From Haladaptatus sp. DJG-WS-42 (GTDB lineage Archaea; Halobacteriota; Halobacteria; Halobacteriales; Halococcaceae), in the NCBI RefSeq assembly GCF_037198285.1, contig NZ_CP147243.1, positions 1,116,001 to 1,180,000 of the forward strand: a stretch of DNA of 64,000 bases. The letters run 5' to 3'. Positions 1 to 64,000 of the stretch are shown piece after piece (the first letter of the stretch is position 1; the number at the start of each line of letters is the position of its first letter). Made by a program: the position numbers and the translations under genes. The notes below the pieces were generated by a model that was not told where the DNA came from, did not search any database, and saw nothing but the letters and a program-made list of their open reading frames with translations.

Positions 1-18
1 AGCGGGCTCGACCGCTTT

Positions 19-843
19 CTATAGTCGATATTGTTCGCCATCGACGGCGAGCGGGTCTTCGAACGCTTCCTCGACGGGGTAGTAGTGGGCGATGTGGACG
101 AGGCGGGTGATGGCTGCGTTCAGTTCGGTTCCGAGCGCAATCGCTCCCTCGCGGGTCATGTGTTTCGAGCCGAAGGTACGCGGGTTGCCGTCATCGTCGT
201 GGTGGTCGCCGCCTGCCGGGTGGTGTTTTGAGAGGTGGCCGGGGACGATGCCGTCTGCGAGGAGTAAGTCTGGATTGGCGAGCAGGTCGCGCGACTGGGC
301 GGGCATGTCGAAGCTCGTGTCGCCGGAAATAGAGAGTTTCGCGCCGGTTTCCGGGTCTTCAATGACGACGCCGTAACAGAGCAGCGGTGGGTGGTCAACC
401 GGCACGAACGTCACGTCAAGGCCACAGAGGCGCTGGGTCTCGAAGGGGTGGACGTCGTGGACGGTGACCGCGCGGAGGTAGTCGAACTTCTGTCGAATCG
501 TCTCCGCGACGCTCTCGCCGGTGACGGGGTCTACCTCCGCACCTGCATAGACTGGCAGGTCGGAGAGCAGGCGGTAGGCGTTCCCGAGGCCATCGACGTG
601 GTCGAAGTGGATGTGGGTGATGAGCGCCGCGTCGGGAAGCGTGAGGTCGTTCGTGAGAAACTGGTGGCGAAAGTCTGGACTCACGTCTACGAGCAGAGTT
701 TCGTCGGTGCGTTCGTTGTAGACGTGCACTGAAAAGCGACTGCGGTGGACGCCGCGCTCCCGGGCTTCTTCGCAGGTGTCACAGCCACAGTTCGGGGTGG
801 GCGTCCCCGTCGTGTCACCGGTGCCAAGGAGCGTGACCTGCAT
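19..843 (-). CDS. PhnP-like MBL-fold metallo-hydrolase
   Basis: A 274-residue protein of the metallo-beta-lactamase fold. The metal-binding motif HIHFDH is at about residues 77-82, and a Cys-rich NCGCDTC segment is at residues 18-24, as in PhnP-type phosphodiesterases that carry an extra zinc site. It is expected to be a soluble phosphodiesterase-like hydrolase; the substrate cannot be read from sequence. Its ATG overlaps the stop of the upstream AAA ATPase gene (TGATG), so the two are very probably translated together from one mRNA. An RNase Z-like role is less likely because the N-terminus matches PhnP better. Confidence 0.85.
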   Translation of the reverse strand: MQVTLLGTGDTTGTPTPNCGCDTCEEARERGVHRSRFSVHVYNERTDETLLVDVSPDFRHQFLTNDLTLPDAALITHIHFDHVDGLGNAYRLLSDLPVYAGAEVDPVTGESVAETIRQKFDYLRAVTVHDVHPFETQRLCGLDVTFVPVDHPPLLCYGVVIEDPETGAKLSISGDTSFDMPAQSRDLLANPDLLLADGIVPGHLSKHHPAGGDHHDDDGNPRTFGSKHMTREGAIALGTELNAAITRLVHIAHYYPVEEAFEDPLAVDGEQYRL

Positions 844-2204
844 CAGTCGTGGTCGTGATCGTGGTCGTCGTGGCTGTGGTCGTGGTCCGAGTCAGACCCG
901 CCGGGCATGTCGCTGCCGCCCGCGATGAGCGCGTCGTGGTCGCCGTTCATCATGTCTAAGTCTTTGAGCGTGTCGCGCTCCTCGAAGTCGGTGATGGCGT
1001 CTAAGAGGTCTTGTTGGGTGAGCACCATCCGTTCTTCAGTGAGCGCTTCGAGCACGGCTTCGCGCATCACAAGGCGGAGGTCGCTCCCGGTGAGCCCCTC
1101 GGTGAGGTCTGCGACCTCGTTGGGGTCGAAGTCCACGATCTCCATGTTGCGAGTGATGAGCCAGAGGATGTCAGAGCGCATCTGACGGTCTGGTTTCGGG
1201 AAGTTCACAATCTCGTCGAAGCGCCGCCACGCTGCTGCGTCGAGCTGGTCTGGGTGGTTCGTCGCGCCGATGAGGAGCACGTCGTCTTGAATCAGGCTGA
1301 TGTTGTCGATGGACTTGAGCAGGGTGTTCACCGCGCGCTTGATGGCGGCGTGTTCGTCCGATGCCCGCGTTTTGGCGACGAAGTCGAATTCGTCCATGAA
1401 CAAGATACACGGCGAGAGGCGCTTTGCCACCTCGAACGTTTTCTCGACGTTTTTCGCCGTTTCACCCAAGTACTGGCTCGTAATCATCGAGAGCTTGACC
1501 TCGACAAACGGCAGGTCGAGTTCGTGGGCAAGCGCGCGAGCGGTCGTCGTTTTCCCGGTTCCCGGTGGGCCGACGTAGAGGAGCTTCCCGATTTCGCGCA
1601 GGCCAATCTGGGCGAGGTAGTCGCGGTGCTCGATGGCCTTCATGATCTTCAGAATCTCGCCTTCCTGGTCTGCGGTGAGGACGAGGTCATCGAGGCTCAT
1701 ATCGATTTCTTCGGGTGCGAGGATGTCCACGAGGTCGAGCATCTCCTCTTCTTCCTCACTCTCGAAGTACTCCTCTAAGAGGCTGTCAATCCAGACGCGG
1801 TCTGCGCGGAGGGGGCGGTTTTGTGCCCGGGAGTGTTCGTAATCGAGGCCTTCGACCTCCTCCTCGAACGCCGCGGCGAGGGTAGGGACGTCCATGATGC
1901 GCTCTGGCCCGGCGCGATCGAGATACCACTGTTTTGCGAGGTCGGCTTCGGTGAGTTTGATGACCTGGTTGAAGTCGTCAAAATCAGTGAACATCAGACC
2001 CGAGACCGCCTCCCACGGGTGTTCGACGCCGGTGGCCGCGGCGGCTTTCTTCAGGGTCGAAGGAAGCGGGCGCTCGATGCCCTCCTCACCCCAGAAAACC
2101 CGGCGATAGCGGGGTGGAAGGTCGTTCTCGTCGCGGTCGCGGTCTTGGTTGTAGAGATGTGTCGTCAACAAGAACTCAACGACGGAAAGCTCCGGGCTGC
2201 TCAT
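843..2204 (-). CDS. AAA family ATPase with His/Asp-rich tail
   Basis: A 453-residue ATPase. The N-terminal ~190 residues are family-specific, with an acidic patch near 149-155. A single AAA module follows, with Walker A GPPGTGKT at 212-219, Walker B LFMDEFD at 268-274, a sensor-1-like GATN, and a DAAAWRRFD arginine-finger region. The last ~20 residues alternate His and Asp and could bind metal. It resembles single-ring archaeal remodelling ATPases of the katanin/spastin/proteasome-ATPase type, but the specific substrate is unknown. It is translationally coupled to the PhnP-like hydrolase downstream, which suggests a shared process. Confidence 0.85.
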   Translation of the reverse strand: MSSPELSVVEFLLTTHLYNQDRDRDENDLPPRYRRVFWGEEGIERPLPSTLKKAAAATGVEHPWEAVSGLMFTDFDDFNQVIKLTEADLAKQWYLDRAGPERIMDVPTLAAAFEEEVEGLDYEHSRAQNRPLRADRVWIDSLLEEYFESEEEEEMLDLVDILAPEEIDMSLDDLVLTADQEGEILKIMKAIEHRDYLAQIGLREIGKLLYVGPPGTGKTTTARALAHELDLPFVEVKLSMITSQYLGETAKNVEKTFEVAKRLSPCILFMDEFDFVAKTRASDEHAAIKRAVNTLLKSIDNISLIQDDVLLIGATNHPDQLDAAAWRRFDEIVNFPKPDRQMRSDILWLITRNMEIVDFDPNEVADLTEGLTGSDLRLVMREAVLEALTEERMVLTQQDLLDAITDFEERDTLKDLDMMNGDHDALIAGGSDMPGGSDSDHDHSHDDHDHDHD

Positions 2205-2290
2205 TCTCGGGGGATTAAGGGGGCGAGTGCCATAAGACCGTCGAACGGCCCCAATAAACTCCGAACACTCGGCCTGTGGGTTCGCGTGCC

Positions 2291-2297
2291 TTTAACA
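2291..2297 (+). promoter_or_regulatory. TATA-like box of the thiolase gene
   Basis: The sequence TTTAACA lies 25-31 bases before the ATG at 2322. This is the spacing expected for a leaderless haloarchaeal transcript. It supports 2322 as the start rather than a longer upstream reading frame. Confidence 0.5.
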
Positions 2298-2321
2298 AAC
2301 ACCAAGCACCTATGTACCCCC

Positions 2322-3458
2322 ATGGCAGACACCACTCCCGTCATCGTACAGGCCGTGAGAACCCCCCAGGGGAAAGACGGCGGCGTGTTCGCAGACGTCC
2401 GCGCAGAAGATCTCTCGATTCCGCTCGTAAACGAGATCCTCGCGCGAACGAACCTCGCAGGCGACGACATTGACGACCTCATGTGGGGCTGTGCCCAACA
2501 GCGCGGCGAGCAGGGTAACAACATGGCGCGCGTCATCGCGCTGCTCTCAGAGCTTGGTGAGTCCGTCCCGGCGACGACCATCAACCGCTGGTGTGCCTCC
2601 TCGATGCAGGCGGTCATTTCGGCCTCCGACGCCATCCGCGCTGGGCAGCGCGATGCCATCATCGCCGGCGGCGTCGAAAGCATGTCTCGTGTCCCGATGG
2701 GCGAGAACACGCACAACACCCACCCCGCGATGAACGACCACTACAACGTCGCAGAGCTCTCGATGGGCATGACCGCAGAGAAGGTCGCAGCGGAATACGA
2801 CATCAGCCGTGAGGTGCAAGACGAGTTCGCCGCCCGCAGCCAGCAACGCGCCGTCGAAGCCACCGAATCCGGCCGGTTCAAAGACGAAATCGTCCCCATC
2901 GACAACGGCGAGGCGAAGATATCGAAAGACGAGGGGCTCCGACCGGGCACCACCGCAGAAAAGCTCGCCGGGCTCCCCTCCGTGTTCAAGGCTGACGGCA
3001 CGGTCACGCCGGGCAACGCCTCCCAGATTTCAGACGGCGCGGCCGCCCTGCTCGTCACCTCCAAAGCGTTCGCAGAAGAACACGACCTCGACATCCTCGC
3101 AGAGGTCGGCAACAACAACGTCGCGGGCGTTGACCCAACGGTGATGGGCATTGGTCCCGTCCCCGCAACGCGCGGCCTGCTCGAACGTTCCGGACGCGAC
3201 ATCGAAGAGTACGACCTCGTCGAAATCAACGAAGCATTCGCAAGCCAGTGTGTCTACTCGGCGAACGAACTCGGCATCGACCAGGACATCCTCAACGTGA
3301 ACGGCGGCGCAATCGCCATTGGCCACCCGCTCGGCGCGAGCGGCGCGCGTCTCCCGGTCACGCTCATCCACGAGATGATCAAACAGGACGTAGCCCTCGG
3401 CCTCGCCACCCTCTGTGTCGGCTTTGGCCAAGGTGCGGCCATCGAATTCAGCCGGTAA
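2322..3458 (+). CDS. Thiolase (acetyl-CoA C-acyltransferase)
   Basis: A 378-residue thiolase that catalyses acyl-CoA/acetyl-CoA condensation or cleavage in fatty-acid or acetoacetyl-CoA metabolism. The nucleophilic Cys91 sits in NRWCASS, NEAF is at 303-306, catalytic His335 is in GHPLGASG, and the second Cys365 is in LCVGFGQG. Length and motifs are complete. The start at MADTTP is chosen because a TATA-like box lies about 27 bases upstream and the longer frame has no thiolase similarity. Biosynthetic and degradative roles cannot be separated by sequence. Confidence 0.93.
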
Positions 3459-3535
3459 GAACGTCAGATACACGAGCGAGCGGGTGTGACCACCGAGGAC
3501 ACAATCGTTATCGCCCGCGCTCTCGAAGCGCCGCT

Positions 3536-4558
3536 ATGCACCTTTCGGGCTACGCCCACGAACCCGGACGGCACTGTGGGTCTACCTCACTTCGCAATCT
3601 CGCGACCTATTACAATTGGGGCTTTTCGGAAGCCGAGAGCTTCGGCCTCGCCTCAGGACTTGGGTTCACCTACCTCCACACCAGCGACTCGCCGTACCGC
3701 ATTTTTCTCGGCCGCCCACTCTGGATGGAGTCGGCGTTTTTTTCGAATCTCGACATCCCGCACGTCGAACGCGAGGGCCAAGAGAAAGCAGACGCGTGGG
3801 GCGCCGTCGAAACCGCCATCGACGCGGACAAGCCAGTGATGGCGTTCGTCGATTTGTTCTACCTCGACTACTACGGCACGGACACCCACTTCGCTCCGCA
3901 CATCGTCCTCCTCGTGGGGTACGACGAGGAGACGGTGCAGATTTCAGATAGCGAATTCGACGAGCTGCAAACCGTCTCCCGCGAAGATTTCGAGCAGGCG
4001 TGGACCTCACAGGCGATGGTGCCACTCTCTCGGCGGTACATCGTCGTCACCGACCCAGAGCCGCAGGCCACGCTCGAACAGGCGGCACGGCAAGCGATTC
4101 AGACGGCGGTCGCGTACATGCAAGACCCCGACACCTCGCCGTGGCCGCTCGGAGCCGTCGACGCAACCCACGGCCTCGCTGGCCTCCATGAGTTCGCCGC
4201 AGAACTTCCCGAGTTCACGTCGCTCGGCGACTGCCGCGAAGTCACGTGGACGGCGCGCTTTGCCTACCAGATGGTCGAACGTCGCGGAACCGGCGGTGGC
4301 TCGTTCCGTCGGCTCTACGCCGAGTTTCTCGATTCGATGGCCGACGTCCTCCCTGAAATTACCGCCAGCCACGGCGAGCGAATGCACGAGATTGCCGACG
4401 ACTGGACGGTGGTTGGCGCGGAGTTCAAAGCCGCGAGCAGGGCAGAGAGTGCCGCTGAGTTGCGCACACAGTTTGTGGAGCTTAGCGACGCCGTTGCCGA
4501 CCTCGCGGCGAAAGAAGACGCGCTCATTGCCGACCTCGACGCCGCACTCGCTGAGTGA
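3536..4558 (+). CDS. BtrH N-terminal domain protein (butirosin H-like)
   Basis: A 340-residue protein. The N-terminal half has the features of the BtrH_N family: Cys14 in RHCGSTS, then a segment resembling a papain-like or acyl-transfer fold, with a conserved H-I-V-L-L-V-G-Y stretch near 122-129. The C-terminal half is helical and matches the general form of the accompanying DUF4872-type domain. In bacteria BtrH transfers an acyl group from a carrier protein to an aminoglycoside; no aminoglycoside genes are seen here, so the substrate is unknown. It lies 77 bases after the thiolase gene on the same strand. Confidence 0.75.
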   Translation: MHLSGYAHEPGRHCGSTSLRNLATYYNWGFSEAESFGLASGLGFTYLHTSDSPYRIFLGRPLWMESAFFSNLDIPHVEREGQEKADAWGAVETAIDADKPVMAFVDLFYLDYYGTDTHFAPHIVLLVGYDEETVQISDSEFDELQTVSREDFEQAWTSQAMVPLSRRYIVVTDPEPQATLEQAARQAIQTAVAYMQDPDTSPWPLGAVDATHGLAGLHEFAAELPEFTSLGDCREVTWTARFAYQMVERRGTGGGSFRRLYAEFLDSMADVLPEITASHGERMHEIADDWTVVGAEFKAASRAESAAELRTQFVELSDAVADLAAKEDALIADLDAALAE

Positions 4559-4585
4559 GCGCAGGAAACGAACAAAAACGGCTGG

Positions 4586-6448
4586 TTAGTCGTGTGGGTG
4601 GAACGTCTTGAGCGCCTGCCGGACGGACTCTTTGCGCCCAAGCAGCGTGACGTGGTCGCCGTTTTGGAGGGTGAAGCCCTCGTCTGGCATCTGGTTTTTC
4701 CCGTCGCGACTCACGAGCGCGATGAGGACGCCATCGGGGAGTTCTACGTCGATTTCGCCGATGGTTTTCCCCACGAGTTCTTCCGCGGTGACTTCCGTCT
4801 CTTGAACGTCGCCAGACCGCCCGATTTCGGTCATCCAGTTCGAGAGCGCGGGGCGCTCGATGAGGTTGTCGAGGGCGTAGGCGGTTGCGAGCGACGAAGA
4901 GATGGTGCGCACGCCAAGTTCCTCGAACGCATCGACGTTGTCGGGATTGTTCGCCCGCGCCATGATGCGGTCGATGCCGAATTTCGAACTCGCCAGTTGC
5001 GAGACGAGCAGGTTCACGTCGTCGTCGCCGGTCGCGGCGACGATGGTTTTGGCGTTGTCCGCCCCCGCAGAGCGCAACACGTCCGTGTCGGTTCCATCAC
5101 CGTTATGGACGGTGTAGCCCGCGTCGCGGGCGATTTGGAGCACCGAGCTGTCTTGTTCGATAATCACTACGTTCTCGCCACGGTCGACAAGGCGTTCGGC
5201 GAGCGCGCGGCCCACCTTTCCGCCGCCGACGATAATTACGCGCATTGGAATCACGTCCAGATATTCTGCGATGTACCGAGCGAAGCCACCCTCGAACACG
5301 ACGGTCATGAGGATGACCAGAAACACCGTGCCGACGAGCACGGTCGCTGCTTCGTCGAATCCCTGTGCCTGTAACTCGACGGCGAACAACGTCGCCACAG
5401 ACGCGGGGATAATCCCGCGCGGGCCAACGAAGCTCATGAACAGCTTTTCACCCTGCGTAAAGCGGTCGCCTCGCGTCGAGATGAACACGAGCACCGGGCG
5501 GATGATGAGCGCGACGACGACCACGACGATGAGGCCGCGCACACCGAGGCCGAGCAGCGTCTCGAAGTCGAGCAACGCCGCGAGCGCGATGAACACGAAC
5601 GACAACACGAGCAGCGTGATGTCGCCTTTGAACTCAGAGATTTGCTCCTCGTAGGGCACGTCCGTGTTGCCGAGCAGGATGCCTGCGGTTGCGACCGCCG
5701 CGATGCCCGCCTCCGTGCGGACGGCGTCTGCGGCGGCAAAGGCGACGAGCGCCCCTGCGAGGGTGAGTAGACGAGCGTTCTGCGGCGCGTTCGCGGGCGA
5801 AAGGTCGACGTATCGGAGCAGGTACCAGAGTGCGGCGGCGACCACCGCACCGACGATCATTCCAACACCGAGGCGTTCGATGAACAGTTGGATGAACTCG
5901 AATGGCGTCGCGTCGCCGACGAGGAGAATCTCGAAGACGACGACGGCGATGATGGCCGCCGTCACGTCGTTTACGATACCTTCCGTTTCGAGGGCCGTCG
6001 CCACGCGGTCGCGGACGGGAACGACGACGAGAATCGGGGCGATGACCGTCGGGCCGGTTGCGACCAACAACGCGCCAACGAGCGCGGCGACTGTCCACGA
6101 CACGCCGAGGGCGAAGTGGACGATGGCCGCCGTTCCGACGAGGGCGATGGCCGCCCCAACCGTGACGAGGCGGATGGTCGCTGCGGGAGCCTCTCGCAGG
6201 TTGTTAATTCGCAGGTGGAACGCCCCCTCGAAGACGATGATGGCGACTGAGAGCCCCACAATCGTCGACAGGCCGCTTCCGAACGACTCCCGAGTAACGA
6301 AGCCAAGCCCCTCTGGCCCGAGGACAATCCCGGAAGCGATGAGGAAGATGATACTCGGCACACGGAATCGGTCTGCTAACACCTGCGCGCCGACGCCGAT
6401 GCCGATGATTGCGGCGACGAGCGGAATCAGCGAGCCGCCTTCTGCCAC
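4586..6448 (-). CDS. Cation/proton antiporter with TrkA-N and TrkA-C domains
   Basis: A 620-residue protein. Residues ~1-395 form about 12 membrane segments of the CPA1/NhaP-type exchanger fold, with the FVGPRG stretch typical of these antiporters. A Rossmann-type TrkA-N domain follows, beginning VIIVGGGKVGRALAE, and then a TrkA-C (RCK_C) domain in the last ~85 residues. It likely exchanges Na+ or K+ for H+ across the membrane, gated by nucleotide binding to the cytoplasmic RCK module. The ion specificity cannot be told from sequence. It stands alone, convergent with the BtrH-like gene. Confidence 0.9.
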   Translation of the reverse strand: MAEGGSLIPLVAAIIGIGVGAQVLADRFRVPSIIFLIASGIVLGPEGLGFVTRESFGSGLSTIVGLSVAIIVFEGAFHLRINNLREAPAATIRLVTVGAAIALVGTAAIVHFALGVSWTVAALVGALLVATGPTVIAPILVVVPVRDRVATALETEGIVNDVTAAIIAVVVFEILLVGDATPFEFIQLFIERLGVGMIVGAVVAAALWYLLRYVDLSPANAPQNARLLTLAGALVAFAAADAVRTEAGIAAVATAGILLGNTDVPYEEQISEFKGDITLLVLSFVFIALAALLDFETLLGLGVRGLIVVVVVALIIRPVLVFISTRGDRFTQGEKLFMSFVGPRGIIPASVATLFAVELQAQGFDEAATVLVGTVFLVILMTVVFEGGFARYIAEYLDVIPMRVIIVGGGKVGRALAERLVDRGENVVIIEQDSSVLQIARDAGYTVHNGDGTDTDVLRSAGADNAKTIVAATGDDDVNLLVSQLASSKFGIDRIMARANNPDNVDAFEELGVRTISSSLATAYALDNLIERPALSNWMTEIGRSGDVQETEVTAEELVGKTIGEIDVELPDGVLIALVSRDGKNQMPDEGFTLQNGDHVTLLGRKESVRQALKTFHPHD

Positions 6449-6640
6449 TGTGTCTCCTCCATTAGTCGCGGTAACGGACGGACGACTGATAAACGCACCT
6501 CTTCAGATGGCCACTAATCGGCATACATCGCCGCTACATGGTCGCGATAGCGTGAGAAACTGACCCGCCAGTCTTTTTTCAGTGGTGGTACGCAGGTGAC
6601 AGAAAGGACACCCGTGTTCCCACCCCAGAACCGTTCGCGT

Positions 6641-7558
6641 CTACGCGGTCTCTTGTTCGCGCGCGAGAGCCAGCAACACGCCCGAAGTGTTCATCCGAAT
6701 CTCGTCTCTCGCCTTGCGCTCACCCCAGAGTTCATCAAGGTCAGTGGTTTCGAGGAAGTGGTCTACGACCGCCTCATCGTCGCCGAGGTCGGCTTTCGCC
6801 GCCGCAATCTCATCGACCCATTCGGTGAGGACGTTCGCGTAGGTCTGGAGGCGCTCGCCGGTCTCTTTCGGCCCGAAGTGGGCGTAGAGGAGCGTCGAAG
6901 GCTGGAGCGCGTCGATGAGCTTTACGTCCGTGAGACACTGGGCTAAGTCGAAATTCGGCGGCGGCGAGGTGACGAGCACGCGGTCTGCGTCCTGATGGTA
7001 GATGCCCGCGGCGTCGGCGGTGAACACGGCGTCGTTTCGCGGGTCGTGGAAGATGACTTGGTGGGGGGCGTGGCCCGGCGCGTGGTGGACGCCGAGGGTG
7101 TGGTTGCCGAGGTCGATAACGTCGCCGTCGGTGAGTTCGCGGATGCGGTCTTCGGGGACGGGCTTCGGTTCGGCGTAGAACTCCCACGCATCGCCAACGG
7201 CCATCTTGGTGCCTTTGACGAGGCGAGAGGGGTCAACGAGGTGGCGGGCACCGATTTTGTGGATGCCGACCGTCGCGTTCGGGAGTTCCGCTGCGAGGTA
7301 TCCCGCGCCGCCCGCGTGGTCGAGATGGACGTGCGTTGGGAGGATGTATTCGACGTCTTCGCGGGCGATGTCGAGTTCTGCGAGGGCGTCTAAGATGTTC
7401 TCATAGCGCGTGCCGATGCCGGTGTCGATGATGGCGGGGTTGTCGGCGTCGAGGATGTAGACCGCGCCGTACTGGGGCGTGTCGTACATCCCCGTGTCGA
7501 GATAGTAGAGATCAGAACAGTTGCCGGTCGTCACTTCGTAAACGTCACCAATTCCCAT
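6641..7558 (-). CDS. MBL-fold metallo-hydrolase (glyoxalase II-like)
   Basis: A 305-residue soluble protein with the metal motif HVHLDH at residues 76-81, further ligands in APGHAPH, an Asp in FTADA and a C-terminal AHFGP. This is the layout of glyoxalase II-like hydrolases. The start at MGIGDVYEV (7558) is preferred; a longer frame reaches 7642 but adds only low-complexity residues that overlap the divergent serS promoter region. The substrate is unknown. Confidence 0.82.
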   Translation of the reverse strand: MGIGDVYEVTTGNCSDLYYLDTGMYDTPQYGAVYILDADNPAIIDTGIGTRYENILDALAELDIAREDVEYILPTHVHLDHAGGAGYLAAELPNATVGIHKIGARHLVDPSRLVKGTKMAVGDAWEFYAEPKPVPEDRIRELTDGDVIDLGNHTLGVHHAPGHAPHQVIFHDPRNDAVFTADAAGIYHQDADRVLVTSPPPNFDLAQCLTDVKLIDALQPSTLLYAHFGPKETGERLQTYANVLTEWVDEIAAAKADLGDDEAVVDHFLETTDLDELWGERKARDEIRMNTSGVLLALAREQETA

Positions 7559-7644
7559 ACGCGACCCACGGGCCGGAAAAGAAAAAGCTCTCGGGGGTGA
7601 GAGCGACACGGTTTTGCCCCGGCGTCGTGAACCCTCGGCCACGA

Positions 7645-9006
7645 ATGCTTGGGAGGCGATACCTTCGTGAGCACGCAGGAGAGGTCAGCGACGCCCTTGC
7701 CGCACGCGGTATGGCGAACGACGTAGACCTCGATTACGTGCTCGACTTAGACGAGCAGTGGCGCGACCTGAAAAGCCGCGGGGACGACCTGCGACACGAG
7801 CGCAACGAGGTGTCCAGTCAGATTGGCCAACTCAAGCGCGAGGGCCAAGAAAAGGCCGCCCAAGAGTGCATCGACCGCTCTAGCGAGCTCAAAGAAGAGC
7901 TAGAGAGCATCGAGACCGCGGCCGACGACCTCGAAGGGAAACTCGAAAAAGAACTCCTCGAGTTCCCGAACGTCCCCCACGAGAGCGTCCCGGTCGGGGC
8001 TGACGAGTCCGACAACGTCGAAGAGCGCCGCTGGGGCTTCGACGACCGGCGCATCCTTCCGGCTTCCATCAAACCCCACTACGAACTCGGCGAGGAGTTA
8101 GAGATTATCGATGAAGCCCGCGGCGCAAAAGTGTCCGGCGCAGGCTTCTACTTCCTCAAAGGCGACGGCGCACGCTTAGAACACGCGCTCATCCAGTTCA
8201 TGCTGGACGTCCACCGCGAGCAAGACTACGTGGACGTGATGCCGCCGATTCCCGTCTCCAGTGAGTCGATGACCGGCACGGGTCAACTGCCGAAGTTCGC
8301 AGACGACGCCTACAAACTCGAAGGCGAAGACCTCTGGCTTTGCCCGACCGCAGAGGTGCCCGTCACCAACATGTACCGAGACGAGATTCTGCTGGACGAC
8401 GACCTCCCACTCAAACATCAGGCCTTCACGCCGAACTTCCGGCGCGAGGCCGGTGAACACGGCACGGAAACCCGCGGCATCGTCCGCGTCCACCAATTCA
8501 ACAAAGTCGAGTTGGTGAACTTCGTCCGCCCAGAAGAGAGCTACGACCGCTTAGAAGGCCTCCTCGGTGAGGCAGAAGAAGTCCTCAAACAACTCGGCCT
8601 GCCCTACCGCATCCTCTCGCTGTGTACCGGCGACCTCACCTTCGCCTCCGCGAAGACCTACGACATCGAAGTCTGGGCCCCCGGCGACGACATGGAAGAC
8701 GGCCCCGACGAGGGCGGCCGCTGGCTCGAAGTCTCCTCGGCGTCGAACTTCGAGGACTTCCAAGCCCGCCGCGCCGGCCTGCGCTACCGGCCAGAACGCC
8801 ACGGCTCCGCCGAATACCTCCACACGCTGAACGCTTCGGGCCTCGCGCTCCCTCGCGTGCTGGTCGCGGTGCTCGAATACTACCAGAACCCAGACGGCAC
8901 GGTCACCGTCCCCGAGGCACTCCGACCGTACATGGGCGGGCAAGAAGTCATCGAGGGTCACCAACCGGTTGGTGAGGCGGCACTCGGCGCGGGCAAGCGC
9001 GACTGA
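7645..9006 (+). CDS. serS: Seryl-tRNA synthetase
   Basis: A 453-residue class II synthetase that charges tRNA-Ser. The N-terminal ~110 residues form the long antiparallel coiled-coil arm that binds the tRNA variable arm. The catalytic domain has the motif 2 region (FRREAGEHGTETRG) and a motif 3 region near LALPRVLVAVLEYY. This is the standard serine enzyme, not the rare methanogen type. The start MLGRRYLREH at 7645 matches the family N-terminus; the longer frame from 7597 is not needed. Confidence 0.95.
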   Translation: MLGRRYLREHAGEVSDALAARGMANDVDLDYVLDLDEQWRDLKSRGDDLRHERNEVSSQIGQLKREGQEKAAQECIDRSSELKEELESIETAADDLEGKLEKELLEFPNVPHESVPVGADESDNVEERRWGFDDRRILPASIKPHYELGEELEIIDEARGAKVSGAGFYFLKGDGARLEHALIQFMLDVHREQDYVDVMPPIPVSSESMTGTGQLPKFADDAYKLEGEDLWLCPTAEVPVTNMYRDEILLDDDLPLKHQAFTPNFRREAGEHGTETRGIVRVHQFNKVELVNFVRPEESYDRLEGLLGEAEEVLKQLGLPYRILSLCTGDLTFASAKTYDIEVWAPGDDMEDGPDEGGRWLEVSSASNFEDFQARRAGLRYRPERHGSAEYLHTLNASGLALPRVLVAVLEYYQNPDGTVTVPEALRPYMGGQEVIEGHQPVGEAALGAGKRD

Positions 9007-9048
9007 CCACCCCACCGTTTTTCGGTTCTCGGCACCTGCGTCACAACA

Positions 9049-9228
9049 ATGGTTCGCCTCGGCGACGTGGTTCAACTGAAGTTTCTGCTCCTCGGGCTTG
9101 CCGCACTCTTCGTGACCGTCGAGTACGCCACGAGCGATTTTGAGCTCCTAGCGCGACTCGGCTTGTTCTTCGCGCTCGCCTTTGTGGTCGCTGGCGCGTT
9201 CGCTCATTTTGCGCGTGACGTGCTCTGA
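9049..9228 (+). CDS. Small membrane protein (59 aa)
   Basis: A short reading frame starting ATG at 9049, just after serS. It encodes 59 residues with two hydrophobic helices (about LKFLLLGLAALFVTV and LLARLGLFFALAFVVAGAF), the pattern of haloarchaeal two-helix membrane proteins. The reading frame ends just before the PhoX stop. No catalytic motif is visible and the function is unknown. It may share the serS transcript. Confidence 0.7.
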   Translation: MVRLGDVVQLKFLLLGLAALFVTVEYATSDFELLARLGLFFALAFVVAGAFAHFARDVL

Positions 9229-9246
9229 AAAAGAGAGAAAAACGGT

Positions 9247-10998
9247 CTATTCGCTGGGGTTGTAGACCCAAATCATGTTATTGTCGTGGAGGCCCGAGTC
9301 CTCACCGATGATGACGCGACCGTCGTCCATCACGACCAAGTTGTCCGGGTTTGCGATGGTGTTGTCTGGGTCTCGCTCGCCGCCGAAGGTGGCGAAGCCG
9401 TCGTTTTCCTCGTTTTTCGGGTTGTGCGCGCAGTCACGACAGGCGGTATTCGCAGAGTCGGGGCTGGCGTCGTACGGACAGCCCCCACAGACGTTCGCAT
9501 TCGGGCCGCCAGTCACGACGGGTTCCATGCGCGAGACATTGTAGTCGCGGCCGAGTTGCATCCGGTACACTGCGCCGTACTCGTTGTCCGCGAGTTGCAC
9601 GTCACCCTCGTCGTCTGCCATCGTCTTCGTGACGGCGGACATGGCCATGTAGAGGTAGTCGCCGGGCCGGGCGTCGCGTTTGATATTTACGCCCTCCATC
9701 TTGCGGAACTCGGCGGTCGCGCCGATTGCCTCCGCGGCTTTGCGTGATTCTAAGAACGCGACACGGTCGTCGTCGGCCTCGCCACGCGCCCACGCCTCGA
9801 TTTCCGCGTCGGTGATGTAGGAGTTCTCGCCAGCCACGTAGTCGTCCTGGGTGATGCCGTCGTACTCGGCAATCCACGACTCGATTTCGTCGGTACTCCC
9901 GTGAGCGAGTTCGAGCCAATCGAGGTCGAAGCCGACGGTGTTGTAGTCGGTTCCGCGGTCTTGGGTCGCCTTCGCGGCGTAGAGGGTTCCTGCGGTGAGG
10001 TCACCCGGAACGTCTGCGACAAATTTGAAGAACACCGTGCCCGTGCCGTCGTCGCTCAGGTACACCGTCTGCTCGTCGGGCATGACGACGGAGTTCTCGT
10101 GGGAGAACCGGCCCATCGGCGTCAGCTTCTGTGGCGTCGGGTCGTCGCTTGCTGGCGCCGTAATCTCGACAATGTAACCGTAGCGGTACGGATTCGGGTA
10201 GGAGCCGAGGTGGGCGGCGAGGGTTTCGACGCCGTCGATGTAGCCATAGTCGGGGTTGTTCCAATCTGCACTGTTGTCGAAGTAGAGTTCTTCTGAGGTG
10301 AGCGGCGTGTTCCACGGCGAAACCGAGCCAAAGCAGTTGACCCACGTCCCCTCGACGCCGGAGAAATCGACGTTCATCCGGTCAACCACTTCGTAGCGGT
10401 TGCCACGCTGTTCGAGGTGAAGCCGACTCATCGCGCCGGGGCGGGCTTCCCAGTTGGTGAACAGATAGCCCTCGCGTTCCGGTGTCTGTCTCCGTCCCGA
10501 GCGTTCCGCCACGGGGACGAAGCCGTTGAAGTCGGGGTTCATCCCTTCAGTAAGTGGTTCGCCCTCTGGCGTCGTTGGAATCCCGAGCAAGTCGCCGTTC
10601 GGGAGTTGCTCACCGCCGTGGGCGAGGAACTCGTAGGTGCCGCGAGCAGTTCTGACTTGCTCGCGCTGGGACTCGTTTTTCGGGAGTTGGACGCTCTCGA
10701 AGTCCTCGGAGAGGGTGTGCATGTTGAACCCGCGCAGGTGGCCAACAGCCCCCTGTTGGTACCCCTCGTGAACGTCGTTTTCCTCGGATGGGTGCTGGAC
10801 GTTGAAGAACAGCTGTCCGCCTGCGGTGAGGAACAGGCCAGTGATCTCTGCGCCTTTTACGGTCGTCGCAAACCGGTTGAGCGTTGGCCCATCGTCGTCG
10901 TGGTCACCGCGAGCCGCCTTTGCACTCTGTGCGTAACTGCCCATGGCCGCAAGCGCGCTTGCGAGCATGAGGTTCCGTCTGGAGAAGTTGGAAGGCAT
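9247..10998 (-). CDS. Tat-exported PhoX-type (DUF839) phosphatase
   Basis: A 583-residue protein with a twin-arginine signal (SRRNLMLASALAAMG, residues 6-20), so it is exported folded. The body has the beta-propeller-like pattern of the PhoX/DUF839 family of calcium/iron-dependent alkaline phosphatases, and the name rests on this overall match. A distinctive CGGC...CRDC cluster at 504, 507, 520 and 523 could hold a zinc or iron ion or two disulfides. It probably releases phosphate outside the cell. The promoter is AT-rich and contains a short palindrome. Confidence 0.8.
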   Translation of the reverse strand: MPSNFSRRNLMLASALAAMGSYAQSAKAARGDHDDDGPTLNRFATTVKGAEITGLFLTAGGQLFFNVQHPSEENDVHEGYQQGAVGHLRGFNMHTLSEDFESVQLPKNESQREQVRTARGTYEFLAHGGEQLPNGDLLGIPTTPEGEPLTEGMNPDFNGFVPVAERSGRRQTPEREGYLFTNWEARPGAMSRLHLEQRGNRYEVVDRMNVDFSGVEGTWVNCFGSVSPWNTPLTSEELYFDNSADWNNPDYGYIDGVETLAAHLGSYPNPYRYGYIVEITAPASDDPTPQKLTPMGRFSHENSVVMPDEQTVYLSDDGTGTVFFKFVADVPGDLTAGTLYAAKATQDRGTDYNTVGFDLDWLELAHGSTDEIESWIAEYDGITQDDYVAGENSYITDAEIEAWARGEADDDRVAFLESRKAAEAIGATAEFRKMEGVNIKRDARPGDYLYMAMSAVTKTMADDEGDVQLADNEYGAVYRMQLGRDYNVSRMEPVVTGGPNANVCGGCPYDASPDSANTACRDCAHNPKNEENDGFATFGGERDPDNTIANPDNLVVMDDGRVIIGEDSGLHDNNMIWVYNPSE

Positions 10999-11015
10999 CC
11001 ACGGAACACTGCGGA

Positions 11016-11033
11016 GTTTAATACAATAATTGT
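11016..11033 (-). promoter_or_regulatory. PhoX promoter: TATA-like box plus palindrome
   Basis: On the minus strand TATTAAAC (11016-11023) lies about 22 bases before the PhoX ATG. Directly upstream is the palindrome ACAATAATTGT (11023-11033), in the position of the BRE, where a repressor or activator could act. The stretch 11016-11100 is much richer in A and T than the flanking genes. Confidence 0.4.
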
Positions 11034-11092
11034 TGCTATTAAATATATAGTTTAGGCAATAGTGGAAATAATACGCTGATAGCTCAATAGTG

Positions 11093-11443
11093 CTATTGTT
11101 CAGTCAGTTGAGATGCCACCTTCGTGGTGTAGGTGGTGATGGCGCTGATGCGCTCATCCGTACCCTCGTGGACGTCAACGAATTTGAGCAGCGTGTCGCC
11201 ATCTGCGTCACGGAGCGTCCCGCGAACGGCGACTTCCGACTCCGCGACATACACCGCCTCGACGTCGTGGTGCGTCTCGGTGAGCGGGCGCTCGTCGCGC
11301 ATGAATCGGATGAACGTCTCGCGGCCGCGAAGCGTCTGGTCGGGGCGGTCGTGGACGAACTCAGCGGTGAGGAGCCCTTCGAGGCGGTCGTACTCGCCTT
11401 CGTCAATCGCGGCGTAGAAGGCGCGGGCGACGGCTTCGTGCAT
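11093..11443 (-). CDS. NTF2-like (SnoaL) protein
   Basis: A 116-residue single-domain protein with the layout of the NTF2-like/SnoaL fold: an N-terminal helix pair (AVARAFYAAIDEGEYDRL) followed by a beta sheet that includes VYVAESEVAVRGTL. Members are small-molecule cyclases, isomerases or dehydratases, or stress proteins; nothing here gives a substrate. The start MHEAVARAF at 11443 is chosen because the upstream extension to 11533 is Cys/Arg-rich and lacks family similarity. Confidence 0.72.
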   Translation of the reverse strand: MHEAVARAFYAAIDEGEYDRLEGLLTAEFVHDRPDQTLRGRETFIRFMRDERPLTETHHDVEAVYVAESEVAVRGTLRDADGDTLLKFVDVHEGTDERISAITTYTTKVASQLTEQ

Positions 11444-11563
11444 GGTCGTCACTCGGGGTGGGGAACCAAAGAAGGTGTACTTTTGGCTGTCGGCCAGCGG
11501 ACACTCTCGCCGGCAAAAGAGGCGAGGGGCCACAACGGTTACAGCCGAAAGTAGCGGGCGAGG

Positions 11564-12505
11564 TTACTGCTCGTCGACGTAGAGGAACCAGTCGTCGTGG
11601 GCGTCGGTGCGACGCTCGACGAGGTCGAAGAAGGCGCGCTGGAGTTGCTCGGTGACGGGGCCGCGCGACCCGTTGCCGATGACGACGTTATCGACCTTGC
11701 GGATGGGCGTGACTTCCGCAGCACTGCCGGTGAAGAACAGTTCATCTGCCGTGTTGAGTTCACCACGGGAGATGGTCGCGTTGTCGTGGACGGTGTAGCC
11801 CTGCTCGCGGGCGAGGGTGATGAGCGTGCTGCGGGTAATCCCGTCTAAGATGCTCTCTGCGAGGCCGGGCGTGAAGATTTCGCCGTCGCGGACGAGGAAG
11901 ATGTTCTCGCCGGGCCCTTCTGCGACGTTGCCCTCTTTGTTGAGGACGATGGCTTCTGCGTAGCCGTTGCGGCGGGCTTCTTCGCCCGCGAGGAGGCTGT
12001 TGACGTAGAGGCCCGTCGTTTTGGCGTTGGTCGGAATCTGGCTGGAGGAGTGCTTGCGCCACGAGGAGACCATCACTTCGACGCCGTTTTCGAGTGCGTC
12101 GTCGCCGAGGTAGGTGCCCCACGGCCACGCGCCGATGGCCACGTCGGTCGGGCAGTCACGCGGGCTCACGCCGAGCGAGTCGTAGCCGAAGAAAGCAATC
12201 GGGCGGATGTAACACGATTTGAGATTCTGGCGTTTTAAGAGTTCGACCGTCGCGTTCGTGAGTTCCTCAGGGGAGTGCTCGATCTCCATGTTGTACGGCT
12301 TCGTGGAGTTGTAGAGGCGGTCTAAGTGCTCCTCCCAGCGGAAAATCGCGGGCCCGCGCTCGGTGTCGTAGGAGCGAACGCCCTCGAAAACCCCCGTGCC
12401 GTAGTGGAGGCCGTGGGACATGACGTGAATCTTCGCGTCGTCCCAATCGACGAACTCGCCGTTCATCCAAATCGTATCGATGTCCATGTCTGCAAAGCCA
12501 CTCAT
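11564..12505 (-). CDS. ilvE: Branched-chain amino acid aminotransferase
   Basis: A 313-residue fold-type IV PLP enzyme that transaminates Leu, Ile and Val. Visible family stretches include HGLHYGTGVFEGVRSY, the PLP-lysine region TNAKTTGLYVNSLLA, and EGPGENIFLV. The start MSGFADMD at 12505 is supported by a TATA-like box (TTTATACC at 12528-12535) centred about 27 bases upstream, as for a leaderless transcript. It lies downstream of ribB on the same strand, but its own promoter suggests separate control. Confidence 0.93.
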   Translation of the reverse strand: MSGFADMDIDTIWMNGEFVDWDDAKIHVMSHGLHYGTGVFEGVRSYDTERGPAIFRWEEHLDRLYNSTKPYNMEIEHSPEELTNATVELLKRQNLKSCYIRPIAFFGYDSLGVSPRDCPTDVAIGAWPWGTYLGDDALENGVEVMVSSWRKHSSSQIPTNAKTTGLYVNSLLAGEEARRNGYAEAIVLNKEGNVAEGPGENIFLVRDGEIFTPGLAESILDGITRSTLITLAREQGYTVHDNATISRGELNTADELFFTGSAAEVTPIRKVDNVVIGNGSRGPVTEQLQRAFFDLVERRTDAHDDWFLYVDEQ

Positions 12506-12527
12506 ACTCCGAGAAATGGACGCCACC

Positions 12528-12535
12528 GGTATAAA
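12528..12535 (-). promoter_or_regulatory. TATA-like box of ilvE
   Basis: TTTATACC on the minus strand, centred 26-27 bases before the ilvE ATG. It decides the start at 12505. Confidence 0.55.
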
Positions 12536-12601
12536 GACTCAGAAACCTTCACCATCATTTCTTGTTGTTGTGAGCCGCGGAAAGGAGCCGACAAAACCGT
12601 G

Positions 12602-13255
12602 TTAGAGCTCAGAGACCAGTCGTGCGCCTTCGATGTACGGGAAGCCGTGGCGGTCTGCGTAGGCCCGCGCATCCGCAGGCGAGAGTGCCTTTCCCGTCTC
12701 GTCGTCGAGCATCTCACAGACCACGACGGCGGGGGCGACGCCCGCGGCGTCTGCGAGCGCAATCCCGAGTTCGGTGTGGCCCATGCGCTCTGCGAGCAGG
12801 CCCGGTGCTGCCCGAAGCAGGTGGACGTGACCGGGCGCGCGGAATTCGGCGGCGAAATCAATGGCCGCTGTGTCCGCGGCGGCGCGGCCGAGTTCCGCAA
12901 TCGTGAGCGCCCGGTCTTCGTCGGTGATGCCGGTGAACGTATCGCGGTGGTTCACCGTGAGCGAGAACGACGAGCGCTCGTCGTAGCCGAGGTCGTGGCC
13001 GTCGGCGATTGGGTGGTCGAGCACGTCTTGGAGGAACGGCAGGCCAAAGTCGTCGGCGACGGCGTCAGAAAGCGCCACACAGACGAGGCCGCCCGCGTCG
13101 TTTCGCAGCCGAGCGACGTCGGCCGGAGCCACGTTCGCGGCGGGGTAGATAAGGTCTGTTTCCCCTTCGCGGTCTGCGGCGTCGTGGATGAGCACCGGGC
13201 CACCGGCTTTGAACGCCGCAATCACGCGGTCTAAATCGCTCGCGGTTTGGGCCAT
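12602..13255 (-). CDS. ribB: 3,4-dihydroxy-2-butanone-4-phosphate synthase
   Basis: A 217-residue enzyme of riboflavin biosynthesis that converts ribulose 5-phosphate to the four-carbon unit of the xylene ring. The acidic metal/substrate loop DREGETD is near residues 28-34, and conserved HxxxLLRA and GHTELG-type stretches are present. It is a stand-alone RibB with no fused GTP cyclohydrolase II, as is usual in archaea. The ATG overlaps the ribK stop (TGATG), so the two are cotranslated. Confidence 0.93.
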   Translation of the reverse strand: MAQTASDLDRVIAAFKAGGPVLIHDAADREGETDLIYPAANVAPADVARLRNDAGGLVCVALSDAVADDFGLPFLQDVLDHPIADGHDLGYDERSSFSLTVNHRDTFTGITDEDRALTIAELGRAAADTAAIDFAAEFRAPGHVHLLRAAPGLLAERMGHTELGIALADAAGVAPAVVVCEMLDDETGKALSPADARAYADRHGFPYIEGARLVSEL

Positions 13256-13962
13256 CAGTTGCCCTCCACGACGTGCACAGTGACGTGGTCGCCATCTTCG
13301 AGGCGTAATTCGTCACGGAGCTTCGTCGCCGCAATCAGTTCGAGTTGGTCTTCGTCGTGGTGGGTGCGCTCTGGGGCGACCACGTGGACGGGTTCGTACG
13401 ACTCGCCATCGACGGTTTCGAGGCGCGCCGCGTAACAGACCGCCGGGCCATAGGTTCGCTCGTCGTCCTCCCAGCCGTCGATTGGGATGGGGTCGAGGGC
13501 GTGGAGGCCAGACCGCGCTCGCACGCTCTCATCGGTGAGGTTTACATTCAGCGTGCCGGGGAACGGCTCGTAGCCGAGTCGAGAGACGAACTGCTCGTGG
13601 TAGCCGGGGAGTGAGATGTAGTGGCGGCCTTCGCCCATCCCGCCGGTGACGGTCCCGGAGAGGTCGATTTGGGTGTTCTGTTCGAAGATGCGTCGATAGT
13701 CGGCGAATTCGCGGCGAAGCGCGCGCTCGCCAGCGTCGGTAATCGAAATCCACTGGCCGTCGCTCACGATTTCGCGGTCGATGAAGTCGGCCTCTTCGAG
13801 GCGCTGGAGGCGGCGAGAGGCGGTTTGGTTCGAGGCGTCGAGGCGGGCGGCGAGGTTGGCACAGGAGGCCTTCACCTCGCCAGAAAGTGCACCATCAAGG
13901 GCGAGGAGTTTGAGTGTTGCGAGGGCGTCGTGCCCGATTTCGAGCCGTGCGATTCCAGACAT
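13255..13962 (-). CDS. ribK: CTP-dependent riboflavin kinase with N-terminal winged helix (RbkR-type)
   Basis: A 235-residue two-domain protein. Residues ~1-95 form a winged helix-turn-helix ([20 protein letters not shown]), and ~100-235 form the archaeal DUF120 riboflavin kinase ([15 protein letters not shown], then [10 protein letters not shown]), which makes FMN with CTP. Fused proteins of this type, known as RbkR, both make FMN and regulate riboflavin genes. The start [10 protein letters not shown] at 13962 is preferred; the longer frame to 14097 would run through the promoter palindromes. Confidence 0.92.
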
Positions 13963-13966
13963 ACCT

Positions 13967-14028
13967 GAGAATTCTCTCTCACCAGAGATAAGCATAACGG
14001 AAATGGAAAGCATCTCAGAAATGAGATG
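13967..14028 (-). promoter_or_regulatory. Candidate RbkR operator and promoter of ribK-ribB
   Basis: Two inverted repeats lie directly upstream of ribK: GAGAATTCTC (13967-13976) at the expected transcript start, and CATCTCAGAAATGAGATG (14011-14028). A TATA-like TATGCTTATC lies between them on the minus strand. RbkR proteins are known to bind palindromes in front of riboflavin genes, so autoregulation is plausible. Assigning either palindrome as the true site is inference. Confidence 0.45.
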
Positions 14029-14131
14029 GTTGACGCGCCGCGCGCCGAGTGTCGTATCCGTTCTGATGGCGAGGAGACGCCTAAAGGCTCCGGTCACGGC
14101 GGATTTCGTCGGATGTACAAAAATCGAGAGA

Positions 14132-15112
14132 CTACGGCTGTCCCGTGAGCGGGTCGCGCGCCCAAAAGTCGCTTCCTTTCTTGAGTTTCGGCACCCACGT
14201 ATCCGTGTCTTTTGCGAGGAGCGTCACCCGCGAAGCGGGCACGTGTTTGAGTTCGGTGTGGGCGGGCATGAACTCCTGTACCGCCTCCGTGAACGCGATG
14301 ACCTCTTCGTGACTCGGCATCGAATCGCGGTCTAAGCGACCCCGCGAGTGGCCGACGTGCATGTACGCCTTGAGTTCCACGAAGTCGGGGTCCGCGCGGT
14401 CGAAAAGGGCAGCGTACCAATCAGGATTCTGCATGTTCACGCCTTTGACGAGCGTCGTGCGGAGGACGGTGCGGGTGGCTTTCTTCGCCGCGAGCACGTC
14501 CATCGTGTCGATGAGCCGCTCCCACGAGTCGTCCTCGACGGAGCGAACCGTGTTGTCGAACGTCTTGCGGTCTGCGGCGTCAACGCTGATGTAGAGTTGT
14601 GTCGGGTCACACCGCTCGATGACTTCGGGCCGCGTCCCATTGGAAACGAGGAACGTCGTGATGTCGTGGGCGTGGAACTCGTCGATGAGTTCGGGGAGGT
14701 ACGGGTAGAGAGACGGCTCGCCGTCCAAGGAGATGGCAACGTGGCGCGGTTCCATCGCTTGGTCGAACAGCTCGCGGGGAACGTTGTCGTTGCCACCGAA
14801 CCCAGAAAGGAGTTTGCGCTGGAGTTTAATGCTCGCCTCCACGACGGCCGCTGGGTCGTCCCACTGCACGTCGTCGAGTTCGTAGGCGTGGCCGCGGTGG
14901 TCGCGCCAGCAAAAGACACACCGCTCGTTGCACTTTACGACCGGCGTCATCTGGATGCAGCGGTGTGATTCGATGCCGTAGAAGATGTTTTTGTAGCACC
15001 GACCTTCTCCGCGCAGGGCGTTCGCCGTCCAGCCACAGGTTTGGGCGGCCGTGTGGTTCTCGTGGTGGTAGTTCGGCGTCCCCACCTGACCTGGCCCGTC
15101 CGAATCACTCAT
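14132..15112 (-). CDS. taw1: 4-demethylwyosine synthase (tRNA-Phe modification)
   Basis: A 326-residue radical SAM enzyme that builds the tricyclic base of 4-demethylwyosine at G37 of tRNA-Phe. The SAM-cluster motif CNERCVFC (Cys61, 65, 68; CX3CX2C) is intact. Cys26, Cys39 and Cys52 precede it and can ligate the second 4Fe-4S cluster typical of TYW1/Taw1. The start MSDSDGPG at 15112 follows the family; the longer frame to 15352 is noncoding in character. Confidence 0.9.
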
Positions 15113-15775
15113 TGTTAGCAGTGTGGACACCGGGCATACAACACTCTTTCCACCCGCGAACCGTCCACACCAGCGGCGATTCACTCGCGCGTTTTGAACG
15201 TGGTGCGGAGGGCTTGGTCGTTGAGGGCAGCAGTTGTCATACACGCTGGGATGGCCACCAACCGGCGAAAAAATAGGGTGGATGGTTGCTGGATTCACGA
15301 GGAACAGGCCCATCGAACACCGCCAATGCGGGTTCATCGTGGGATGTGGCACGCGAGAAATGGACCATGCGTGACGCCCCTCACTGGAGCACGTCTGGTC
15401 GGGAGAGAGGCTCTCGATTGCACGGAGTATCCGTATCCTGCAGACGTAATATCCAATACATACCGTTGTGGTAACACGCAGAAAATGTCAATCGAAGAGG
15501 AGCAACGCGCAGGAGGCAGCGGTGGTTCAAGATACTGTTAATAAACCAGTAATAGGTCGTGGGTCACGACGTAAAGGCACTCAAACATTTAGAAATTGTG
15601 ATGGATTCGAGTGACGGCAAGCCTGATATGAGGTTCAATAAAGTTGACGTGTGTCTGACGGCAGCCAAGAAATCGCCAGACAGCAGCGGTATTAATGCCC
15701 CCTAATAGGATATAATTTTGTCCAAGTTATTCGCGAGAAAACATTATATGTTGGGTTCACATAGTAAGGTCCACC
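15113..15775. other. Gene-poor region of about 660 bases
   Basis: No convincing gene. The half nearest TYW1 holds its promoter; the rest (about 15,420-15,775) is clearly AT-richer than the neighbours. An open frame at 15194-15541 (+) gives a low-complexity peptide. A stop-free stretch of about 50 codons ends in TAA near 15705; it could be the tail of a decayed gene but matches nothing I recognise. I see no tRNA, 7S RNA or RNase P signature. The TATA-like ATTATATG at 15743-15750 serves the next gene. Confidence 0.5.
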
Positions 15776-16219
15776 ATGAGTCTCGCGCTCACGAGGGAAC
15801 TAACGGTGGAGGTGTACATGCGGGCGTTCGTGCCGTGGGAAGCACAACAGCGCCAGCGTAAAATGGTCGAAACACTGCGTGAACACGCAGAAAGCGACGC
15901 ACTCAACGGGGTGTCGGTGAATCTCTGGAGCAGTCGCGTCGGCGTCGGTGACGATTCGGCGGAAGATACGCTCGAAACGGTCGCAGAAATCGAGGCCGCA
16001 CTCGCAGAGACGGACTACTCGATGGAGCCGTTTTTCAAAACGCGTCCGGGACGCAAGCACGAACAGGAAAAACTGACCCTGCCCATCATGTGCGTGCTCG
16101 TGCGCGACGAAGACGAGATTTGCGGCGTCTACCCATGCTCGAAGCCAGCGGGGACAGAGAGCGTCCCCGACCTGCTCGATAAGCTTGCGAACGAGCAAGC
16201 GCTTGCGAACCTCGCGTAA
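15776..16219 (+). CDS. Haloarchaeal HTH-domain family protein
   Basis: A 147-residue protein that starts with the ELTVEVYMRAFVP-type segment seen in a small haloarchaeal family usually annotated as HTH-domain protein. It continues with a helical middle (VETLREHAESDALNGVSVNLW) and ends with a strand pair around GVYPCSK. Its role is unknown; a regulatory role is inferred only from the family label. A TATA-like box at 15743-15750 lies about 30 bases before the ATG, so the transcript has little or no leader. Confidence 0.65.
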   Translation: MSLALTRELTVEVYMRAFVPWEAQQRQRKMVETLREHAESDALNGVSVNLWSSRVGVGDDSAEDTLETVAEIEAALAETDYSMEPFFKTRPGRKHEQEKLTLPIMCVLVRDEDEICGVYPCSKPAGTESVPDLLDKLANEQALANLA

Positions 16220-16258
16220 AACCCGTTTTCTTATACCGGCCGCTTCTAAACTCTGGGT

Positions 16259-18007
16259 ATGTTCCTCTCATTCCGGACAGACGTGCAAGCGGCCCTGTCC
16301 GACGCGCTCGCCAGTCTCGACTTGCCGACGGACGACCTCGGCATCGAAGAGCCGCCAGAAGACGTAGACGCCGTGCTCGCATCGAGCGTCTCGTTTCGCC
16401 TCGCGAGCGAAGTGGGTGCGCCGCCACCGAAAATCGCCCACGACATCGCAGACGCCATCGACACCGACCCCTACGAGTATCTCGCCTCGGTGCAAACGCT
16501 CGGCCCTTATGTGAACTTTCTCCCAACTGACGATTACTACGGCGGCACCTTAGCCGCCGCCCAGAGCGACGAGTACGGGCGTTTAGAGCCAACTGGCGAC
16601 TCCGTCGTCGTCGAACACACGAGCGCCAATCCGTCCGGCCCGATTCACGTCGGCCGGGCGCGCAATCCCATCATCGGCGACTCGCTGCGTCGCATCCTCG
16701 ACTTTGCGGGCAATGACGTGGAAACCCACTACTACGTAAACGACGCCGGGCGCCAGATGGCCGTGTTCACGTGGGCCTACGAGACGTTTGACGAGGATGA
16801 TCTGGCGGCGCAACCAGCCCGCGACAGCCCCGAATACGACCTTGTTCGCTACTACCGCAAGGGCAACGCCTTCTTGGAGAACGCCGCCCCCGACGAAGTC
16901 GAGGAGGCAGAAGCCGAAATCGCGACCATCCTCCAAGGCATCGAGGAGGGCGACGAGGACACCTACGAGCGCGTCCAGTACGTCGTCGACACCGTCCTCG
17001 GTGGGATGCAAAACACGCTCAATCGATTGCCTGCTGAGTTCGACCGGTTCGTCAAAGAGACCGAGTTCATGCGCGATGGCTCGTGTGACGACGTGGTTGC
17101 GCGGCTCAAAGAATCCGAGTACGCCGTCTTCGAAGAGGACGCGTGGCAACTCGAACTCGACGAGTTTGGCATCGAGAAAAACCTCGTCTTCCTGCGCTCT
17201 GACGGGACCTCACTCTACACCACACGCGATCTCGCCCACCACGAGTGGAAGTTCGCGAACTTCGACCGCGCCGTGACGCTGCTCGGAGAAGACCACAAAC
17301 TCCAAGCAGACCAGCTCTCGTGTGCCCTCGAAATCCTCGGCAACGACACGAGCCAGCTCCAGTCGATTCACTACTCGTGGGTCAATCTCCCCGAAGGCGG
17401 GATGAGCACCCGCAAAGGCACGGGCATCGACTTAGACGACTTGCTCGATGAAGCCATCTCGCGTGCCCGCGACGAGGTCGAAGCCCGCATCGACACCCGC
17501 CTGCGCGACAACGAACTCACCGAAGACGACATCGAGCGCATCGCAGAACAGGTCGGCATCGGCGCGGTTCGCTACGACATCGTCTCGAAACAGCCAACGA
17601 AGGGCATCACCTTCGAGTGGGAACAAGCCCTCGACTTCGAAGCCCAGAGCGCACCATACGTCCAGTACGTCCACGCGCGGACGTGCGGTATCTTAGACGA
17701 GGCTGCCGTGCCAACAGCAATCGACGCGAGCGTGCTGACCGCAGAGGCAGAACGCGCCTTGCTCCGCCAGATTGCACGTTTCCCGGCGGTCATCGAAGAG
17801 GCTGCAGCAGAACTCCGTCCACACATCGTCGCCACCTATACGCGTGAGTTCGCAGAGGCGTTCAATCGCTTCTACCGCGAATGTCCGGTGCTCAAAGAAG
17901 AAGATGAATCGGTACGTACCGCGCGCCTCGCGCTGGTCGCGGCGTCACGGACGACCATCGCAAACGCGCTGTCGGTGCTCGGCATTGCCGCGCCGACCAC
18001 GATGTAA
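16259..18007 (+). CDS. argS: Arginyl-tRNA synthetase
   Basis: A 582-residue class I synthetase. The HIGH motif appears as HVGR in [15 protein letters not shown], and the KMSKS-equivalent as MSTRKG, typical of ArgRS. The N-terminal Add-1 domain (~1-110) and C-terminal all-helical anticodon domain (~440-582) are present at normal length. It charges tRNA-Arg. A small membrane protein gene converges on it from the other strand. Confidence 0.95.
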
Positions 18008-18012
18008 ACCGT

Positions 18013-18123
18013 TCAGGCGGTGAAACTGCCGCCCACGCCGAGGAGCACGAGGGCTCCAAACCCGAGCGCCATCAGCAGGAACAGCAGTATCCAACTCAGT
18101 CGGACGGACTCATTTTTTTCCAT
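18013..18123 (-). CDS. Tiny single-span membrane protein (36 aa)
   Basis: ATG at 18123, stop at 18013. It encodes 36 residues: a short charged N-terminus (MEKNESVRLSW), one hydrophobic helix of about 23 residues, and a short GSFTA end. Such mini-proteins are common in haloarchaea and often unannotated. It starts 39 bases downstream of the MinD-like gene on the same strand and may be cotranscribed with it. Function unknown. Confidence 0.6.
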   Translation of the reverse strand: MEKNESVRLSWILLFLLMALGFGALVLLGVGGSFTA

Positions 18124-18162
18124 ATGCGTCTGTGTGGGCAGGGGTTGCTTAGATGTTTTCTT

Positions 18163-19206
18163 TCAGCCGAACAGCCGAGCCAGCCGAGCGAACAGGCCAG
18201 TGGAGTTGTCTCCCTCGTCTGTTTCTGGAGACGAGTTCTGCGTGCGTTCGTCGTCAAGTGGGTCTGCGTCTTCCGGTTTTGTCCCAGTGGCCGCCTCCGT
18301 GCTCGCTTCTGCGTCGAGCGGGGCTGCGACCGACGTCTCAGCAGTCGGTTCCTCAGCGTCGGGGATGACGGTCTCAGCAGGCGCGGTCAGTTCGGCAAGC
18401 TGTGGGTCAGCCGCTTCATCGCTCGCTCCGTCAGCGCCGCCGTCTGCCTCGATTGCCGCGTCCGTTTCGCGTGGTTCGTCGTCTCCCGACTGAGCCTCTG
18501 ACTCGAAAAGCTCCGCCAGCAACGTCTCGTAGGCGGTTTTCGCCGGGCCGGACACCGACGAGAGCGATTCGTCGGCACCGAGCGCGGCAGTGACGGCGGG
18601 GTCGGTCGGGATGGTCGCAAGCACGGGAGAGCCGAGGCGAGCGGCGATTTCGTTCGCAGAAAGCCCGTGGTCACCAGCCATCGTGACCACGACGCCGCCG
18701 ACCGTGCCGTCGAGGCGTTCGGTGAGGGCTGCGGTTTTCGCCGTGTCCGCAACCGCGACCGGAAGCGGCGTGGTGACGAGCACGGTTTTCGTTGCGAGGC
18801 GGAGCGGAATCGCTCCCTCGTGGGTGAGTCCCGCGCCCGTATCGACGAACACGTAGTCGAACTCCGTGGTGAGGTCACTGAGAACCGCACCAAGTTGGCT
18901 TGGAACGGCGTTCGCATACCCATCAATCGAGGTGTCTCCGGGGACGACCGAAAGGCCCGTCGACCCTTCGGTAATCGTGTCAGCAAGCGACGCCTCACCC
19001 GCGAGGACGTCGTGGAGCGTCGGGCCAGTCACATCGATACCACAGAGCTGTGCGATATTTGCCATTTCGAGGTCGGCATCGACGACGACCACGTCGTGGC
19101 CAGCGTCGTGGGCCAAGAGACCGCAGAAAACGGCCGTCGTTGTTTTACCAACGCCGCCTTTGCCGCCTGCCACCGCGTATATTTCCCCTGTCATGTCGCG
19201 TGTCAT
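18163..19206 (-). CDS. MinD/ParA-family ATPase with long acidic tail
   Basis: A 347-residue protein. The N-terminal ~240 residues are a MinD-type ATPase with the deviant Walker A GGKGGVGKTT and switch DADLEMANI. The last ~100 residues are acidic and low in complexity, ending in an amphipathic stretch (GLFARLARLFG) that could bind membrane like a MinD targeting helix. Haloarchaeal MinD homologues position surface machinery rather than FtsZ. The start MTRDMTGEIY is chosen because TATA-like GTTTATATC at 19227-19235 lies about 25 bases upstream. Confidence 0.85.
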   Translation of the reverse strand: MTRDMTGEIYAVAGGKGGVGKTTTAVFCGLLAHDAGHDVVVVDADLEMANIAQLCGIDVTGPTLHDVLAGEASLADTITEGSTGLSVVPGDTSIDGYANAVPSQLGAVLSDLTTEFDYVFVDTGAGLTHEGAIPLRLATKTVLVTTPLPVAVADTAKTAALTERLDGTVGGVVVTMAGDHGLSANEIAARLGSPVLATIPTDPAVTAALGADESLSSVSGPAKTAYETLLAELFESEAQSGDDEPRETDAAIEADGGADGASDEAADPQLAELTAPAETVIPDAEEPTAETSVAAPLDAEASTEAATGTKPEDADPLDDERTQNSSPETDEGDNSTGLFARLARLFG

Positions 19207-19340
19207 ACCTACCCACGGCGAAGACTGATATAAACAATCGGGTGGCCAGAAGGCGGCCACGCACTGTCGTAGCAGGGCAACGCACACACCGTCGTATCGG
19301 GTCAAAGGTTACTTACGCGGCCACAGGGTTACCCTAGATA

Positions 19341-20585
19341 ATGAGCAGGGAGGGAGAAGAGATGGATGACCGGCGAAAATACGAGTTCCAAAAGGTCATC
19401 GAGGAGCTAGACGAATACTCTGGTTCCGGGACGCAACTCGTCACCATCTACGTTCCAGAAGACAAGCAGATTAGTGACGTCGTCGCCCACGTCACCCAGG
19501 AGCACAGTGAGGCGGCAAACATCAAGTCAAAGCAGACACGGACTGCGGTCCAAGACGCACTCACCAGCATCAAAGACCGGCTTCGCTACTACGACGTCTA
19601 CCCGCCAGACAACGGCATCGTGCTGTTTTCGGGCGCGATTGACGCCGGTGGCGGTCAGACCGACATGGTCACGCAGGTGTTAGAGAGTCCCCCAGAACCC
19701 GTCGAATCGTTCCGGTATCACTGTGACTCCGCGTTCTTGACCGAGCCGCTCTCGGACATGCTCGTGGACAAAGGTCTCATCGGCCTCATCGTCCTCGACC
19801 GCCGCGAAGCAACCGTTGGCTGGCTCAAAGGCAAGCGCATCGAGGCCGTCAAGTCCGCCTCATCGCTCGTGCCGGGCAAACAGCGCAAAGGTGGCCAGTC
19901 CGCCCAGCGTTTCGCCCGCCTCCGGCTCGAAGCCATCGACAACTTCTATCAGGAAGTTGCCGGCATGGCAGACGACCTGTTCGTCCCGTACCGCCACGAC
20001 ATGGACGGCGTCCTCGTCGGCGGGCCATCGCCCACGAAAGACGAGTTCTTAGACGGCGACTACCTCCACCACGAGATTCAACAGATCGTCATCGACAAGT
20101 TCGACGTTTCCTATACCGACGAAAGTGGCCTGCGCGAACTCGTAGACGCCGCCCAGGACTCGCTCGCAGACCACGAGGTAATGAAGGACAAGTCCCAGAT
20201 GGACGAGTTCTTCAAAGAACTCCACGAGGGCGACCTCGCAACCTACGGGTTCGACGCCACCCGGCGCAACCTCATTATGGGCTCCGTTGACCGACTCCTC
20301 ATCAGCGAAGACCTTCGCAAGGACGTCGTGACCTACGAGTGCAGTGATGGGACCGAAGAGTACGAACTCTTAGACCGCCGCAAAAACACGCCCACCCACG
20401 AGTGTGACGACGGCACCGAAGCCGAGGTCACAGCGCGCGAAGACGCCATCGAACACCTCATGTCCATCGCAGAAGGACGCGGGACGGAAACCAAATTCAT
20501 CTCGACGGACTTCGAAGAAGGCGACCAACTGCTCCACGCCTTTGGCGGCATCGCGGGCATCCTCCGCTACGCGACCGGCGTCTAA
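19341..20585 (+). CDS. prf1: Peptide chain release factor aRF1
   Basis: A 414-residue release factor that reads all three stop codons and releases the peptide. The stop-recognition motif NIKS is at residues 60-63, and the peptidyl-tRNA hydrolysis motif GGQ lies in RKGGQSAQRF. The C-terminal domain has Cys residues in YECSDGT and HECDDGT that suggest a mini zinc-ribbon. Length is normal for aRF1. A run of T just after the stop probably terminates transcription. Confidence 0.95.
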   Translation: MSREGEEMDDRRKYEFQKVIEELDEYSGSGTQLVTIYVPEDKQISDVVAHVTQEHSEAANIKSKQTRTAVQDALTSIKDRLRYYDVYPPDNGIVLFSGAIDAGGGQTDMVTQVLESPPEPVESFRYHCDSAFLTEPLSDMLVDKGLIGLIVLDRREATVGWLKGKRIEAVKSASSLVPGKQRKGGQSAQRFARLRLEAIDNFYQEVAGMADDLFVPYRHDMDGVLVGGPSPTKDEFLDGDYLHHEIQQIVIDKFDVSYTDESGLRELVDAAQDSLADHEVMKDKSQMDEFFKELHEGDLATYGFDATRRNLIMGSVDRLLISEDLRKDVVTYECSDGTEEYELLDRRKNTPTHECDDGTEAEVTAREDAIEHLMSIAEGRGTETKFISTDFEEGDQLLHAFGGIAGILRYATGV

Positions 20586-20600
20586 GCGTCGTTTCCTGCC

Positions 20601-20618
20601 TGTTTTTTACGATTTTCG
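20601..20618 (+). terminator. T-rich terminator after prf1
   Basis: TGTTTTTTACGATTTTCG, 16 bases after the aRF1 stop. Runs of T without a strong hairpin are the usual archaeal intrinsic terminator. Confidence 0.45.
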
Positions 20619-20680
20619 GCTGACTACGGTACGTTCCAGAACTTAGTTATGCGTTCACTGGTAACTTCGGCCACGAACAG

Positions 20681-21469
20681 ATGGCGTCAAGTGAACCCCC
20701 GGAAGCTGTAGTGTCAGTCCTGACCCGTCGGAGCGAGCTACTGGAGGTCACCCTCGATGAGCCACTGGAGAAGCCTGCCCTCGTAGACGCACTCTCGGTG
20801 TCGCGTTCGACAGTCGACCGCGGTCTGCGCGAACTCATGACCCACGGCTTCGTAGAGCGTGTCGACAACGGCTTTACCGCCACGCTCAGTGGACGCCTCG
20901 CCATCGAAGTATACGCCGACTTTATCGACGACTCTACGACCGTAAACGAGGTGAAGCGCCTCTTTTCACACCTCCCCGCAGACGTGCCCATCACGACCGA
21001 CCTGCTCTCTTCGTGTACGGTGTACGAAGCAACACCACCGGCCGCTCACGAACCCGTAAATCACCTCGAAGCCCAACTCCGCAACGCGAACACGCATCGT
21101 GGCGTGACCCACACCGTCTCCCAAGCGAGCACGCTGAACTGGTTTCTCGAATGCATCGAAGATGGGCTAGACGCAGAGAAGATTCATCGGGCCGAACTGC
21201 TCGAATACTTCGCAAAAGACAACCGCGAACAGATGGAGCGGATGGTCGCGACCGGAAACTTCCGCGTGCTCCAAGTCGATACCGTCCCCTTTGGCCTCGC
21301 CATCACGACTCACGACGACGGCATTCAAGTGAGCGTGGTAGTCTACAACGAAAGCGGTAGCATGGAGGGCGTCATCACGAACGACACGCAAGCGGCATAC
21401 GAGTGGGCCATGAGCTACTATGAATCGATACGCGACGAGGCCATCGACATCACCGACGAGTTCCGTTAA
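20681..21469 (+). CDS. Winged-helix regulator, FilR1-type middle domain
   Basis: A 262-residue regulator. Residues ~10-75 form a winged helix-turn-helix (PALVDALSVSRSTVDRGLRELM). The rest matches the layout of the domain found in the methanogen regulator FilR1, common in haloarchaea. It probably binds promoter DNA in response to an unknown signal. It converges with the next gene, sharing four bases (TTAA) that give both stop codons. Confidence 0.78.
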   Translation: MASSEPPEAVVSVLTRRSELLEVTLDEPLEKPALVDALSVSRSTVDRGLRELMTHGFVERVDNGFTATLSGRLAIEVYADFIDDSTTVNEVKRLFSHLPADVPITTDLLSSCTVYEATPPAAHEPVNHLEAQLRNANTHRGVTHTVSQASTLNWFLECIEDGLDAEKIHRAELLEYFAKDNREQMERMVATGNFRVLQVDTVPFGLAITTHDDGIQVSVVVYNESGSMEGVITNDTQAAYEWAMSYYESIRDEAIDITDEFR

Positions 21470-21864
21470 TCGAGAAACTGTTCGAGTTGCGTCTGCCGAC
21501 CCCTGAGGTCTGTCTCTGCGTTTATCTCTGGGTCGCGTGCCAGCCGGTCTAACACCAACAGCGGGTCGGTTCCCGTCCGTTCGACGCGCTCGACAAGCCG
21601 CTCTATCTCTTTGCGATTCACCGCGAGCGACGAGAGCAACCCAAGGAGCAACGCCATCGGAATCGCCGCGCCGCGAAGCGTCGGAAACTCCCGACTAATG
21701 GACGAAAAGTCAGGGTCTTGGTCGGGGTTCTCCGCGGGAGACAGGGTGAGACACGAGGTACAAAGTCCGACGACTGGCTCCTCGCCCGCGACGCAGTCTC
21801 GCAGGTCAGCAGGCACGTCGAAGGCAACGACCGGTTCGCCACAGCGTGGACAGTCCATAGCCAC
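21466..21864 (-). CDS. Zinc-ribbon haloarchaeal protein (DUF6276-like)
   Basis: A 132-residue protein. An N-terminal CPRC and a later CTSC form a four-Cys zinc ribbon (residues ~5-40). A hydrophobic segment GAAIPMALLLGLLSSLAV follows, and a helical tail. The length and zinc ribbon resemble the haloarchaeal DUF6276 family; I am moderately sure of that number. Function unknown. The true start may be the Met two codons later. Confidence 0.65.
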   Translation of the reverse strand: MAMDCPRCGEPVVAFDVPADLRDCVAGEEPVVGLCTSCLTLSPAENPDQDPDFSSISREFPTLRGAAIPMALLLGLLSSLAVNRKEIERLVERVERTGTDPLLVLDRLARDPEINAETDLRGRQTQLEQFLD

Positions 21865-21905
21865 GGCTTGTCGCGGTGAGACAAAAGAGAATGGGATAGA
21901 AGAAC

Positions 21906-22592
21906 TCAGTCGTCAGCAGGCAGCGCCGCTGCCTCTGCCTCTGCTTCGGCGCGTTCGGCCTTCTCTTCTTCTTCCTTCTTCGCCTTGATCTTCTTCAGCC
22001 GGAAGATCTCTTCGCGCTCTTGTTCTTCGAGCTTTTGCTCGATGTAGTCTTGGCCCTCGTACAGCTCCGGGAGGAGCTTGAATTCGAGGGCGTTGACACG
22101 ACGCTTGGTCGTCTCGATTTCGTCGAGCATCTTCTTCATCGCCGTCTCCACTTCGGCGGCGAGGATGATGCTGTCGAGCAGGTCCTCGTACGCCTCTGCG
22201 GCTTCGTCGATGCGAGCGCTGGTTCCGAGCACGCCGTAGCCACGCTGGTCGAGCGTCTTTTTGACGCGTGACGACTCGATTTGTGGCACCACGACGCCCA
22301 TGATGTTCTTCGATTGGGTCGTGATTTCCGGGTGCTCTTTGAGTGCAGCAGCGGCACCACGAACCGCAACGTCGCCCTCCATCGCGCGGGCCATGTTGAT
22401 GGTTCGCTGTGCGTGCTGGTAGTTGTCCTCGACACCGGCGCGCACGTCGCGCGCCTGGTCGAGGATGTCCATGAACTCCATGATGAGGCCGTCACGCTTC
22501 TTTTCGAGCGTGCCGTGGCCTCGCTCGGAGAGGTCGATGCGATCTTCGATCGCCATCAGGTTTTTCCGAGTTGGTTTGACGTCAGTGGCCAT
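21906..22592 (-). CDS. atpD: A-type ATP synthase subunit D
   Basis: A 228-residue central-stalk (rotor axle) subunit. It forms two long antiparallel helices around a short central part, seen as heptad-rich N- and C-termini ([34 protein letters not shown]). Last gene of the operon, 26 bases after atpB. It links catalytic-head rotation to subunit F. Confidence 0.93.
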
Positions 22593-22618
22593 GGTAGATT
22601 CCTACGGGCGGTGTGCCC

Positions 22619-24024
22619 TTATGCCTCCGCCTCGATGGCGTCTGCGTCCTCGTAGTACTTTTCGATGAGCTCTTCGTCGATACGGTTGAGTTCGCTTTTT
22701 GGCAGCATCGACAGCAGGTTCCAGCCAACGTTGAGGGTCTCCTCAATCGAACGGTTGGTGTGGTAGCCCTGCTGGATGAACTCGTTTTCGAAGCGCTCTG
22801 CGAAGTCGAGGTACTTGTTGTCGCGTTCACTGAGTGCCTCACGGCCCACAATGTTCACGAGGTCACGAAGGTCTTCACCCTCTGCGTACGCGGCGTACAT
22901 CTGGTCTGAGACGTCCGCGTGGTCGTCGCGGGTGAGGCCCTCGCCAATCCCGTCGTCCATGAGACGCGAGAGCGATGGGAGCACGTTCACTGGTGGCTCG
23001 ATACCCTGACTGTTCAGGTCACGGTCCATCATAATCTGGCCTTCGGTGATGTAGCCCGTCAGGTCGGGGATTGGGTGCGTGTCGTCGTCACCCGGCATCG
23101 TGAGAATCGGAATCTGCGTCACGGAGCCTTCACGACCCTTGATGCGGCCTGCACGCTCGTAGAGCGTGGCAAGGTCAGTGTACATGTACCCGGGGTAGCC
23201 ACGACGGCCCGGCACCTCTTCGCGTGCCGCACCGATTTCGCGCAGTGCCTCACAGTAGTTGGTCATGTCCGTGAGGATAACGAGGACGTGGTAGCCCTTG
23301 TCGAACGCGAGGTACTCTGCGGTGGTGAGTGCGAGGCGCGGCGTGACCGTCCGCTCGACTGCGGGGTCGTCTGCCAGGTTCATGAAGACCACAGAGCGTT
23401 CGAGTGCGCCCGTGCGCTCGAAGTCTTCCATGAACTCGTTTGCCTCTTCTGCGGTGATGCCCATCGCGCCGAAAATCACGGCGAATTCGGTTTCCTCGCC
23501 TTCGTCACCTGCTTCCTCAGGCACGGTTGCCTGTCGAGCAATCTGGAGTGCGAGGTCGTTGTGTGGCAGGCCGGATGCCGAGAAAATCGGCAGTTTCTGG
23601 CCGCGTACGAGGGTGTTCATGCCGTCAACCGAGGAGACACCCGTCTGGATGAACTCCTCCGGGTACTCACGCGAGTACGGGTTGATTGCCTCACCCACGA
23701 TGTCGCGGCGCTCTTCGGGGACGACCTCTGGCCCGCCGTCGATTGGCTGGCCAGAACCGTCCATGACGCGACCGAGAATGTCCTCGGTCACGGGCATCTT
23801 CATCGTCTCGCCAAGGAAGCGAACGGATGCCTTACGGTTCAGACCGGTGGTACCCTCGAAGACCTGAATGGCCACGAGACCAGTACTCGATTCGAGCACC
23901 TGACCACGCTTTATCTCGCCGTCAGGCGTCTCGATTTCGACGATTTCGTCGTACCCAATCGGTTCGTCAACTTCGACGAACACCAGCGGGCCACTGATTT
24001 CGGTGATTGTCTGGTACTCTTTCA

Positions 24025-24025
<1 letters not shown>
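22619..24025 (-). CDS. atpB: A-type ATP synthase subunit B
   Basis: A 468-residue non-catalytic nucleotide-binding subunit that alternates with A in the A3B3 head. As expected for B, the P-loop position lacks a GxxxxGKT motif. Conserved stretches [11 protein letters not shown] and [22 protein letters not shown] are present. The start overlaps the atpA stop by one base (TAATG), giving coupled, matched synthesis of A and B. Confidence 0.96.
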
Positions 24026-25785
<1,760 letters not shown>

Positions 25786-25788
25786 GGT

Positions 25789-26112
25789 TTAGTCTTGCTC
25801 CATCAGGTCGATACCGATAGCCCGCTTGATCTTGTCACGGAGGCCGCCACTGCCGGCGCCACCTCCGAGTGTCACGAGCGTCGGTTCAACGCTTGTTTCG
25901 ACGTCGTTGCGAACGTTGCGCGAGAGGTACTCGAGGTCGGGGTCGTGCATCACGACGATGCCGACGTTCTCGTCTTCGAGGATGCGCTCGACGGCGGCGT
26001 CGAGGTCGGCCTCTTTGTCCTCGTCTGCGACGTTCTCGAACTTGCGGACACCCGCAAGCCGAAAGCCCGTCGTGAAGTCGGGGCTTCCAATGACGGCAAT
26101 TTCCTGGCTCAT
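25789..26112 (-). CDS. atpF: A-type ATP synthase subunit F
   Basis: A 107-residue central-stalk subunit with a Rossmann-like N-terminal domain (IAVIGSPDFTTGFRLAG) and a C-terminal helix. It binds subunit D. Its start overlaps the atpC stop by four bases (ATGA), as expected in a tightly coupled operon. Confidence 0.94.
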   Translation of the reverse strand: MSQEIAVIGSPDFTTGFRLAGVRKFENVADEDKEADLDAAVERILEDENVGIVVMHDPDLEYLSRNVRNDVETSVEPTLVTLGGGAGSGGLRDKIKRAIGIDLMEQD

Positions 26113-27170
26113 TGTATCACCAGTTCGTCTTCAATTTCGTCTGCTTCGAGTCCTGCCTCAAGGCCGCGTGCGATGGCGCGGATGTTCTCGACCTCGCGCT
26201 CTTTGGCGAGGATGTACGCGAGCACCGGGCACACCGACAGCGGGAAGGCGTGGCTCAGGTGGTCTGAGTATTCGAGAAGGGCTGCGTCGAGCGCGTGCTC
26301 GAACGCGATGAGGCTGTCTGCAGCTTCTAACTCGTCGAGTGCCACAGAAAGGTCGTCGCCGTACGGACTATCGCGGATGCGCGCGACCAGCTCGTCGGTG
26401 TTACTGACGAGTTGGCGCAGTTCCGTCCCAGAGAAGAGACGTCCGCCCTCGATAAAGTATTCAGAGGGGTCTACGTCCGCGCCACTCCGGGCGAGCCGAA
26501 GCGCGTTGCGGATGTTACGGAAGTCAATCTCTGCGCGGAGGAACTCGACGTAGAGTCCCGTTGCGCGGTCTGGTTCTGGAGGCAACGCGTTCACCAACGT
26601 GCCGTAGAAGGCACGGTCGATGGCGTTTTCGAGCGGGACGAGCACGCCCTTTTCCTCGTATTCGGGGTACGCGGCAGCGAGTGGCTTGCCGAAAATCGTT
26701 CCCGACGTCATCTCGACGACGTCCTCTATGTCGCTCGCCTCGGTGAGGCGTGCGAGGAAGTCGTCGCTGAACTCTCCTGCACGAACAAGGTCGGCCTCTA
26801 CGTCTTCGCGGGCAGCATCTGAGTAGATGCCGCGGATAATCGTCTTGACGTTCCAGGCGTCGAACTTGCGGAGGTAGCGTGCGATGTAGTCGTACAGTTT
26901 GCCGTCCGCGAAGCGAAGCAGGTCGTTGAAGTGCTTCGCCAAGTTGCGGTTGAGTGCGAATTCGATGAGGTCGACCCCGCTAAAGCGAGAGCCGAGCGCG
27001 TTCATCTCCGCTTCGTACTCTGTCTCCTCCATAAAGCGCGCAATCTCCCCCGGTCCCATCCGGACGAGTTTGCGGTAGTCCTCTTCGCTGAACAGCGATG
27101 CCCGGCGCGACCGAACACGTGCAGTGACGTACTCGTAGTTTGAACTGGTGTCGGTCACCCGTGCCTTCAT
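26109..27170 (-). CDS. atpC: A-type ATP synthase subunit C
   Basis: A 353-residue all-helical subunit (V-ATPase d-like) that sits as a socket between the central stalk and the membrane K ring. The N-terminal NYEYVTARVRSRRASLF and the repeated helical bundles are typical. It overlaps atpE and atpF by four bases on each side. Confidence 0.94.
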   Translation of the reverse strand: MKARVTDTSSNYEYVTARVRSRRASLFSEEDYRKLVRMGPGEIARFMEETEYEAEMNALGSRFSGVDLIEFALNRNLAKHFNDLLRFADGKLYDYIARYLRKFDAWNVKTIIRGIYSDAAREDVEADLVRAGEFSDDFLARLTEASDIEDVVEMTSGTIFGKPLAAAYPEYEEKGVLVPLENAIDRAFYGTLVNALPPEPDRATGLYVEFLRAEIDFRNIRNALRLARSGADVDPSEYFIEGGRLFSGTELRQLVSNTDELVARIRDSPYGDDLSVALDELEAADSLIAFEHALDAALLEYSDHLSHAFPLSVCPVLAYILAKEREVENIRAIARGLEAGLEADEIEDELVIQ

Positions 27171-27745
27171 TGGTCGAATAACCGTTCGCTTGTTTCTTTC
27201 AGGTTGTTCTCCCAGACGCTGTCGAGCACCGAGTCAAACGTGTTGTTGACCCGAATGCGCGACGCCTCGCTTTCGAGGACGACGCCACCGAGGCACTCGT
27301 ACTCGCCTCCGTAGGTGTAGCCGTAGTCGTCTGCGAGGGTTTCGAGCAGGGCAGCGTCGTCGTCGCGGCCATAGACCGTGACATCGTCGCTGTCGTCGAA
27401 CTCGGTGCTTGCGTCTTCGAGCAACTCACGGGTGAGTTCCTCGCGACGGTCGCCTTCAAGGCCTGCGACGGCGGCTTCAACGTCCGCACGAACCTCAGCG
27501 AGGACGTTGCGGCGTGCTTCGAGGCGCTTTTGTTTGGCCTCAAGCTTCGCACTCGACAGCTTCTGCTCTCGCATCTGCTTGATTTCGCGCTCTACTTCCC
27601 GTTCTTGTTCGTCAAGAATGTCCGTGGCGTCGGATTCGGCCTCAGAGACAAGCTCTTCGGCACGCTCCTCGCCCTCTGCGCGTATGTTTTCCGCACGCGC
27701 GCGGGCTTCTTCCCGGATATCCTCAACAACTGTCTCGAGACTCAT
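27167..27745 (-). CDS. atpE: A-type ATP synthase subunit E
   Basis: A 192-residue peripheral-stalk subunit. The N-terminal ~100 residues are a long right-handed coiled coil rich in Glu, Arg and Ala that pairs with subunit H. The C-terminal globular part binds the A3B3 head. It lies 20 bases after atpK. Confidence 0.93.
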   Translation of the reverse strand: MSLETVVEDIREEARARAENIRAEGEERAEELVSEAESDATDILDEQEREVEREIKQMREQKLSSAKLEAKQKRLEARRNVLAEVRADVEAAVAGLEGDRREELTRELLEDASTEFDDSDDVTVYGRDDDAALLETLADDYGYTYGGEYECLGGVVLESEASRIRVNNTFDSVLDSVWENNLKETSERLFDQ

Positions 27746-27765
27746 GGGTGAAAGAGAAGGGGTGT

Positions 27766-28029
27766 TTAGACCACGAACACGACAACGAGTGCGAGAATCA
27801 CGAGCGTCTCAGGAAGAACCGTGAGAATCAGCCCGCGACCGAACATCTCGTCGTCTTCTGCGATGGCGCCGACTGCTGCTGCGCCAATACCGCGCTCTGC
27901 GTAGCCTGCACCGAATGCGGCGAGACCGACAGCGAGGGCCGCGGCGGCCGTTGGGGGGATGGCTGCGACAGCCTCAGTGCTTCCTTCTTGCAGTACGACG
28001 CTCATCAGTGTCATGATAGTTTCGAACAT
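27766..28029 (-). CDS. atpK: A-type ATP synthase proteolipid subunit K
   Basis: An 87-residue two-helix membrane proteolipid that forms the rotor ring. The second helix carries the ion-binding carboxylate in LILTVLPETLVIL. The Gly/Ala-rich first helix (ALAVGLAAFGAGYAERGIGAAAVG) packs in the ring. The single-hairpin size (not duplicated) is usual for haloarchaea. The lack of an obvious Na+ signature suggests proton coupling, which is inference. Confidence 0.94.
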   Translation of the reverse strand: MFETIMTLMSVVLQEGSTEAVAAIPPTAAAALAVGLAAFGAGYAERGIGAAAVGAIAEDDEMFGRGLILTVLPETLVILALVVVFVV

Positions 28030-28040
28030 TGTGGTTTTAC

Positions 28041-30182
28041 TTAGTCCTCAGTGGTGTACGTTCTCTCGTAGCCGAACGGTTGGTACTTCTCCCCACCGCC
28101 TTCATAAAACTTCCCAAAGAACTCGACATACTCCAGACGCACGGCCTGTAGACCGGCGCTGGTGATGCCGAGCACGAGCACAAGCAGGTGCCCGACGACG
28201 AGAATGAGAAGTCCGGCGATGGCGCCGAGTAACAGCTCAGTTGGCGAGGAACCGTTGAGCATCCCGGCGAACATTACTTCTTCTGCAGGAATCTCCGACA
28301 GCGCCTTCTCGCTGAAGAAGATGAGGTGGAACGAGCCGTCGTGGACGTACGCCCCGAATACGAGCAGGTTCACCACGAATGCCATGCCCGCCTTTGCGAG
28401 CAGCACTGCGGCGATACGCGTGTACGACAGGACGTTCACGACGACGTTCAGGCTTTCGAGGAGGCCAATGGCACCCTCGCCAGCCAGCAGCATCACGAGG
28501 CCGATGCCTGCGATGCCGAGCATTGCAAGTCCAGTCACTTCCGAGAAGCCACCGAAGCCGAGCGGAAGCGGCTCACCGTTGAACACGGTAAACATGAACG
28601 ATGGTTTCGAATCGGCGGCGTGGTGGCTGAAAATCCAGCCCCAGACGCCGGCCATCAGCACGATCCACGACCCCTTCTCGAGCACGGCATCTTTGACGCC
28701 GTGTGAGAGGTAGTCGATGAAGCCGAAGATGTAGCCAATGGTCATGTGGGCAAGCCCGAGCAGCAGGCTCAGGACGAGCCACGTCGAGGCGTACTCAGCG
28801 TAGTGTGGCTGGAGCCCCTTGTGGATTGGTGGGTTTCCGGCCCAGACGATTTCGCCGAGTTGGTGTAACCCGAAGATTTCGCCGTACAGGATACCGAACA
28901 GCGCCGTGAAGCCACCGGCCCACATCGCGATGCCACCGAGGCTTTTGACGACCTCGTTTGCAAAGCGGCTGTAGATGAGGTAGCCAAGACCCATGTAAAT
29001 CAGGCCGTAGCCAAGGTCCCCAATCATGAAGCCGAAGAAGGCCGGGAAGGTCAGGAACAAGATGACCGTTGGGTCGAGTTCCGTGTACTTCGGCCGGTTG
29101 ATGACACCCGTGAGTGCTTCGAACGGCTTCACCGTGCCAGCAGGATTGTCCTGGATGACTGGCGGGTTGCCGTGACTCATGGTCGTGCCACCGTCGGTGG
29201 CCGCCGCACCAGCGCCGGACGTTGCCGGTTCCGACGCATGTGCGTGACCGTCTGCGTCGTAGTCTGCGCGTTCGAGTTCGTCGATTTCCACGTGGTTATC
29301 GACGGCGCTCTTGAGCGCGCTTGCGAACGACGAGTAGTGCTCGGTTGGCACCCAGCCTTCCGCGACGAACGCGTTTTCGGTGGTCGCGAACGTCAGGGGT
29401 GCCTCGCGTTTTTGCACGTCAATCGAGAGGCGCTCTTCTGCGGCGAGCAGGAAGCCTGCCGCTTCGAGCTTTAGACTCTCTAAGTCGCTTTCGGTACCGT
29501 TCAGCTTCGAGCGAAGCTGCTGGGCACGGTGGCGGAGTTCTTCGACGTACTCCTCTGGACTCCCGTCTGCGTCTGGGATGTCCATCGGAGTGAACGCGTT
29601 GCCGACGAGGATGTCATCGAGCGACGACTCGTCTTCGAGTTGCGCAACGACGGCGATTGCTTTATCACTCGAATACAGTTCGAACGCGGTGGCCTCGTCT
29701 GACTCAACGAGCGCGCGTTCGACGGCGTCGCGCTTACCTTCACCGACGACGACGGACACCGAGTCGTACCCGGAGAGCAGGTCTAAATCGATGCCGAGGG
29801 CGGCGAAGGGCGCCATCGTGCTGATTCGGTCTTCGACCGCGCGCAACTCATCGCGGAGTTCGTCGCGTCGGTCGTCGAGCGTGTTTACGTCGGTCCGAAT
29901 CTCTTCGAGTTCGTCTTCGAGCGCCTCGTCGGTGACGATGCGGGTCGGTCCCGCGTCTTCTTCGTCGACGTCTAAGATGCTCTGAATCGAACGGACGGTG
30001 ACGAGCTTCTCAGAAGCATCGTCTGCTCCCGGAACCGGGTCGCCGGGGGCGAAGCCGTCCCATGCACCATCGTACTCAGAGAGGTGCACCATGTTCAGGT
30101 CGTGGACTGTCTCGATGACCGTGTCCATAACGGACTTTGAGCCGGTCACCGAGACGCGGCTCATCTGTTTAGGTCTGAGCAT
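28041..30182 (-). CDS. atpI: A-type ATP synthase subunit I
   Basis: A 713-residue stator (a-subunit equivalent). The N-terminal ~370 cytoplasmic residues form two helical hairpins with small globular ends. The C-terminal half has about eight membrane helices that form the proton half-channels. The start MLRPKQMSRV at 30182 is chosen to fit the family, so it overlaps the last 14 bases of atpH; MSRVSVTG at 30164 is the alternative. A low-complexity Ala/Gly linker near residues 315-335 separates the two halves. Confidence 0.94.
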   Translation of the reverse strand: MLRPKQMSRVSVTGSKSVMDTVIETVHDLNMVHLSEYDGAWDGFAPGDPVPGADDASEKLVTVRSIQSILDVDEEDAGPTRIVTDEALEDELEEIRTDVNTLDDRRDELRDELRAVEDRISTMAPFAALGIDLDLLSGYDSVSVVVGEGKRDAVERALVESDEATAFELYSSDKAIAVVAQLEDESSLDDILVGNAFTPMDIPDADGSPEEYVEELRHRAQQLRSKLNGTESDLESLKLEAAGFLLAAEERLSIDVQKREAPLTFATTENAFVAEGWVPTEHYSSFASALKSAVDNHVEIDELERADYDADGHAHASEPATSGAGAAATDGGTTMSHGNPPVIQDNPAGTVKPFEALTGVINRPKYTELDPTVILFLTFPAFFGFMIGDLGYGLIYMGLGYLIYSRFANEVVKSLGGIAMWAGGFTALFGILYGEIFGLHQLGEIVWAGNPPIHKGLQPHYAEYASTWLVLSLLLGLAHMTIGYIFGFIDYLSHGVKDAVLEKGSWIVLMAGVWGWIFSHHAADSKPSFMFTVFNGEPLPLGFGGFSEVTGLAMLGIAGIGLVMLLAGEGAIGLLESLNVVVNVLSYTRIAAVLLAKAGMAFVVNLLVFGAYVHDGSFHLIFFSEKALSEIPAEEVMFAGMLNGSSPTELLLGAIAGLLILVVGHLLVLVLGITSAGLQAVRLEYVEFFGKFYEGGGEKYQPFGYERTYTTED

Positions 30183-30501
30183 GAACCGCCTCCTCGAAGG
30201 ATTCAACGACGAATGTCACAACGTCGTCTACCCGCGACTGCGCGCGTTCTTCGAGGGCCTCACGTTCCGCTTCACCTGCTGCGAGAATTTCCTTGCGTTC
30301 GGCTTCGAGTTTCGTCTCTGCCTTCGCAAGTCGTTCTTCTTCAAGCTCGCGGGCCTCCTCGTGGGCCTCTTCGCGGATCGCTTCAGCACGCTCGCGTGCC
30401 TCCGCAATACGCTCTTTGCGCGCGGTCTCGGCCTGTTCGACAATTTCATCGGCCTCCCGCTCGGCCTCTTTGATTCGGTCGAGAACCTCTGGCCTAGCCA
30501 T
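30169..30501 (-). CDS. atpH: A-type ATP synthase subunit H
   Basis: A 110-residue peripheral-stalk coiled-coil protein, almost entirely Glu/Arg/Ala heptads, that pairs with subunit E. It is the first gene of the operon. The ATG at 30501 (MARPEVLDRI) is preferred over the GTG at 30525 because the TATA-like box at 30531-30538 would then give a leader of only about 6 bases. Confidence 0.9.
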   Translation of the reverse strand: MARPEVLDRIKEAEREADEIVEQAETARKERIAEARERAEAIREEAHEEARELEEERLAKAETKLEAERKEILAAGEAEREALEERAQSRVDDVVTFVVESFEEAVHAQT

Positions 30502-30530
30502 TCTTATATCAGCCGGAAGTTGCACAAGCG

Positions 30531-30538
30531 CCTATATG
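30531..30538 (-). promoter_or_regulatory. Promoter of the ATP synthase operon
   Basis: CCATATAG on the minus strand, centred about 34 bases before the atpH ATG. It is the only good TATA-like element before the first gene; gaps inside the operon are too short (at most 26 bases) for separate strong promoters. Confidence 0.5.
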
Positions 30539-30652
30539 GTAGTTGCGAATACGATTCGCGTACGCACGGAGGCATGCGGAACGTCCACACACACGCGACC
30601 TGTCAGTAGACAATCCGCAGAGTTATGCCCCACCCTTCCCTAGCCTCGCCCA

Positions 30653-31276
30653 ATGGGAGTCCTCGAGCACAAGGCCCGTGCCCGCCTGTTTTACAAGTAT
30701 CTCTCCAAGGTGTACGACCAGGTGAACCCGTACATCTGGAACGAGGACATGCGTGCAGCGGCCCTCGAACTGATAGATATCCAAGACGGCGACCGCGTGC
30801 TCGACGTCGGCTGTGGCACCGGCTTCGCCACCGAAGGCCTCCTCCAGTATACGGACGACGTCCACGGCTTAGACCAGAGCATCCACCAGCTCGAAAAGGC
30901 GTGGGCGAAACTCGGTAAACACGAGACCGTCAAGTTCTATCGGGGCGACGCAGAGCGCCTGCCGTTCCGCGATGGCCAGTTCGACAACGTCTGGTCGTCC
31001 GGGTCTATCGAATACTGGCCAGAGCCAGTCAAAGCCCTCCGCGAGATTCGCCGCGTCGTCAAACCCGGAAACACGGTGCTCATCGTCGGCCCGAACCACC
31101 CACAGAACTTCGTCATGGGCAAGCTCGCAGACGCGATGATGCTGTTCTACGACGAAGCCGAAGCAGACCGCATGTTCAGCGAGGCTGGCTTCGTGGACAT
31201 CGAACACACGTTGATGGGGCCAAAATACAGCCCGGAAATCGCCATCGTCACCGTCGCACGCGCGCCCGAGAACTGA
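30653..31276 (+). CDS. SAM methyltransferase resembling plant VTE3 (quinone-type)
   Basis: A 207-residue class I methyltransferase. The SAM motif is VLDVGCGTGFATEGLL, with LDQSIHQL and GDAERLPFRDGQFD following. The N-terminal RLFYKYLSKVYDQVNP and the SGSIEYWPEP motif match the 2-methyl-6-phytylquinol methyltransferase VTE3, whose plant form is thought to be of archaeal origin. It likely methylates a menaquinone-type ring. The exact quinone is inferred. It stands alone, divergent from the ATP synthase operon. Confidence 0.8.
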   Translation: MGVLEHKARARLFYKYLSKVYDQVNPYIWNEDMRAAALELIDIQDGDRVLDVGCGTGFATEGLLQYTDDVHGLDQSIHQLEKAWAKLGKHETVKFYRGDAERLPFRDGQFDNVWSSGSIEYWPEPVKALREIRRVVKPGNTVLIVGPNHPQNFVMGKLADAMMLFYDEAEADRMFSEAGFVDIEHTLMGPKYSPEIAIVTVARAPEN

Positions 31277-31732
31277 TTACACTACCACCTCCGCGACCGC
31301 AACAGTCGCGTTTTCGCTCGTCACTCGCACGGTCACCACATCGCCCGGAGCGATGGCTGGGCGATTCGTCGCGGCGAGCGTGAGCGTCGCTTCCTCACCA
31401 GCCGTCCATTCATCCTCAGCGGCGACGTTGAACGGACCGGTCGGCCCGCTTTCGAAGCCCGGGGCCGCGAAAAACGGAACCGGTGGCTGGTGAGTGAGTG
31501 GGTCGCCGTTCACCAGCAGCTGAATCGAGAGTGCGGACACCGAAAGCGCATCTCCGCCTCGGTGCACAAACGTGAACTCCCCGGCGGCGTCCACCTGTAC
31601 GTCAAGCACCGCCTGCGGCGTCGGGTCTGGTGGGGCGTGTACCAACGTTGCACCGACGAACCCGGCGCTCACAACCGTGAGCACAGTCAGCAACACGACA
31701 CCGAGCACCGGCGAGGTTCCACGACGAGACAC
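31277..31732 (-). CDS. Type IV pilin-like protein
   Basis: A 151-residue protein starting MSRRGTSPVLGVVLLTVLTVV (GTG start at 31732). The short charged leader and long N-terminal hydrophobic helix are the haloarchaeal type IV pilin N-terminal domain, processed by a PibD-like peptidase. The rest is a beta-rich extracellular domain (DVQVDAAGEFTFVHRGGDAL). GTG is chosen because everything upstream in frame is Arg/Ser-rich and overlaps the previous gene. It follows the secreted-protein gene by 31 bases. Confidence 0.75.
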   Translation of the reverse strand: MSRRGTSPVLGVVLLTVLTVVSAGFVGATLVHAPPDPTPQAVLDVQVDAAGEFTFVHRGGDALSVSALSIQLLVNGDPLTHQPPVPFFAAPGFESGPTGPFNVAAEDEWTAGEEATLTLAATNRPAIAPGDVVTVRVTSENATVAVAEVVV

Positions 31733-31763
31733 ATCGACGCCTGGTGCGTATTCGTTGATAAAG

Positions 31764-32957
31764 TTACGCGAGCGCGACGCGGACGGAATCGCCGCCTGCT
31801 GAGGCAACGAGCGTACCGCCACCGCGCGGTTGAATGACCCACACCGTGCCGTCGTCGCCAGTGGTTCCAACCTGCTCGCCGTCGAGTGTGAGGGTACCAT
31901 CGACTGGGTCGCCCGTGCGCGCATCGACGAGCGTGACGTTCATTGGCCCGCTTGGATGGGTCGTCTCTACGGTGAGCGTGAGGCCGTCCTCACCGCCGGT
32001 TATTGGTGGGTTCGTCGGGATTTCATCGAGGTCTTTTGTCTGTGTTTCGTAGAACACGTCGCCTGTGCCGCCGTCAAGATAGCTCTGGAGCGTCCCGTGG
32101 CTGTGTGGCAGTTCGATTGGATAGACGCCAACGAAACCGAACTCAAGCGAGCCGTAGTTGCGGCCGCGACTGTGGTTTACCGCCCACGGGTGCAGTTCTT
32201 TTGCGCGTTCTTCGACCCGGTCTAAGTCACCGCTGTACTGGTCTGGAGCGGCTGGGTCTCTCGCGGTTGGAATCGAAACCTCGCGCACGTACTCGGTGCC
32301 CGCAATCGTGGCGAAAACGACGCCCGTGTCAGAGGTTTCTACGTACACCGTCCGGGGCGTGGCGCGCCCCTCAACGACGAGCGAGGAGTGGTCGCGGATG
32401 GGGCCGTGCAGTTCGAGCAGTGAGACTTGTAACTCCCGGAGGCTGGTCTCAATCTGTGTGTCTTGGACATCGTTTGCGGCGGTTTCGAGCGAGTCAAGTC
32501 GGTCTTCGAGCGATTCCGCGACGAGCGCGATTGCGGCAAGTTCGCGGACGAGTTCGTCGGTCGTGAGCGTGCCACTGTTGTAGGCGGCGAGCGCGTCGCG
32601 CTTGCGCTGTTCGAGCGCCGCAACGTCGGTGGTGAGTTGGTCGAGTTCGCTCTGGAGAATCGACCGTTGTTCTGCACTCCCGCTCGCGACAGCGAGGCGC
32701 TCTTCGAGTGACAGCGCGCCCCACCGCGCGTGAAGCCCTTCGTTCTGTGCGGCAAGCGCTGCGCCAACGTCGAGCGAAGCGGTGCCGTAGCCGGTTCGTT
32801 CGAGGTCGTCGTCGGCAATCGTGAGATAGGCAGTGGTGTTGTTTGCAGGAACGACCGGGGCGGATTGGGTATAGAGCTGCCCTCCGGCGGGCACGGCAAC
32901 GGCGCTGGCTAAGAGCAAAACGACCAGCGTGAGAGTGAACGCGAGAGTGCGACGCAT
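31764..32957 (-). CDS. Secreted haloarchaeal protein with coiled coil
   Basis: A 397-residue exported protein. A Sec signal peptide is at residues 1-26 (MRRTLAFTLTLVVLLLASAVAV). A heptad-rich coiled coil covers about 85-180 (EERLAVASGSAEQRSILQSE), then beta-rich segments and a C-terminal Ig-like repeat near VTLVDARTGDPVDGTLTL. It resembles a family in the haloarchaeal DUF709x group; the number is uncertain. It is an outer-surface protein of unknown role, probably cotranscribed with the pilin-like gene and divergent from the membrane regulator. Confidence 0.7.
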   Translation of the reverse strand: MRRTLAFTLTLVVLLLASAVAVPAGGQLYTQSAPVVPANNTTAYLTIADDDLERTGYGTASLDVGAALAAQNEGLHARWGALSLEERLAVASGSAEQRSILQSELDQLTTDVAALEQRKRDALAAYNSGTLTTDELVRELAAIALVAESLEDRLDSLETAANDVQDTQIETSLRELQVSLLELHGPIRDHSSLVVEGRATPRTVYVETSDTGVVFATIAGTEYVREVSIPTARDPAAPDQYSGDLDRVEERAKELHPWAVNHSRGRNYGSLEFGFVGVYPIELPHSHGTLQSYLDGGTGDVFYETQTKDLDEIPTNPPITGGEDGLTLTVETTHPSGPMNVTLVDARTGDPVDGTLTLDGEQVGTTGDDGTVWVIQPRGGGTLVASAGGDSVRVALA

Positions 32958-33112
32958 CTACATCCATCTATCCACCGGCAGTACAAAAAGTCAGTTGAAG
33001 CTTCGTCACGGCGTGAGCGAGCGTCTGAGCGAGGCCGAGACCGTTTAAAGCCGCCTGAGACGTTTTATATTGGATAGAAAGCGTTTTGCCCCCGTGCTGA
33101 GCAGAAAAGGAT

Positions 33113-34198
33113 ATGCGGTCACGCGTCGCCGCGATCTGTGCCCTCCTCGTAATACTCAGTGTTGCGGTGCCCGGAGCGGTTGCCACTAGTGCTGGGCTGG
33201 GAGCCACCGCCCTCCAAGCAGAACCGGCGAACGAAGGCGTGACGATGACGATAGACCTCCAGCCAAACGGCGATGCGCGCTGGGAGGTCTCGACGGAGTT
33301 CAGTCTGGATTCAGAAAATGAGACAAGAGCGTTCGAAACGCTCGCCTCCGAGTTCGAAGACGGGAACTCAGATGTTGGCTTCTCGGTCGATATTTTCAAG
33401 CGGGCAAGCAAGGCGGCGAGCGAGCACACCGGCCGTGAAATGGCCATCGAAGGCGTTGCTCGCAGTCACAGCGTTGAGAACCAAACGGGGCGGCTGACGC
33501 TCATTTTTACGTGGACGAACTTCGCAACGGTCACCGCAGACGACTACCGCGTTGGTGATGCGTTCAACACCTCCAGTGGGACGTGGTTGCCGGAGCTTCG
33601 AGCCGACCAGCAGCTCGTGATGCTGCCGCCAGAAGGGTTCGCAGTGAGCAGCGCTCCGATTGGGTTCCGTAACGAAACGCTGCGCTGGGAAGGGCCGGCC
33701 ACGTTCACCGAGGACGACCTCGAAGTGACCTACCGCCCGGCAGACGTAGAAACACCACAGCCACCGCCGGAGCGAAACTGGGTGGCGCTTATCGGCCTTC
33801 TAGTGCTCGCGCTTTTGGTGCTCGCACTCGCGGCCTACATGTGGTACGTCCGGCGGGAGGACGAACCGACAGCTCCAGCGGCGAGCGCAAACGGTGGCGA
33901 TAGTGAATCAGAGCCAAGGGGTACCGACACAGACAACGAGGCTGCGAGCGACCCCGCCGAGCCAGCAGCGGACGTCGATCTCGACCTGCTGAGCGACGAA
34001 GAGCGCGTCGAGCGGCTCTTGCGCGCAGAAGGGGGGCGCATGAAACAGGCAACCATCGTCAAAGAGACCGGGTGGTCGAACGCGAAGGTCTCCCAACTGC
34101 TCTCTGCGATGGACGAAGCGGGCCAAATCGAGAAACTGCGGATTGGTCGGGAGAACCTCATCAGCCTGCCTGACGGCGAGTCAGACGCCGAAAATTAA
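33113..34198 (+). CDS. Membrane-tethered winged-helix regulator
   Basis: A 361-residue protein. A signal-like N-terminus (residues 1-25) is followed by an extracellular beta-rich domain to about 220, one membrane helix (WVALIGLLVLALLVLALAAYMW), an acidic linker, and a C-terminal winged helix (MKQATIVKETGWSNAKVSQL). It can sense something outside the cell and act on DNA while anchored. A TATA-like TTTTATAT near 33062-33070 precedes it. It is divergent from the secreted/pilin pair, its probable targets by position. Confidence 0.8.
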   Translation: MRSRVAAICALLVILSVAVPGAVATSAGLGATALQAEPANEGVTMTIDLQPNGDARWEVSTEFSLDSENETRAFETLASEFEDGNSDVGFSVDIFKRASKAASEHTGREMAIEGVARSHSVENQTGRLTLIFTWTNFATVTADDYRVGDAFNTSSGTWLPELRADQQLVMLPPEGFAVSSAPIGFRNETLRWEGPATFTEDDLEVTYRPADVETPQPPPERNWVALIGLLVLALLVLALAAYMWYVRREDEPTAPAASANGGDSESEPRGTDTDNEAASDPAEPAADVDLDLLSDEERVERLLRAEGGRMKQATIVKETGWSNAKVSQLLSAMDEAGQIEKLRIGRENLISLPDGESDAEN

Positions 34199-34264
34199 AT
34201 TCTACGTCATGTGTATGCCGTTTTGAAAACGTTTAACCAGCGCAGGGAGCCATTTAGAGTGAGC

Positions 34265-35059
34265 ATGAAAGTCCTTGTCACCGTAAAGGAGGTGGCAGAA
34301 GTCGAAGACGAGTTCGAAATTGACGGACTCAAAATCGACGAGCGCTACCTTGACTACGACTTGAACGAGTGGGACGACTACGCGGTCGAAGAGGGTGTCC
34401 AAATCGCGGAGGAAAACGACGACGTCGAAGTCGTCACCGTCACGATTGGTCCAGAGCGCGCAGAGGAGACCATCCGGATGGCCCTCGCGAAAGGCGCAGA
34501 CCGCGCCGTCCGTGTCTGGGACGACGCCCTCGAAGCAGCTGACTTCGTTGACGTCGCCACCAAGACCGACATCCTCGCCGCCGTGGTCGAGGAAGAACAG
34601 CCAGACCTCATCTTGACCGGTGTACAGGCAAGCGACGACGCCTTCGGCGCGACCGGCGTTTCGCTCGCAGACGCCATCGACTTCGAGTGGGCAGCCGTCG
34701 TGAACGCCCTCGACCTCGATGTCGAAGCTGGCGTTGCCAACCTCCGTCGTGAACTCGAAGGCGGTATCGAGGAACTCACAGACGTCGATATTCCAGCCGT
34801 CTTGACCATCCAGACGGGTATCAACGAACCGCGCTACGCCTCGCTCCGTGGCATCCGCCAAGCCCAGAGCAAGGAGATTGCGCCAAAGAGCCTCGGTGAC
34901 CTCGGCCTCGATGCCTCGGTCATCGACAGCGAGATTACCCTCACCTCCATGTACGAACCAGAGTCCGAGAGCGACGCCACCATCTGGGAAGGCAGCGCAG
35001 ACGAGACCGCCGGGAAGCTGGCTGAGTTCCTCCGCGACAAAGGAGTTGGTCAGGCATGA
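34265..35059 (+). CDS. etfB: Electron transfer flavoprotein beta subunit
   Basis: A 264-residue ETF beta subunit that binds AMP in ETFs and carries electrons from acyl-CoA dehydrogenases to a quinone oxidoreductase. It starts MKVLVTVKEV; the 18-residue upstream extension is dropped because it lacks similarity. The ETF-beta stretch PRYASLRGIRQAQSKEI is present. It overlaps etfA by four bases (ATGA), so the two are made in equal amounts. Confidence 0.93.
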   Translation: MKVLVTVKEVAEVEDEFEIDGLKIDERYLDYDLNEWDDYAVEEGVQIAEENDDVEVVTVTIGPERAEETIRMALAKGADRAVRVWDDALEAADFVDVATKTDILAAVVEEEQPDLILTGVQASDDAFGATGVSLADAIDFEWAAVVNALDLDVEAGVANLRRELEGGIEELTDVDIPAVLTIQTGINEPRYASLRGIRQAQSKEIAPKSLGDLGLDASVIDSEITLTSMYEPESESDATIWEGSADETAGKLAEFLRDKGVGQA

Positions 35060-36009
35060 GCGACGTGCTTGCCATCACCGAACACCGCCGCGGCGAACTC
35101 CGCGACGTCAGCTACGAACTCATCACGGCTGGCCGCCAGCTCGCAGACGACCTCGGCGGGGACCTTCACCTCGCCGTCATCTCCGGGGACGTCTCTGGCT
35201 TCGCAGACCACCTCAACCGCGAGGGCGTGGACACCATCCACACCGTAGACGAAGGCGAAGAGTTCAACCACGACGTGTACACGCAGGTTATCACCCAACT
35301 CTACGACGACCTGCAGCCCGGTGCGGTCGTGATGCCGAACTCCGTAAACGGTCTCGACTACGCGCCAGCCGTCGCAAACCACTTATCCCTCCCACTGGTC
35401 ACTGACGCCATCGACTTCGCAGCAGACGGCGCGTTAGAAGTCACCCGCGAGCAGTACGGCTCGAAGGTCGAGACAACCGTGGAAGTCGACGCAGACCACG
35501 TGGCGCTCACCATCCGCCCCGGCGAATGGCCAGCCGCAGAAGGCACGGGCGACGCAGACATCGTCTCCTTCGACGCAAGCATCGACGAGTCCGCCGTCAA
35601 ATCGACCGTCACCGGCTTCGAAGAAGTCGGCGGCGGCGACGTTGACATCACGGAAGCGGACATCCTCGTCTCCGTTGGCCGCGGTATCAAAGAAGAGGAG
35701 AACATCGAACTCGTCGAGAAACTCGCAGACGCCCTCGGCGCGACGCTCTCCTCCTCGCGCCCGATTGTGGACAACGGTTGGCTGCCAAAGAACCGGCAGG
35801 TCGGCCAGTCCGGGAAGGTCGTCACGCCAGACGTCTACATCGCCATCGGCATCTCTGGCGCAGTGCAGCACGTTGCTGGCATGAAGGGTGCAGACACCAT
35901 CATCGCCATCAACACCGACCCGAACGCGCCAATCTTCGACATCGCCGACTACGGTATCGTCGACGACCTGTTCGACGTGGTGCCAGCGCTGACCGAACAG
36001 TTCCAGTAA
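35056..36009 (+). CDS. etfA: Electron transfer flavoprotein alpha subunit
   Basis: A 317-residue FAD-binding ETF alpha subunit. The FAD-domain signature includes SSSRPIVDNGWLPKNRQVGQ, then GISGAVQHVAGMKGADTIIA and INTDPNAPIF. Length and motifs are complete. Its last eleven codons including the stop are copied exactly 154 bases downstream (see the repeat). Confidence 0.94.
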   Translation: MSDVLAITEHRRGELRDVSYELITAGRQLADDLGGDLHLAVISGDVSGFADHLNREGVDTIHTVDEGEEFNHDVYTQVITQLYDDLQPGAVVMPNSVNGLDYAPAVANHLSLPLVTDAIDFAADGALEVTREQYGSKVETTVEVDADHVALTIRPGEWPAAEGTGDADIVSFDASIDESAVKSTVTGFEEVGGGDVDITEADILVSVGRGIKEEENIELVEKLADALGATLSSSRPIVDNGWLPKNRQVGQSGKVVTPDVYIAIGISGAVQHVAGMKGADTIIAINTDPNAPIFDIADYGIVDDLFDVVPALTEQFQ

Positions 36010-36163
36010 CGACCAATTTTTTGGTCCACCGTGAGACGCGACGCGTCTCACGAGCCTTCGCTCGCTGACGCTTGCGAAGACAGACTTTTGCCGTCCGAAC
36101 GCAGTGAGGACGGGAAAAAGGTGGTCGCACGTGGTGCCAGCGCTGACCGAACAGTTCCAGTAA
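35975..36163 (+). repeat. Exact 35-base duplication of the etfA 3' end with intervening spacer
   Basis: The last 35 bases of etfA, from ACGTGG through the TAA (35975-36009), recur perfectly at 36129-36163. The 119 bases between (36010-36128) hold a T-rich hairpin GACCAATTTTTTGGTC (36011-36026), a perfect 10-base inverted repeat with one-base centre (36031-36051), and the stretch CGAACGCAGTGAGG followed by AAAAAGGTG. A T-rich stretch follows the second copy. No start lies near it, so it is not a gene. Confidence 0.85.
36011..36026 (+). terminator. Hairpin with T-run after etfA
   Basis: GACCAATTTTTTGGTC: six-base arms around four T, one base after the etfA stop. Probably the transcription stop for etfBA. 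Confidence 0.45.
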
Positions 36164-36222
36164 GCGTCCTCGATTTTCCGTTTTTCACGGCTCAAAAAGA
36201 GTGGGCAGCGGCGGCTGTGTCC

Positions 36223-37728
36223 TCAGTTGTCGAGCGGTGGCGCAGTTTCCGGCGGTTCTCTCGTGTCTGCGACCTGTTCGAAGGCGTACGCGAGCGAGAG
36301 GAGCGTTGCTTCATCGTACGGTTTCCCGATAAGTTCGACGCCTGCTGGGTGACCGTCGGGCGACAGTCCGGCGGGAACGGAGACAGCACAGAGCCCAGAC
36401 TGTGAGGCGAGGACGGTGTTCGTCGGGAACGTCAGCGTGTCGAGTTCACCGGCTTCGATGGCTTCTGCCGTTGGCGGGATGACCTGTGCGTCGGGGCACA
36501 ACAGCACGTCGAGGTCGTTTTCGGCGTAGACGTTCAGCACGTCGCGCTGGAATTTGAGCTGGGCGGCGACGCTTTTCCAGTAGCCCGGTTCCTGTTCGGG
36601 GTCGTCGGGGCCGTCTTCGGCGATGCCGATGAACAGGTCGAGAATGTCGTGGTACTGGCCGGAGTCGTAGAGTTCGGCGACCGAATCGACGGGTGCGTCG
36701 TCGCGCGCAGCGAAGAAGGCGTTGAGGTCGCGTTTCGACTGGAGGATGTAGAGCGACGTGGCGTCTAAGTGCTCGTCTAAATTCGGAATTTCGACCGAGT
36801 CAACGATGGTCGCGCCTGCGTCCTGCATCGTTTCGATTGCGTCATCCACGAGCGTGGTGACGGGGCCGCTGTCGGGGTCGTCCGCCGCGCCGAATGCGTC
36901 ACGCAGAACGCCGATTCGAGCGCCGGCGAGCGCATTCGCATCCAGTTGGTCAGTATAGGAGCCAGCGTCGTCGGTGAGTTCGGTGGCGGCGGTGTACTCG
37001 TCGGTCTCGTCGTAACCGACGGCGACGTCTAAGACGACGGCGAGTTCCTTCGCGGTTCGCGCCATCGGGCCGGGCGTGTCCTGTGAGACGACGAGCGGCG
37101 ACATCCCGTTCCGACTCAGCAGACCCGGCGTCACGCGGATGCCAAACAGGTTGTTGTACGCAGACGGGAGGCGAATCGACCCGCCCGTGTCCTCGCCAAT
37201 GCCAACAGCGCCGAGGTTGGCGGCGACCGCCGCGCCAGTGCCGCTTGAGGAGCCACCGGGGTCGCGGTCGAGGTCGTAGGGGTTCTTCGTTCGGCCGTTG
37301 ACCGACGAGTAGCCGAACCACGAAGTCGCCCAGTCGGGGAGGTTGGTTTTTGCGAGGATGACGGCGCCGGCGTCCTCCAGCTTCGTGATGAGCGTCGCAT
37401 CGGCTGCGGGCTGGTAGTCTGCGAACGCTTCTGAGCCGAACGTCGTCGTGATGTCTGCGGTCTCGACCTGGTCTTTGACGACGAACGGGATGCCGTGAAG
37501 GGGGCCAACCAGTCCGTCTTCTTCGAACGCCGCGTCGAGTTCGTCGGCTCTGTCGGTGGCGTTCGGGTTGACGGTGATAATCGAGTTGAGCGCGGGGCCG
37601 TCCGCGTCGTAGGCGTCGATACGGGCGAGGTAGCGCTCGACGAGTTCCCGGCAGGTGAGGGCGTCTGCGTCGTAGGCGGCGTGGATGTCGTCGATAGTGG
37701 TTTCAACGACATCGAAATCGAGTGTCAT
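36223..37728 (-). CDS. Amidase (amidase signature family)
   Basis: A 501-residue amidase-signature enzyme that hydrolyses amides to acid and ammonia. The catalytic triad is visible as Lys85 in VVKDQ, the cis-Ser in GGSSSG (160-162) and nucleophile Ser184 in EDTGGSIRLPS. The sequence is more like stand-alone amidases than GatA, and no gatB/C lies nearby, so a tRNA amidotransferase role is unlikely. The natural substrate is unknown. It ends convergent to the etfA repeat. Confidence 0.85.
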   Translation of the reverse strand: MTLDFDVVETTIDDIHAAYDADALTCRELVERYLARIDAYDADGPALNSIITVNPNATDRADELDAAFEEDGLVGPLHGIPFVVKDQVETADITTTFGSEAFADYQPAADATLITKLEDAGAVILAKTNLPDWATSWFGYSSVNGRTKNPYDLDRDPGGSSSGTGAAVAANLGAVGIGEDTGGSIRLPSAYNNLFGIRVTPGLLSRNGMSPLVVSQDTPGPMARTAKELAVVLDVAVGYDETDEYTAATELTDDAGSYTDQLDANALAGARIGVLRDAFGAADDPDSGPVTTLVDDAIETMQDAGATIVDSVEIPNLDEHLDATSLYILQSKRDLNAFFAARDDAPVDSVAELYDSGQYHDILDLFIGIAEDGPDDPEQEPGYWKSVAAQLKFQRDVLNVYAENDLDVLLCPDAQVIPPTAEAIEAGELDTLTFPTNTVLASQSGLCAVSVPAGLSPDGHPAGVELIGKPYDEATLLSLAYAFEQVADTREPPETAPPLDN

Positions 37729-37881
37729 AGAGTCTCATAGGGACGTTTCTGAGCGAGAGGCATAGTCGTTCGTTCACCGGAGAGAAACGATGTGTTTGAG
37801 ACGACTGTTCTGCCCACGTACTCGTCGAAGTTGTCCGAAGAACCGTCACGTACTTTTTTCGCCCACCCTCAGTTCCCGGTA

Positions 37882-38724
37882 ATGGAGTATCTGGAGCGCC
37901 GACGCGAGATGGTCGAGACACGGTTGGAGGAGGTGCTCGGCGACATCGAGCCACCGGCGCTCGCCGCGCAGATGCAACACGTCACGCTTTCGGGCGGCAA
38001 GCGCGTCCGTCCGATGGTGACCGTACTGTCGTGTGAGGCCGTCGGCGGCCGCGCAGAGGACGCCATAGACTTCGGCGTCGGCATCGAACTCGTCCACAAC
38101 GCCTCGCTCGTGGTCGACGACATCATCGACGACTCGGACATCCGCCGAGGCGTCACGAGCGCGTGGGCCGAGTTCGGCTACGGCCCGTCGATTATCGCCT
38201 CCGACGGCCTGCTCGGCGAGGCGTTTTCACTGTTTTCGAGCAACGGCCGCGCCATGGAAGCCGTCTCCGAGTCGATGGTCGAACTCGGTGAGGGCGAGGC
38301 AACAGAACTCGTCGCAAAACCCGAAAACGAGGCCGAATACATGGTGCTCGCCCGGCGGAAGACCGGGTCGCTGTTTCGCGCCGCCGCCGAGTTGGGCGCA
38401 ATCGCTGCGAAGGCCGACGAGGAGACGGTGACCGCCTTTGGCGAGTACGCAGAGAAGGTGGGGATTGCCTTCCAGATCCGCGACGACGTGCTCGACGCGG
38501 TGGCAGACGCAGAAGAACTCGGCAAGCCAACGGGCATCGACGCCGAGATGGACCGCCCCTCACTCGTCCAAATCACCGAACTCACGCCCGAGGAGGCGAA
38601 CGAACGGGCACGCGCGCACTCGGACGCCGCCCTCGACGCACTCGACCGCGTGAACGCTGCTGACTCCCAAGCCCTCGATTACCTCCGAGACTTAGCCGAG
38701 TTCGTCGTCGTCCGCGAGCGATGA
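37882..38724 (+). CDS. idsA: Prenyl diphosphate synthase (GGPP synthase type)
   Basis: A 280-residue trans-prenyltransferase that makes C20 or longer isoprenoid diphosphates for archaeal ether lipids and carotenoids. The first Asp-rich motif is DDIID (79-83) and the second RDDVLD; the SGGKRVRP motif binds diphosphate. Small residues (Ala74, Ser75) just before the first motif leave room for a C20 product, but chain length is inferred. Start MEYLERRREM is chosen; the longer frame from 37792 adds unrelated residues. It is coupled to the GrpB gene by ATGA. Confidence 0.9.
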   Translation: MEYLERRREMVETRLEEVLGDIEPPALAAQMQHVTLSGGKRVRPMVTVLSCEAVGGRAEDAIDFGVGIELVHNASLVVDDIIDDSDIRRGVTSAWAEFGYGPSIIASDGLLGEAFSLFSSNGRAMEAVSESMVELGEGEATELVAKPENEAEYMVLARRKTGSLFRAAAELGAIAAKADEETVTAFGEYAEKVGIAFQIRDDVLDAVADAEELGKPTGIDAEMDRPSLVQITELTPEEANERARAHSDAALDALDRVNAADSQALDYLRDLAEFVVVRER

Positions 38725-39239
38725 GCCTCGGCCTGCGCCGTGGAACTGTCTCCCTCCACCCCCACGACCCGGCGTGGCTGGAGGCGTTTTCGATAGCCGC
38801 CCGCGAGTTACGCTCGATTATCGGCGACGAAATCGACCGCATCGAACACGTCGGCAGTACCGCAATACCCGACCTTCCTGCGAAACCCATTCTCGACGTG
38901 GTCGTGGTCGTTGCTGATTTGGAGCGTGCCGAAGCGTTGGTGCCAAAAATCCAGAGCCTCGGCTACGAGTTCAAGCCCGATGACCCACTCGCTGGCCGCC
39001 TGTTTTTCGTCCGCGGACCAGAGGAAACGCGCACCCACCACCTCGCGGTGGTCGAAGCCGGGAGCGAGTCGCTCACAGAGTATGTCGCATTTCGAGATGC
39101 GTTGCTCGCAGCCCCGGCGTTAGTCGAGGAGTACGCAGACCTGAAACGAGCCCTCGCAAAACAATACGCAGACGACCGCGAGACGTACGCGGAAAAGAAG
39201 TCTGTGTTCATTCAATCGGTGCTCGAATCGACGGGCTAA
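38721..39239 (+). CDS. GrpB family nucleotidyltransferase-like protein
   Basis: A 172-residue GrpB/UPF0157 protein of the nucleotidyltransferase superfamily. The family signature IEHVGSTAIPDLPAKPILDV is complete. Related proteins are fused to dephospho-CoA kinase, but the activity of stand-alone members is not settled. It shares four bases with idsA, which suggests cotranscription rather than a shared pathway. Confidence 0.85.
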   Translation: MSLGLRRGTVSLHPHDPAWLEAFSIAARELRSIIGDEIDRIEHVGSTAIPDLPAKPILDVVVVVADLERAEALVPKIQSLGYEFKPDDPLAGRLFFVRGPEETRTHHLAVVEAGSESLTEYVAFRDALLAAPALVEEYADLKRALAKQYADDRETYAEKKSVFIQSVLESTG

Positions 39240-39242
39240 CCG

Positions 39243-39404
39243 TTACTCGGTGTCCCAGTCGAGGGGCGTCATCGGCCCAAAGACGAACGCAACGATGAAC
39301 AAAAGGCCAGCGAGAAATGTGCGCGGTTCAGTTTCGTACAACAATGAAACGCCAAGCGTGAGCACCAGAAGAATGATTCCGAGGCGTGCAACGTGGTCGG
39401 CCAT
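39243..39404 (-). CDS. Small two-helix membrane protein (53 aa)
   Basis: ATG at 39404, stop at 39243. It encodes 53 residues with two hydrophobic helices (ARLGIILLVLTLGVSLLY; FLAGLLFIVAFVFGPM) and an acidic C-terminus WDTE. It converges with the GrpB gene at a distance of three bases. A member of the many uncharacterised haloarchaeal mini-membrane proteins. Confidence 0.65.
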   Translation of the reverse strand: MADHVARLGIILLVLTLGVSLLYETEPRTFLAGLLFIVAFVFGPMTPLDWDTE

Positions 39405-39440
39405 GCGTTGCGTTCAAAGATTCGTGAGGTAACGGTCGGT

Positions 39441-39728
39441 CTAGTACTCTTCGCGCTCGATTTCTGCGAGGTGGGCTTCGATTTCTGGGTACTCTGAGGT
39501 GTCGATGTAGCCACAGATGCCGCCGCCGTAGAACGAATCGGGAATTTCCGGGCCGGAGAGCAACATCCGCGGGTCGCCATCGACGTGGTTCACCTTGTCG
39601 AGGGGGATGACGCGGGCGAGGCGTGGCTCTTTTCGCAGGCACACTGCCACGCTCTCTTGGACGAGGATGCAGTCGAACTCCTGTGGCTCGTACTCATCGA
39701 CTTGGTAGACGGTCGGTCTCATGCTCAT
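39441..39728 (-). CDS. Conserved-looking acidic hypothetical protein
   Basis: A 95-residue acidic soluble protein with no motif I recognise. It has three Cys (CILV, VCLR, ICGY) and a YIDTSEYPEIEAHLAEIERE end likely to be helical. A TATA-like CTATTTAC near 39751-39760 lies about 27 bases before the ATG, so a leaderless start at 39728 (or the Met two codons in) is well supported. It is probably real; the function is unknown. Confidence 0.65.
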   Translation of the reverse strand: MSMRPTVYQVDEYEPQEFDCILVQESVAVCLRKEPRLARVIPLDKVNHVDGDPRMLLSGPEIPDSFYGGGICGYIDTSEYPEIEAHLAEIEREEY

Positions 39729-39774
39729 GGGGGAGTGTTAGGCGGCCAACCAGTAAATAGTCTCTCAGGGTGGG

Positions 39775-40860
39775 TCAGGCTTCGACGGGGCGGGCGAAGT
39801 GGGTTTCTGCTACCGCGAAGGCGAGCGTCGAGGCGAGCGCCAGCAGCGTCCCACCGGTGAGTGCCGCCGCGAGAAATGAGAGCGTGACGAGGCCGAGGAA
39901 GTAGGCGCTCACGGCGTGGAGGACGATGGCGATGGCGAGGACGTAAAACGGCGCGTTCAGGTAGCGCCACTTGAACGTCGAATCGAGGTACTCGTCGGTC
40001 ACGCGCCCCAAACTCGTCGTGATGCCCGCGGCGGCGAACCACCGGACTGCACCGTAGAGGAGCGCCGCGATGACGTAGAGGGCGTTCGGTTGACCGCCGG
40101 GCGTCGTCGCCTCAATGCGGTTTAACATCTCCATCCCGCTCACCCCGCCGATGAGGAGGAGGGTGCCCGCGACGACGTAGGCGATGAGCGTGACGCGCCC
40201 GGCATAGAGGCCGCGACGGAGGCGGTCTGCCCAGCGGTCGATTGCCTCCTCCAACCCGAGGCCGCGAAACAGGACGTAGAGGCCGATGAGGCCGGAGGTC
40301 ACCCCGAACACCGACCCCGGCAGGTTGAGCGAATCGGCGATGATGGCAAGTGGGTAGATGAGCAGGAGGATTCCAAGCGGGACGAGAATCGTCCCCCGGG
40401 TTTCGGGGTCGTTCAGCACCTGCTTGATGGTGTAGTACATCGACTCTAAGTCCTGTGCTTGGCGGACGATGACCCGGCGGACGCCGTCGATGCGAACCCG
40501 CGAGCGGATGACGGGAATCACCGACTCGTCCTGTGCGCCGTCGGTGACGACGAGCGCGCGGACGTCTTCGCCGGTCGAGAGACTTGCGAGGACGGTATCG
40601 ACTTCCTCACCAACCTTCCGATTTGCGGCGATGTCGCTTCCTTCAAGGCCGGTGACGGCGGCGACTTCGACGGTCTCGTCTTCGATGGTGTCGAGGATGT
40701 GAATGCCCTCGAACAGGACGTTCACGTCCGAGTCCTCGGGGTCTGCCGTGGCGAGTGCAACCGCGGCGGCTTCGACGGCGTCTCTGCCGATAACCGGGGT
40801 CTGAAGCCCCGTCTTTCGGCCGAGGTCGTCGTCCAAGTCAATGCACAACACGAGCAGCAT
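39775..40860 (-). CDS. DUF373 membrane protein
   Basis: A 361-residue archaeal DUF373 protein. A cytoplasmic N-terminal domain (~1-150) begins MLLVLCIDLDDDLGRKTG, the family hallmark, and about seven membrane helices follow. Cellular function is not established. It runs downstream of, and opposite in role to nothing visible, the MFS gene on the same strand (43-base gap). Confidence 0.85.
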   Translation of the reverse strand: MLLVLCIDLDDDLGRKTGLQTPVIGRDAVEAAAVALATADPEDSDVNVLFEGIHILDTIEDETVEVAAVTGLEGSDIAANRKVGEEVDTVLASLSTGEDVRALVVTDGAQDESVIPVIRSRVRIDGVRRVIVRQAQDLESMYYTIKQVLNDPETRGTILVPLGILLLIYPLAIIADSLNLPGSVFGVTSGLIGLYVLFRGLGLEEAIDRWADRLRRGLYAGRVTLIAYVVAGTLLLIGGVSGMEMLNRIEATTPGGQPNALYVIAALLYGAVRWFAAAGITTSLGRVTDEYLDSTFKWRYLNAPFYVLAIAIVLHAVSAYFLGLVTLSFLAAALTGGTLLALASTLAFAVAETHFARPVEA

Positions 40861-40903
40861 TATCGAAGGCTAGGAGAGACTGCCGTATAACTGTTTTCTG
40901 GCG

Positions 40904-42214
40904 CTAGTGGGTGAGGTCTGATTCGCTCACCGTCGGGTTGTTCTTCTCATCGTTTCGCGCAAGCTGGAGGCCAATGACAAGCACCGGGAGCAACAGAAGT
41001 CCACCGAGGGCGAACGGCGACCAGTAGCCAATCGCGGCGTAGATACCCCCCATCAAAACGGGGCCGAACGTGCGTGCGAGACTCCCCGAGCCTTGAGTCA
41101 GTCCGAGCGCGCTTCCTTGCCGGTCTGCGCTCGCGTTCTGCGAGACGAGCGTCGTGAGCGTGACGTTGACGACGCCGTTGCCGAGCGAGAGGACTGCGAG
41201 CACCGCAAGCAGGCCAAGCAGTTGCTCGGTTAGAAACGGCGCGACGCTGGTGAGACTTGGGAACAACAGTTCGCCAACGAGCGGCGCGGCCGGAATCCCG
41301 AACAGGGAAATCGTGAGCAGGGCGGTTCCCGCGACCGCCAGCCGGCTCTCGGTGTAGCGTTTGGTCAACCGGCCGATGAGCACGCCTTGGACGAGGACGC
41401 CGAGCACGCCGATGTAGGTGAGCAGGAGGGCGCTTTGTGACTCCGTGTACCCGTAGATGTCCGCGACAAAGGGGATGAACATGATTTGGACCCCCGAAAA
41501 CGCAAACGAGATGAGGAAAAACGCGATGAGCAGGCCGCGCACGTTCTCGTTGGTGATGGCGCTTTTGAGCTGTGCGAGCTGCGATTCGTAGACGCTCGGC
41601 GTATCGGCGAGTTCGCGCGATTCGGGGAGAAAGCGGTAGGCAACGAGGAAGTTGAGGAGGGCGAGAAACGCCGCGACGAAACTCGGGAGCGAAAACTGGT
41701 TGATGGCGACCCACGGGATGAGGTTCTGGAAGAAGTTCACGACGACCTCAAAGGTGAACACCGCGCCGATTCCGGGACCGAAGATGAAGCCGAGACCGAA
41801 CGCCGCGCCAAGGAGCCCGAGGCTCTTTGCACGCTCCTCGGGCGGTGTCACGTCCGCGACGTAGGCTTGGGCAGCGGCGATGTTCCCGCCCATCGCGCCC
41901 GCGAGCATACGCGAAACAAATAATAGAAAGAGGCCTTCTGCGAGGCCGAACAGTGTCCACGCGATGGCGCTCCCGAGCACCGAGAGGAGGATGACCGGCC
42001 GCCGGCCGCGGCGGTCTGAGAGTTGGCCAAGGATGGGCGCGAACATGAACTGCATCGCCGAATAGGAGGCCGCAAGGAGGCCAATGACGAGTTCGTTTGC
42101 GCCAAACGCGCGGACGTAAAACGGCAGGATGGGGATGATGATACCAAAGCCAAGCAAGTCGAGAAAGACCACCGCAAAGACGATGCTGATGGTGCGCCGA
42201 GAGCGAGCAGCCAT
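40904..42214 (-). CDS. MFS transporter (TetA-like)
   Basis: A 436-residue major facilitator with about 12 membrane helices. The loop 2-3 signature GQLSDRRGRRPVIL and a TetA-like motif in the first half (LLGFGIIIPILPFYVRAFGA) place it among drug/H+ antiporters, but the substrate cannot be told. The start MAARSRRT at 42214 is preferred because a TATA-like CTTATCC at 42239-42245 lies about 27 bases upstream; the longer frame has four extra residues. Confidence 0.85.
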   Translation of the reverse strand: MAARSRRTISIVFAVVFLDLLGFGIIIPILPFYVRAFGANELVIGLLAASYSAMQFMFAPILGQLSDRRGRRPVILLSVLGSAIAWTLFGLAEGLFLLFVSRMLAGAMGGNIAAAQAYVADVTPPEERAKSLGLLGAAFGLGFIFGPGIGAVFTFEVVVNFFQNLIPWVAINQFSLPSFVAAFLALLNFLVAYRFLPESRELADTPSVYESQLAQLKSAITNENVRGLLIAFFLISFAFSGVQIMFIPFVADIYGYTESQSALLLTYIGVLGVLVQGVLIGRLTKRYTESRLAVAGTALLTISLFGIPAAPLVGELLFPSLTSVAPFLTEQLLGLLAVLAVLSLGNGVVNVTLTTLVSQNASADRQGSALGLTQGSGSLARTFGPVLMGGIYAAIGYWSPFALGGLLLLPVLVIGLQLARNDEKNNPTVSESDLTH

Positions 42215-42301
42215 ACCGCGACACACGTCAACAAGAGGGATAAGTCGTCCGCGCGAGTCGCACAGTTTTTAGGGCTCGACAGGTAAGAGAGCCGATAACG
42301 G

Positions 42302-43294
42302 ATGATTTCGAAGGGCTGCGAACAGTGCGCCAAGGGGGGCAAAATGGTGCTGTTCGTCTATGGATACTGTGACCAGCGAGACTGTTTCTACTGTCCGCTT
42401 GGGGAGAATCGCAAGAACGTGACCCAGGTGTACGCAAACGAGCGGCAGGTCGAGTCCGACGAAGACATCATCACCGAAGCAAAGCGGATGGACGCCCTCG
42501 GCACCTCGATTACCGGCGGCGAACCACAGGAAGCGATGGACAAGACGTGCCGGTACCTCCGCCTCCTGAAAGACGAGTTCGGCGAGGACCACCACACCCA
42601 CCTGTACACTGGGATTACGGGCGGACGCGAGAACATGCGCCGGCTCGCAGAAGCCGGCTTAGACGAGATTCGCTTCCACCCGCCGTACGAGCTCTGGGGC
42701 GACATGCACGGCACCGAGTGGGAAGAAATCCTCTACATCGCCCGCGAAGAAGGCCTCACCCCCGCCTTCGAGATTCCGGGCATCCGCGCAGAACGCGAGT
42801 TCATCGAGTTCTTAGATGAGGGTGCGGCGGATTTCTGTAACATCAACGAGTTCGAGATGAGCGAGGGCAACTACGAGCGCATGCAGGCGGAAGGCTACGA
42901 ACTCCGCGAAGGCCACATGAGCGCCGTCGAAGGCTCCCACGACATCTTAGAAGAAATGGCCGCCCACCCGAAGGTCTACTTCTGTACCTCGGTGTTCAAA
43001 GACGCCGCCCAGCACCGGAATCGCCTGAAACGCATGGCCAAGAACCTCCGCCGCGAGTTCGACGACGTGACCGACGACGGCACACTCGTCTACGGCAAGA
43101 CGTGGATTACGCCCGCAGAACTCGAAGCCCTCGGCGTCCCCGAAGAGTTCTACACCGTCAAAGAGAGTCACGTCGAGATTGCGTGGTGGCTCTTAGAGGA
43201 GATGGTCGAAGACGGTGACGTGGAGAAAGGCGAGATAGTCGAGCAGTATCCAACGGTTGACGGGACTGTGGTTGAGCGGACGCCACTAGCGTAA
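42302..43294 (+). CDS. Radical SAM protein, COG2108-like, CX4CX2C cluster
   Basis: A 330-residue radical SAM protein. Unusually, the cluster cysteines are Cys23, Cys28 and Cys31 (YGYCDQRDCFYCPL), CX4CX2C instead of the usual CX3CX2C. Two more Cys at 6 and 9 could hold another metal or cluster. The sequence continues as in the uncharacterised archaeal family related to pyruvate formate-lyase activating enzymes. The substrate is unknown. Its 3' end is repeated 89 bases downstream. Confidence 0.85.
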   Translation: MISKGCEQCAKGGKMVLFVYGYCDQRDCFYCPLGENRKNVTQVYANERQVESDEDIITEAKRMDALGTSITGGEPQEAMDKTCRYLRLLKDEFGEDHHTHLYTGITGGRENMRRLAEAGLDEIRFHPPYELWGDMHGTEWEEILYIAREEGLTPAFEIPGIRAEREFIEFLDEGAADFCNINEFEMSEGNYERMQAEGYELREGHMSAVEGSHDILEEMAAHPKVYFCTSVFKDAAQHRNRLKRMAKNLRREFDDVTDDGTLVYGKTWITPAELEALGVPEEFYTVKESHVEIAWWLLEEMVEDGDVEKGEIVEQYPTVDGTVVERTPLA

Positions 43295-43383
43295 TCGACT
43301 GAATTTTTTTGTTCGGCTTTTTGCAAGCGAGCGCAGTAAAAAGGTGAGATGGTACGGCTGTCGAGCGGACGCCGCTCGCGTAA
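43274..43383 (+). repeat. Repeated 3' end of the radical SAM gene with spacer
   Basis: The final bases of the gene, encoding VERTPLA and stop (43271-43294), reappear at 43360-43383 as another in-phase VERTPLA-stop. The two copies differ only at three synonymous third positions. The 65-base spacer starts with a T-run and contains GAGCGCAGTAAAAAGGTGAG, similar to part of the etfA spacer. No start codon or coding sequence accompanies the second copy. Confidence 0.75.
43301..43322 (+). terminator. T-rich terminator after the radical SAM gene
   Basis: Two T-runs (seven and five T) separated by GTTCGGC, immediately after the radical SAM stop. Confidence 0.45.
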
Positions 43384-43472
43384 CCAAGCTATTCTCGTTC
43401 CCCTGACTCTCTTGCGTTCCCGGAGTTACACAGACGCAAGCGTTTAGACTGCGGCCTCTAAACGTAGGCCAT

Positions 43473-43919
43473 ATGCCCGACTGTCCACTCGCGGATGAAT
43501 GCCCCAAGTTCAGTGAACACATCCAGGGGATGGGGTGCCAGCACTACGGGGACAAAGGCGGGGCTGAGTGGTGTAGCCACTACAATCAGCCAATCCGCGA
43601 TCTGAAGTCACAGCCGGTGAAAATCGGCGAAGAAGTCGTCGTTGACGTTACCGACATCCACGAGAGTGGGGCCGGAGTGGGCCGGACCGAGGACGGATTC
43701 ATCATTTTCGTAGACGGCGTGCTCCCCGACGCCCGCGCACGCGTGAAGATTACGAAGGTACGGTCGAATCACGCTCGTGCAGACCCACTCGAGCGGCTCC
43801 CAATGGAGCCGGAAGAAGAAGCCGACGAAGCGAACGCTGAAGACGACGAAGCGGGCGGCTACAGCAAGCCAAAACGCCCCGAGCGTCTTGGCAGCCGCGA
43901 CAATTTCTGGGGCAGCTAG
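43473..43919 (+). CDS. TRAM-domain protein with N-terminal Cys cluster
   Basis: A 148-residue protein. Residues 1-38 hold four Cys (4, 10, 22, 34) likely to bind a metal; residues ~48-100 form a TRAM RNA-binding domain (GEEVVVDVTDIHESGAGVGR). The C-terminal tail is charged and disordered. It probably binds RNA; archaeal TRAM proteins act in RNA chaperoning or accompany tRNA modification. The Tfx gene follows after ten bases. Confidence 0.8.
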   Translation: MPDCPLADECPKFSEHIQGMGCQHYGDKGGAEWCSHYNQPIRDLKSQPVKIGEEVVVDVTDIHESGAGVGRTEDGFIIFVDGVLPDARARVKITKVRSNHARADPLERLPMEPEEEADEANAEDDEAGGYSKPKRPERLGSRDNFWGS

Positions 43920-43929
43920 TCCGACAGTG

Positions 43930-44406
43930 ATGAGCGACGACCCAACACTCGACGTTGACGCGCTGCTCGACCGCATTGGATTCGACCCCGACACGAGCAT
44001 TCTCACCCGACGGCAAGCGGAGGTGCTCGCACTCCGCGAACAGGGCGAAGCCCAAGCCACCATCGCAGACCTTCTTGGCACGTCGAGGGCGAACGTCTCA
44101 AGCATCGAATCGAGCGCGCGGTCGAACATCGAAAAAGCCCGCGAAACCGTCGCGTTCGCCGAGACGCTCCGTGCGCCGGTACAGATTACCGTCGACGCCG
44201 GAACCGACCTCTACGACGTGCCCGCCCAAGTGTACGGCGCGTGCGACGACGCGGGCGTGAAAGTCGGCCACACCGCCCCCGAACTGATGAAAGTCGTCGG
44301 CGACGAGGCGGGCGACGCCGTGACCGGCCGACAGGTGGTCAAAGCCCTCCTGATTGGCGTGACCCACGAAGGCGTGGTTCGGGTGCGCCGCGCCGAGCAG
44401 TCATAG
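43930..44406 (+). CDS. Tfx family DNA-binding regulator
   Basis: A 158-residue archaeal regulator. The N-terminal third has a helix-turn-helix of the Tfx type (LTRRQAEVLALREQGEAQAT then LGTSRANVSSIESSARSNIE). The C-terminal domain is the family-specific part. Tfx of Methanothermobacter regulates fmdECB; the target here is not known. Start MSDDPTLDVD at 43930 is taken because the frame upstream overlaps the TRAM gene. Confidence 0.83.
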   Translation: MSDDPTLDVDALLDRIGFDPDTSILTRRQAEVLALREQGEAQATIADLLGTSRANVSSIESSARSNIEKARETVAFAETLRAPVQITVDAGTDLYDVPAQVYGACDDAGVKVGHTAPELMKVVGDEAGDAVTGRQVVKALLIGVTHEGVVRVRRAEQS

Positions 44407-44445
44407 AGGGAAAACGCGTTGACGCTGGCCCCCGTTGGGCCGAGC

Positions 44446-45231
44446 ATGGACTTTGGAATTGCTGGGGATAGCGCGCTCCTAACGGCGAGTTCGAGTGGCC
44501 TTGGACTGGCGAGTGCCATCGCCCTCGCAGAGGAGGGTGCGAACGTCGCCATCTGTGGCCGGGACGAAGCCCGCCTCAAAGACGCAGAAAAGCGGGTCGA
44601 CCAAGCGGGGCGCGGAGACGTGCTCGCCGTCGAAGCCGACATCACCGACCCAGACCACGTCGAAGCGTTCGTTGAGCAGACCGTCGCCGAGTTCGGCGGC
44701 CTCGACCACGTCGTCACGTCCGCAGGTGGCCCACCCTCTGGCCCGTTTCTCGACACGCTCGAACGCGACTGGTACAAAGCCTACGACCTGTTGGTGATGA
44801 GTGCCGTCTGGACGGCGAAAGCCGCCCAGCCACACCTCGAAACGAGCGGTGCGGGCACCTTCGTCGCCATCACCTCGCTTAGCGTCCGCGAACCGGTCGA
44901 AGGCCTCGTGCTCTCGAACTCGGTCAGAAGCGCGGTCATCGGCCTCGTCAAGACGCTTTCGCGCGAGTTCGCCCCTGAGATTCGCGTGAACGCCGTCCTC
45001 CCCGGCGCACACGAGACGGCGCGCTTTACCGAACTCTTAGAACAGGGCGTTGCCCGCGGCGAGCTCGCGGACTACGAAGAAGGACTCAGGAATTGGGCCG
45101 AAGACATCCCTCTCAACCGAATCGGCGACCCACGAGAGTTGGGCGACGTAGTTGCCTTTCTCTCCAGTGAGCGGTCGAGCTACGTGACCGGCGTCTCCCT
45201 GCCAATCGACGGTGGCAAACTCCGGAGTTAG
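44446..45231 (+). CDS. SDR-family protein lacking the YxxxK catalytic pair
   Basis: A 261-residue short-chain dehydrogenase fold. The N-terminal nucleotide-binding TASSSGLG is near 13-20, and SAGG near 92-95 replaces the NNAG motif. The catalytic Ser (about 144, ITSLS) is present, but the Tyr and Lys positions 13 and 17 residues on hold Ser157 and Arg161. A known SDR subgroup has this VLSN-type replacement. It may bind a cofactor without classical reduction. It overlaps the next gene's stop by four bases, convergent. Confidence 0.82.
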   Translation: MDFGIAGDSALLTASSSGLGLASAIALAEEGANVAICGRDEARLKDAEKRVDQAGRGDVLAVEADITDPDHVEAFVEQTVAEFGGLDHVVTSAGGPPSGPFLDTLERDWYKAYDLLVMSAVWTAKAAQPHLETSGAGTFVAITSLSVREPVEGLVLSNSVRSAVIGLVKTLSREFAPEIRVNAVLPGAHETARFTELLEQGVARGELADYEEGLRNWAEDIPLNRIGDPRELGDVVAFLSSERSSYVTGVSLPIDGGKLRS

Positions 45232-46208
45232 AAGCGGCCCGCTGCTTTGAGTTGCGAGACGAGGGCTCGTACTGCCTGCGCTTTTGCTTTCGGCACGACG
45301 AGTACGCGATTGTCGAACGAAACCACCACGAGGTCCGAAACGCCGACGACGCTCACGTGTGCATCGTCCGTGACGACGACCGAATCCGTGGTATCGACCA
45401 CCGACACGTCCCCGAACACGGCGTTGCCATCTTCGTCAGAGTCGAGAATCCGACCAAGCGCGTCCCACGCGCCCAAGTCGTCCCACTCGAAGGTTGCCGG
45501 CACGACGGTCGCACGGGTCGTCCGTTCGAGCACGGCGTAGTCGATGCTCACCGGCTCGACGGCGTCGAAGTCGTGTGGGTTGTCAACCAAAGGAGCGAGC
45601 GGTGTGTCTGCGGCTTCGCGGAGCAGTGCCTCGGGCGTCCACGCGAACATCCCGGCGTTCCAGAGAAAACCGTCTTCAACGTACTTTGTCGCTGTTTCCG
45701 CATCCGGTTTTTCGTGAAACGAGGCGACGTCGAAGTAATCGCCGTGGGCTGCGCCCGGTTCGATGTAGCCGTAGCCGGTGGCCGGGCGCGTTGGCTTGAT
45801 ACCGATGGTGACGAGCGACCCGGTTTCGGCGGCGACGCGAGCGGCTGTGTTCGCGGTTTCTGCAAAATCGCCGGTGATGTGGTGGTCGCTCGGGACGCAA
45901 AAAAGCACACAGTCGCCGACCTGTTCGCGGATGCGCGCAGCGGCGTAGACGAGCGCGGGGCCGGTGTCTTTGGGTTCTGGTTCGGTGAGGACGGCAGCCT
46001 CGGGAGCGTGGTCGCGAATCTCGTCTGCGAACGCCTCGCGGGTGAGGACGTAGCGTTCGTCGGCAAACGAGAGGCGGTCGACGGTCTGGGCGAGCAGTGA
46101 GCCGTCGCCGAAGTCGAGAAACTGTTTGGGACGGTGGCTCCGGCTTGCGGGGTAGAGGCGCGTGCCGGTGCCGCCGGCGAGGACGAGCGCGACGAGGGGC
46201 CGAGTCAT
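45228..46208 (-). CDS. Mannose-1-phosphate guanylyltransferase-like protein
   Basis: A 326-residue sugar-nucleotidyltransferase. The signature VLAGGTGTRLYPASRSHRPK is typical of GDP-mannose pyrophosphorylase, and the middle VPSDHHI and FLWNAGMF stretches fit. It lacks the C-terminal isomerase domain of dual ManC enzymes. The product is probably GDP-mannose for glycosylation, with other hexoses possible. It ends convergent with the SDR, sharing TTAG. Confidence 0.85.
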   Translation of the reverse strand: MTRPLVALVLAGGTGTRLYPASRSHRPKQFLDFGDGSLLAQTVDRLSFADERYVLTREAFADEIRDHAPEAAVLTEPEPKDTGPALVYAAARIREQVGDCVLFCVPSDHHITGDFAETANTAARVAAETGSLVTIGIKPTRPATGYGYIEPGAAHGDYFDVASFHEKPDAETATKYVEDGFLWNAGMFAWTPEALLREAADTPLAPLVDNPHDFDAVEPVSIDYAVLERTTRATVVPATFEWDDLGAWDALGRILDSDEDGNAVFGDVSVVDTTDSVVVTDDAHVSVVGVSDLVVVSFDNRVLVVPKAKAQAVRALVSQLKAAGRF

Positions 46209-46405
46209 GCGAGGAAATCAACGGCGAGGGCGAAAAATCCTACTGGCGCTGGTGCGGTGCTCACGCCAAAGGGAGGCCACCCAACCGTGAGCAGTCCGCC
46301 ACATCGCGGACCGAAAACCGTCGTTACACAGTCGCAAAAGACAATTTTAGCAGAAATTTCTGATGGATAGTTATTACTTATTGGATATTGATAGCACACT
46401 AGAAG

Positions 46406-47953
46406 ATGTCGATGAATGTGAATGCGAGTGGGTTCATCATCGCTGCCATTGGGTTCTTTCTCACTCGATTTACCGTCACACTCGCACTCTACGAGAGCCC
46501 AGTCCAATTCTACCTCTCGGGCGTTCTTCCACTGACGCTCGGCCTTGGGTTGGCCGCGTTCGGTGTGGCGCTGGCCGTCGCTGACATCGAACCGTCGCTG
46601 GTTCGGACGACGGCGCGCTGGTGTGTCATCGGAGCTGGAACGATGTTGATTCTCGTCTCCCTGACGCTGTTAGGCACTGCCGTCGATGGCATACCGACCG
46701 TGACGATGATTCGCTCGCAAGCGTACCTGTCGAACTTTCTTATTGGGGGGAGCGTTGGGGGGACACTCACTGGCTTGTACGCGGCACGAACCCGCCGACA
46801 GCGCGGAGAGCTGCAACAGCACACCAACCGTCTCGTGATACTCAACCGCCTCCTCCGCCACGAGATACTCAATTCGGTGACGGTGATTCGTGGGTACGCA
46901 TCGTTGAGCCGTGACGAGCATGCGGGGACCGGGAAGGTTATCGAAAAGCGGCTGACTGCTATCGAGCAGACGATAGACCAAGTGAAATATCTCACCCGCC
47001 GAGCAGGGCAGAACGATGGGTCCAGAAAGCTCATCAAAATCGAAGATACCATCCAGCAAAGCGTCGAGGAGGTATCCAGCCGTCATTCCGGAGCCGCAAT
47101 TTCCATCGAGTCGATTCCCGAGACTGCGAAGGTGGTGGCAGACGAACAACTCGCGCAGGTTTTCACGCATCTCCTTGAGAACGCACTCATTCACGGACGC
47201 GACGAGACCCCAACCGTTGAGGTGACGGTGACACGAACCAGCGTCCGGGTGTCCGTAAAAGACAATGGGCCCGGGCTTCCTGAGAGTCAACAGGCACTGC
47301 TTGAAACGCCCGACATCGAAGAGTTCGACGACCCGACGGCCGGATTTGGGCTGAAAATCGTTCGGCTCCTCGTTGAGAACTATCGGGGAACACTCGAGAC
47401 CGAGAGTGGAGCGAGTGGAACGACGGTGACCGTCGTCCTCCCACGAGCCAACGCAGAAACCATAGGACTGCAACCCACCCGAACGGACGTGGACACCGTG
47501 CGCCCGACCATCCAGCACATGCTCGTTACGCTCGGGGCGTCGGTCGTTGCGGGTGTGTTCTTCGGTATCGCGGCGATGGCGCTCGGTCGGTCGGTTGCAG
47601 GCATCGGCGTCTTTTACGGGGCGGTGAATCCCGTCATCGGCTGGCTCACTCACGAGTTTCACAGCATCGTCTTCGGGTTCATCTTCGTCAACCTGGTCTC
47701 GATGGCTCCGGAACGCTATCGAACCAGCGTCCTTGCCTACGTCGCCATCGGGGCGGTCTGGGGGCTTGTCCTCTGGGTTGGCGCGTCCGGGATCATCGCG
47801 CCGATTTGGTTGCAACTCCTCGGTATCCCGGCGCCGATTCCGAATCTCACGTTCTGGTCATTCGTGACGCATCTCGTCTGGGGGATTTCGCTGGGTGCGC
47901 TCACCGCGTGGGGATACAAGTACCTCGCCGCACGGGATGACACGAGTCGGTAA
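46406..47953 (+). CDS. Histidine kinase with membrane domains at both ends
   Basis: A 515-residue kinase. Residues ~1-120 form four membrane helices, followed by a HisKA-type helix pair with phospho-acceptor His152 (LLRHEILNSV) and a HATPase domain (~250-350; NALIHGR, DNGPGLP, GFGLKIV). Unusually, a second membrane block of about four helices follows (~370-505). Most haloarchaeal kinases end after the ATPase domain. No response regulator lies beside it. The promoter region upstream is AT-rich. Confidence 0.85.
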   Translation: MSMNVNASGFIIAAIGFFLTRFTVTLALYESPVQFYLSGVLPLTLGLGLAAFGVALAVADIEPSLVRTTARWCVIGAGTMLILVSLTLLGTAVDGIPTVTMIRSQAYLSNFLIGGSVGGTLTGLYAARTRRQRGELQQHTNRLVILNRLLRHEILNSVTVIRGYASLSRDEHAGTGKVIEKRLTAIEQTIDQVKYLTRRAGQNDGSRKLIKIEDTIQQSVEEVSSRHSGAAISIESIPETAKVVADEQLAQVFTHLLENALIHGRDETPTVEVTVTRTSVRVSVKDNGPGLPESQQALLETPDIEEFDDPTAGFGLKIVRLLVENYRGTLETESGASGTTVTVVLPRANAETIGLQPTRTDVDTVRPTIQHMLVTLGASVVAGVFFGIAAMALGRSVAGIGVFYGAVNPVIGWLTHEFHSIVFGFIFVNLVSMAPERYRTSVLAYVAIGAVWGLVLWVGASGIIAPIWLQLLGIPAPIPNLTFWSFVTHLVWGISLGALTAWGYKYLAARDDTSR

Positions 47954-47987
47954 AAACTATCACTCAGTTGCTTTCAATATCGTCGCC

Positions 47988-48281
47988 CTACCACGTTTCG
48001 ATGATGCCTTCGCGGATGTCTTCGACACAGCCCTGACAGTCCATGCTCTCTGCGTCGAAGCAATGAGGGCGTTGCTGGGCGTCGAGGGTAACGGTGCGGC
48101 GTTCGGCGTAGCGTCGGCAGACGAGGTTCATCTCGCGGCCGCCGTCGGTTTCTTTTGGGTCGGTGTTTCGCCCGCGAGTTCCCCTCCCTTCTCGATACTC
48201 GTGGCGTGCTTGTTCGACCTGGCGGCCTGCCCTGCGAAACTGCTGGCGAATGAGGCGTTCGATGCGCCGCCGGTTGCTCAT
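47988..48281 (-). CDS. Small Cys-containing haloarchaeal protein (DUF7091-like)
   Basis: A 97-residue protein with a basic N-terminal helix (RRRIERLIRQQFRRAGRQ) and C-terminal Cys residues (VCRR, HCFDA, DCQGC) that look like a zinc site. It resembles a haloarchaea-specific family I know as DUF7091, with the number uncertain. Function unknown; nucleic acid or protein binding is possible from its charge pattern. Confidence 0.65.
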   Translation of the reverse strand: MSNRRRIERLIRQQFRRAGRQVEQARHEYREGRGTRGRNTDPKETDGGREMNLVCRRYAERRTVTLDAQQRPHCFDAESMDCQGCVEDIREGIIETW

Positions 48282-48371
48282 ATTCGCTCTATGGACACGG
48301 AGCTACAAAGCGTCACGGGGCGGGGAACAGACTCAGTGTACTCCCCCTGATTTCGAGCGATGCAGTTCGTC

Positions 48372-48524
48372 TCACCGCCATCGGTCCCCGGAGAATGGCC
48401 AATCGTCCAGAGTCGTCGATCCGCCTCCCACGATGTACGCAAGGAGGAGCGCGAAGATAGCGACCGTGATTATTACAAGGAATTTGATGACCGAGAGGGG
48501 GATGCTGTCGAACAGTGCGAACAT
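48372..48524 (-). CDS. Small single-helix membrane protein (50 aa)
   Basis: ATG at 48524, stop at 48372. It encodes 50 residues with one clear membrane helix (SVIKFLVIITVAIFALLLAYIV) and a polar C-terminus. No domain is recognised. The helix and clean ends make coding likely. Confidence 0.6.
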   Translation of the reverse strand: MFALFDSIPLSVIKFLVIITVAIFALLLAYIVGGGSTTLDDWPFSGDRWR

Positions 48525-48747
48525 GGCACTGAATCAACACCCGGCGTCGATGATAATAGGTCTTCAGGTTCACGCGACGAATTCACATTCCACAGCGGGG
48601 CAACGTTTTTGCCGCTGCTCCGTAAGCTATCAAACAGGTATCCGATGACCGTTTTCACCTGTTTCTGACCGGGTTCGCGCTCGACGCCCGAGTTGCTGAG
48701 TCCTGTTTGCGCACGCACCGTTTTCAGACCGAGTCACAACCACCACT

Positions 48748-49287
48748 ATGTCACGAACACCGTACCTCCAGACCGAACGCCTCGAGCTCAAACCAGTCAC
48801 CCACGACGACGAGCAGTTCCTCAACACGCATTTGAACCACCCGAAAATCCGCGAACACATCAGCAGCTTCCGGACGCCCTACTCGGAGATGGAACAGCAA
48901 GACTCCTTCGAGGAGTTCCACACCGGCGAGAACGTCGTCTCGCTCGTCATCTGGGATGGCGACGAGCGCGTCGGCCACATCGGACTCATGCCCTTCCACG
49001 ACCGGAACAAACTCGGCAATCTCGGCTACTGGATTGCGCCCGACCACTGGGGTGCGGGCTACGCCACCGAAGCCGCAGAAGCCATCATCGGGTTTGGCTT
49101 CGACGAACTCGGCCTCCACCGCATCGACGCGTGGATAGAAGCGCCGAACGAGGGCTCCCGGCGCGTCGTCGAAAAGCTTGGATTCACCCACGAAGGAACC
49201 AAACGCGAGGCCGAATTCACCGGCAGCGAGTGGGTCAACCAAGTCCTCTACGGCTTGCTCGCTTCAGAGTGGAAACCGGGGTTTTAA
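48748..49287 (+). CDS. GNAT N-acetyltransferase (RimJ/RimL type)
   Basis: A 179-residue acetyltransferase. The N-terminal LQTERLELKPVT and the acetyl-CoA motif GYWIAPDHWGAGYATEAAEA are typical of the RimJ/RimL subfamily, with the GLHRIDAWIEAPNEGSRRV segment following. It acetylates an amine on a protein or small molecule; the target is not deducible. Confidence 0.88.
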   Translation: MSRTPYLQTERLELKPVTHDDEQFLNTHLNHPKIREHISSFRTPYSEMEQQDSFEEFHTGENVVSLVIWDGDERVGHIGLMPFHDRNKLGNLGYWIAPDHWGAGYATEAAEAIIGFGFDELGLHRIDAWIEAPNEGSRRVVEKLGFTHEGTKREAEFTGSEWVNQVLYGLLASEWKPGF

Positions 49288-49340
49288 GGCCTATAACGGA
49301 ACCGCACGAGGGAATCACTTCCACTCCGGTTACAGTACTT

Positions 49341-49348
49341 TTTATACC
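49341..49348 (+). promoter_or_regulatory. TATA-like box upstream of rpa3
   Basis: TTTATACC. With usual spacing, transcription would start at about 49368-49370, exactly at the ATG of a ten-codon upstream frame, not at rpa3. Confidence 0.5.
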
Positions 49349-49367
49349 ATCGGGAACCAACCGTCGT

Positions 49368-49400
49368 ATGTCTCCCATTGAAAACAGGCGGAGACAGTGA
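49368..49400 (+). CDS. Candidate leaderless upstream mini-ORF of rpa3
   Basis: ATG at 49368, TGA at 49398-49400: a peptide of ten residues (MSPIENRRRQ) ending six bases before the rpa3 ATG. The TATA-like box at 49341-49348 puts the transcript start near this ATG, so ribosomes on the leaderless mRNA may read it first and reinitiate at rpa3. The frame is the same as rpa3 but separated by the TGA. Existence as a translated unit is inference. Confidence 0.35.
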   Translation: MSPIENRRRQ

Positions 49401-49406
49401 AACCCA

Positions 49407-50339
49407 ATGACAGATGTGCACCAGCACGCAGTAGAGATACACGAGCAGTTTTCAGACAAACTAGAGCTGACGGTCGAAGACGTTGAGGAACGTCTCGAAA
49501 AACTCGTCGGCGAGTACAAAGTTCCCATCGACGAGGCACGCCGCAGCGTCACGAGTCACTACCTCGACGAAGCGGGCATGGAGCGCGAAGACCTCCGTGG
49601 CTCCGGTGGCAACCAAGAAATGCAGATTTCGGCCGTGGACGAAGCCGAACAGTGGCTCGACCTGACCGCGAAGGTCGTCGACCTCTGGGACCCCGGCCAC
49701 GAGTCCATCGGGCAGGTCGGCCTGCTCGGTGACCCGACCGGGACTATCAAGTTCACGAAGTGGGCAAAATCCGACCTCCCTGCCCTCGAAGAAGGGAAGG
49801 TCTACCGCTTCTCGAACGTCGTCTCCGACGAGTACCAAGGCCGCTTTTCGGTCAAGCTCAACCGGACAACCGGCATCGAGGAACTCGACGAAGACCTCGA
49901 AGTCGGCGACAACGAAGCCGAAATCGAAGGCGCGATGGTGGACATCCAGAGCGGCAGCGGACTCATCAAGCGGTGTCCCGAGGAGGACTGCACGCGCGTC
50001 CTCCAGAACGGACGCTGTTCAGAACACGGCGAGGTCGAAGGCGAGTTCGACCTCCGCATCAAAGGCGTCGTGGACGACGGCATGACCGTCCACGAGACCA
50101 TCTTCAACAAAGAAGCCACCGAGGAACTCACCGGCATCACCCTCGAAAAGGCAAAGGAGATGGCGATGGACGCACTCGACACGACGATTGTCGCAGACGA
50201 GATGCGCGAGAAAGTCCTCGGACGCTACTACCGCATCAGCGGTCCGACGCTCGGCCGCTACGTCTTAGCGAACGAGTTCGAAGAACTGACCGGCCCGGTC
50301 GATGCCGAAGCAGTCCTCATCAAAGCGAGGTCGATGTAA
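49407..50339 (+). CDS. rpa3: Replication protein A, RPA3 type
   Basis: A 310-residue ssDNA-binding protein for replication and repair. An N-terminal helical region (~1-65) is followed by OB-fold segments (LTAKVVDLWDPG; GQVGLLGDPTGTIKFTKW) and a zinc finger CPEEDC...CSEH, then a C-terminal domain with VLGRYYRISGPTLGRYVLAN. Size and order match RPA3 of Haloferax. It sits next to rpap3 (2-base gap), the gene order known for this operon. Confidence 0.9.
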   Translation: MTDVHQHAVEIHEQFSDKLELTVEDVEERLEKLVGEYKVPIDEARRSVTSHYLDEAGMEREDLRGSGGNQEMQISAVDEAEQWLDLTAKVVDLWDPGHESIGQVGLLGDPTGTIKFTKWAKSDLPALEEGKVYRFSNVVSDEYQGRFSVKLNRTTGIEELDEDLEVGDNEAEIEGAMVDIQSGSGLIKRCPEEDCTRVLQNGRCSEHGEVEGEFDLRIKGVVDDGMTVHETIFNKEATEELTGITLEKAKEMAMDALDTTIVADEMREKVLGRYYRISGPTLGRYVLANEFEELTGPVDAEAVLIKARSM

Positions 50340-50341
50340 CA

Positions 50342-50935
50342 ATGAGTTCCGCACCAACCCGAGAAGTCGCTCGACGGGTTTTCGCCCGCGAGTTCAACGA
50401 CGCTGGCTACACATTCAAAGAATCGGACGACGAACGCGCCCCGGTCTACCTGCTGCTCCCGACGGGCGAACGAGCAAACCGCGTGTTCGTCGTCGGCACG
50501 CTCACCGAGAAAGAAGACGTCGGTGAGGACAGCGAGTACTGGCGCGGGCGCGTCGTCGACCCAACCGGGACGTTCTTCGTCTACGCTGGGCAGTACCAGC
50601 CAGAAGCCGCGAGCGTCCTCCGTGACGTCGAAGCACCCGCCTACGTCGCCATCGCGGGCAAGCCACGCACCTACGAGACGGACGATGGCTCGATTAACGT
50701 CTCCATCCGACCGGAGTCAATCTCCGTCGTCTCCGCCGAAACGCGCGACCGCTGGGTCGTCGAAACCGCAGAGCGCACGATGGACCGCATCGAAGCGTTC
50801 GACGACGAGACCAACGAGTACGCACGCATGGCAAAAGAGCAGTACGAGCTGCCGGTCTCTCGCTACAAGCAAGAAGTGCTCACCGCCCTCGAAAGCCTAG
50901 ACGACAGCGAAGCGCTCGAAGCCGACGCCGCGTAA
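50342..50935 (+). CDS. rpap3: RPA-associated protein, RPAP3 type
   Basis: A 197-residue partner of RPA3 with one OB-like fold (YWRGRVVDPTGTFFVYAGQY, then AYVAIAGKP) and a helical C-terminus. In Haloferax the RPA3 partner has the same size and operon place and associates with RPA3. The start at 50342 follows the rpa3 stop; the long upstream frame is a shadow of rpa3. Confidence 0.88.
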   Translation: MSSAPTREVARRVFAREFNDAGYTFKESDDERAPVYLLLPTGERANRVFVVGTLTEKEDVGEDSEYWRGRVVDPTGTFFVYAGQYQPEAASVLRDVEAPAYVAIAGKPRTYETDDGSINVSIRPESISVVSAETRDRWVVETAERTMDRIEAFDDETNEYARMAKEQYELPVSRYKQEVLTALESLDDSEALEADAA

Positions 50936-51059
50936 GCGGTTCCGACAAGCTTCGGCTTCCGCCGTGGAGTGCGTCTGCTTTTCGTTTTTCCTGAACGACA
51001 CAGCCCCGGAAGGGGCCAGTGACAGTGGGAATTGTGTTAATTCAACAGCATTTGATGAT

Positions 51060-51245
51060 ATGTCCCAACGAAGCGCTCCCGGTCGTAGAGTACGTGATTC
51101 GTGGACGTATGCCCTCATCGTGGGTGCTGTGGTAGTCGTGATAGTCACACCGCTTGGTTCGTCAACCGACTGGCTGTTCATGCTGTTTTTACTGCCGTTT
51201 CTTGCGGCCATCCCGAAGGGGTTCTGGAAACTCGCACACTCGTGA
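51060..51245 (+). CDS. Small membrane protein (61 aa)
   Basis: A 61-residue protein with a basic N-terminus (SQRSAPGRRVRDSW) and two hydrophobic helices (TYALIVGAVVVVIVTPLG; WLFMLFLLPFLAAIPKGF). It starts at 51060 and lies between the rpa operon and the island. Function unknown. Confidence 0.6.
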   Translation: MSQRSAPGRRVRDSWTYALIVGAVVVVIVTPLGSSTDWLFMLFLLPFLAAIPKGFWKLAHS

Positions 51246-51325
51246 CTGGACTCGCGCCCTGTATCCAGAAGAATCGTCAAAATGTGGCATCAACCGAGAA
51301 GGGTAACAAGGCCGTTTCTTGTAAC

Positions 51326-51490
51326 TCACGTCTCCTGTACTGCCAGATTGATATACGGGAGGAGGAATTCCACGAGCTGTCGCTGTACTTTCCGCAGGTG
51401 GTTAGAGGCAGTCGCCTTCGCGATTCCCATCTCTTCTGCAATCTCCTCGAGCGTGGCTTGACGTGGAATTTCGAAATAGCCGTATGCAGT
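51326..51490 (-). pseudogene. 3' part of a disrupted HTH-10 (Bat-type) regulator
   Basis: On the minus strand this reads YGYFEIPRQATLEEIAEEMG and continues through IAKATASNHLRKVQRQL, ending in TGA. This is the C-terminal helix-turn-helix (HTH-10) of haloarchaeal bacterio-opsin activator-type regulators. The matching 5' part, ending RQREFLNTA, lies beyond the TnpB element at 52982-53125. The gene is therefore cut by the element. Confidence 0.75.
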
Positions 51491-51492
51491 GA

Positions 51493-51600
51493 CATCCTCC
51501 CCGCCGTGAACGGCGGGGCTTCCCGTGCCGCGTTGGGATATTTATGGTTTGCAGAGGCTCGCTTGTTCAGCGAACGTCCCCTGTCCACTACTCGGGCCGT
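51493..51600 (-). ncRNA. Candidate omega (re)RNA of the TnpB element
   Basis: In characterised TnpB systems the guide RNA scaffold comes from the tnpB 3' end through the right end, and the guide is the adjacent flank. By analogy the scaffold would be transcribed from the minus strand across the tnpB 3' end to 51493, and the guide would be the HTH-10 sequence beyond (to about 51473). The 5' limit is a guess; no expression is known. Confidence 0.3.
51499..51518. repeat. End hairpin of the TnpB element (tnpB 3' side)
   Basis: Stem CCCCGCCG with loop TGAA and CGGCGGGG. It corresponds to the right end of the element, downstream of tnpB, where the guide RNA scaffold of OMEGA systems normally ends. 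Confidence 0.7.
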
Positions 51601-52846
51601 GTTCTCCACGGCGGAACAGGTTGACTGCTGGACGTGCCACACACCCGCTACTCCTATCCTCGGACGACCGAGGACTCAGAGTTACCTTTTCTGCTTGGTC
51701 TATCCGACATCGAATGTTCTCCGCACCATTCGAATCGGCGTTCATCACGGCCCCACACCCACGACAGACGTACAAGCCACGCTCCACACGGTTGGCGTCT
51801 CGCTTTTGCCCACAACACGAACACGTCTTCGAGGTGTCTCGCTCGCTCACCGTAACCACAGCGATGCCTTCGGCTTTCGCCTTGTATGTGAGGAGATTCG
51901 TGAAGCGGTCGAACGCCCACCCGTGCAACCCTTCGTTGCCACGGTCGCCCCAGTTCCGAGCCTCGCCGGTTTCGTCGTCTTCACGGATTCCTTCGAGGTT
52001 ACCAACAGCAATCGTTCCGACACCTCGTTCGACGCATTCAGTGACGATGTGTCTGGTGACGGCGTGCATATAGTGCGACCGACGCTCGGAACGCTTCCGT
52101 CGAAGACGGAGTGCTTTGTTTGACCGAGAGGAGTTGCACTTTGCTATTTCCTTGGCGAAATACCGTTCGTCGGTTTTGAGGGTGTTCCCCGGATACAACT
52201 CGTGGTCGCCCGTGGAATACGCGATGGCGGCGAAGTTCTTGATGCCGAGGTCGATTCCGGCGGTTTCGTCGCCGGGAGACTCGGCTTCGATTTCGTGTTT
52301 GCACACGATGTGGAGTTCCCATTCATCACCATTCCAAATGGCTCGCACTTGGCGAACGTTCTCAACAACAACATCTGGTCGAGTCTCGATTTCGCAGAGG
52401 ATGAAGTCCGACCAGTGTTCTTTCAGGTTTCGGCCTTTGGAGAGGCGAATCCGGTTGTGGTGGGCGTCGTATTTGAATCCGTCTTCTTTGAACGTGACCG
52501 TCGAGCGCGGGTGGTCGCCGTTGTGTTTTCTGTACTTCGGTGGGTTTGCTCGGTCGTCCCCGTTTCGGCGCTTGGCGTACCAGCCACGGAACGCTTCAGC
52601 GAGTTCTTCGATGACTCGCTGACTCGACTGAGAATTGAGGTCGGCGTAGCGTTCGTGGGTCTTCAAGTATGCTTTGAGCGGGCCATCCCCGGGGATTGTC
52701 CCTGTTTCGCTCCAGATGCGGTCGCACGTCCAGCGTGCGATGTTCCAGAGTTTCGAGGCGGCGAACCCGAGCGAGTCCAAGTCACTCATGACCTGTTGCT
52801 GGTTCCTGATGGAAGCAACGTAGGTTCGGGTGACCCGAATCGCCAT
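51542..52846 (-). CDS. tnpB: TnpB, RNA-guided nuclease of the IS605 family
   Basis: A 434-residue TnpB. RuvC residues look intact: Asp199 in GIDLGIKN, Glu285 in GNLEGIRED and Asp371 in NADSNGAENI. The zinc ribbon is CSCC (Cys342/345) and CRGC (Cys361/364). The N-terminal helical region (~1-150) is complete. Such proteins cut DNA guided by an omega RNA and a short adjacent motif. Last ~50 residues are a basic, low-similarity tail. Confidence 0.9.
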   Translation of the reverse strand: MAIRVTRTYVASIRNQQQVMSDLDSLGFAASKLWNIARWTCDRIWSETGTIPGDGPLKAYLKTHERYADLNSQSSQRVIEELAEAFRGWYAKRRNGDDRANPPKYRKHNGDHPRSTVTFKEDGFKYDAHHNRIRLSKGRNLKEHWSDFILCEIETRPDVVVENVRQVRAIWNGDEWELHIVCKHEIEAESPGDETAGIDLGIKNFAAIAYSTGDHELYPGNTLKTDERYFAKEIAKCNSSRSNKALRLRRKRSERRSHYMHAVTRHIVTECVERGVGTIAVGNLEGIREDDETGEARNWGDRGNEGLHGWAFDRFTNLLTYKAKAEGIAVVTVSERDTSKTCSCCGQKRDANRVERGLYVCRGCGAVMNADSNGAENIRCRIDQAEKVTLSPRSSEDRSSGCVARPAVNLFRRGEHGPSSGQGTFAEQASLCKP

Positions 52847-52945
52847 ACATAGGTAATGTAGACAAACCTACTTAATGATTCGGATTAGCGTGGAATATCC
52901 AGTCAGCAATCGTCGGTGGACTGTAGGGAGAGTGTCGGATTCACT

Positions 52946-52963
52946 CCCGCCCTGAAGGGCGGG
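52946..52963. repeat. End hairpin of the TnpB element (tnpB 5' side)
   Basis: Stem CCCGCCC, loop TGAA, GGGCGGG, just upstream of tnpB. Pairs in style with the hairpin at 51499-51518 and marks the left end. Confidence 0.7.
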
Positions 52964-52981
52964 ATTCTCTCCTCGTAGGAA

Positions 52982-53125
52982 GATAGCCGTGTTCAGAAAT
53001 TCGCGTTGTCGTGGGGGGATTGACGCGAGCAACTCCTGCCACTCGGATCTGCTCGGCATGAATTCTCGCCGAAAGTCCTGGGTGATGTCAGTCGCGCCGT
53101 TCGAGACAACCCGTTTGATGCGCAA
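52982..53125 (-). pseudogene. 5' part of the disrupted HTH-10 regulator
   Basis: Minus-strand frame beginning at a TTG after an in-frame TGA and ending in ...EWQELLASIPPRQREFLNTA at the element boundary. This is the linker and first part of an HTH-10 domain. Joined to the 3' part it makes the usual RQREFLNTA..YGYFEIP layout. The in-frame stop upstream suggests the N-terminal sensor part was already lost. Confidence 0.65.
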
Positions 53126-53231
53126 TTGGAACTCTCAGAGGGAATCATGGATTTGAGTGAGTTTATCTGAGAAACCGCACTCCAGAAACAAATTTGTCGG
53201 TGAGCTATCTAGTTTGGGTATGGTAACGGTG

Positions 53232-53440
53232 ATGGGGCTCTACAACCGCGTCGATGCGTGGCTGCGGGGGCTCTCGCAGGGGAAATACGCTGCTTCTTGG
53301 GTTTCTCAGGCGGCATCGGCGTACTCATCGCTGGCCTCCTTTTGAATACAGAGTTCTTCCTCGTTCAGGCGCTTACGGTGGCAGTCGTCATGTTCGGGCT
53401 GGAGTATGCATTCGGGCTCAACCAGCCGACGGGGGAGTAA
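53232..53440 (+). pseudogene. Frameshifted small membrane protein gene
   Basis: The plus strand starts MGLYNRVDAWLRGLSQGKYA in one frame, then continues in another as CFLGFSGGIGVLIAGLLL and on through an FLVQALTVAVVMFGLEYAFG helix. Reading the first part and then shifting near 53,292 gives a typical haloarchaeal two-helix protein of about 70 residues. A one-base loss near 53290-53295 explains both halves. It could also be a sequencing error. Confidence 0.6.
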
Positions 53441-53535
53441 AGCAGACGACAACCGGAAGGAAAGAACGATGCCTCCCTGAGAATGGAGAAAACGATGTCC
53501 GTCGGGTCGAGGTGGTTCGACGACGAGAGCGGGGA

Positions 53536-53952
53536 TTAGACCGCCGAAGAGGAGTCGAATTCGTTGCTGACAGCCGAGAGGACGCGCTCGAATCGGTCGT
53601 GAACCTCGAGTGCAATCGAGTCGAGCGTCTCGTTGTCAGCAATGCCGACGAGCTGTTGTGGGTCGACCGCGCTCACCACGACCTCGCCATCGTCGGTTTC
53701 GTAGACGACGACGTTACAGGGAAGGAGCGCGCCGAGTTCGAGCTCCGCGGTCAATCCCTCGTGTGCGAGCGGCGGATTGCACGCACCGAGAATGCGGTAC
53801 TGTCGAAATTCTTCTCCGAGTTTTGCTTCGAGGGTTGCCTGGACGTCGATGTCACAGAGGACGCCGAAGCCTTCGTCGGCGAGTGCGTCAATCGTCGTCT
53901 CGACTACCTGGCCGAACGCACCGGCTACAGACGTCTGTATTGTGTATTTCAT
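53536..53952 (-). CDS. DUF302 protein
   Basis: A 138-residue soluble protein with the DUF302 pattern: TTIDALADEGFGVLCDIDVQ, then LGACNPPLAHEGL and LLPCNVVVYE. Members are widespread near metal and redox genes, with unsettled function. It stands at the right place in the metal island, with both Cys conserved positions kept. Confidence 0.83.
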   Translation of the reverse strand: MKYTIQTSVAGAFGQVVETTIDALADEGFGVLCDIDVQATLEAKLGEEFRQYRILGACNPPLAHEGLTAELELGALLPCNVVVYETDDGEVVVSAVDPQQLVGIADNETLDSIALEVHDRFERVLSAVSNEFDSSSAV

Positions 53953-54035
53953 ACAATACTCAACACGGTTGTGGGACTTAACTGTGGGGTTTCGATGAGG
54001 TTATCCCGGATGGATTCGGGACGACACCTGCGGGA

Positions 54036-54386
54036 TTATTCTGCAAGTTCCAGCTGTTCACGCCGCCGTTCGAACTCATCGTCTGAGAGGTCACCGCGGG
54101 CGTACCGTGCTCGAAGAATCGCCAGCGGGTCTTCGCTGCGTCCACCTTCTCGACGCTTCCCGAGCATGACGACGAGGGAGAGTGGAATTGCGAGCAACAG
54201 CCCAAGCCAGAGGAGTCCCCAGAGACCCATCGTCCCGCCGAAGCCTCCCCAGCCACCGCCCATCATTCCGCCGCTGGAGCTCCCGCCCATGGCAGCAGCC
54301 GTGCCAGTCGTCGCGACCAGCAGTGGGACGGCGAGTATCCCCAGTCGACGAGCCGTGCGTCCGATGTGAGTCGTGAGTTGCGTCAT
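54036..54386 (-). CDS. SHOCT-domain membrane protein
   Basis: A 116-residue protein. A signal-type N-terminus (to ~32), a Gly/Met-rich stretch (GGMMGGGWGGFGG), one membrane helix (WGLLWLGLLLAIPLSLVVML) and a C-terminal SHOCT motif (PLAILRARYARGDLSDDEFE). SHOCT ends mediate oligomerisation. It follows the Met/His-rich gene on the same strand and is usual in haloarchaeal metal clusters. Confidence 0.8.
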   Translation of the reverse strand: MTQLTTHIGRTARRLGILAVPLLVATTGTAAAMGGSSSGGMMGGGWGGFGGTMGLWGLLWLGLLLAIPLSLVVMLGKRREGGRSEDPLAILRARYARGDLSDDEFERRREQLELAE

Positions 54387-54443
54387 TAGCTTGCGTGTGT
54401 GAGTTGCGGTGTTGGGTTGAAACGAGCGATTCGAGCAGGGCGG

Positions 54444-54740
54444 TCAGCAGTGGCCCTGTCCGTACATTCCGCCGTCGTGGTCGTCGTCAGTCATACCGTG
54501 GGCCATCTCGTCAACGGACGCACCCATGTGCGACTCCATCCACTCGACGGCACCGGGACCCATGTGGTCGGTCATGTGTGCTTCCATCCATGCCACCCAG
54601 CCGTCGGTGGTTCCGTCGGACGGAGGTGCGTCGTCTGCAGTCGTGTCGTTGCCGTGTGCGCTGACCACGGGAGCGGCGAGCGCGAGTGCGACGAGTGCGA
54701 GCGCCACGAGCAGCCAGCGGCCGAGTTTGAAGTTGGTCAT
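54444..54740 (-). CDS. Exported Met/His-rich metal-binding protein
   Basis: A 98-residue protein. A Sec signal peptide occupies residues 1-28. The mature half has two WME[AS]HM repeats and, overall, about eight Met and six His, and ends HC. This composition suits extracellular Cu(I)/Cu(II) or Ag binding. Position between the SHOCT gene and the membrane regulator supports this. The metal identity is inferred. Confidence 0.75.
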   Translation of the reverse strand: MTNFKLGRWLLVALALVALALAAPVVSAHGNDTTADDAPPSDGTTDGWVAWMEAHMTDHMGPGAVEWMESHMGASVDEMAHGMTDDDHDGGMYGQGHC

Positions 54741-54904
54741 TGTCTTTCTCCTCGGTTACTCGTAGGGCGACTCGAGGGTTATCACGATGGGTGTGAACCC
54801 GCGCAGGAAAACGTCCGAGAGCGTGTATAGACCGTTCTAATCGTTTTTCAGGAATAGAATCGTTCATGCGCGCTGAAATCGCCGGCGTTGGCCTGAGTCT
54901 GGAG

Positions 54905-55066
54905 TTACCGGGCGATTCGGCGCTTGAGAGCCGCCAGTAATCCGGGCTGCGGTCTCGCCGTCTGGTCTGAGTCGCTACGATGGGGTTTCTCGGCTCCCGA
55001 CTCGTCGGCGTCGAGCCGCGCCGCTTCGTACTCCGCAATCAGGTGGGCGACGTGGCGATCACACAT
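54905..55066 (-). CDS. Small acidic/basic protein (53 aa)
   Basis: A 53-residue protein starting MCDRHVAHLIAEYEAARLDA and ending GLLAALKRRIAR, a possible amphipathic helix. A Cys/His start could bind metal. Start taken at the ATG 55066. It sits 53 bases downstream of the regulator gene's stop on the same strand. No family is recognised; it may be real but is unproven. Confidence 0.45.
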   Translation of the reverse strand: MCDRHVAHLIAEYEAARLDADESGAEKPHRSDSDQTARPQPGLLAALKRRIAR

Positions 55067-55119
55067 AGGAGTAGATACGACGCCCACCTACAAAACTGGT
55101 CGACAGGCGCTCGCAACGG

Positions 55120-55692
55120 CTATCGCTGACTTTGCTGCAGGTCGTCACTTGGATAAATACGATAGGTTCGCCCCTGACGCTCACGGTACAACAGTCCACG
55201 CTTCTCGAGGCCACTGACCGTTTGACTGACCTTGCTCTTCGAGAAGCCTGAGCGATCTCGTAATTCGATCTGTGTGATACCGGGCGAGGAAATGACCGGT
55301 TCGAGGACACGGCGTTCGTCATCCGGAAGGAGATCTAACACGCGAGCGTGTGGCTGAGACTCCGGATTCGTGACTTCTTCCGGTGATTCGGTGACCTCAG
55401 AACTGGTTCGATTCGCTCGCTCATCTTGGGAGCGGTCGATTCTGTCTGTGCCGGTGAGGTCATCCCGAACAACGAGATACCCCCCACCGATGACCGCAGA
55501 GACGAGGAGGGTTCCGAGGACGTACCAGAGCGGATTCGTTCCGTGAACCGCTCCCATCGACGTGCCCATCATTGACCCCATCTCTTCGAATGCTTGCTGT
55601 TGCTGATACGCTTGCCAGCCGAGCACCCCGCCGACGATGAGGACGGCTGCGACCAAGCCACCGACTCCTGTATCTACTCGCCGTCGATTCAT
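55120..55692 (-). CDS. Membrane-anchored winged-helix regulator with Met-rich loop
   Basis: A 190-residue protein. Two membrane helices (about 10-30 and 55-75) flank a short outer loop EEMGSMMGTSMGAVHG with four Met and a His. A charged linker then leads to a winged helix (about 118-182; ITQIELRDRSGFSKSKVSQT). The loop would face outside, suited to Cu(I) or Ag(I) sensing. It is downstream of the YHS permease on the same strand. The sensor role is inference. Confidence 0.78.
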   Translation of the reverse strand: MNRRRVDTGVGGLVAAVLIVGGVLGWQAYQQQQAFEEMGSMMGTSMGAVHGTNPLWYVLGTLLVSAVIGGGYLVVRDDLTGTDRIDRSQDERANRTSSEVTESPEEVTNPESQPHARVLDLLPDDERRVLEPVISSPGITQIELRDRSGFSKSKVSQTVSGLEKRGLLYRERQGRTYRIYPSDDLQQSQR

Positions 55693-55824
55693 CTATCCCA
55701 CCTCAATCTGCCGGGATACTCGTTCATACCTACGCGTTGGTGAGACAGCGGTGTAGCAGTTGTGATTGGCAGAAACAATACTCGGGACTGTTTGGCCGTG
55801 AAACGTGGTATCGAGACGTGGGGT

Positions 55825-57228
55825 TCAGTGATGCTCATGGCTCTGGGAACCTCCAGCTCCTGAGACTTGGGGGTGCTGATGTGCAAATTCGGATGGGTGC
55901 GTTTCGAACGATTGCTTGCACCGGTTCGAGCAGAAGTAGTACGTCTCGCCGTCGTGGGTAACGCTCGGGCCGCTATCGTCGGTCCGCATCCCACAGACGG
56001 GATCCCGGTGCTGTCCGAGGGCACCCAACCCCCGACGGTAGACGTAGAGGAGGAAGCCGGAGAGGGCCAACGTGATGCTGTTGAGGTAGAAGGTGTAGTT
56101 GAGTTCGAAGTACGTCTGTTCGGAGGCCGTCTGCCCGCTAGCGAGATTCGGGACGATGCCGAGAGCATTGAACAGTTCCTCCATGAGAAAGCCTGTGAAC
56201 GCCATCGTCACGAAGAAGATGCCGAGGATGTACAGCATCACTTTCCAGCCGTAGTACTTCCGGTAGACGTTCAGGACGGGGATCGTGATAAGGTCGGCGT
56301 AGACGAACGCGATGACGCCCGCAAAGCTAATTCCCCCACCCCACAGCGCGACGGCGAACGGGACGTTTCCCATACTGCCCACGAAGCTGATGACCGCGAT
56401 TGCCACACCCATGATGGCGTTCTCTGCGCTCACGAGCAGTCCTTCCCCCTGGAGAAAGAGCGCGTTCCAGACCCATTGGGGGACGAACACGATGACGAAC
56501 CCCGAAATCAGAAAGCCAGCGATAACGTCCTTCCAGATCATCGACCACTCCTTGCGGTACTGGTTCCCCAATTTGTACCAGCCACCCCACGACAGGAGTT
56601 CGTCGCGCCACCCGCCACTACTCGACGCCTCCTGCAGGTAGGTCTCCATACAGCCCGCAGAACAAAATTTCAGCGTCTCGCCCCCGTCGGTCGTGAGCGA
56701 GTATTCGTCTTTGCCCTCCATTCCACAGGTCGGATCCTCAGTGATTCCCTGGTCGTGGTCGCGTTGATTCAGTTCTTGGCGAACCTGCTCGAAGAGATTC
56801 TCGGGGAGCGTCAAATGGACGAGCAGCGCCATCACAGCGATGAGGATGACACCGCCGAGGAGTTCGGCAACCAGAAATTCCCAGCCGAGGAGGATGAGGA
56901 TCATGAGTCCGAGCTCGACAATGAGGTTTGTCGAGGCGAACATGAACGCGAGGACGTTCACTGCGTGCGCGCCCTTCTTGAACAGACCTTTCCCGATAGC
57001 GACGGCCCCGAAGCTACAGCCGCTACTCGCCGCGCCGAACACTGTTGCCTTCGTGAGTCCACTCAGATTCTCCTCTCCAAGAACCTTGGCCATCCGCTCC
57101 TTGGAAACGTAAACCTGAACGAGGCTCGTGACCACCAGGCCCATGATGATCGCCCACGCGGCAGTCCAGAGAAAGCCGACGCCGATCCGCAACGACTCAA
57201 GGACTCCATCGACGAGAGCGGCTTGCAT
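55825..57228 (-). CDS. Permease (DUF318/ArsP-like) with two YHS domains
   Basis: A 467-residue transporter. Membrane helices in two blocks form a YraQ/ArsP-type permease, with GAASSGCSFGAVAIGKGLFK near the first block. Two YHS metal-binding segments, CGMEGKDEYS...FCSAGC and CGMRTDDSG...FCSNRC, are present: one between blocks, one at the C-terminus, which ends in HEHH. Probably exports metal, likely copper. The start MQAALVDGVLES (57228) is used. Confidence 0.85.
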   Translation of the reverse strand: MQAALVDGVLESLRIGVGFLWTAAWAIIMGLVVTSLVQVYVSKERMAKVLGEENLSGLTKATVFGAASSGCSFGAVAIGKGLFKKGAHAVNVLAFMFASTNLIVELGLMILILLGWEFLVAELLGGVILIAVMALLVHLTLPENLFEQVRQELNQRDHDQGITEDPTCGMEGKDEYSLTTDGGETLKFCSAGCMETYLQEASSSGGWRDELLSWGGWYKLGNQYRKEWSMIWKDVIAGFLISGFVIVFVPQWVWNALFLQGEGLLVSAENAIMGVAIAVISFVGSMGNVPFAVALWGGGISFAGVIAFVYADLITIPVLNVYRKYYGWKVMLYILGIFFVTMAFTGFLMEELFNALGIVPNLASGQTASEQTYFELNYTFYLNSITLALSGFLLYVYRRGLGALGQHRDPVCGMRTDDSGPSVTHDGETYYFCSNRCKQSFETHPSEFAHQHPQVSGAGGSQSHEHH

Positions 57229-57548
57229 ACCTAGACTATCGCAGCCATCAGTTTTGGCACTTATTCTTGAGAATCTGAGGGAAATTCCGCCTTTAAGTTT
57301 GTATTCTAAGGTAGACTTCGAGGAGGACAACATCCTTCCGCTCGAAACCGGTGTTTCCGATCATAATACTGAGGACATCTTGTTCTCTTCTGTGAAATGC
57401 TGTGACTTCTTTGGTCGGCCAGATGTACTGATTAAGACTCAGTGGCCTTCTTTTTCTGCACTACTTTCCAGTGGCACCTTGAGTGGGCGGGTCGCTCTTT
57501 CGAATTGTAAGAGAAATTCGATTGAATGAGTGGAGCGTATCTCTACAT
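57229..57548. other. Divergent intergenic region in the metal island
   Basis: About 320 bases between the YHS permease and the holin-like gene. It is AT-richer than the core genes. It holds promoters for both directions and the short inverted repeat ATTCT-TG-AGAAT (57263-57274) over the likely permease TATA region, a possible operator. No gene is seen. Confidence 0.45.
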
Positions 57549-57848
57549 ATGAGCACTGCGACCACAACTCAAGACTCGTACGAGATGGAACCAACCACCG
57601 GTGAGATGCACCTCAACGAGCTGGCACTCGCGGGTTCTGCGGCAGTCGTTTCTGCGGTCGTGATGCTGCTCCTCGGCGTGTTCGGCGCGATCGGGGTCTA
57701 TGAGGGCGCGGTCGCGATGATGGAACAGTGGCACCTTTTCTTCGAGCCGACCGTCGTCGGAACCCTGGCAGGCATGGTCGAAGCCGCGATAATCAGCTTC
57801 GTCCTCGTGTACCCCTTCGCGTGGCTGTACAACGTATTCACACGATAA
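57549..57848 (+). CDS. Holin-like two-helix membrane protein
   Basis: A 99-residue protein with two membrane helices (LAGSAAVVSAVVMLLLGVFG; TVVGTLAGMVEAAIISFVLV). It resembles haloarchaeal proteins labelled bacteriophage holin, a name given from shape rather than function. It sits with metal genes and starts ATG at 57549; a longer frame upstream has no support. Role in metal response unknown. Confidence 0.72.
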   Translation: MSTATTTQDSYEMEPTTGEMHLNELALAGSAAVVSAVVMLLLGVFGAIGVYEGAVAMMEQWHLFFEPTVVGTLAGMVEAAIISFVLVYPFAWLYNVFTR

Positions 57849-57864
57849 AACGAGGAAACGACCC

Positions 57865-58380
57865 ATGTACGTAACCGACAAAGCTGAAATCGTCATCGAC
57901 GCATCGCCCGAGGAGATTTGGGAGTACGTGACCGACCCCGTCCACTGGACGGCGTCAAATCCTGCGGAGCACTACGGGCTCAGATACGACACGCCCGACA
58001 ACCGCCCGCGCGAAGGAGCGACCTTCCACCAGCGCGAAGAAGTCGCCGGGATGTTCGCCAACCTCCACGGTCGGTTTCAGTACATCAATCATCCGAACAT
58101 AGCGGTCTGGACGGGAACGGCGTACTATCCTTTCCTTCGTGGCCTCGTCACTGTTCGACTCCCCGAAGGTGGCACCATTCGACTCGAAGAGACGTCAGAC
58201 GGAACTCGGATGTCACACGCCGTCTGGATGGATTTCCCGAACAACCGTCGTGGACGCTTCCTGAAGTGGCTTTTCACGACTGTGCTTAACGGAAAGGAGA
58301 AGCTCTACGACCACACCAATACGGAGCTCGTGTTCTTCAAACAGCAGCTTGAGTCCAAGGCTGTCACGTCGACATTGTAA
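57865..58380 (+). CDS. SRPBCC family protein
   Basis: A 171-residue protein of the START/Bet v1-like (SRPBCC) fold. It begins VTDKAEIVIDASPEEIWEYV and has the AVWMDFPNN and C-terminal helix (KLYDHTNTELVFFKQQL) expected. It binds a hydrophobic ligand in a cavity; the ligand is unknown. It lies 16 bases after the holin-like gene, so both are probably one transcript. Confidence 0.82.
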   Translation: MYVTDKAEIVIDASPEEIWEYVTDPVHWTASNPAEHYGLRYDTPDNRPREGATFHQREEVAGMFANLHGRFQYINHPNIAVWTGTAYYPFLRGLVTVRLPEGGTIRLEETSDGTRMSHAVWMDFPNNRRGRFLKWLFTTVLNGKEKLYDHTNTELVFFKQQLESKAVTSTL

Positions 58381-58628
58381 CGCCACTTGTAGATTTAATA
58401 CTGAATTGGAGCAATTTGTAAATTCCTACTGAGTCATCTCTATCCTATGAAAAATCGCACCGACCACCGCAGTCGAGACCCACCAAAGGTTACAGTCCCA
58501 ACCAACACGCGACCTTAGGTGGGCTCGCGGTGGATGCAAATGGACTTCGATTCCAAAGTTTTGGGCAATTATTACCACTCACACGAAGGGAAAACCCCGA
58601 TAAAAGTGGGGCGCGTACGTATTCCTGT

Positions 58629-58826
58629 ATGACGACGACCATCACCGTAGAGGGAATGTCCTGCGGTCACTGTGAACAGACAGTCGAAAAGGCGCTTCGA
58701 GAGGTAAGCGGTGTGACCGACGCCACCGCCGACCGTGAGGCTGAACAGGCAAGCATCGATGGCGATGCCGACGTCTCAGCCCTCGTACAGGCTGTCGAGG
58801 ACGCTGGCTACACCGCCCACGCCTGA
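58629..58826 (+). CDS. copZ: CopZ-like heavy-metal chaperone
   Basis: A 65-residue HMA-domain protein. The metal motif GMSCGHC holds Cys12 and Cys15. It carries Cu(I) to a P-type ATPase, here the gene 93 bases downstream. A TATA-like GATAAAAG near 58598-58606 lies about 27 bases before the ATG, giving a leaderless transcript. It is complete and short, as expected. Confidence 0.92.
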   Translation: MTTTITVEGMSCGHCEQTVEKALREVSGVTDATADREAEQASIDGDADVSALVQAVEDAGYTAHA

Positions 58827-58919
58827 GACCGCGCAGAACGTTCGCGGACACTTACCCATTCCGTTCTCTTTCGGGCCCACTTCCCCTCAACCGCACAGTG
58901 TCAGGGTACGGACAGAATA

Positions 58920-61223
58920 ATGTGTAGCGGTACCAACACACAACCTATGAGAAATCATCCAGATGACGAGCGCTCCGGACACGACTCATCCGAACACGCG
59001 ACTCACGACCCGCCAGGCGAGACCAACACCAAGCCCGAACGAACGGACCAACAGGCACACCACGCGCACGAAGGTCAGTCGGGACACAGCCACACCGAGA
59101 TCGAACACGGTCACGGTGCAGCCGTCCACGAGCATGACGCACACGACCACAGTGCGCACAAGGGAGGACACAAAGACCACCGCGTTCACACAGACCACAC
59201 CGGTCACGAACAGATGTTCCGCCGCCGATTCTGGGTGTCGCTCGTGCTCTCGGTTCCAGTCATCTTTTTCAGCGAATTCATTCAGGATGTCTTCGGCTAC
59301 ACAGCGCCGTCGTTCCCCGGAAGCGTCTGGATCACACCCGTCCTCTCGGTCGTAATCTTCGCGTACGGTGGCGTGCCGTTCCTCTCGATGGCTCGGACCG
59401 AACTTGAGAACCGCGAGCCGGGGATGATGCTGCTCATCTCGCTGGCGATCACCGTCGCGTTCGTCTACTCACTCGCCAGCCTGTTTCTCGAGGGGGCGAC
59501 GCCGTTTTTCTGGGAGCTCGTCACGCTGATCGACATCATGTTGCTCGGCCATTGGATGGAGATGCGGTCGGTTCGTCAGGCCTCAGGCGCGCTCGACGAA
59601 CTGGCGAAGCTCATGCCCGATACCGCCGAACGAATCACCGAGAGCGGAGATACGGAGGAGGTGCCCGTCTCCGAACTCAGCGAGGGTGACGTCGTTCTCG
59701 TCCGCCCGGGTGCGAGTGTACCCGCAGACGGCGAAGTCGTCGACGGGGAGTCCTCAGTCGACGAATCGATGATCACCGGCGAATCTCGACCTGTGGACAA
59801 GGAACCCGGCGTGGAGGTCGTCGCCGGGACGGTCAACCAGGACGGCAGTCTCCGCGTTCGCGTGACGAAGACCGGCGAGGAGACTGCATTGGCTGGCATC
59901 ATGCGACTCGTCGACGAGGCCCAGCAGTCGAAATCCCGCACGCAACTCTTGGCCGATCGCGCCGCAGGGTGGTTGTTCTACATCGCACTCGCCGTCGCGG
60001 GCATCACGGCTGTCGCGTGGGTAATCGCGGTCGGGTTCAACAGCACCGTCCTCGAACGCGTCGTGACCGTTCTCGTTATCGCCTGCCCACACGCGCTCGG
60101 CCTCGCCGTCCCGCTTGTCGTCGCCATCAACACCTCCACAGCAGCCCAGAACGGGATGCTCATTCGCGACCGCATCGCCATGGAAGAAGCGAGAAACCTC
60201 GATACAGTGATGTTCGACAAGACCGGGACGCTCACGAAGGGCGAACAGGGCGTCGTTGGCATTGAAACGGTGGGCGACTGGGACGAACAGCGCGCGTTCG
60301 CGGTTGCTGCGGGCGTCGAAGGCGACTCCGAACACATGATTGCGCGCGCCATCCGCAACGCCGCCGCAGAACGTGCTGTCCAACGGGCGCAGGTCTCGAA
60401 CTTCGAGAACCTCCGCGGGCTCGGCGTCAGAGCGACCGTCGAGTCGGAGCCGCGAAACGGCTCCGAACAGGGGAGCGGGGAGCGCAGCGACCCGCGAGAG
60501 GGCGGGACAGTCCACCTCGGTGGCCCCAACCTGCTTGAGAACCTCGGTATCGAGCGCTCCGACGACATCGTTGCATTTGCCGACGAAGCTGGCGCGAACG
60601 CACAGACGGTTATCTACCTCATTCACGAGGAGTCCGGGGTCGTGGCGGCGTTCGCCCTCGCGGACGTCATCCGAGACGAGAGTCGGCAGGCCATCGAGGC
60701 GCTGCACGCGATGGGCATTGAGGTGGCGATGTTGACCGGTGACTCCGAGGAGGTCGCAAAGGCGGTCGCCGAGGAACTCGGCATCGACCAGTACTTCGCA
60801 GAGGTGCTACCTGAAGAGAAAGACACCACGGTAGCGCAACTCCAGTCGGAGGGAAAGCTGGTGGCGATGGTCGGTGACGGTGTCAACGACGCCCCCGCCC
60901 TCACGAGAGCCGACGTCGGCATCGCCATCGGCTCTGGGACGGACGTCGCTATCGAGTCGGGAGACATCATCCTCGTCGACAACAACCCGCTGGACGTCGT
61001 CCGGCTCATCAAGCTCTCGAAGGCGAGCTATCGGAAGATGCAGGAAAATCTCGTCTGGGCGACCGGATACAACGTAATTGCACTCCCACTCGCTGCGGGA
61101 ATCCTCGCGCCCATCGGCATCCTTCTGTCGCCAGCAATCGGTGCCGTATTCATGTCGCTCTCGACCATCATCGTCGCCATTAACGCCCGGCGACTCAAGG
61201 GGGTCGACCTGTCTGCAACATGA
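58920..61223 (+). CDS. copB: CopB-type copper P-type ATPase (CPH)
   Basis: A 767-residue P1B ATPase. The N-terminus is His-rich (21 His in the first 96 residues) and has no HMA domain. The membrane motif is CPH (389-391), as in CopB, and MITGES and DKTGT (433-437) are the A- and P-domain signatures. TM motifs NTSTAAQNG and [12 protein letters not shown] fit P1B-3. An extra segment at 507-529 lies in the nucleotide domain, and the HP dipeptide there reads HM (GDSEHMIA). It exports copper, using ATP. Confidence 0.92.
60445..60465. repeat. Inverted repeat inside copB N-domain insert
   Basis: CGGAGCCG and CGGCTCCG around a five-base loop. It lies in the low-complexity extra segment that encodes [20 protein letters not shown], which includes GAGCGCAGCGACC of intergenic-repeat type. 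It may be a small repeat inserted in frame. Confidence 0.45.
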
Positions 61224-61233
61224 GGCAGTTTCG

Positions 61234-62334
61234 ATGACGACAGTGCCAGTAACCGTTGGTGGACGCACAATCGATCCGGGAGAAAAGCGTTCGTTCCGCT
61301 TCGCGTGTAGTGAGACGTATCACGGCGATACGCTCGAAATTCCGGTGACGGTGATCAATGGCGAGTCGATGGGCCCGTGTGCCTTCCTGACCGCTGCTGT
61401 CCACGGCGACGAACTCAACGGCATCAAAATCATCCAAGAGGTCGCGGCTCGCTACGAGCCTGCCGACATTCACGGAGCACTCGTCTGTCTGCATGTACTG
61501 AACGTCCCCGGTTTTCTCGCCCAGCAGCGCTACATCCCCATCTACGACGAGGACCTCAACCGGTCGTTTCCCGGCAACCCTCGAGGGACGATGGCCAAGC
61601 GCCTCGCAAATACGATTTACAAGGAGTTCGTCTCGAAGTGTGACTTCGGCCTCGACTTTCACACGTCGACGCGCAATCGGACGACGATGTACCACGTCCG
61701 CGCCGACATGAGTGATCCAGCCGTCGAACGACTTGCCCGGTCGTTCGGCACGAGCGTAATTCTCGATGGCGAAGGCTCACACGGAACACTCCGGAGCGTT
61801 GCCTGTCGAGATGGTATTCCGACGGTCACCGTCGAGATGGGGCGTGCCCACCGGTTCCAGACGGCACACCTCGACCGAGCACTCCATTGCGTTGCAAGTG
61901 TCCTCGCAGAACACGAAATACTCCCCAACCGACCGGTTTCCTGGCCCGGTTGGACGCGTGTTGTCGCCCGCGGTGGTGAAAAGACGTGGCTCCGTGCCGA
62001 AACCGGCGGCCTCGTTACGATGCAGTGGGGCCCACACCCGCTCGTGGACGCGGGTGAGCCGCTCTTTACCATCTCTGATCACTTCAAGAACACCGTCGAG
62101 ACGGTTCGTGCGCCGTCGACCGGCCTCGTCGTTGGCGTCCTCGAAAACGCAGTCGCGAACCCTGGCCACCCGCTATGTCACTTCGTGAGCATCGACGAGA
62201 AAACCGCCGACATCATCCGCGACGATATCGAGTGTGGCGTTTTCGACGTGTACCACGAAGGCGGCTTCCAGTGGCCCAAACCGCACTGGTACGCAGAACA
62301 CAGCCACCCATCTGGAACCAACCGAAATGACTGA
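61234..62334 (+). CDS. Aspartoacylase/succinylglutamate desuccinylase-like hydrolase
   Basis: A 366-residue zinc hydrolase. The zinc ligands are His57 and Glu60 in AVHGDELNG, with a further His in LDFHTSTRN, and VPGFLAQQRYIPI and GNPRGTMAKRLA stretches match AstE/AspA-type proteins. A C-terminal barrel domain (about 260-340) has the family ETVRAPSTGLV. It may deacylate an N-acyl amino acid; a link to metal is positional only. It starts ten bases after the copB stop. Confidence 0.82.
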   Translation: MTTVPVTVGGRTIDPGEKRSFRFACSETYHGDTLEIPVTVINGESMGPCAFLTAAVHGDELNGIKIIQEVAARYEPADIHGALVCLHVLNVPGFLAQQRYIPIYDEDLNRSFPGNPRGTMAKRLANTIYKEFVSKCDFGLDFHTSTRNRTTMYHVRADMSDPAVERLARSFGTSVILDGEGSHGTLRSVACRDGIPTVTVEMGRAHRFQTAHLDRALHCVASVLAEHEILPNRPVSWPGWTRVVARGGEKTWLRAETGGLVTMQWGPHPLVDAGEPLFTISDHFKNTVETVRAPSTGLVVGVLENAVANPGHPLCHFVSIDEKTADIIRDDIECGVFDVYHEGGFQWPKPHWYAEHSHPSGTNRND

Positions 62335-62443
62335 GCTGACACGCCGTCACCTCACGACCACCGTATGTCGTTCTCCTTGTGTGGAAGTGCCCGAGCCGGT
62401 TCGAACACCGTCGAACAGTTGGTTCACAGAGTGCGTGAGACGC

Positions 62444-62782
62444 TCACAGCTCCTCTGTGAAGATGAGATAGCCCAGAATCGCAATGAGGGTGACTTGCGC
62501 CACCTTGTCGAGGAGGCCAAAGTTCTGGAGGTGTGCCAGCCCTTCGAGAACCCAGAGCGGAATCTGGAGTGCGGTAAAGGCGATGCCTGCCAGATAGAGA
62601 ACACGGCGATTGATTCCTGCGAAAAACAGGCCAATCCCTCCGAGAAAGCCCAATCCAGCGGGGAGCATCACCAACGTCCCGTGTTCAAGGAACAAGTACA
62701 GGTGAACGGCCGCACTGAAGACGGCGAGAAGGGCTGCAGCTTGATGCACTGGCGTAATTTCAGCCGTTTCATGCGCGTCCAT
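62444..62782 (-). CDS. Four-helix membrane protein (DUF7475-like)
   Basis: A 112-residue membrane protein starting MDAHETAEITPVHQAA and running as four helices (VHLYLFLEHGTLVMLPAGLG and others) to a short TEEL end. It looks like a known haloarchaeal membrane family (number DUF7475 from memory, uncertain). The frame stays open upstream through a further hydrophobic stretch (WYALVGGLFLLGSVVTV) with no stop, toward the neighbour on the other strand. Confidence 0.6.
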   Translation of the reverse strand: MDAHETAEITPVHQAAALLAVFSAAVHLYLFLEHGTLVMLPAGLGFLGGIGLFFAGINRRVLYLAGIAFTALQIPLWVLEGLAHLQNFGLLDKVAQVTLIAILGYLIFTEEL

Positions 62783-62872
62783 CCGTCGGTATGCAGGGAC
62801 GGTAACCACAGAGCCGAGGAGGAACAATCCACCGACCAGGGCATACCAGCTCCCCAATATTCCGCCCGAGTC

Positions 62873-63157
62873 GTGACTATCGGCGCCCTCATTGCAATCG
62901 AAGGCTATCGTGCCTATCTCCGAGAAACTAACGCACGGATGCTCTTTGTCGCAGTTGGCTTTCTCCTCTTGAGCGTCGGGTCGGTGCTCGAAGGCATCTT
63001 CTATGATGTGCTCCACTTCGCGGTGTTTCTCGCCGGGATGATTCAAACACTGTTCGTCGCACTCGGAATAGCCCTCATTCTGTATTCGCTCTACGTGACG
63101 ACAGACACAACCGAAACTGCCACGCAAAAGCCGGATACGTCACACGAATTATCCTGA
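62873..63157 (+). CDS. Membrane protein, DUF7521-like, probably short at the N-terminus
   Basis: A 94-residue frame with GTG start. It reads three helices, including RMLFVAVGFLLLSVGSVLEG and VALGIALILYSLYVTT, the form of a small haloarchaeal membrane family that normally has about ten to fifteen more residues at the start. No ATG is available in frame. Its start faces that of the minus-strand frame with only a few bases between, suggesting a join of two cut genes. Confidence 0.5.
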   Translation: MTIGALIAIEGYRAYLRETNARMLFVAVGFLLLSVGSVLEGIFYDVLHFAVFLAGMIQTLFVALGIALILYSLYVTTDTTETATQKPDTSHELS

Positions 63158-63294
63158 ATCAGAACCGCAGCGGTTAACAGCCTGGTTTGCCGTGAGCCAC
63201 CATTCGGCCGCAATGGCGGTTACACCCCGACACTCGCTCCGCGTGCACCCCGTCTGACAAATGATTAAATAGTCTGGACGTTGACCTTCGGTTA

Positions 63295-63711
63295 ATGGGC
63301 AACAAGAACAAAACCATCTCGTTTCGCGTCAACGAAGACGCCTTCGAGACGCTTCGGGAGATAGCCGAAGAGCGCGATATCTCGTTGTCTGCGGTGTTTC
63401 GCGACTACGTCCAGACGCTCGTCGCCCACGACGGCCAGGTCCGCGTCATCCCCGAACACGAACTCGCCGACCAGACGACAGACCAAGCAACGTTCCCGCC
63501 GCGCGTGGAAGTGCCAAAGAGCCTCATCCACGACCACGAACGCCTCGAACTGGAGAACAAGCACCTGCGCGACCAACTCGACGACTACAAGCAGTATATC
63601 ACGGAGCTCCACCAGCGAATTGACGAGCTGAATCAAGACGACGATGACGAGGTCATCCTCCTCGACGACTTAGACGACGACCTTGACAGCGAAACGTTCC
63701 ACCTGAGTTAG
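63295..63711 (+). CDS. Ribbon-helix-helix protein with coiled coil
   Basis: A 138-residue protein. Residues 1-45 are a ribbon-helix-helix DNA-binding part (KTISFRVNEDAFETLREIAE). A coiled coil follows (about 78-112, LENKHLRDQLDDYKQYITEL), then an acidic tail. A TATA-like ATTAAAT at 63264-63270 lies 27 bases upstream, giving a leaderless transcript. Possible regulator or chromatin/division-linked protein; no target known. Shares TTAG at its end with the next gene. Confidence 0.78.
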   Translation: MGNKNKTISFRVNEDAFETLREIAEERDISLSAVFRDYVQTLVAHDGQVRVIPEHELADQTTDQATFPPRVEVPKSLIHDHERLELENKHLRDQLDDYKQYITELHQRIDELNQDDDDEVILLDDLDDDLDSETFHLS

Positions 63712-64000
63712 CGAGATAAGTCGCGCTTTGCCTGACTGAGTGTTTCTTCGATCTCTCGGTTGTTTTCAACCCCCGCGAGTTCTTCGGCCGCTTCGAGCGT
63801 CCGCACCGAGTCATCGAGAAACGAGAGAATGTCGCCAGCGTAGGCGTAGAGCATGTAATCGTCGCCCATCACGTCCACGATGGAATCCGGGCCGAGTCCC
63901 TGCGCCCGGAGTTCGAGCAAATACGTGATGAACTTGCGCTCAGGATGGCCACAGTACGGATTCGTCTCACAGCCACAATCGAGGAAGTCTTCGGCGAAAT
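63708..64000 (-). CDS. 3' end of a probable superfamily II helicase (partial)
   Basis: The last 97 codons of a gene that runs off the window. It reads FAEDFLDCGCETNPYCGHPE, then KFITYLLELRAQGLGPDSIV and GDDYMLYAYAGDILSFLDDS. The Cys-rich start suggests a zinc or cluster site. This C-terminal form is seen in haloarchaeal DEAD/DEAH-box helicases (DUF5814 type); identification is from this tail only. Its stop overlaps that of the RHH gene by four bases. Confidence 0.6.
   Translation of the reverse strand, partial: FAEDFLDCGCETNPYCGHPERKFITYLLELRAQGLGPDSIVDVMGDDYMLYAYAGDILSFLDDSVRTLEAAEELAGVENNREIEETLSQAKRDLSR

Follow-up and report, generated by a model that had tools for sequence, protein, structure and literature searches.

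Hairpins between duplicated gene tails at the 3' ends of core genes in haloarchaea

The window analysed here is a 64,000-nucleotide stretch of the Haladaptatus sp. DJG-WS-42 genome (NCBI RefSeq assembly GCF_037198285.1, contig NZ_CP147243.1, positions 1,116,001 to 1,180,000 of the forward strand). At two of its genes the 3' end, referred to as the tail, is followed by a spacer and then by a second copy of the same tail. The features, in window coordinates, are as follows.

35056..36009, + strand: etfA, electron transfer flavoprotein alpha subunit, 317 aa (ORF and family match)
35975..36009, + strand: etfA tail copy 1, 35 nt including the stop codon (direct repeat)
36010..36128, + strand: 119-nt hairpin spacer of etfA, with a T-run at 36017-36022, then GGTCCACC, and the stem CTTTTGCCGTCC / GGACGGGAAAAAGGTGG
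36129..36163, + strand: etfA tail copy 2, 154 bases on, 35/35 identical to copy 1
42302..43294, + strand: radical SAM protein gene, 330 aa (ORF), with tail copy 1 as its functional 3' end
43259..43294, + strand: radical SAM tail copy 1, 36 nt including the stop codon (direct repeat)
43295..43347, + strand: 53-nt spacer between the radical SAM tail copies, a diverged member of the hairpin family described below
43348..43383, + strand: radical SAM tail copy 2, 28/36 identical to copy 1, with 7/8 differences at third codon positions

The radical SAM protein has a weak match to the NCBIfam family variant_rSAM, below the cut-off (E 6e-4), and orthologues of its gene are present in 33/41 genomes. 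The gene ends in GTT GAG CGG ACG CCA CTA GCG TAA, and 89 bases on the stretch GTC GAG CGG ACG CCG CTC GCG TAA appears, with three differences that are all at third positions. A sequence-only reading of the window had reported this recurrence of VERTPLA-stop correctly; the seven codons plus stop that it named do recur, but the true repeat is longer, covering 36 nt. The spacer contains a T-run at about 43303-43310, a left arm GCTTTTTGC and a right arm AAAAAGGTG at about 43338-43346. It also holds AAAAAGGTGAG, and the 20-mer GAGCGCAGTAAAAAGGTGAG within it occurs once in the window. The same reading had likened this spacer to that of etfA, which is true of the architecture and the end motifs (T-run, CTTTTGC ... 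GCAGT ... AAAAAGGTG) but not of the overall sequence. Congeners have the canonical TTTTTGGTCCAGCTTTTTGC...AAAAAGGTGG or AAAAAGCTGG at the same position, and among 30 related genomes the radical SAM gene is often followed by a spacer of the same kind and in several by a tail copy.

The second tail copy of etfA runs into sequence that directly follows etfA in the congener G001. Both G001 and G002, which belong to the same genus, present an empty site, without the 154-bp segment and with the single tail kept, and the identity of the flanks to these congeners is unchanged on both sides of the segment. The spacer has no second copy elsewhere in this genome and is absent from both congeners. The gene body of etfA was checked for foreign origin and none was seen, its identity to G001 being flat. 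Elsewhere in the window, at 51542-52846 on the minus strand, an ORF resembles an IS1341/TnpB-type protein (CxxC motifs by eye).

The frequency of tail repeats was estimated for this haloarchaeal genome of 2.78 Mb from 464 kb, including 20 stretches of 20 kb, with genes called by ORF length and codon composition; genome-wide counts are therefore estimates. Among the 429 predicted gene ends scanned, only the radical SAM and etfA tails recur within 350 nt at a level of at least 16/21, whereas 20 shuffles give 0.0 on average. A third case lies near C1:1269000, where a 21-nt identical tail including the stop codon is found around a canonical hairpin. The excess of end duplications over shuffles that the sequence-only reading proposed to look for in this genome is present, but the cases are few here (2 in 464 kb plus 1) and the excess is clade-wide. 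Within a set of 80 haloarchaeal loci the arrangement was found at the radical SAM gene, etfA, etfB and a gene with a DNA polymerase II large subunit-like C-terminus; a match to the DNA polymerase II large subunit family was obtained for the L193 protein. When 3,467 gene ends were taken with no selection for hairpins, from loci centred on the radical SAM gene and hence not random over genes, 17 tail repeats were recovered, 7 of them immediate short tandem repeats at 24-36 nt. The remaining ten, spaced by more than 60 nt, all have the hairpin motif (10/10), compared to a background of 1.1% of gene ends within 200 nt. That such repeats are local coincidences is scarcely credible: the small number of cases in this genome speaks for coincidence, but the excess over controls is strong and every tail repeat of the wider spacing carries the motif.

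Among 106 distinct hairpins of the strict pattern, the upstream sequence is repeated within 150 nt in 53, compared to 9/316 in cross-paired controls, some of which possibly pair orthologous genes. The repeat is nearly always the 3' end of the preceding gene and begins 0-10 nt past the GGTGG of the hairpin. Tail copy 2 therefore has a near-fixed junction after AAAAAGGTGG and spans 17 to 77 coding nt, in many cases with spacer in addition. Tail copies are mostly found at core genes (radical SAM, etfA, nuoI, argF, DNA polymerase II large subunit, sufS, pheT, gatB and dapD). The other 53/106 hairpins have no tail copy; many of these adjoin the end of a converging gene at 0-16 nt, namely 19/27 of those located before a converging ORF. 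The orientation of the next gene does not divide the two groups, co-directional and converging neighbours being equally common in both.

The common spacer consensus anticipated by the sequence-only reading does exist, but in the form of a hairpin whose ends are constant and whose stem varies. In an alignment of 47 cases it reads TTTTTGGTCCAG[A/C]TTTTT, then a variable GC stem between CGAG and CCGA, then AAAAAGGTGG. Three inner pairs of the stem show changes in both partners in 16 to 25 sequences. A first search pattern, CGNRCGCAGTGAG...AAAA, matched etfA only. The strict pattern is positive in 111/293 genomes of the order, with few copies per genome, and the reversed control pattern in 0. A covariance model yields 8 matches in this genome and 9 to 46 in seven other genomes; the two spacers of the window are diverged members of the family and are not among these matches. 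Some of the matches have other end motifs while their arms are still complementary (GCAAGTTTTT...AAAAAGTTGC), which supports the outer pairing of the hairpin. A search of seven loci against Rfam 15 gave no match at the gathering score. The recurrence of tail, hairpin and tail across many haloarchaeal genera, with a common consensus and an excess over controls, bears out the earlier suggestion of a shared mechanism for the two genes. It is noted that the stem base has the form CGAG(G)-Y-GG ... CC-CGA(CGA) (alignment columns ~19-30 and 49-58); tandem G-A pairs with one bulged pyrimidine are conceivable there, and the structure may be a protein-binding motif.

The consensus, the covarying stem and the placement agree with a hairpin that has T-runs at gene ends and serves both strands. 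From the placement and the T-runs, we infer that the hairpin is probably a bidirectional transcription terminator.

The divergence of the tail copies is informative on how they are maintained. In 41 tail pairs, the differences at the first, second and third codon positions number 19, 12 and 86, and third positions account for 93/125 differences in the copy pairs overall. Changed codons are synonymous in 82 cases versus 24 others, or 77%, once the radical SAM pair is added and pairs of poor alignment are dropped. A neutral simulation, in which copy 2 drifts freely and the protein of copy 1 is kept, gives 40% ± 4.6% synonymous with a maximum of 52% in 300 runs, figures whose precision should not be overstated given the simple mutation model and the origin of some pairs from related genomes. 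An unconstrained, decaying duplicate is thus ruled out by the 77% observed versus the 40% simulated, and copy 2 must either be under selection or be restored again and again from working gene ends. The mainly synonymous differences also fit the sequence-only proposal of related but non-identical DNA.

Selection could in principle act on copy 2 itself, if it were read as the gene end after hairpin loss, or translated. The third-position bias, the conservation of stop codons in second copies (38/41) and the junctions common to several genera would agree with such a function, but the frame is constant neither to the hairpin nor to the gene (the spacings of 89 and 154 are not multiples of 3), no constant start codon lies ahead, and some copies have decayed (the second radical SAM tail of G001, that of L162, and tail 3 of G171 with an internal stop). 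Since the frame is not constant, neither read-through of the hairpin nor initiation at a fixed start is a tenable way of translating copy 2, and we regard a selected function of copy 2 as very unlikely.

Renewal by exchange is suggested by two comparisons of tail sequences. G142 and G122 carry the nuoI tail haplotypes in opposite positions, the tail closest to the relative being copy 2 in the former and copy 1 in the latter, and the argF tails within G109 differ at residues that are also variable between species. A foreign nuoI gene body was looked for in G142 versus G085 and was not seen, the divergence being confined to the tail. This tail-only divergence, together with the flat identity of the etfA body, leaves whole-gene replacement unsupported. 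Identical junctions are found across genera at the radical SAM gene, nuoI and argF (AAAAAGGTGG-CTGCCG-GACCAG at argF is common to several genera) and other junctions differ; inheritance and new formation therefore both seem to occur. Downstream of nuoI, the gene order past the hairpin unit differs between the congeners G122 (L226) and G142 (L227), and hairpins may be markers of synteny breakpoints.

Empty sites are not limited to etfA. At argF, G071 has one tail followed by the DNA that in G109 follows the third tail, and at nuoI, G085 is without what G142 has. From these three genes it follows that the hairpin plus one tail is a unit that is gained or lost. Arrays of n hairpins with n+1 tails are seen at argF in G220 and G109 and at etfA in L055. 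In L147 (G220) and L148 (G276), adjacent tail-hairpin units have near-identical tails and spacers and entirely different stems. These stems appear as if swapped as cassettes.

A mobile miniature element, whose insertion at a gene end makes a long target-site duplication of the tail, would account for the empty sites at etfA (G001, G002) and argF (G071 vs G109), for direct repeats on both sides of the hairpin, for the arrays with one tail in excess and for the constant hairpin ends. However, the repeats range from 17 nt to >100 nt, unlike a target-site duplication of roughly constant length, and in half of the cases the hairpin is without a repeat. By sequence, the etfA hairpin occurs once in this genome, its relatives there being the 8 structural ones; the stems in L147 and L148 are wholly different next to near-identical tails; and neutral decay of copy 2 is contradicted by the simulation. 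Such an element is unlikely. Replication slippage, with the strand slipping back after copying the hairpin and so doubling tail and hairpin in tandem, has in its favour the tandem tail-hairpin repeats in L045, L146 and L193 and the truncated second spacers in L024, L084 and L123. It does not explain why the native flank of etfA is without such a hairpin, which is thus new sequence there, nor why stems differ in adjacent units and divergence is mainly synonymous, and we consider it unlikely.

Considering that the constant hairpin end meets variable positions inside the gene, that an empty site without the hairpin exists and that neighbouring units pair unrelated stems with near-identical tails, we tentatively favour, with a probability of roughly 0.4, insertion of the hairpin by recombination between chromosomes or strains. 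The hairpin with an attached gene 3' end would arrive from another chromosome copy or strain, the gene side being resolved by homologous recombination and the far end of the hairpin being joined inside the resident tail by an end-joining or template-switch step. The resident tail would stay behind as copy 2, giving the order gene, tail copy 1, hairpin, tail copy 2 and native downstream DNA. Afterwards, recombination of the direct repeats would lead to loss, expansion and tail exchange. Together with recombination with hairpin-free alleles, this would explain why either copy still resembles a working gene end. Intermolecular gene conversion, efficient between chromosome copies, is described for polyploid Haloferax (PMC8223754), and repeat-mediated deletions are reported for haloarchaea (PMC3119063). 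It should be mentioned that the half of the hairpins without a tail copy speaks against recombination, as do the gene bodies of etfA and nuoI, which bear no foreign mark, and the lack of a consistent direction between G142 and G122, and that the genus-spanning identical junctions at the radical SAM gene, nuoI and argF could instead be old copies kept alive.

A bolder, rather doubtful proposal is that the hairpins form a gene-end element class of their own, settling at the 3' ends of core genes with the host's last codons copied on the far side. Such a hairpin could come and go by recombination without damage to the gene, and its tails would persist as coding alleles open to exchange. In either case the arrangement is a recurrent, class-wide feature of core-gene ends. 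Should recombination be the source, the paired tails are a record of earlier tail exchange, from which the amount of recombination between chromosomes or strains could be estimated; should an element be the source, it has an insertion route beside essential genes without harm. Both possibilities can be tested in the genetically tractable Haloferax.

No known element class tested fits the tail-hairpin-tail arrangement, and it was found nowhere described in the open-access literature searched. The pattern seems undescribed and suggests that gene ends undergo some form of recombination. Taken by itself, the hairpin would form a new family within a known kind, the terminator-like gene-end hairpin; what we could not assign to any established kind is the pairing of this hairpin with a duplicate of the gene before it, whatever that gene is. 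This judgement follows from the misfit with the classes tested and from a limited open-access literature search, and would be weaker if plain recombination were the explanation.

T-stretch transcription termination is established in Haloferax volcanii, and the accessible text of that study (PMC7237163) describes T-runs after the stop codon and hairpins near some ends, as here, where the hairpins between converging genes often adjoin the opposing stop, with one T-run per strand. Its accessible portion describes neither a GGTCCAG/GGTGG hairpin family nor a duplicated gene tail. The MITEs and PATEs of Haloquadratum are likewise short non-coding palindromic insertions, and direct repeats there flank strain-specific DNA that is lost by repeat recombination; in the excerpts of that report (PMC3119063), however, most of the repeats are shorter than 20 bp and they are not presented as gene tails, with neither a constant hairpin-tail junction nor synonymous divergence reported. 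Bacterial REP and BIME palindromes are also extragenic hairpins with variable stems after genes, whereas the hairpin here, by the strict pattern, is present in few copies per genome and is flanked by a copy of the host gene end. Compared by description, integron attC sites share an imperfect hairpin with a variable loop directly after the stop codon; unlike attC, the haloarchaeal hairpins are located at scattered core genes, with the gene tail duplicated.
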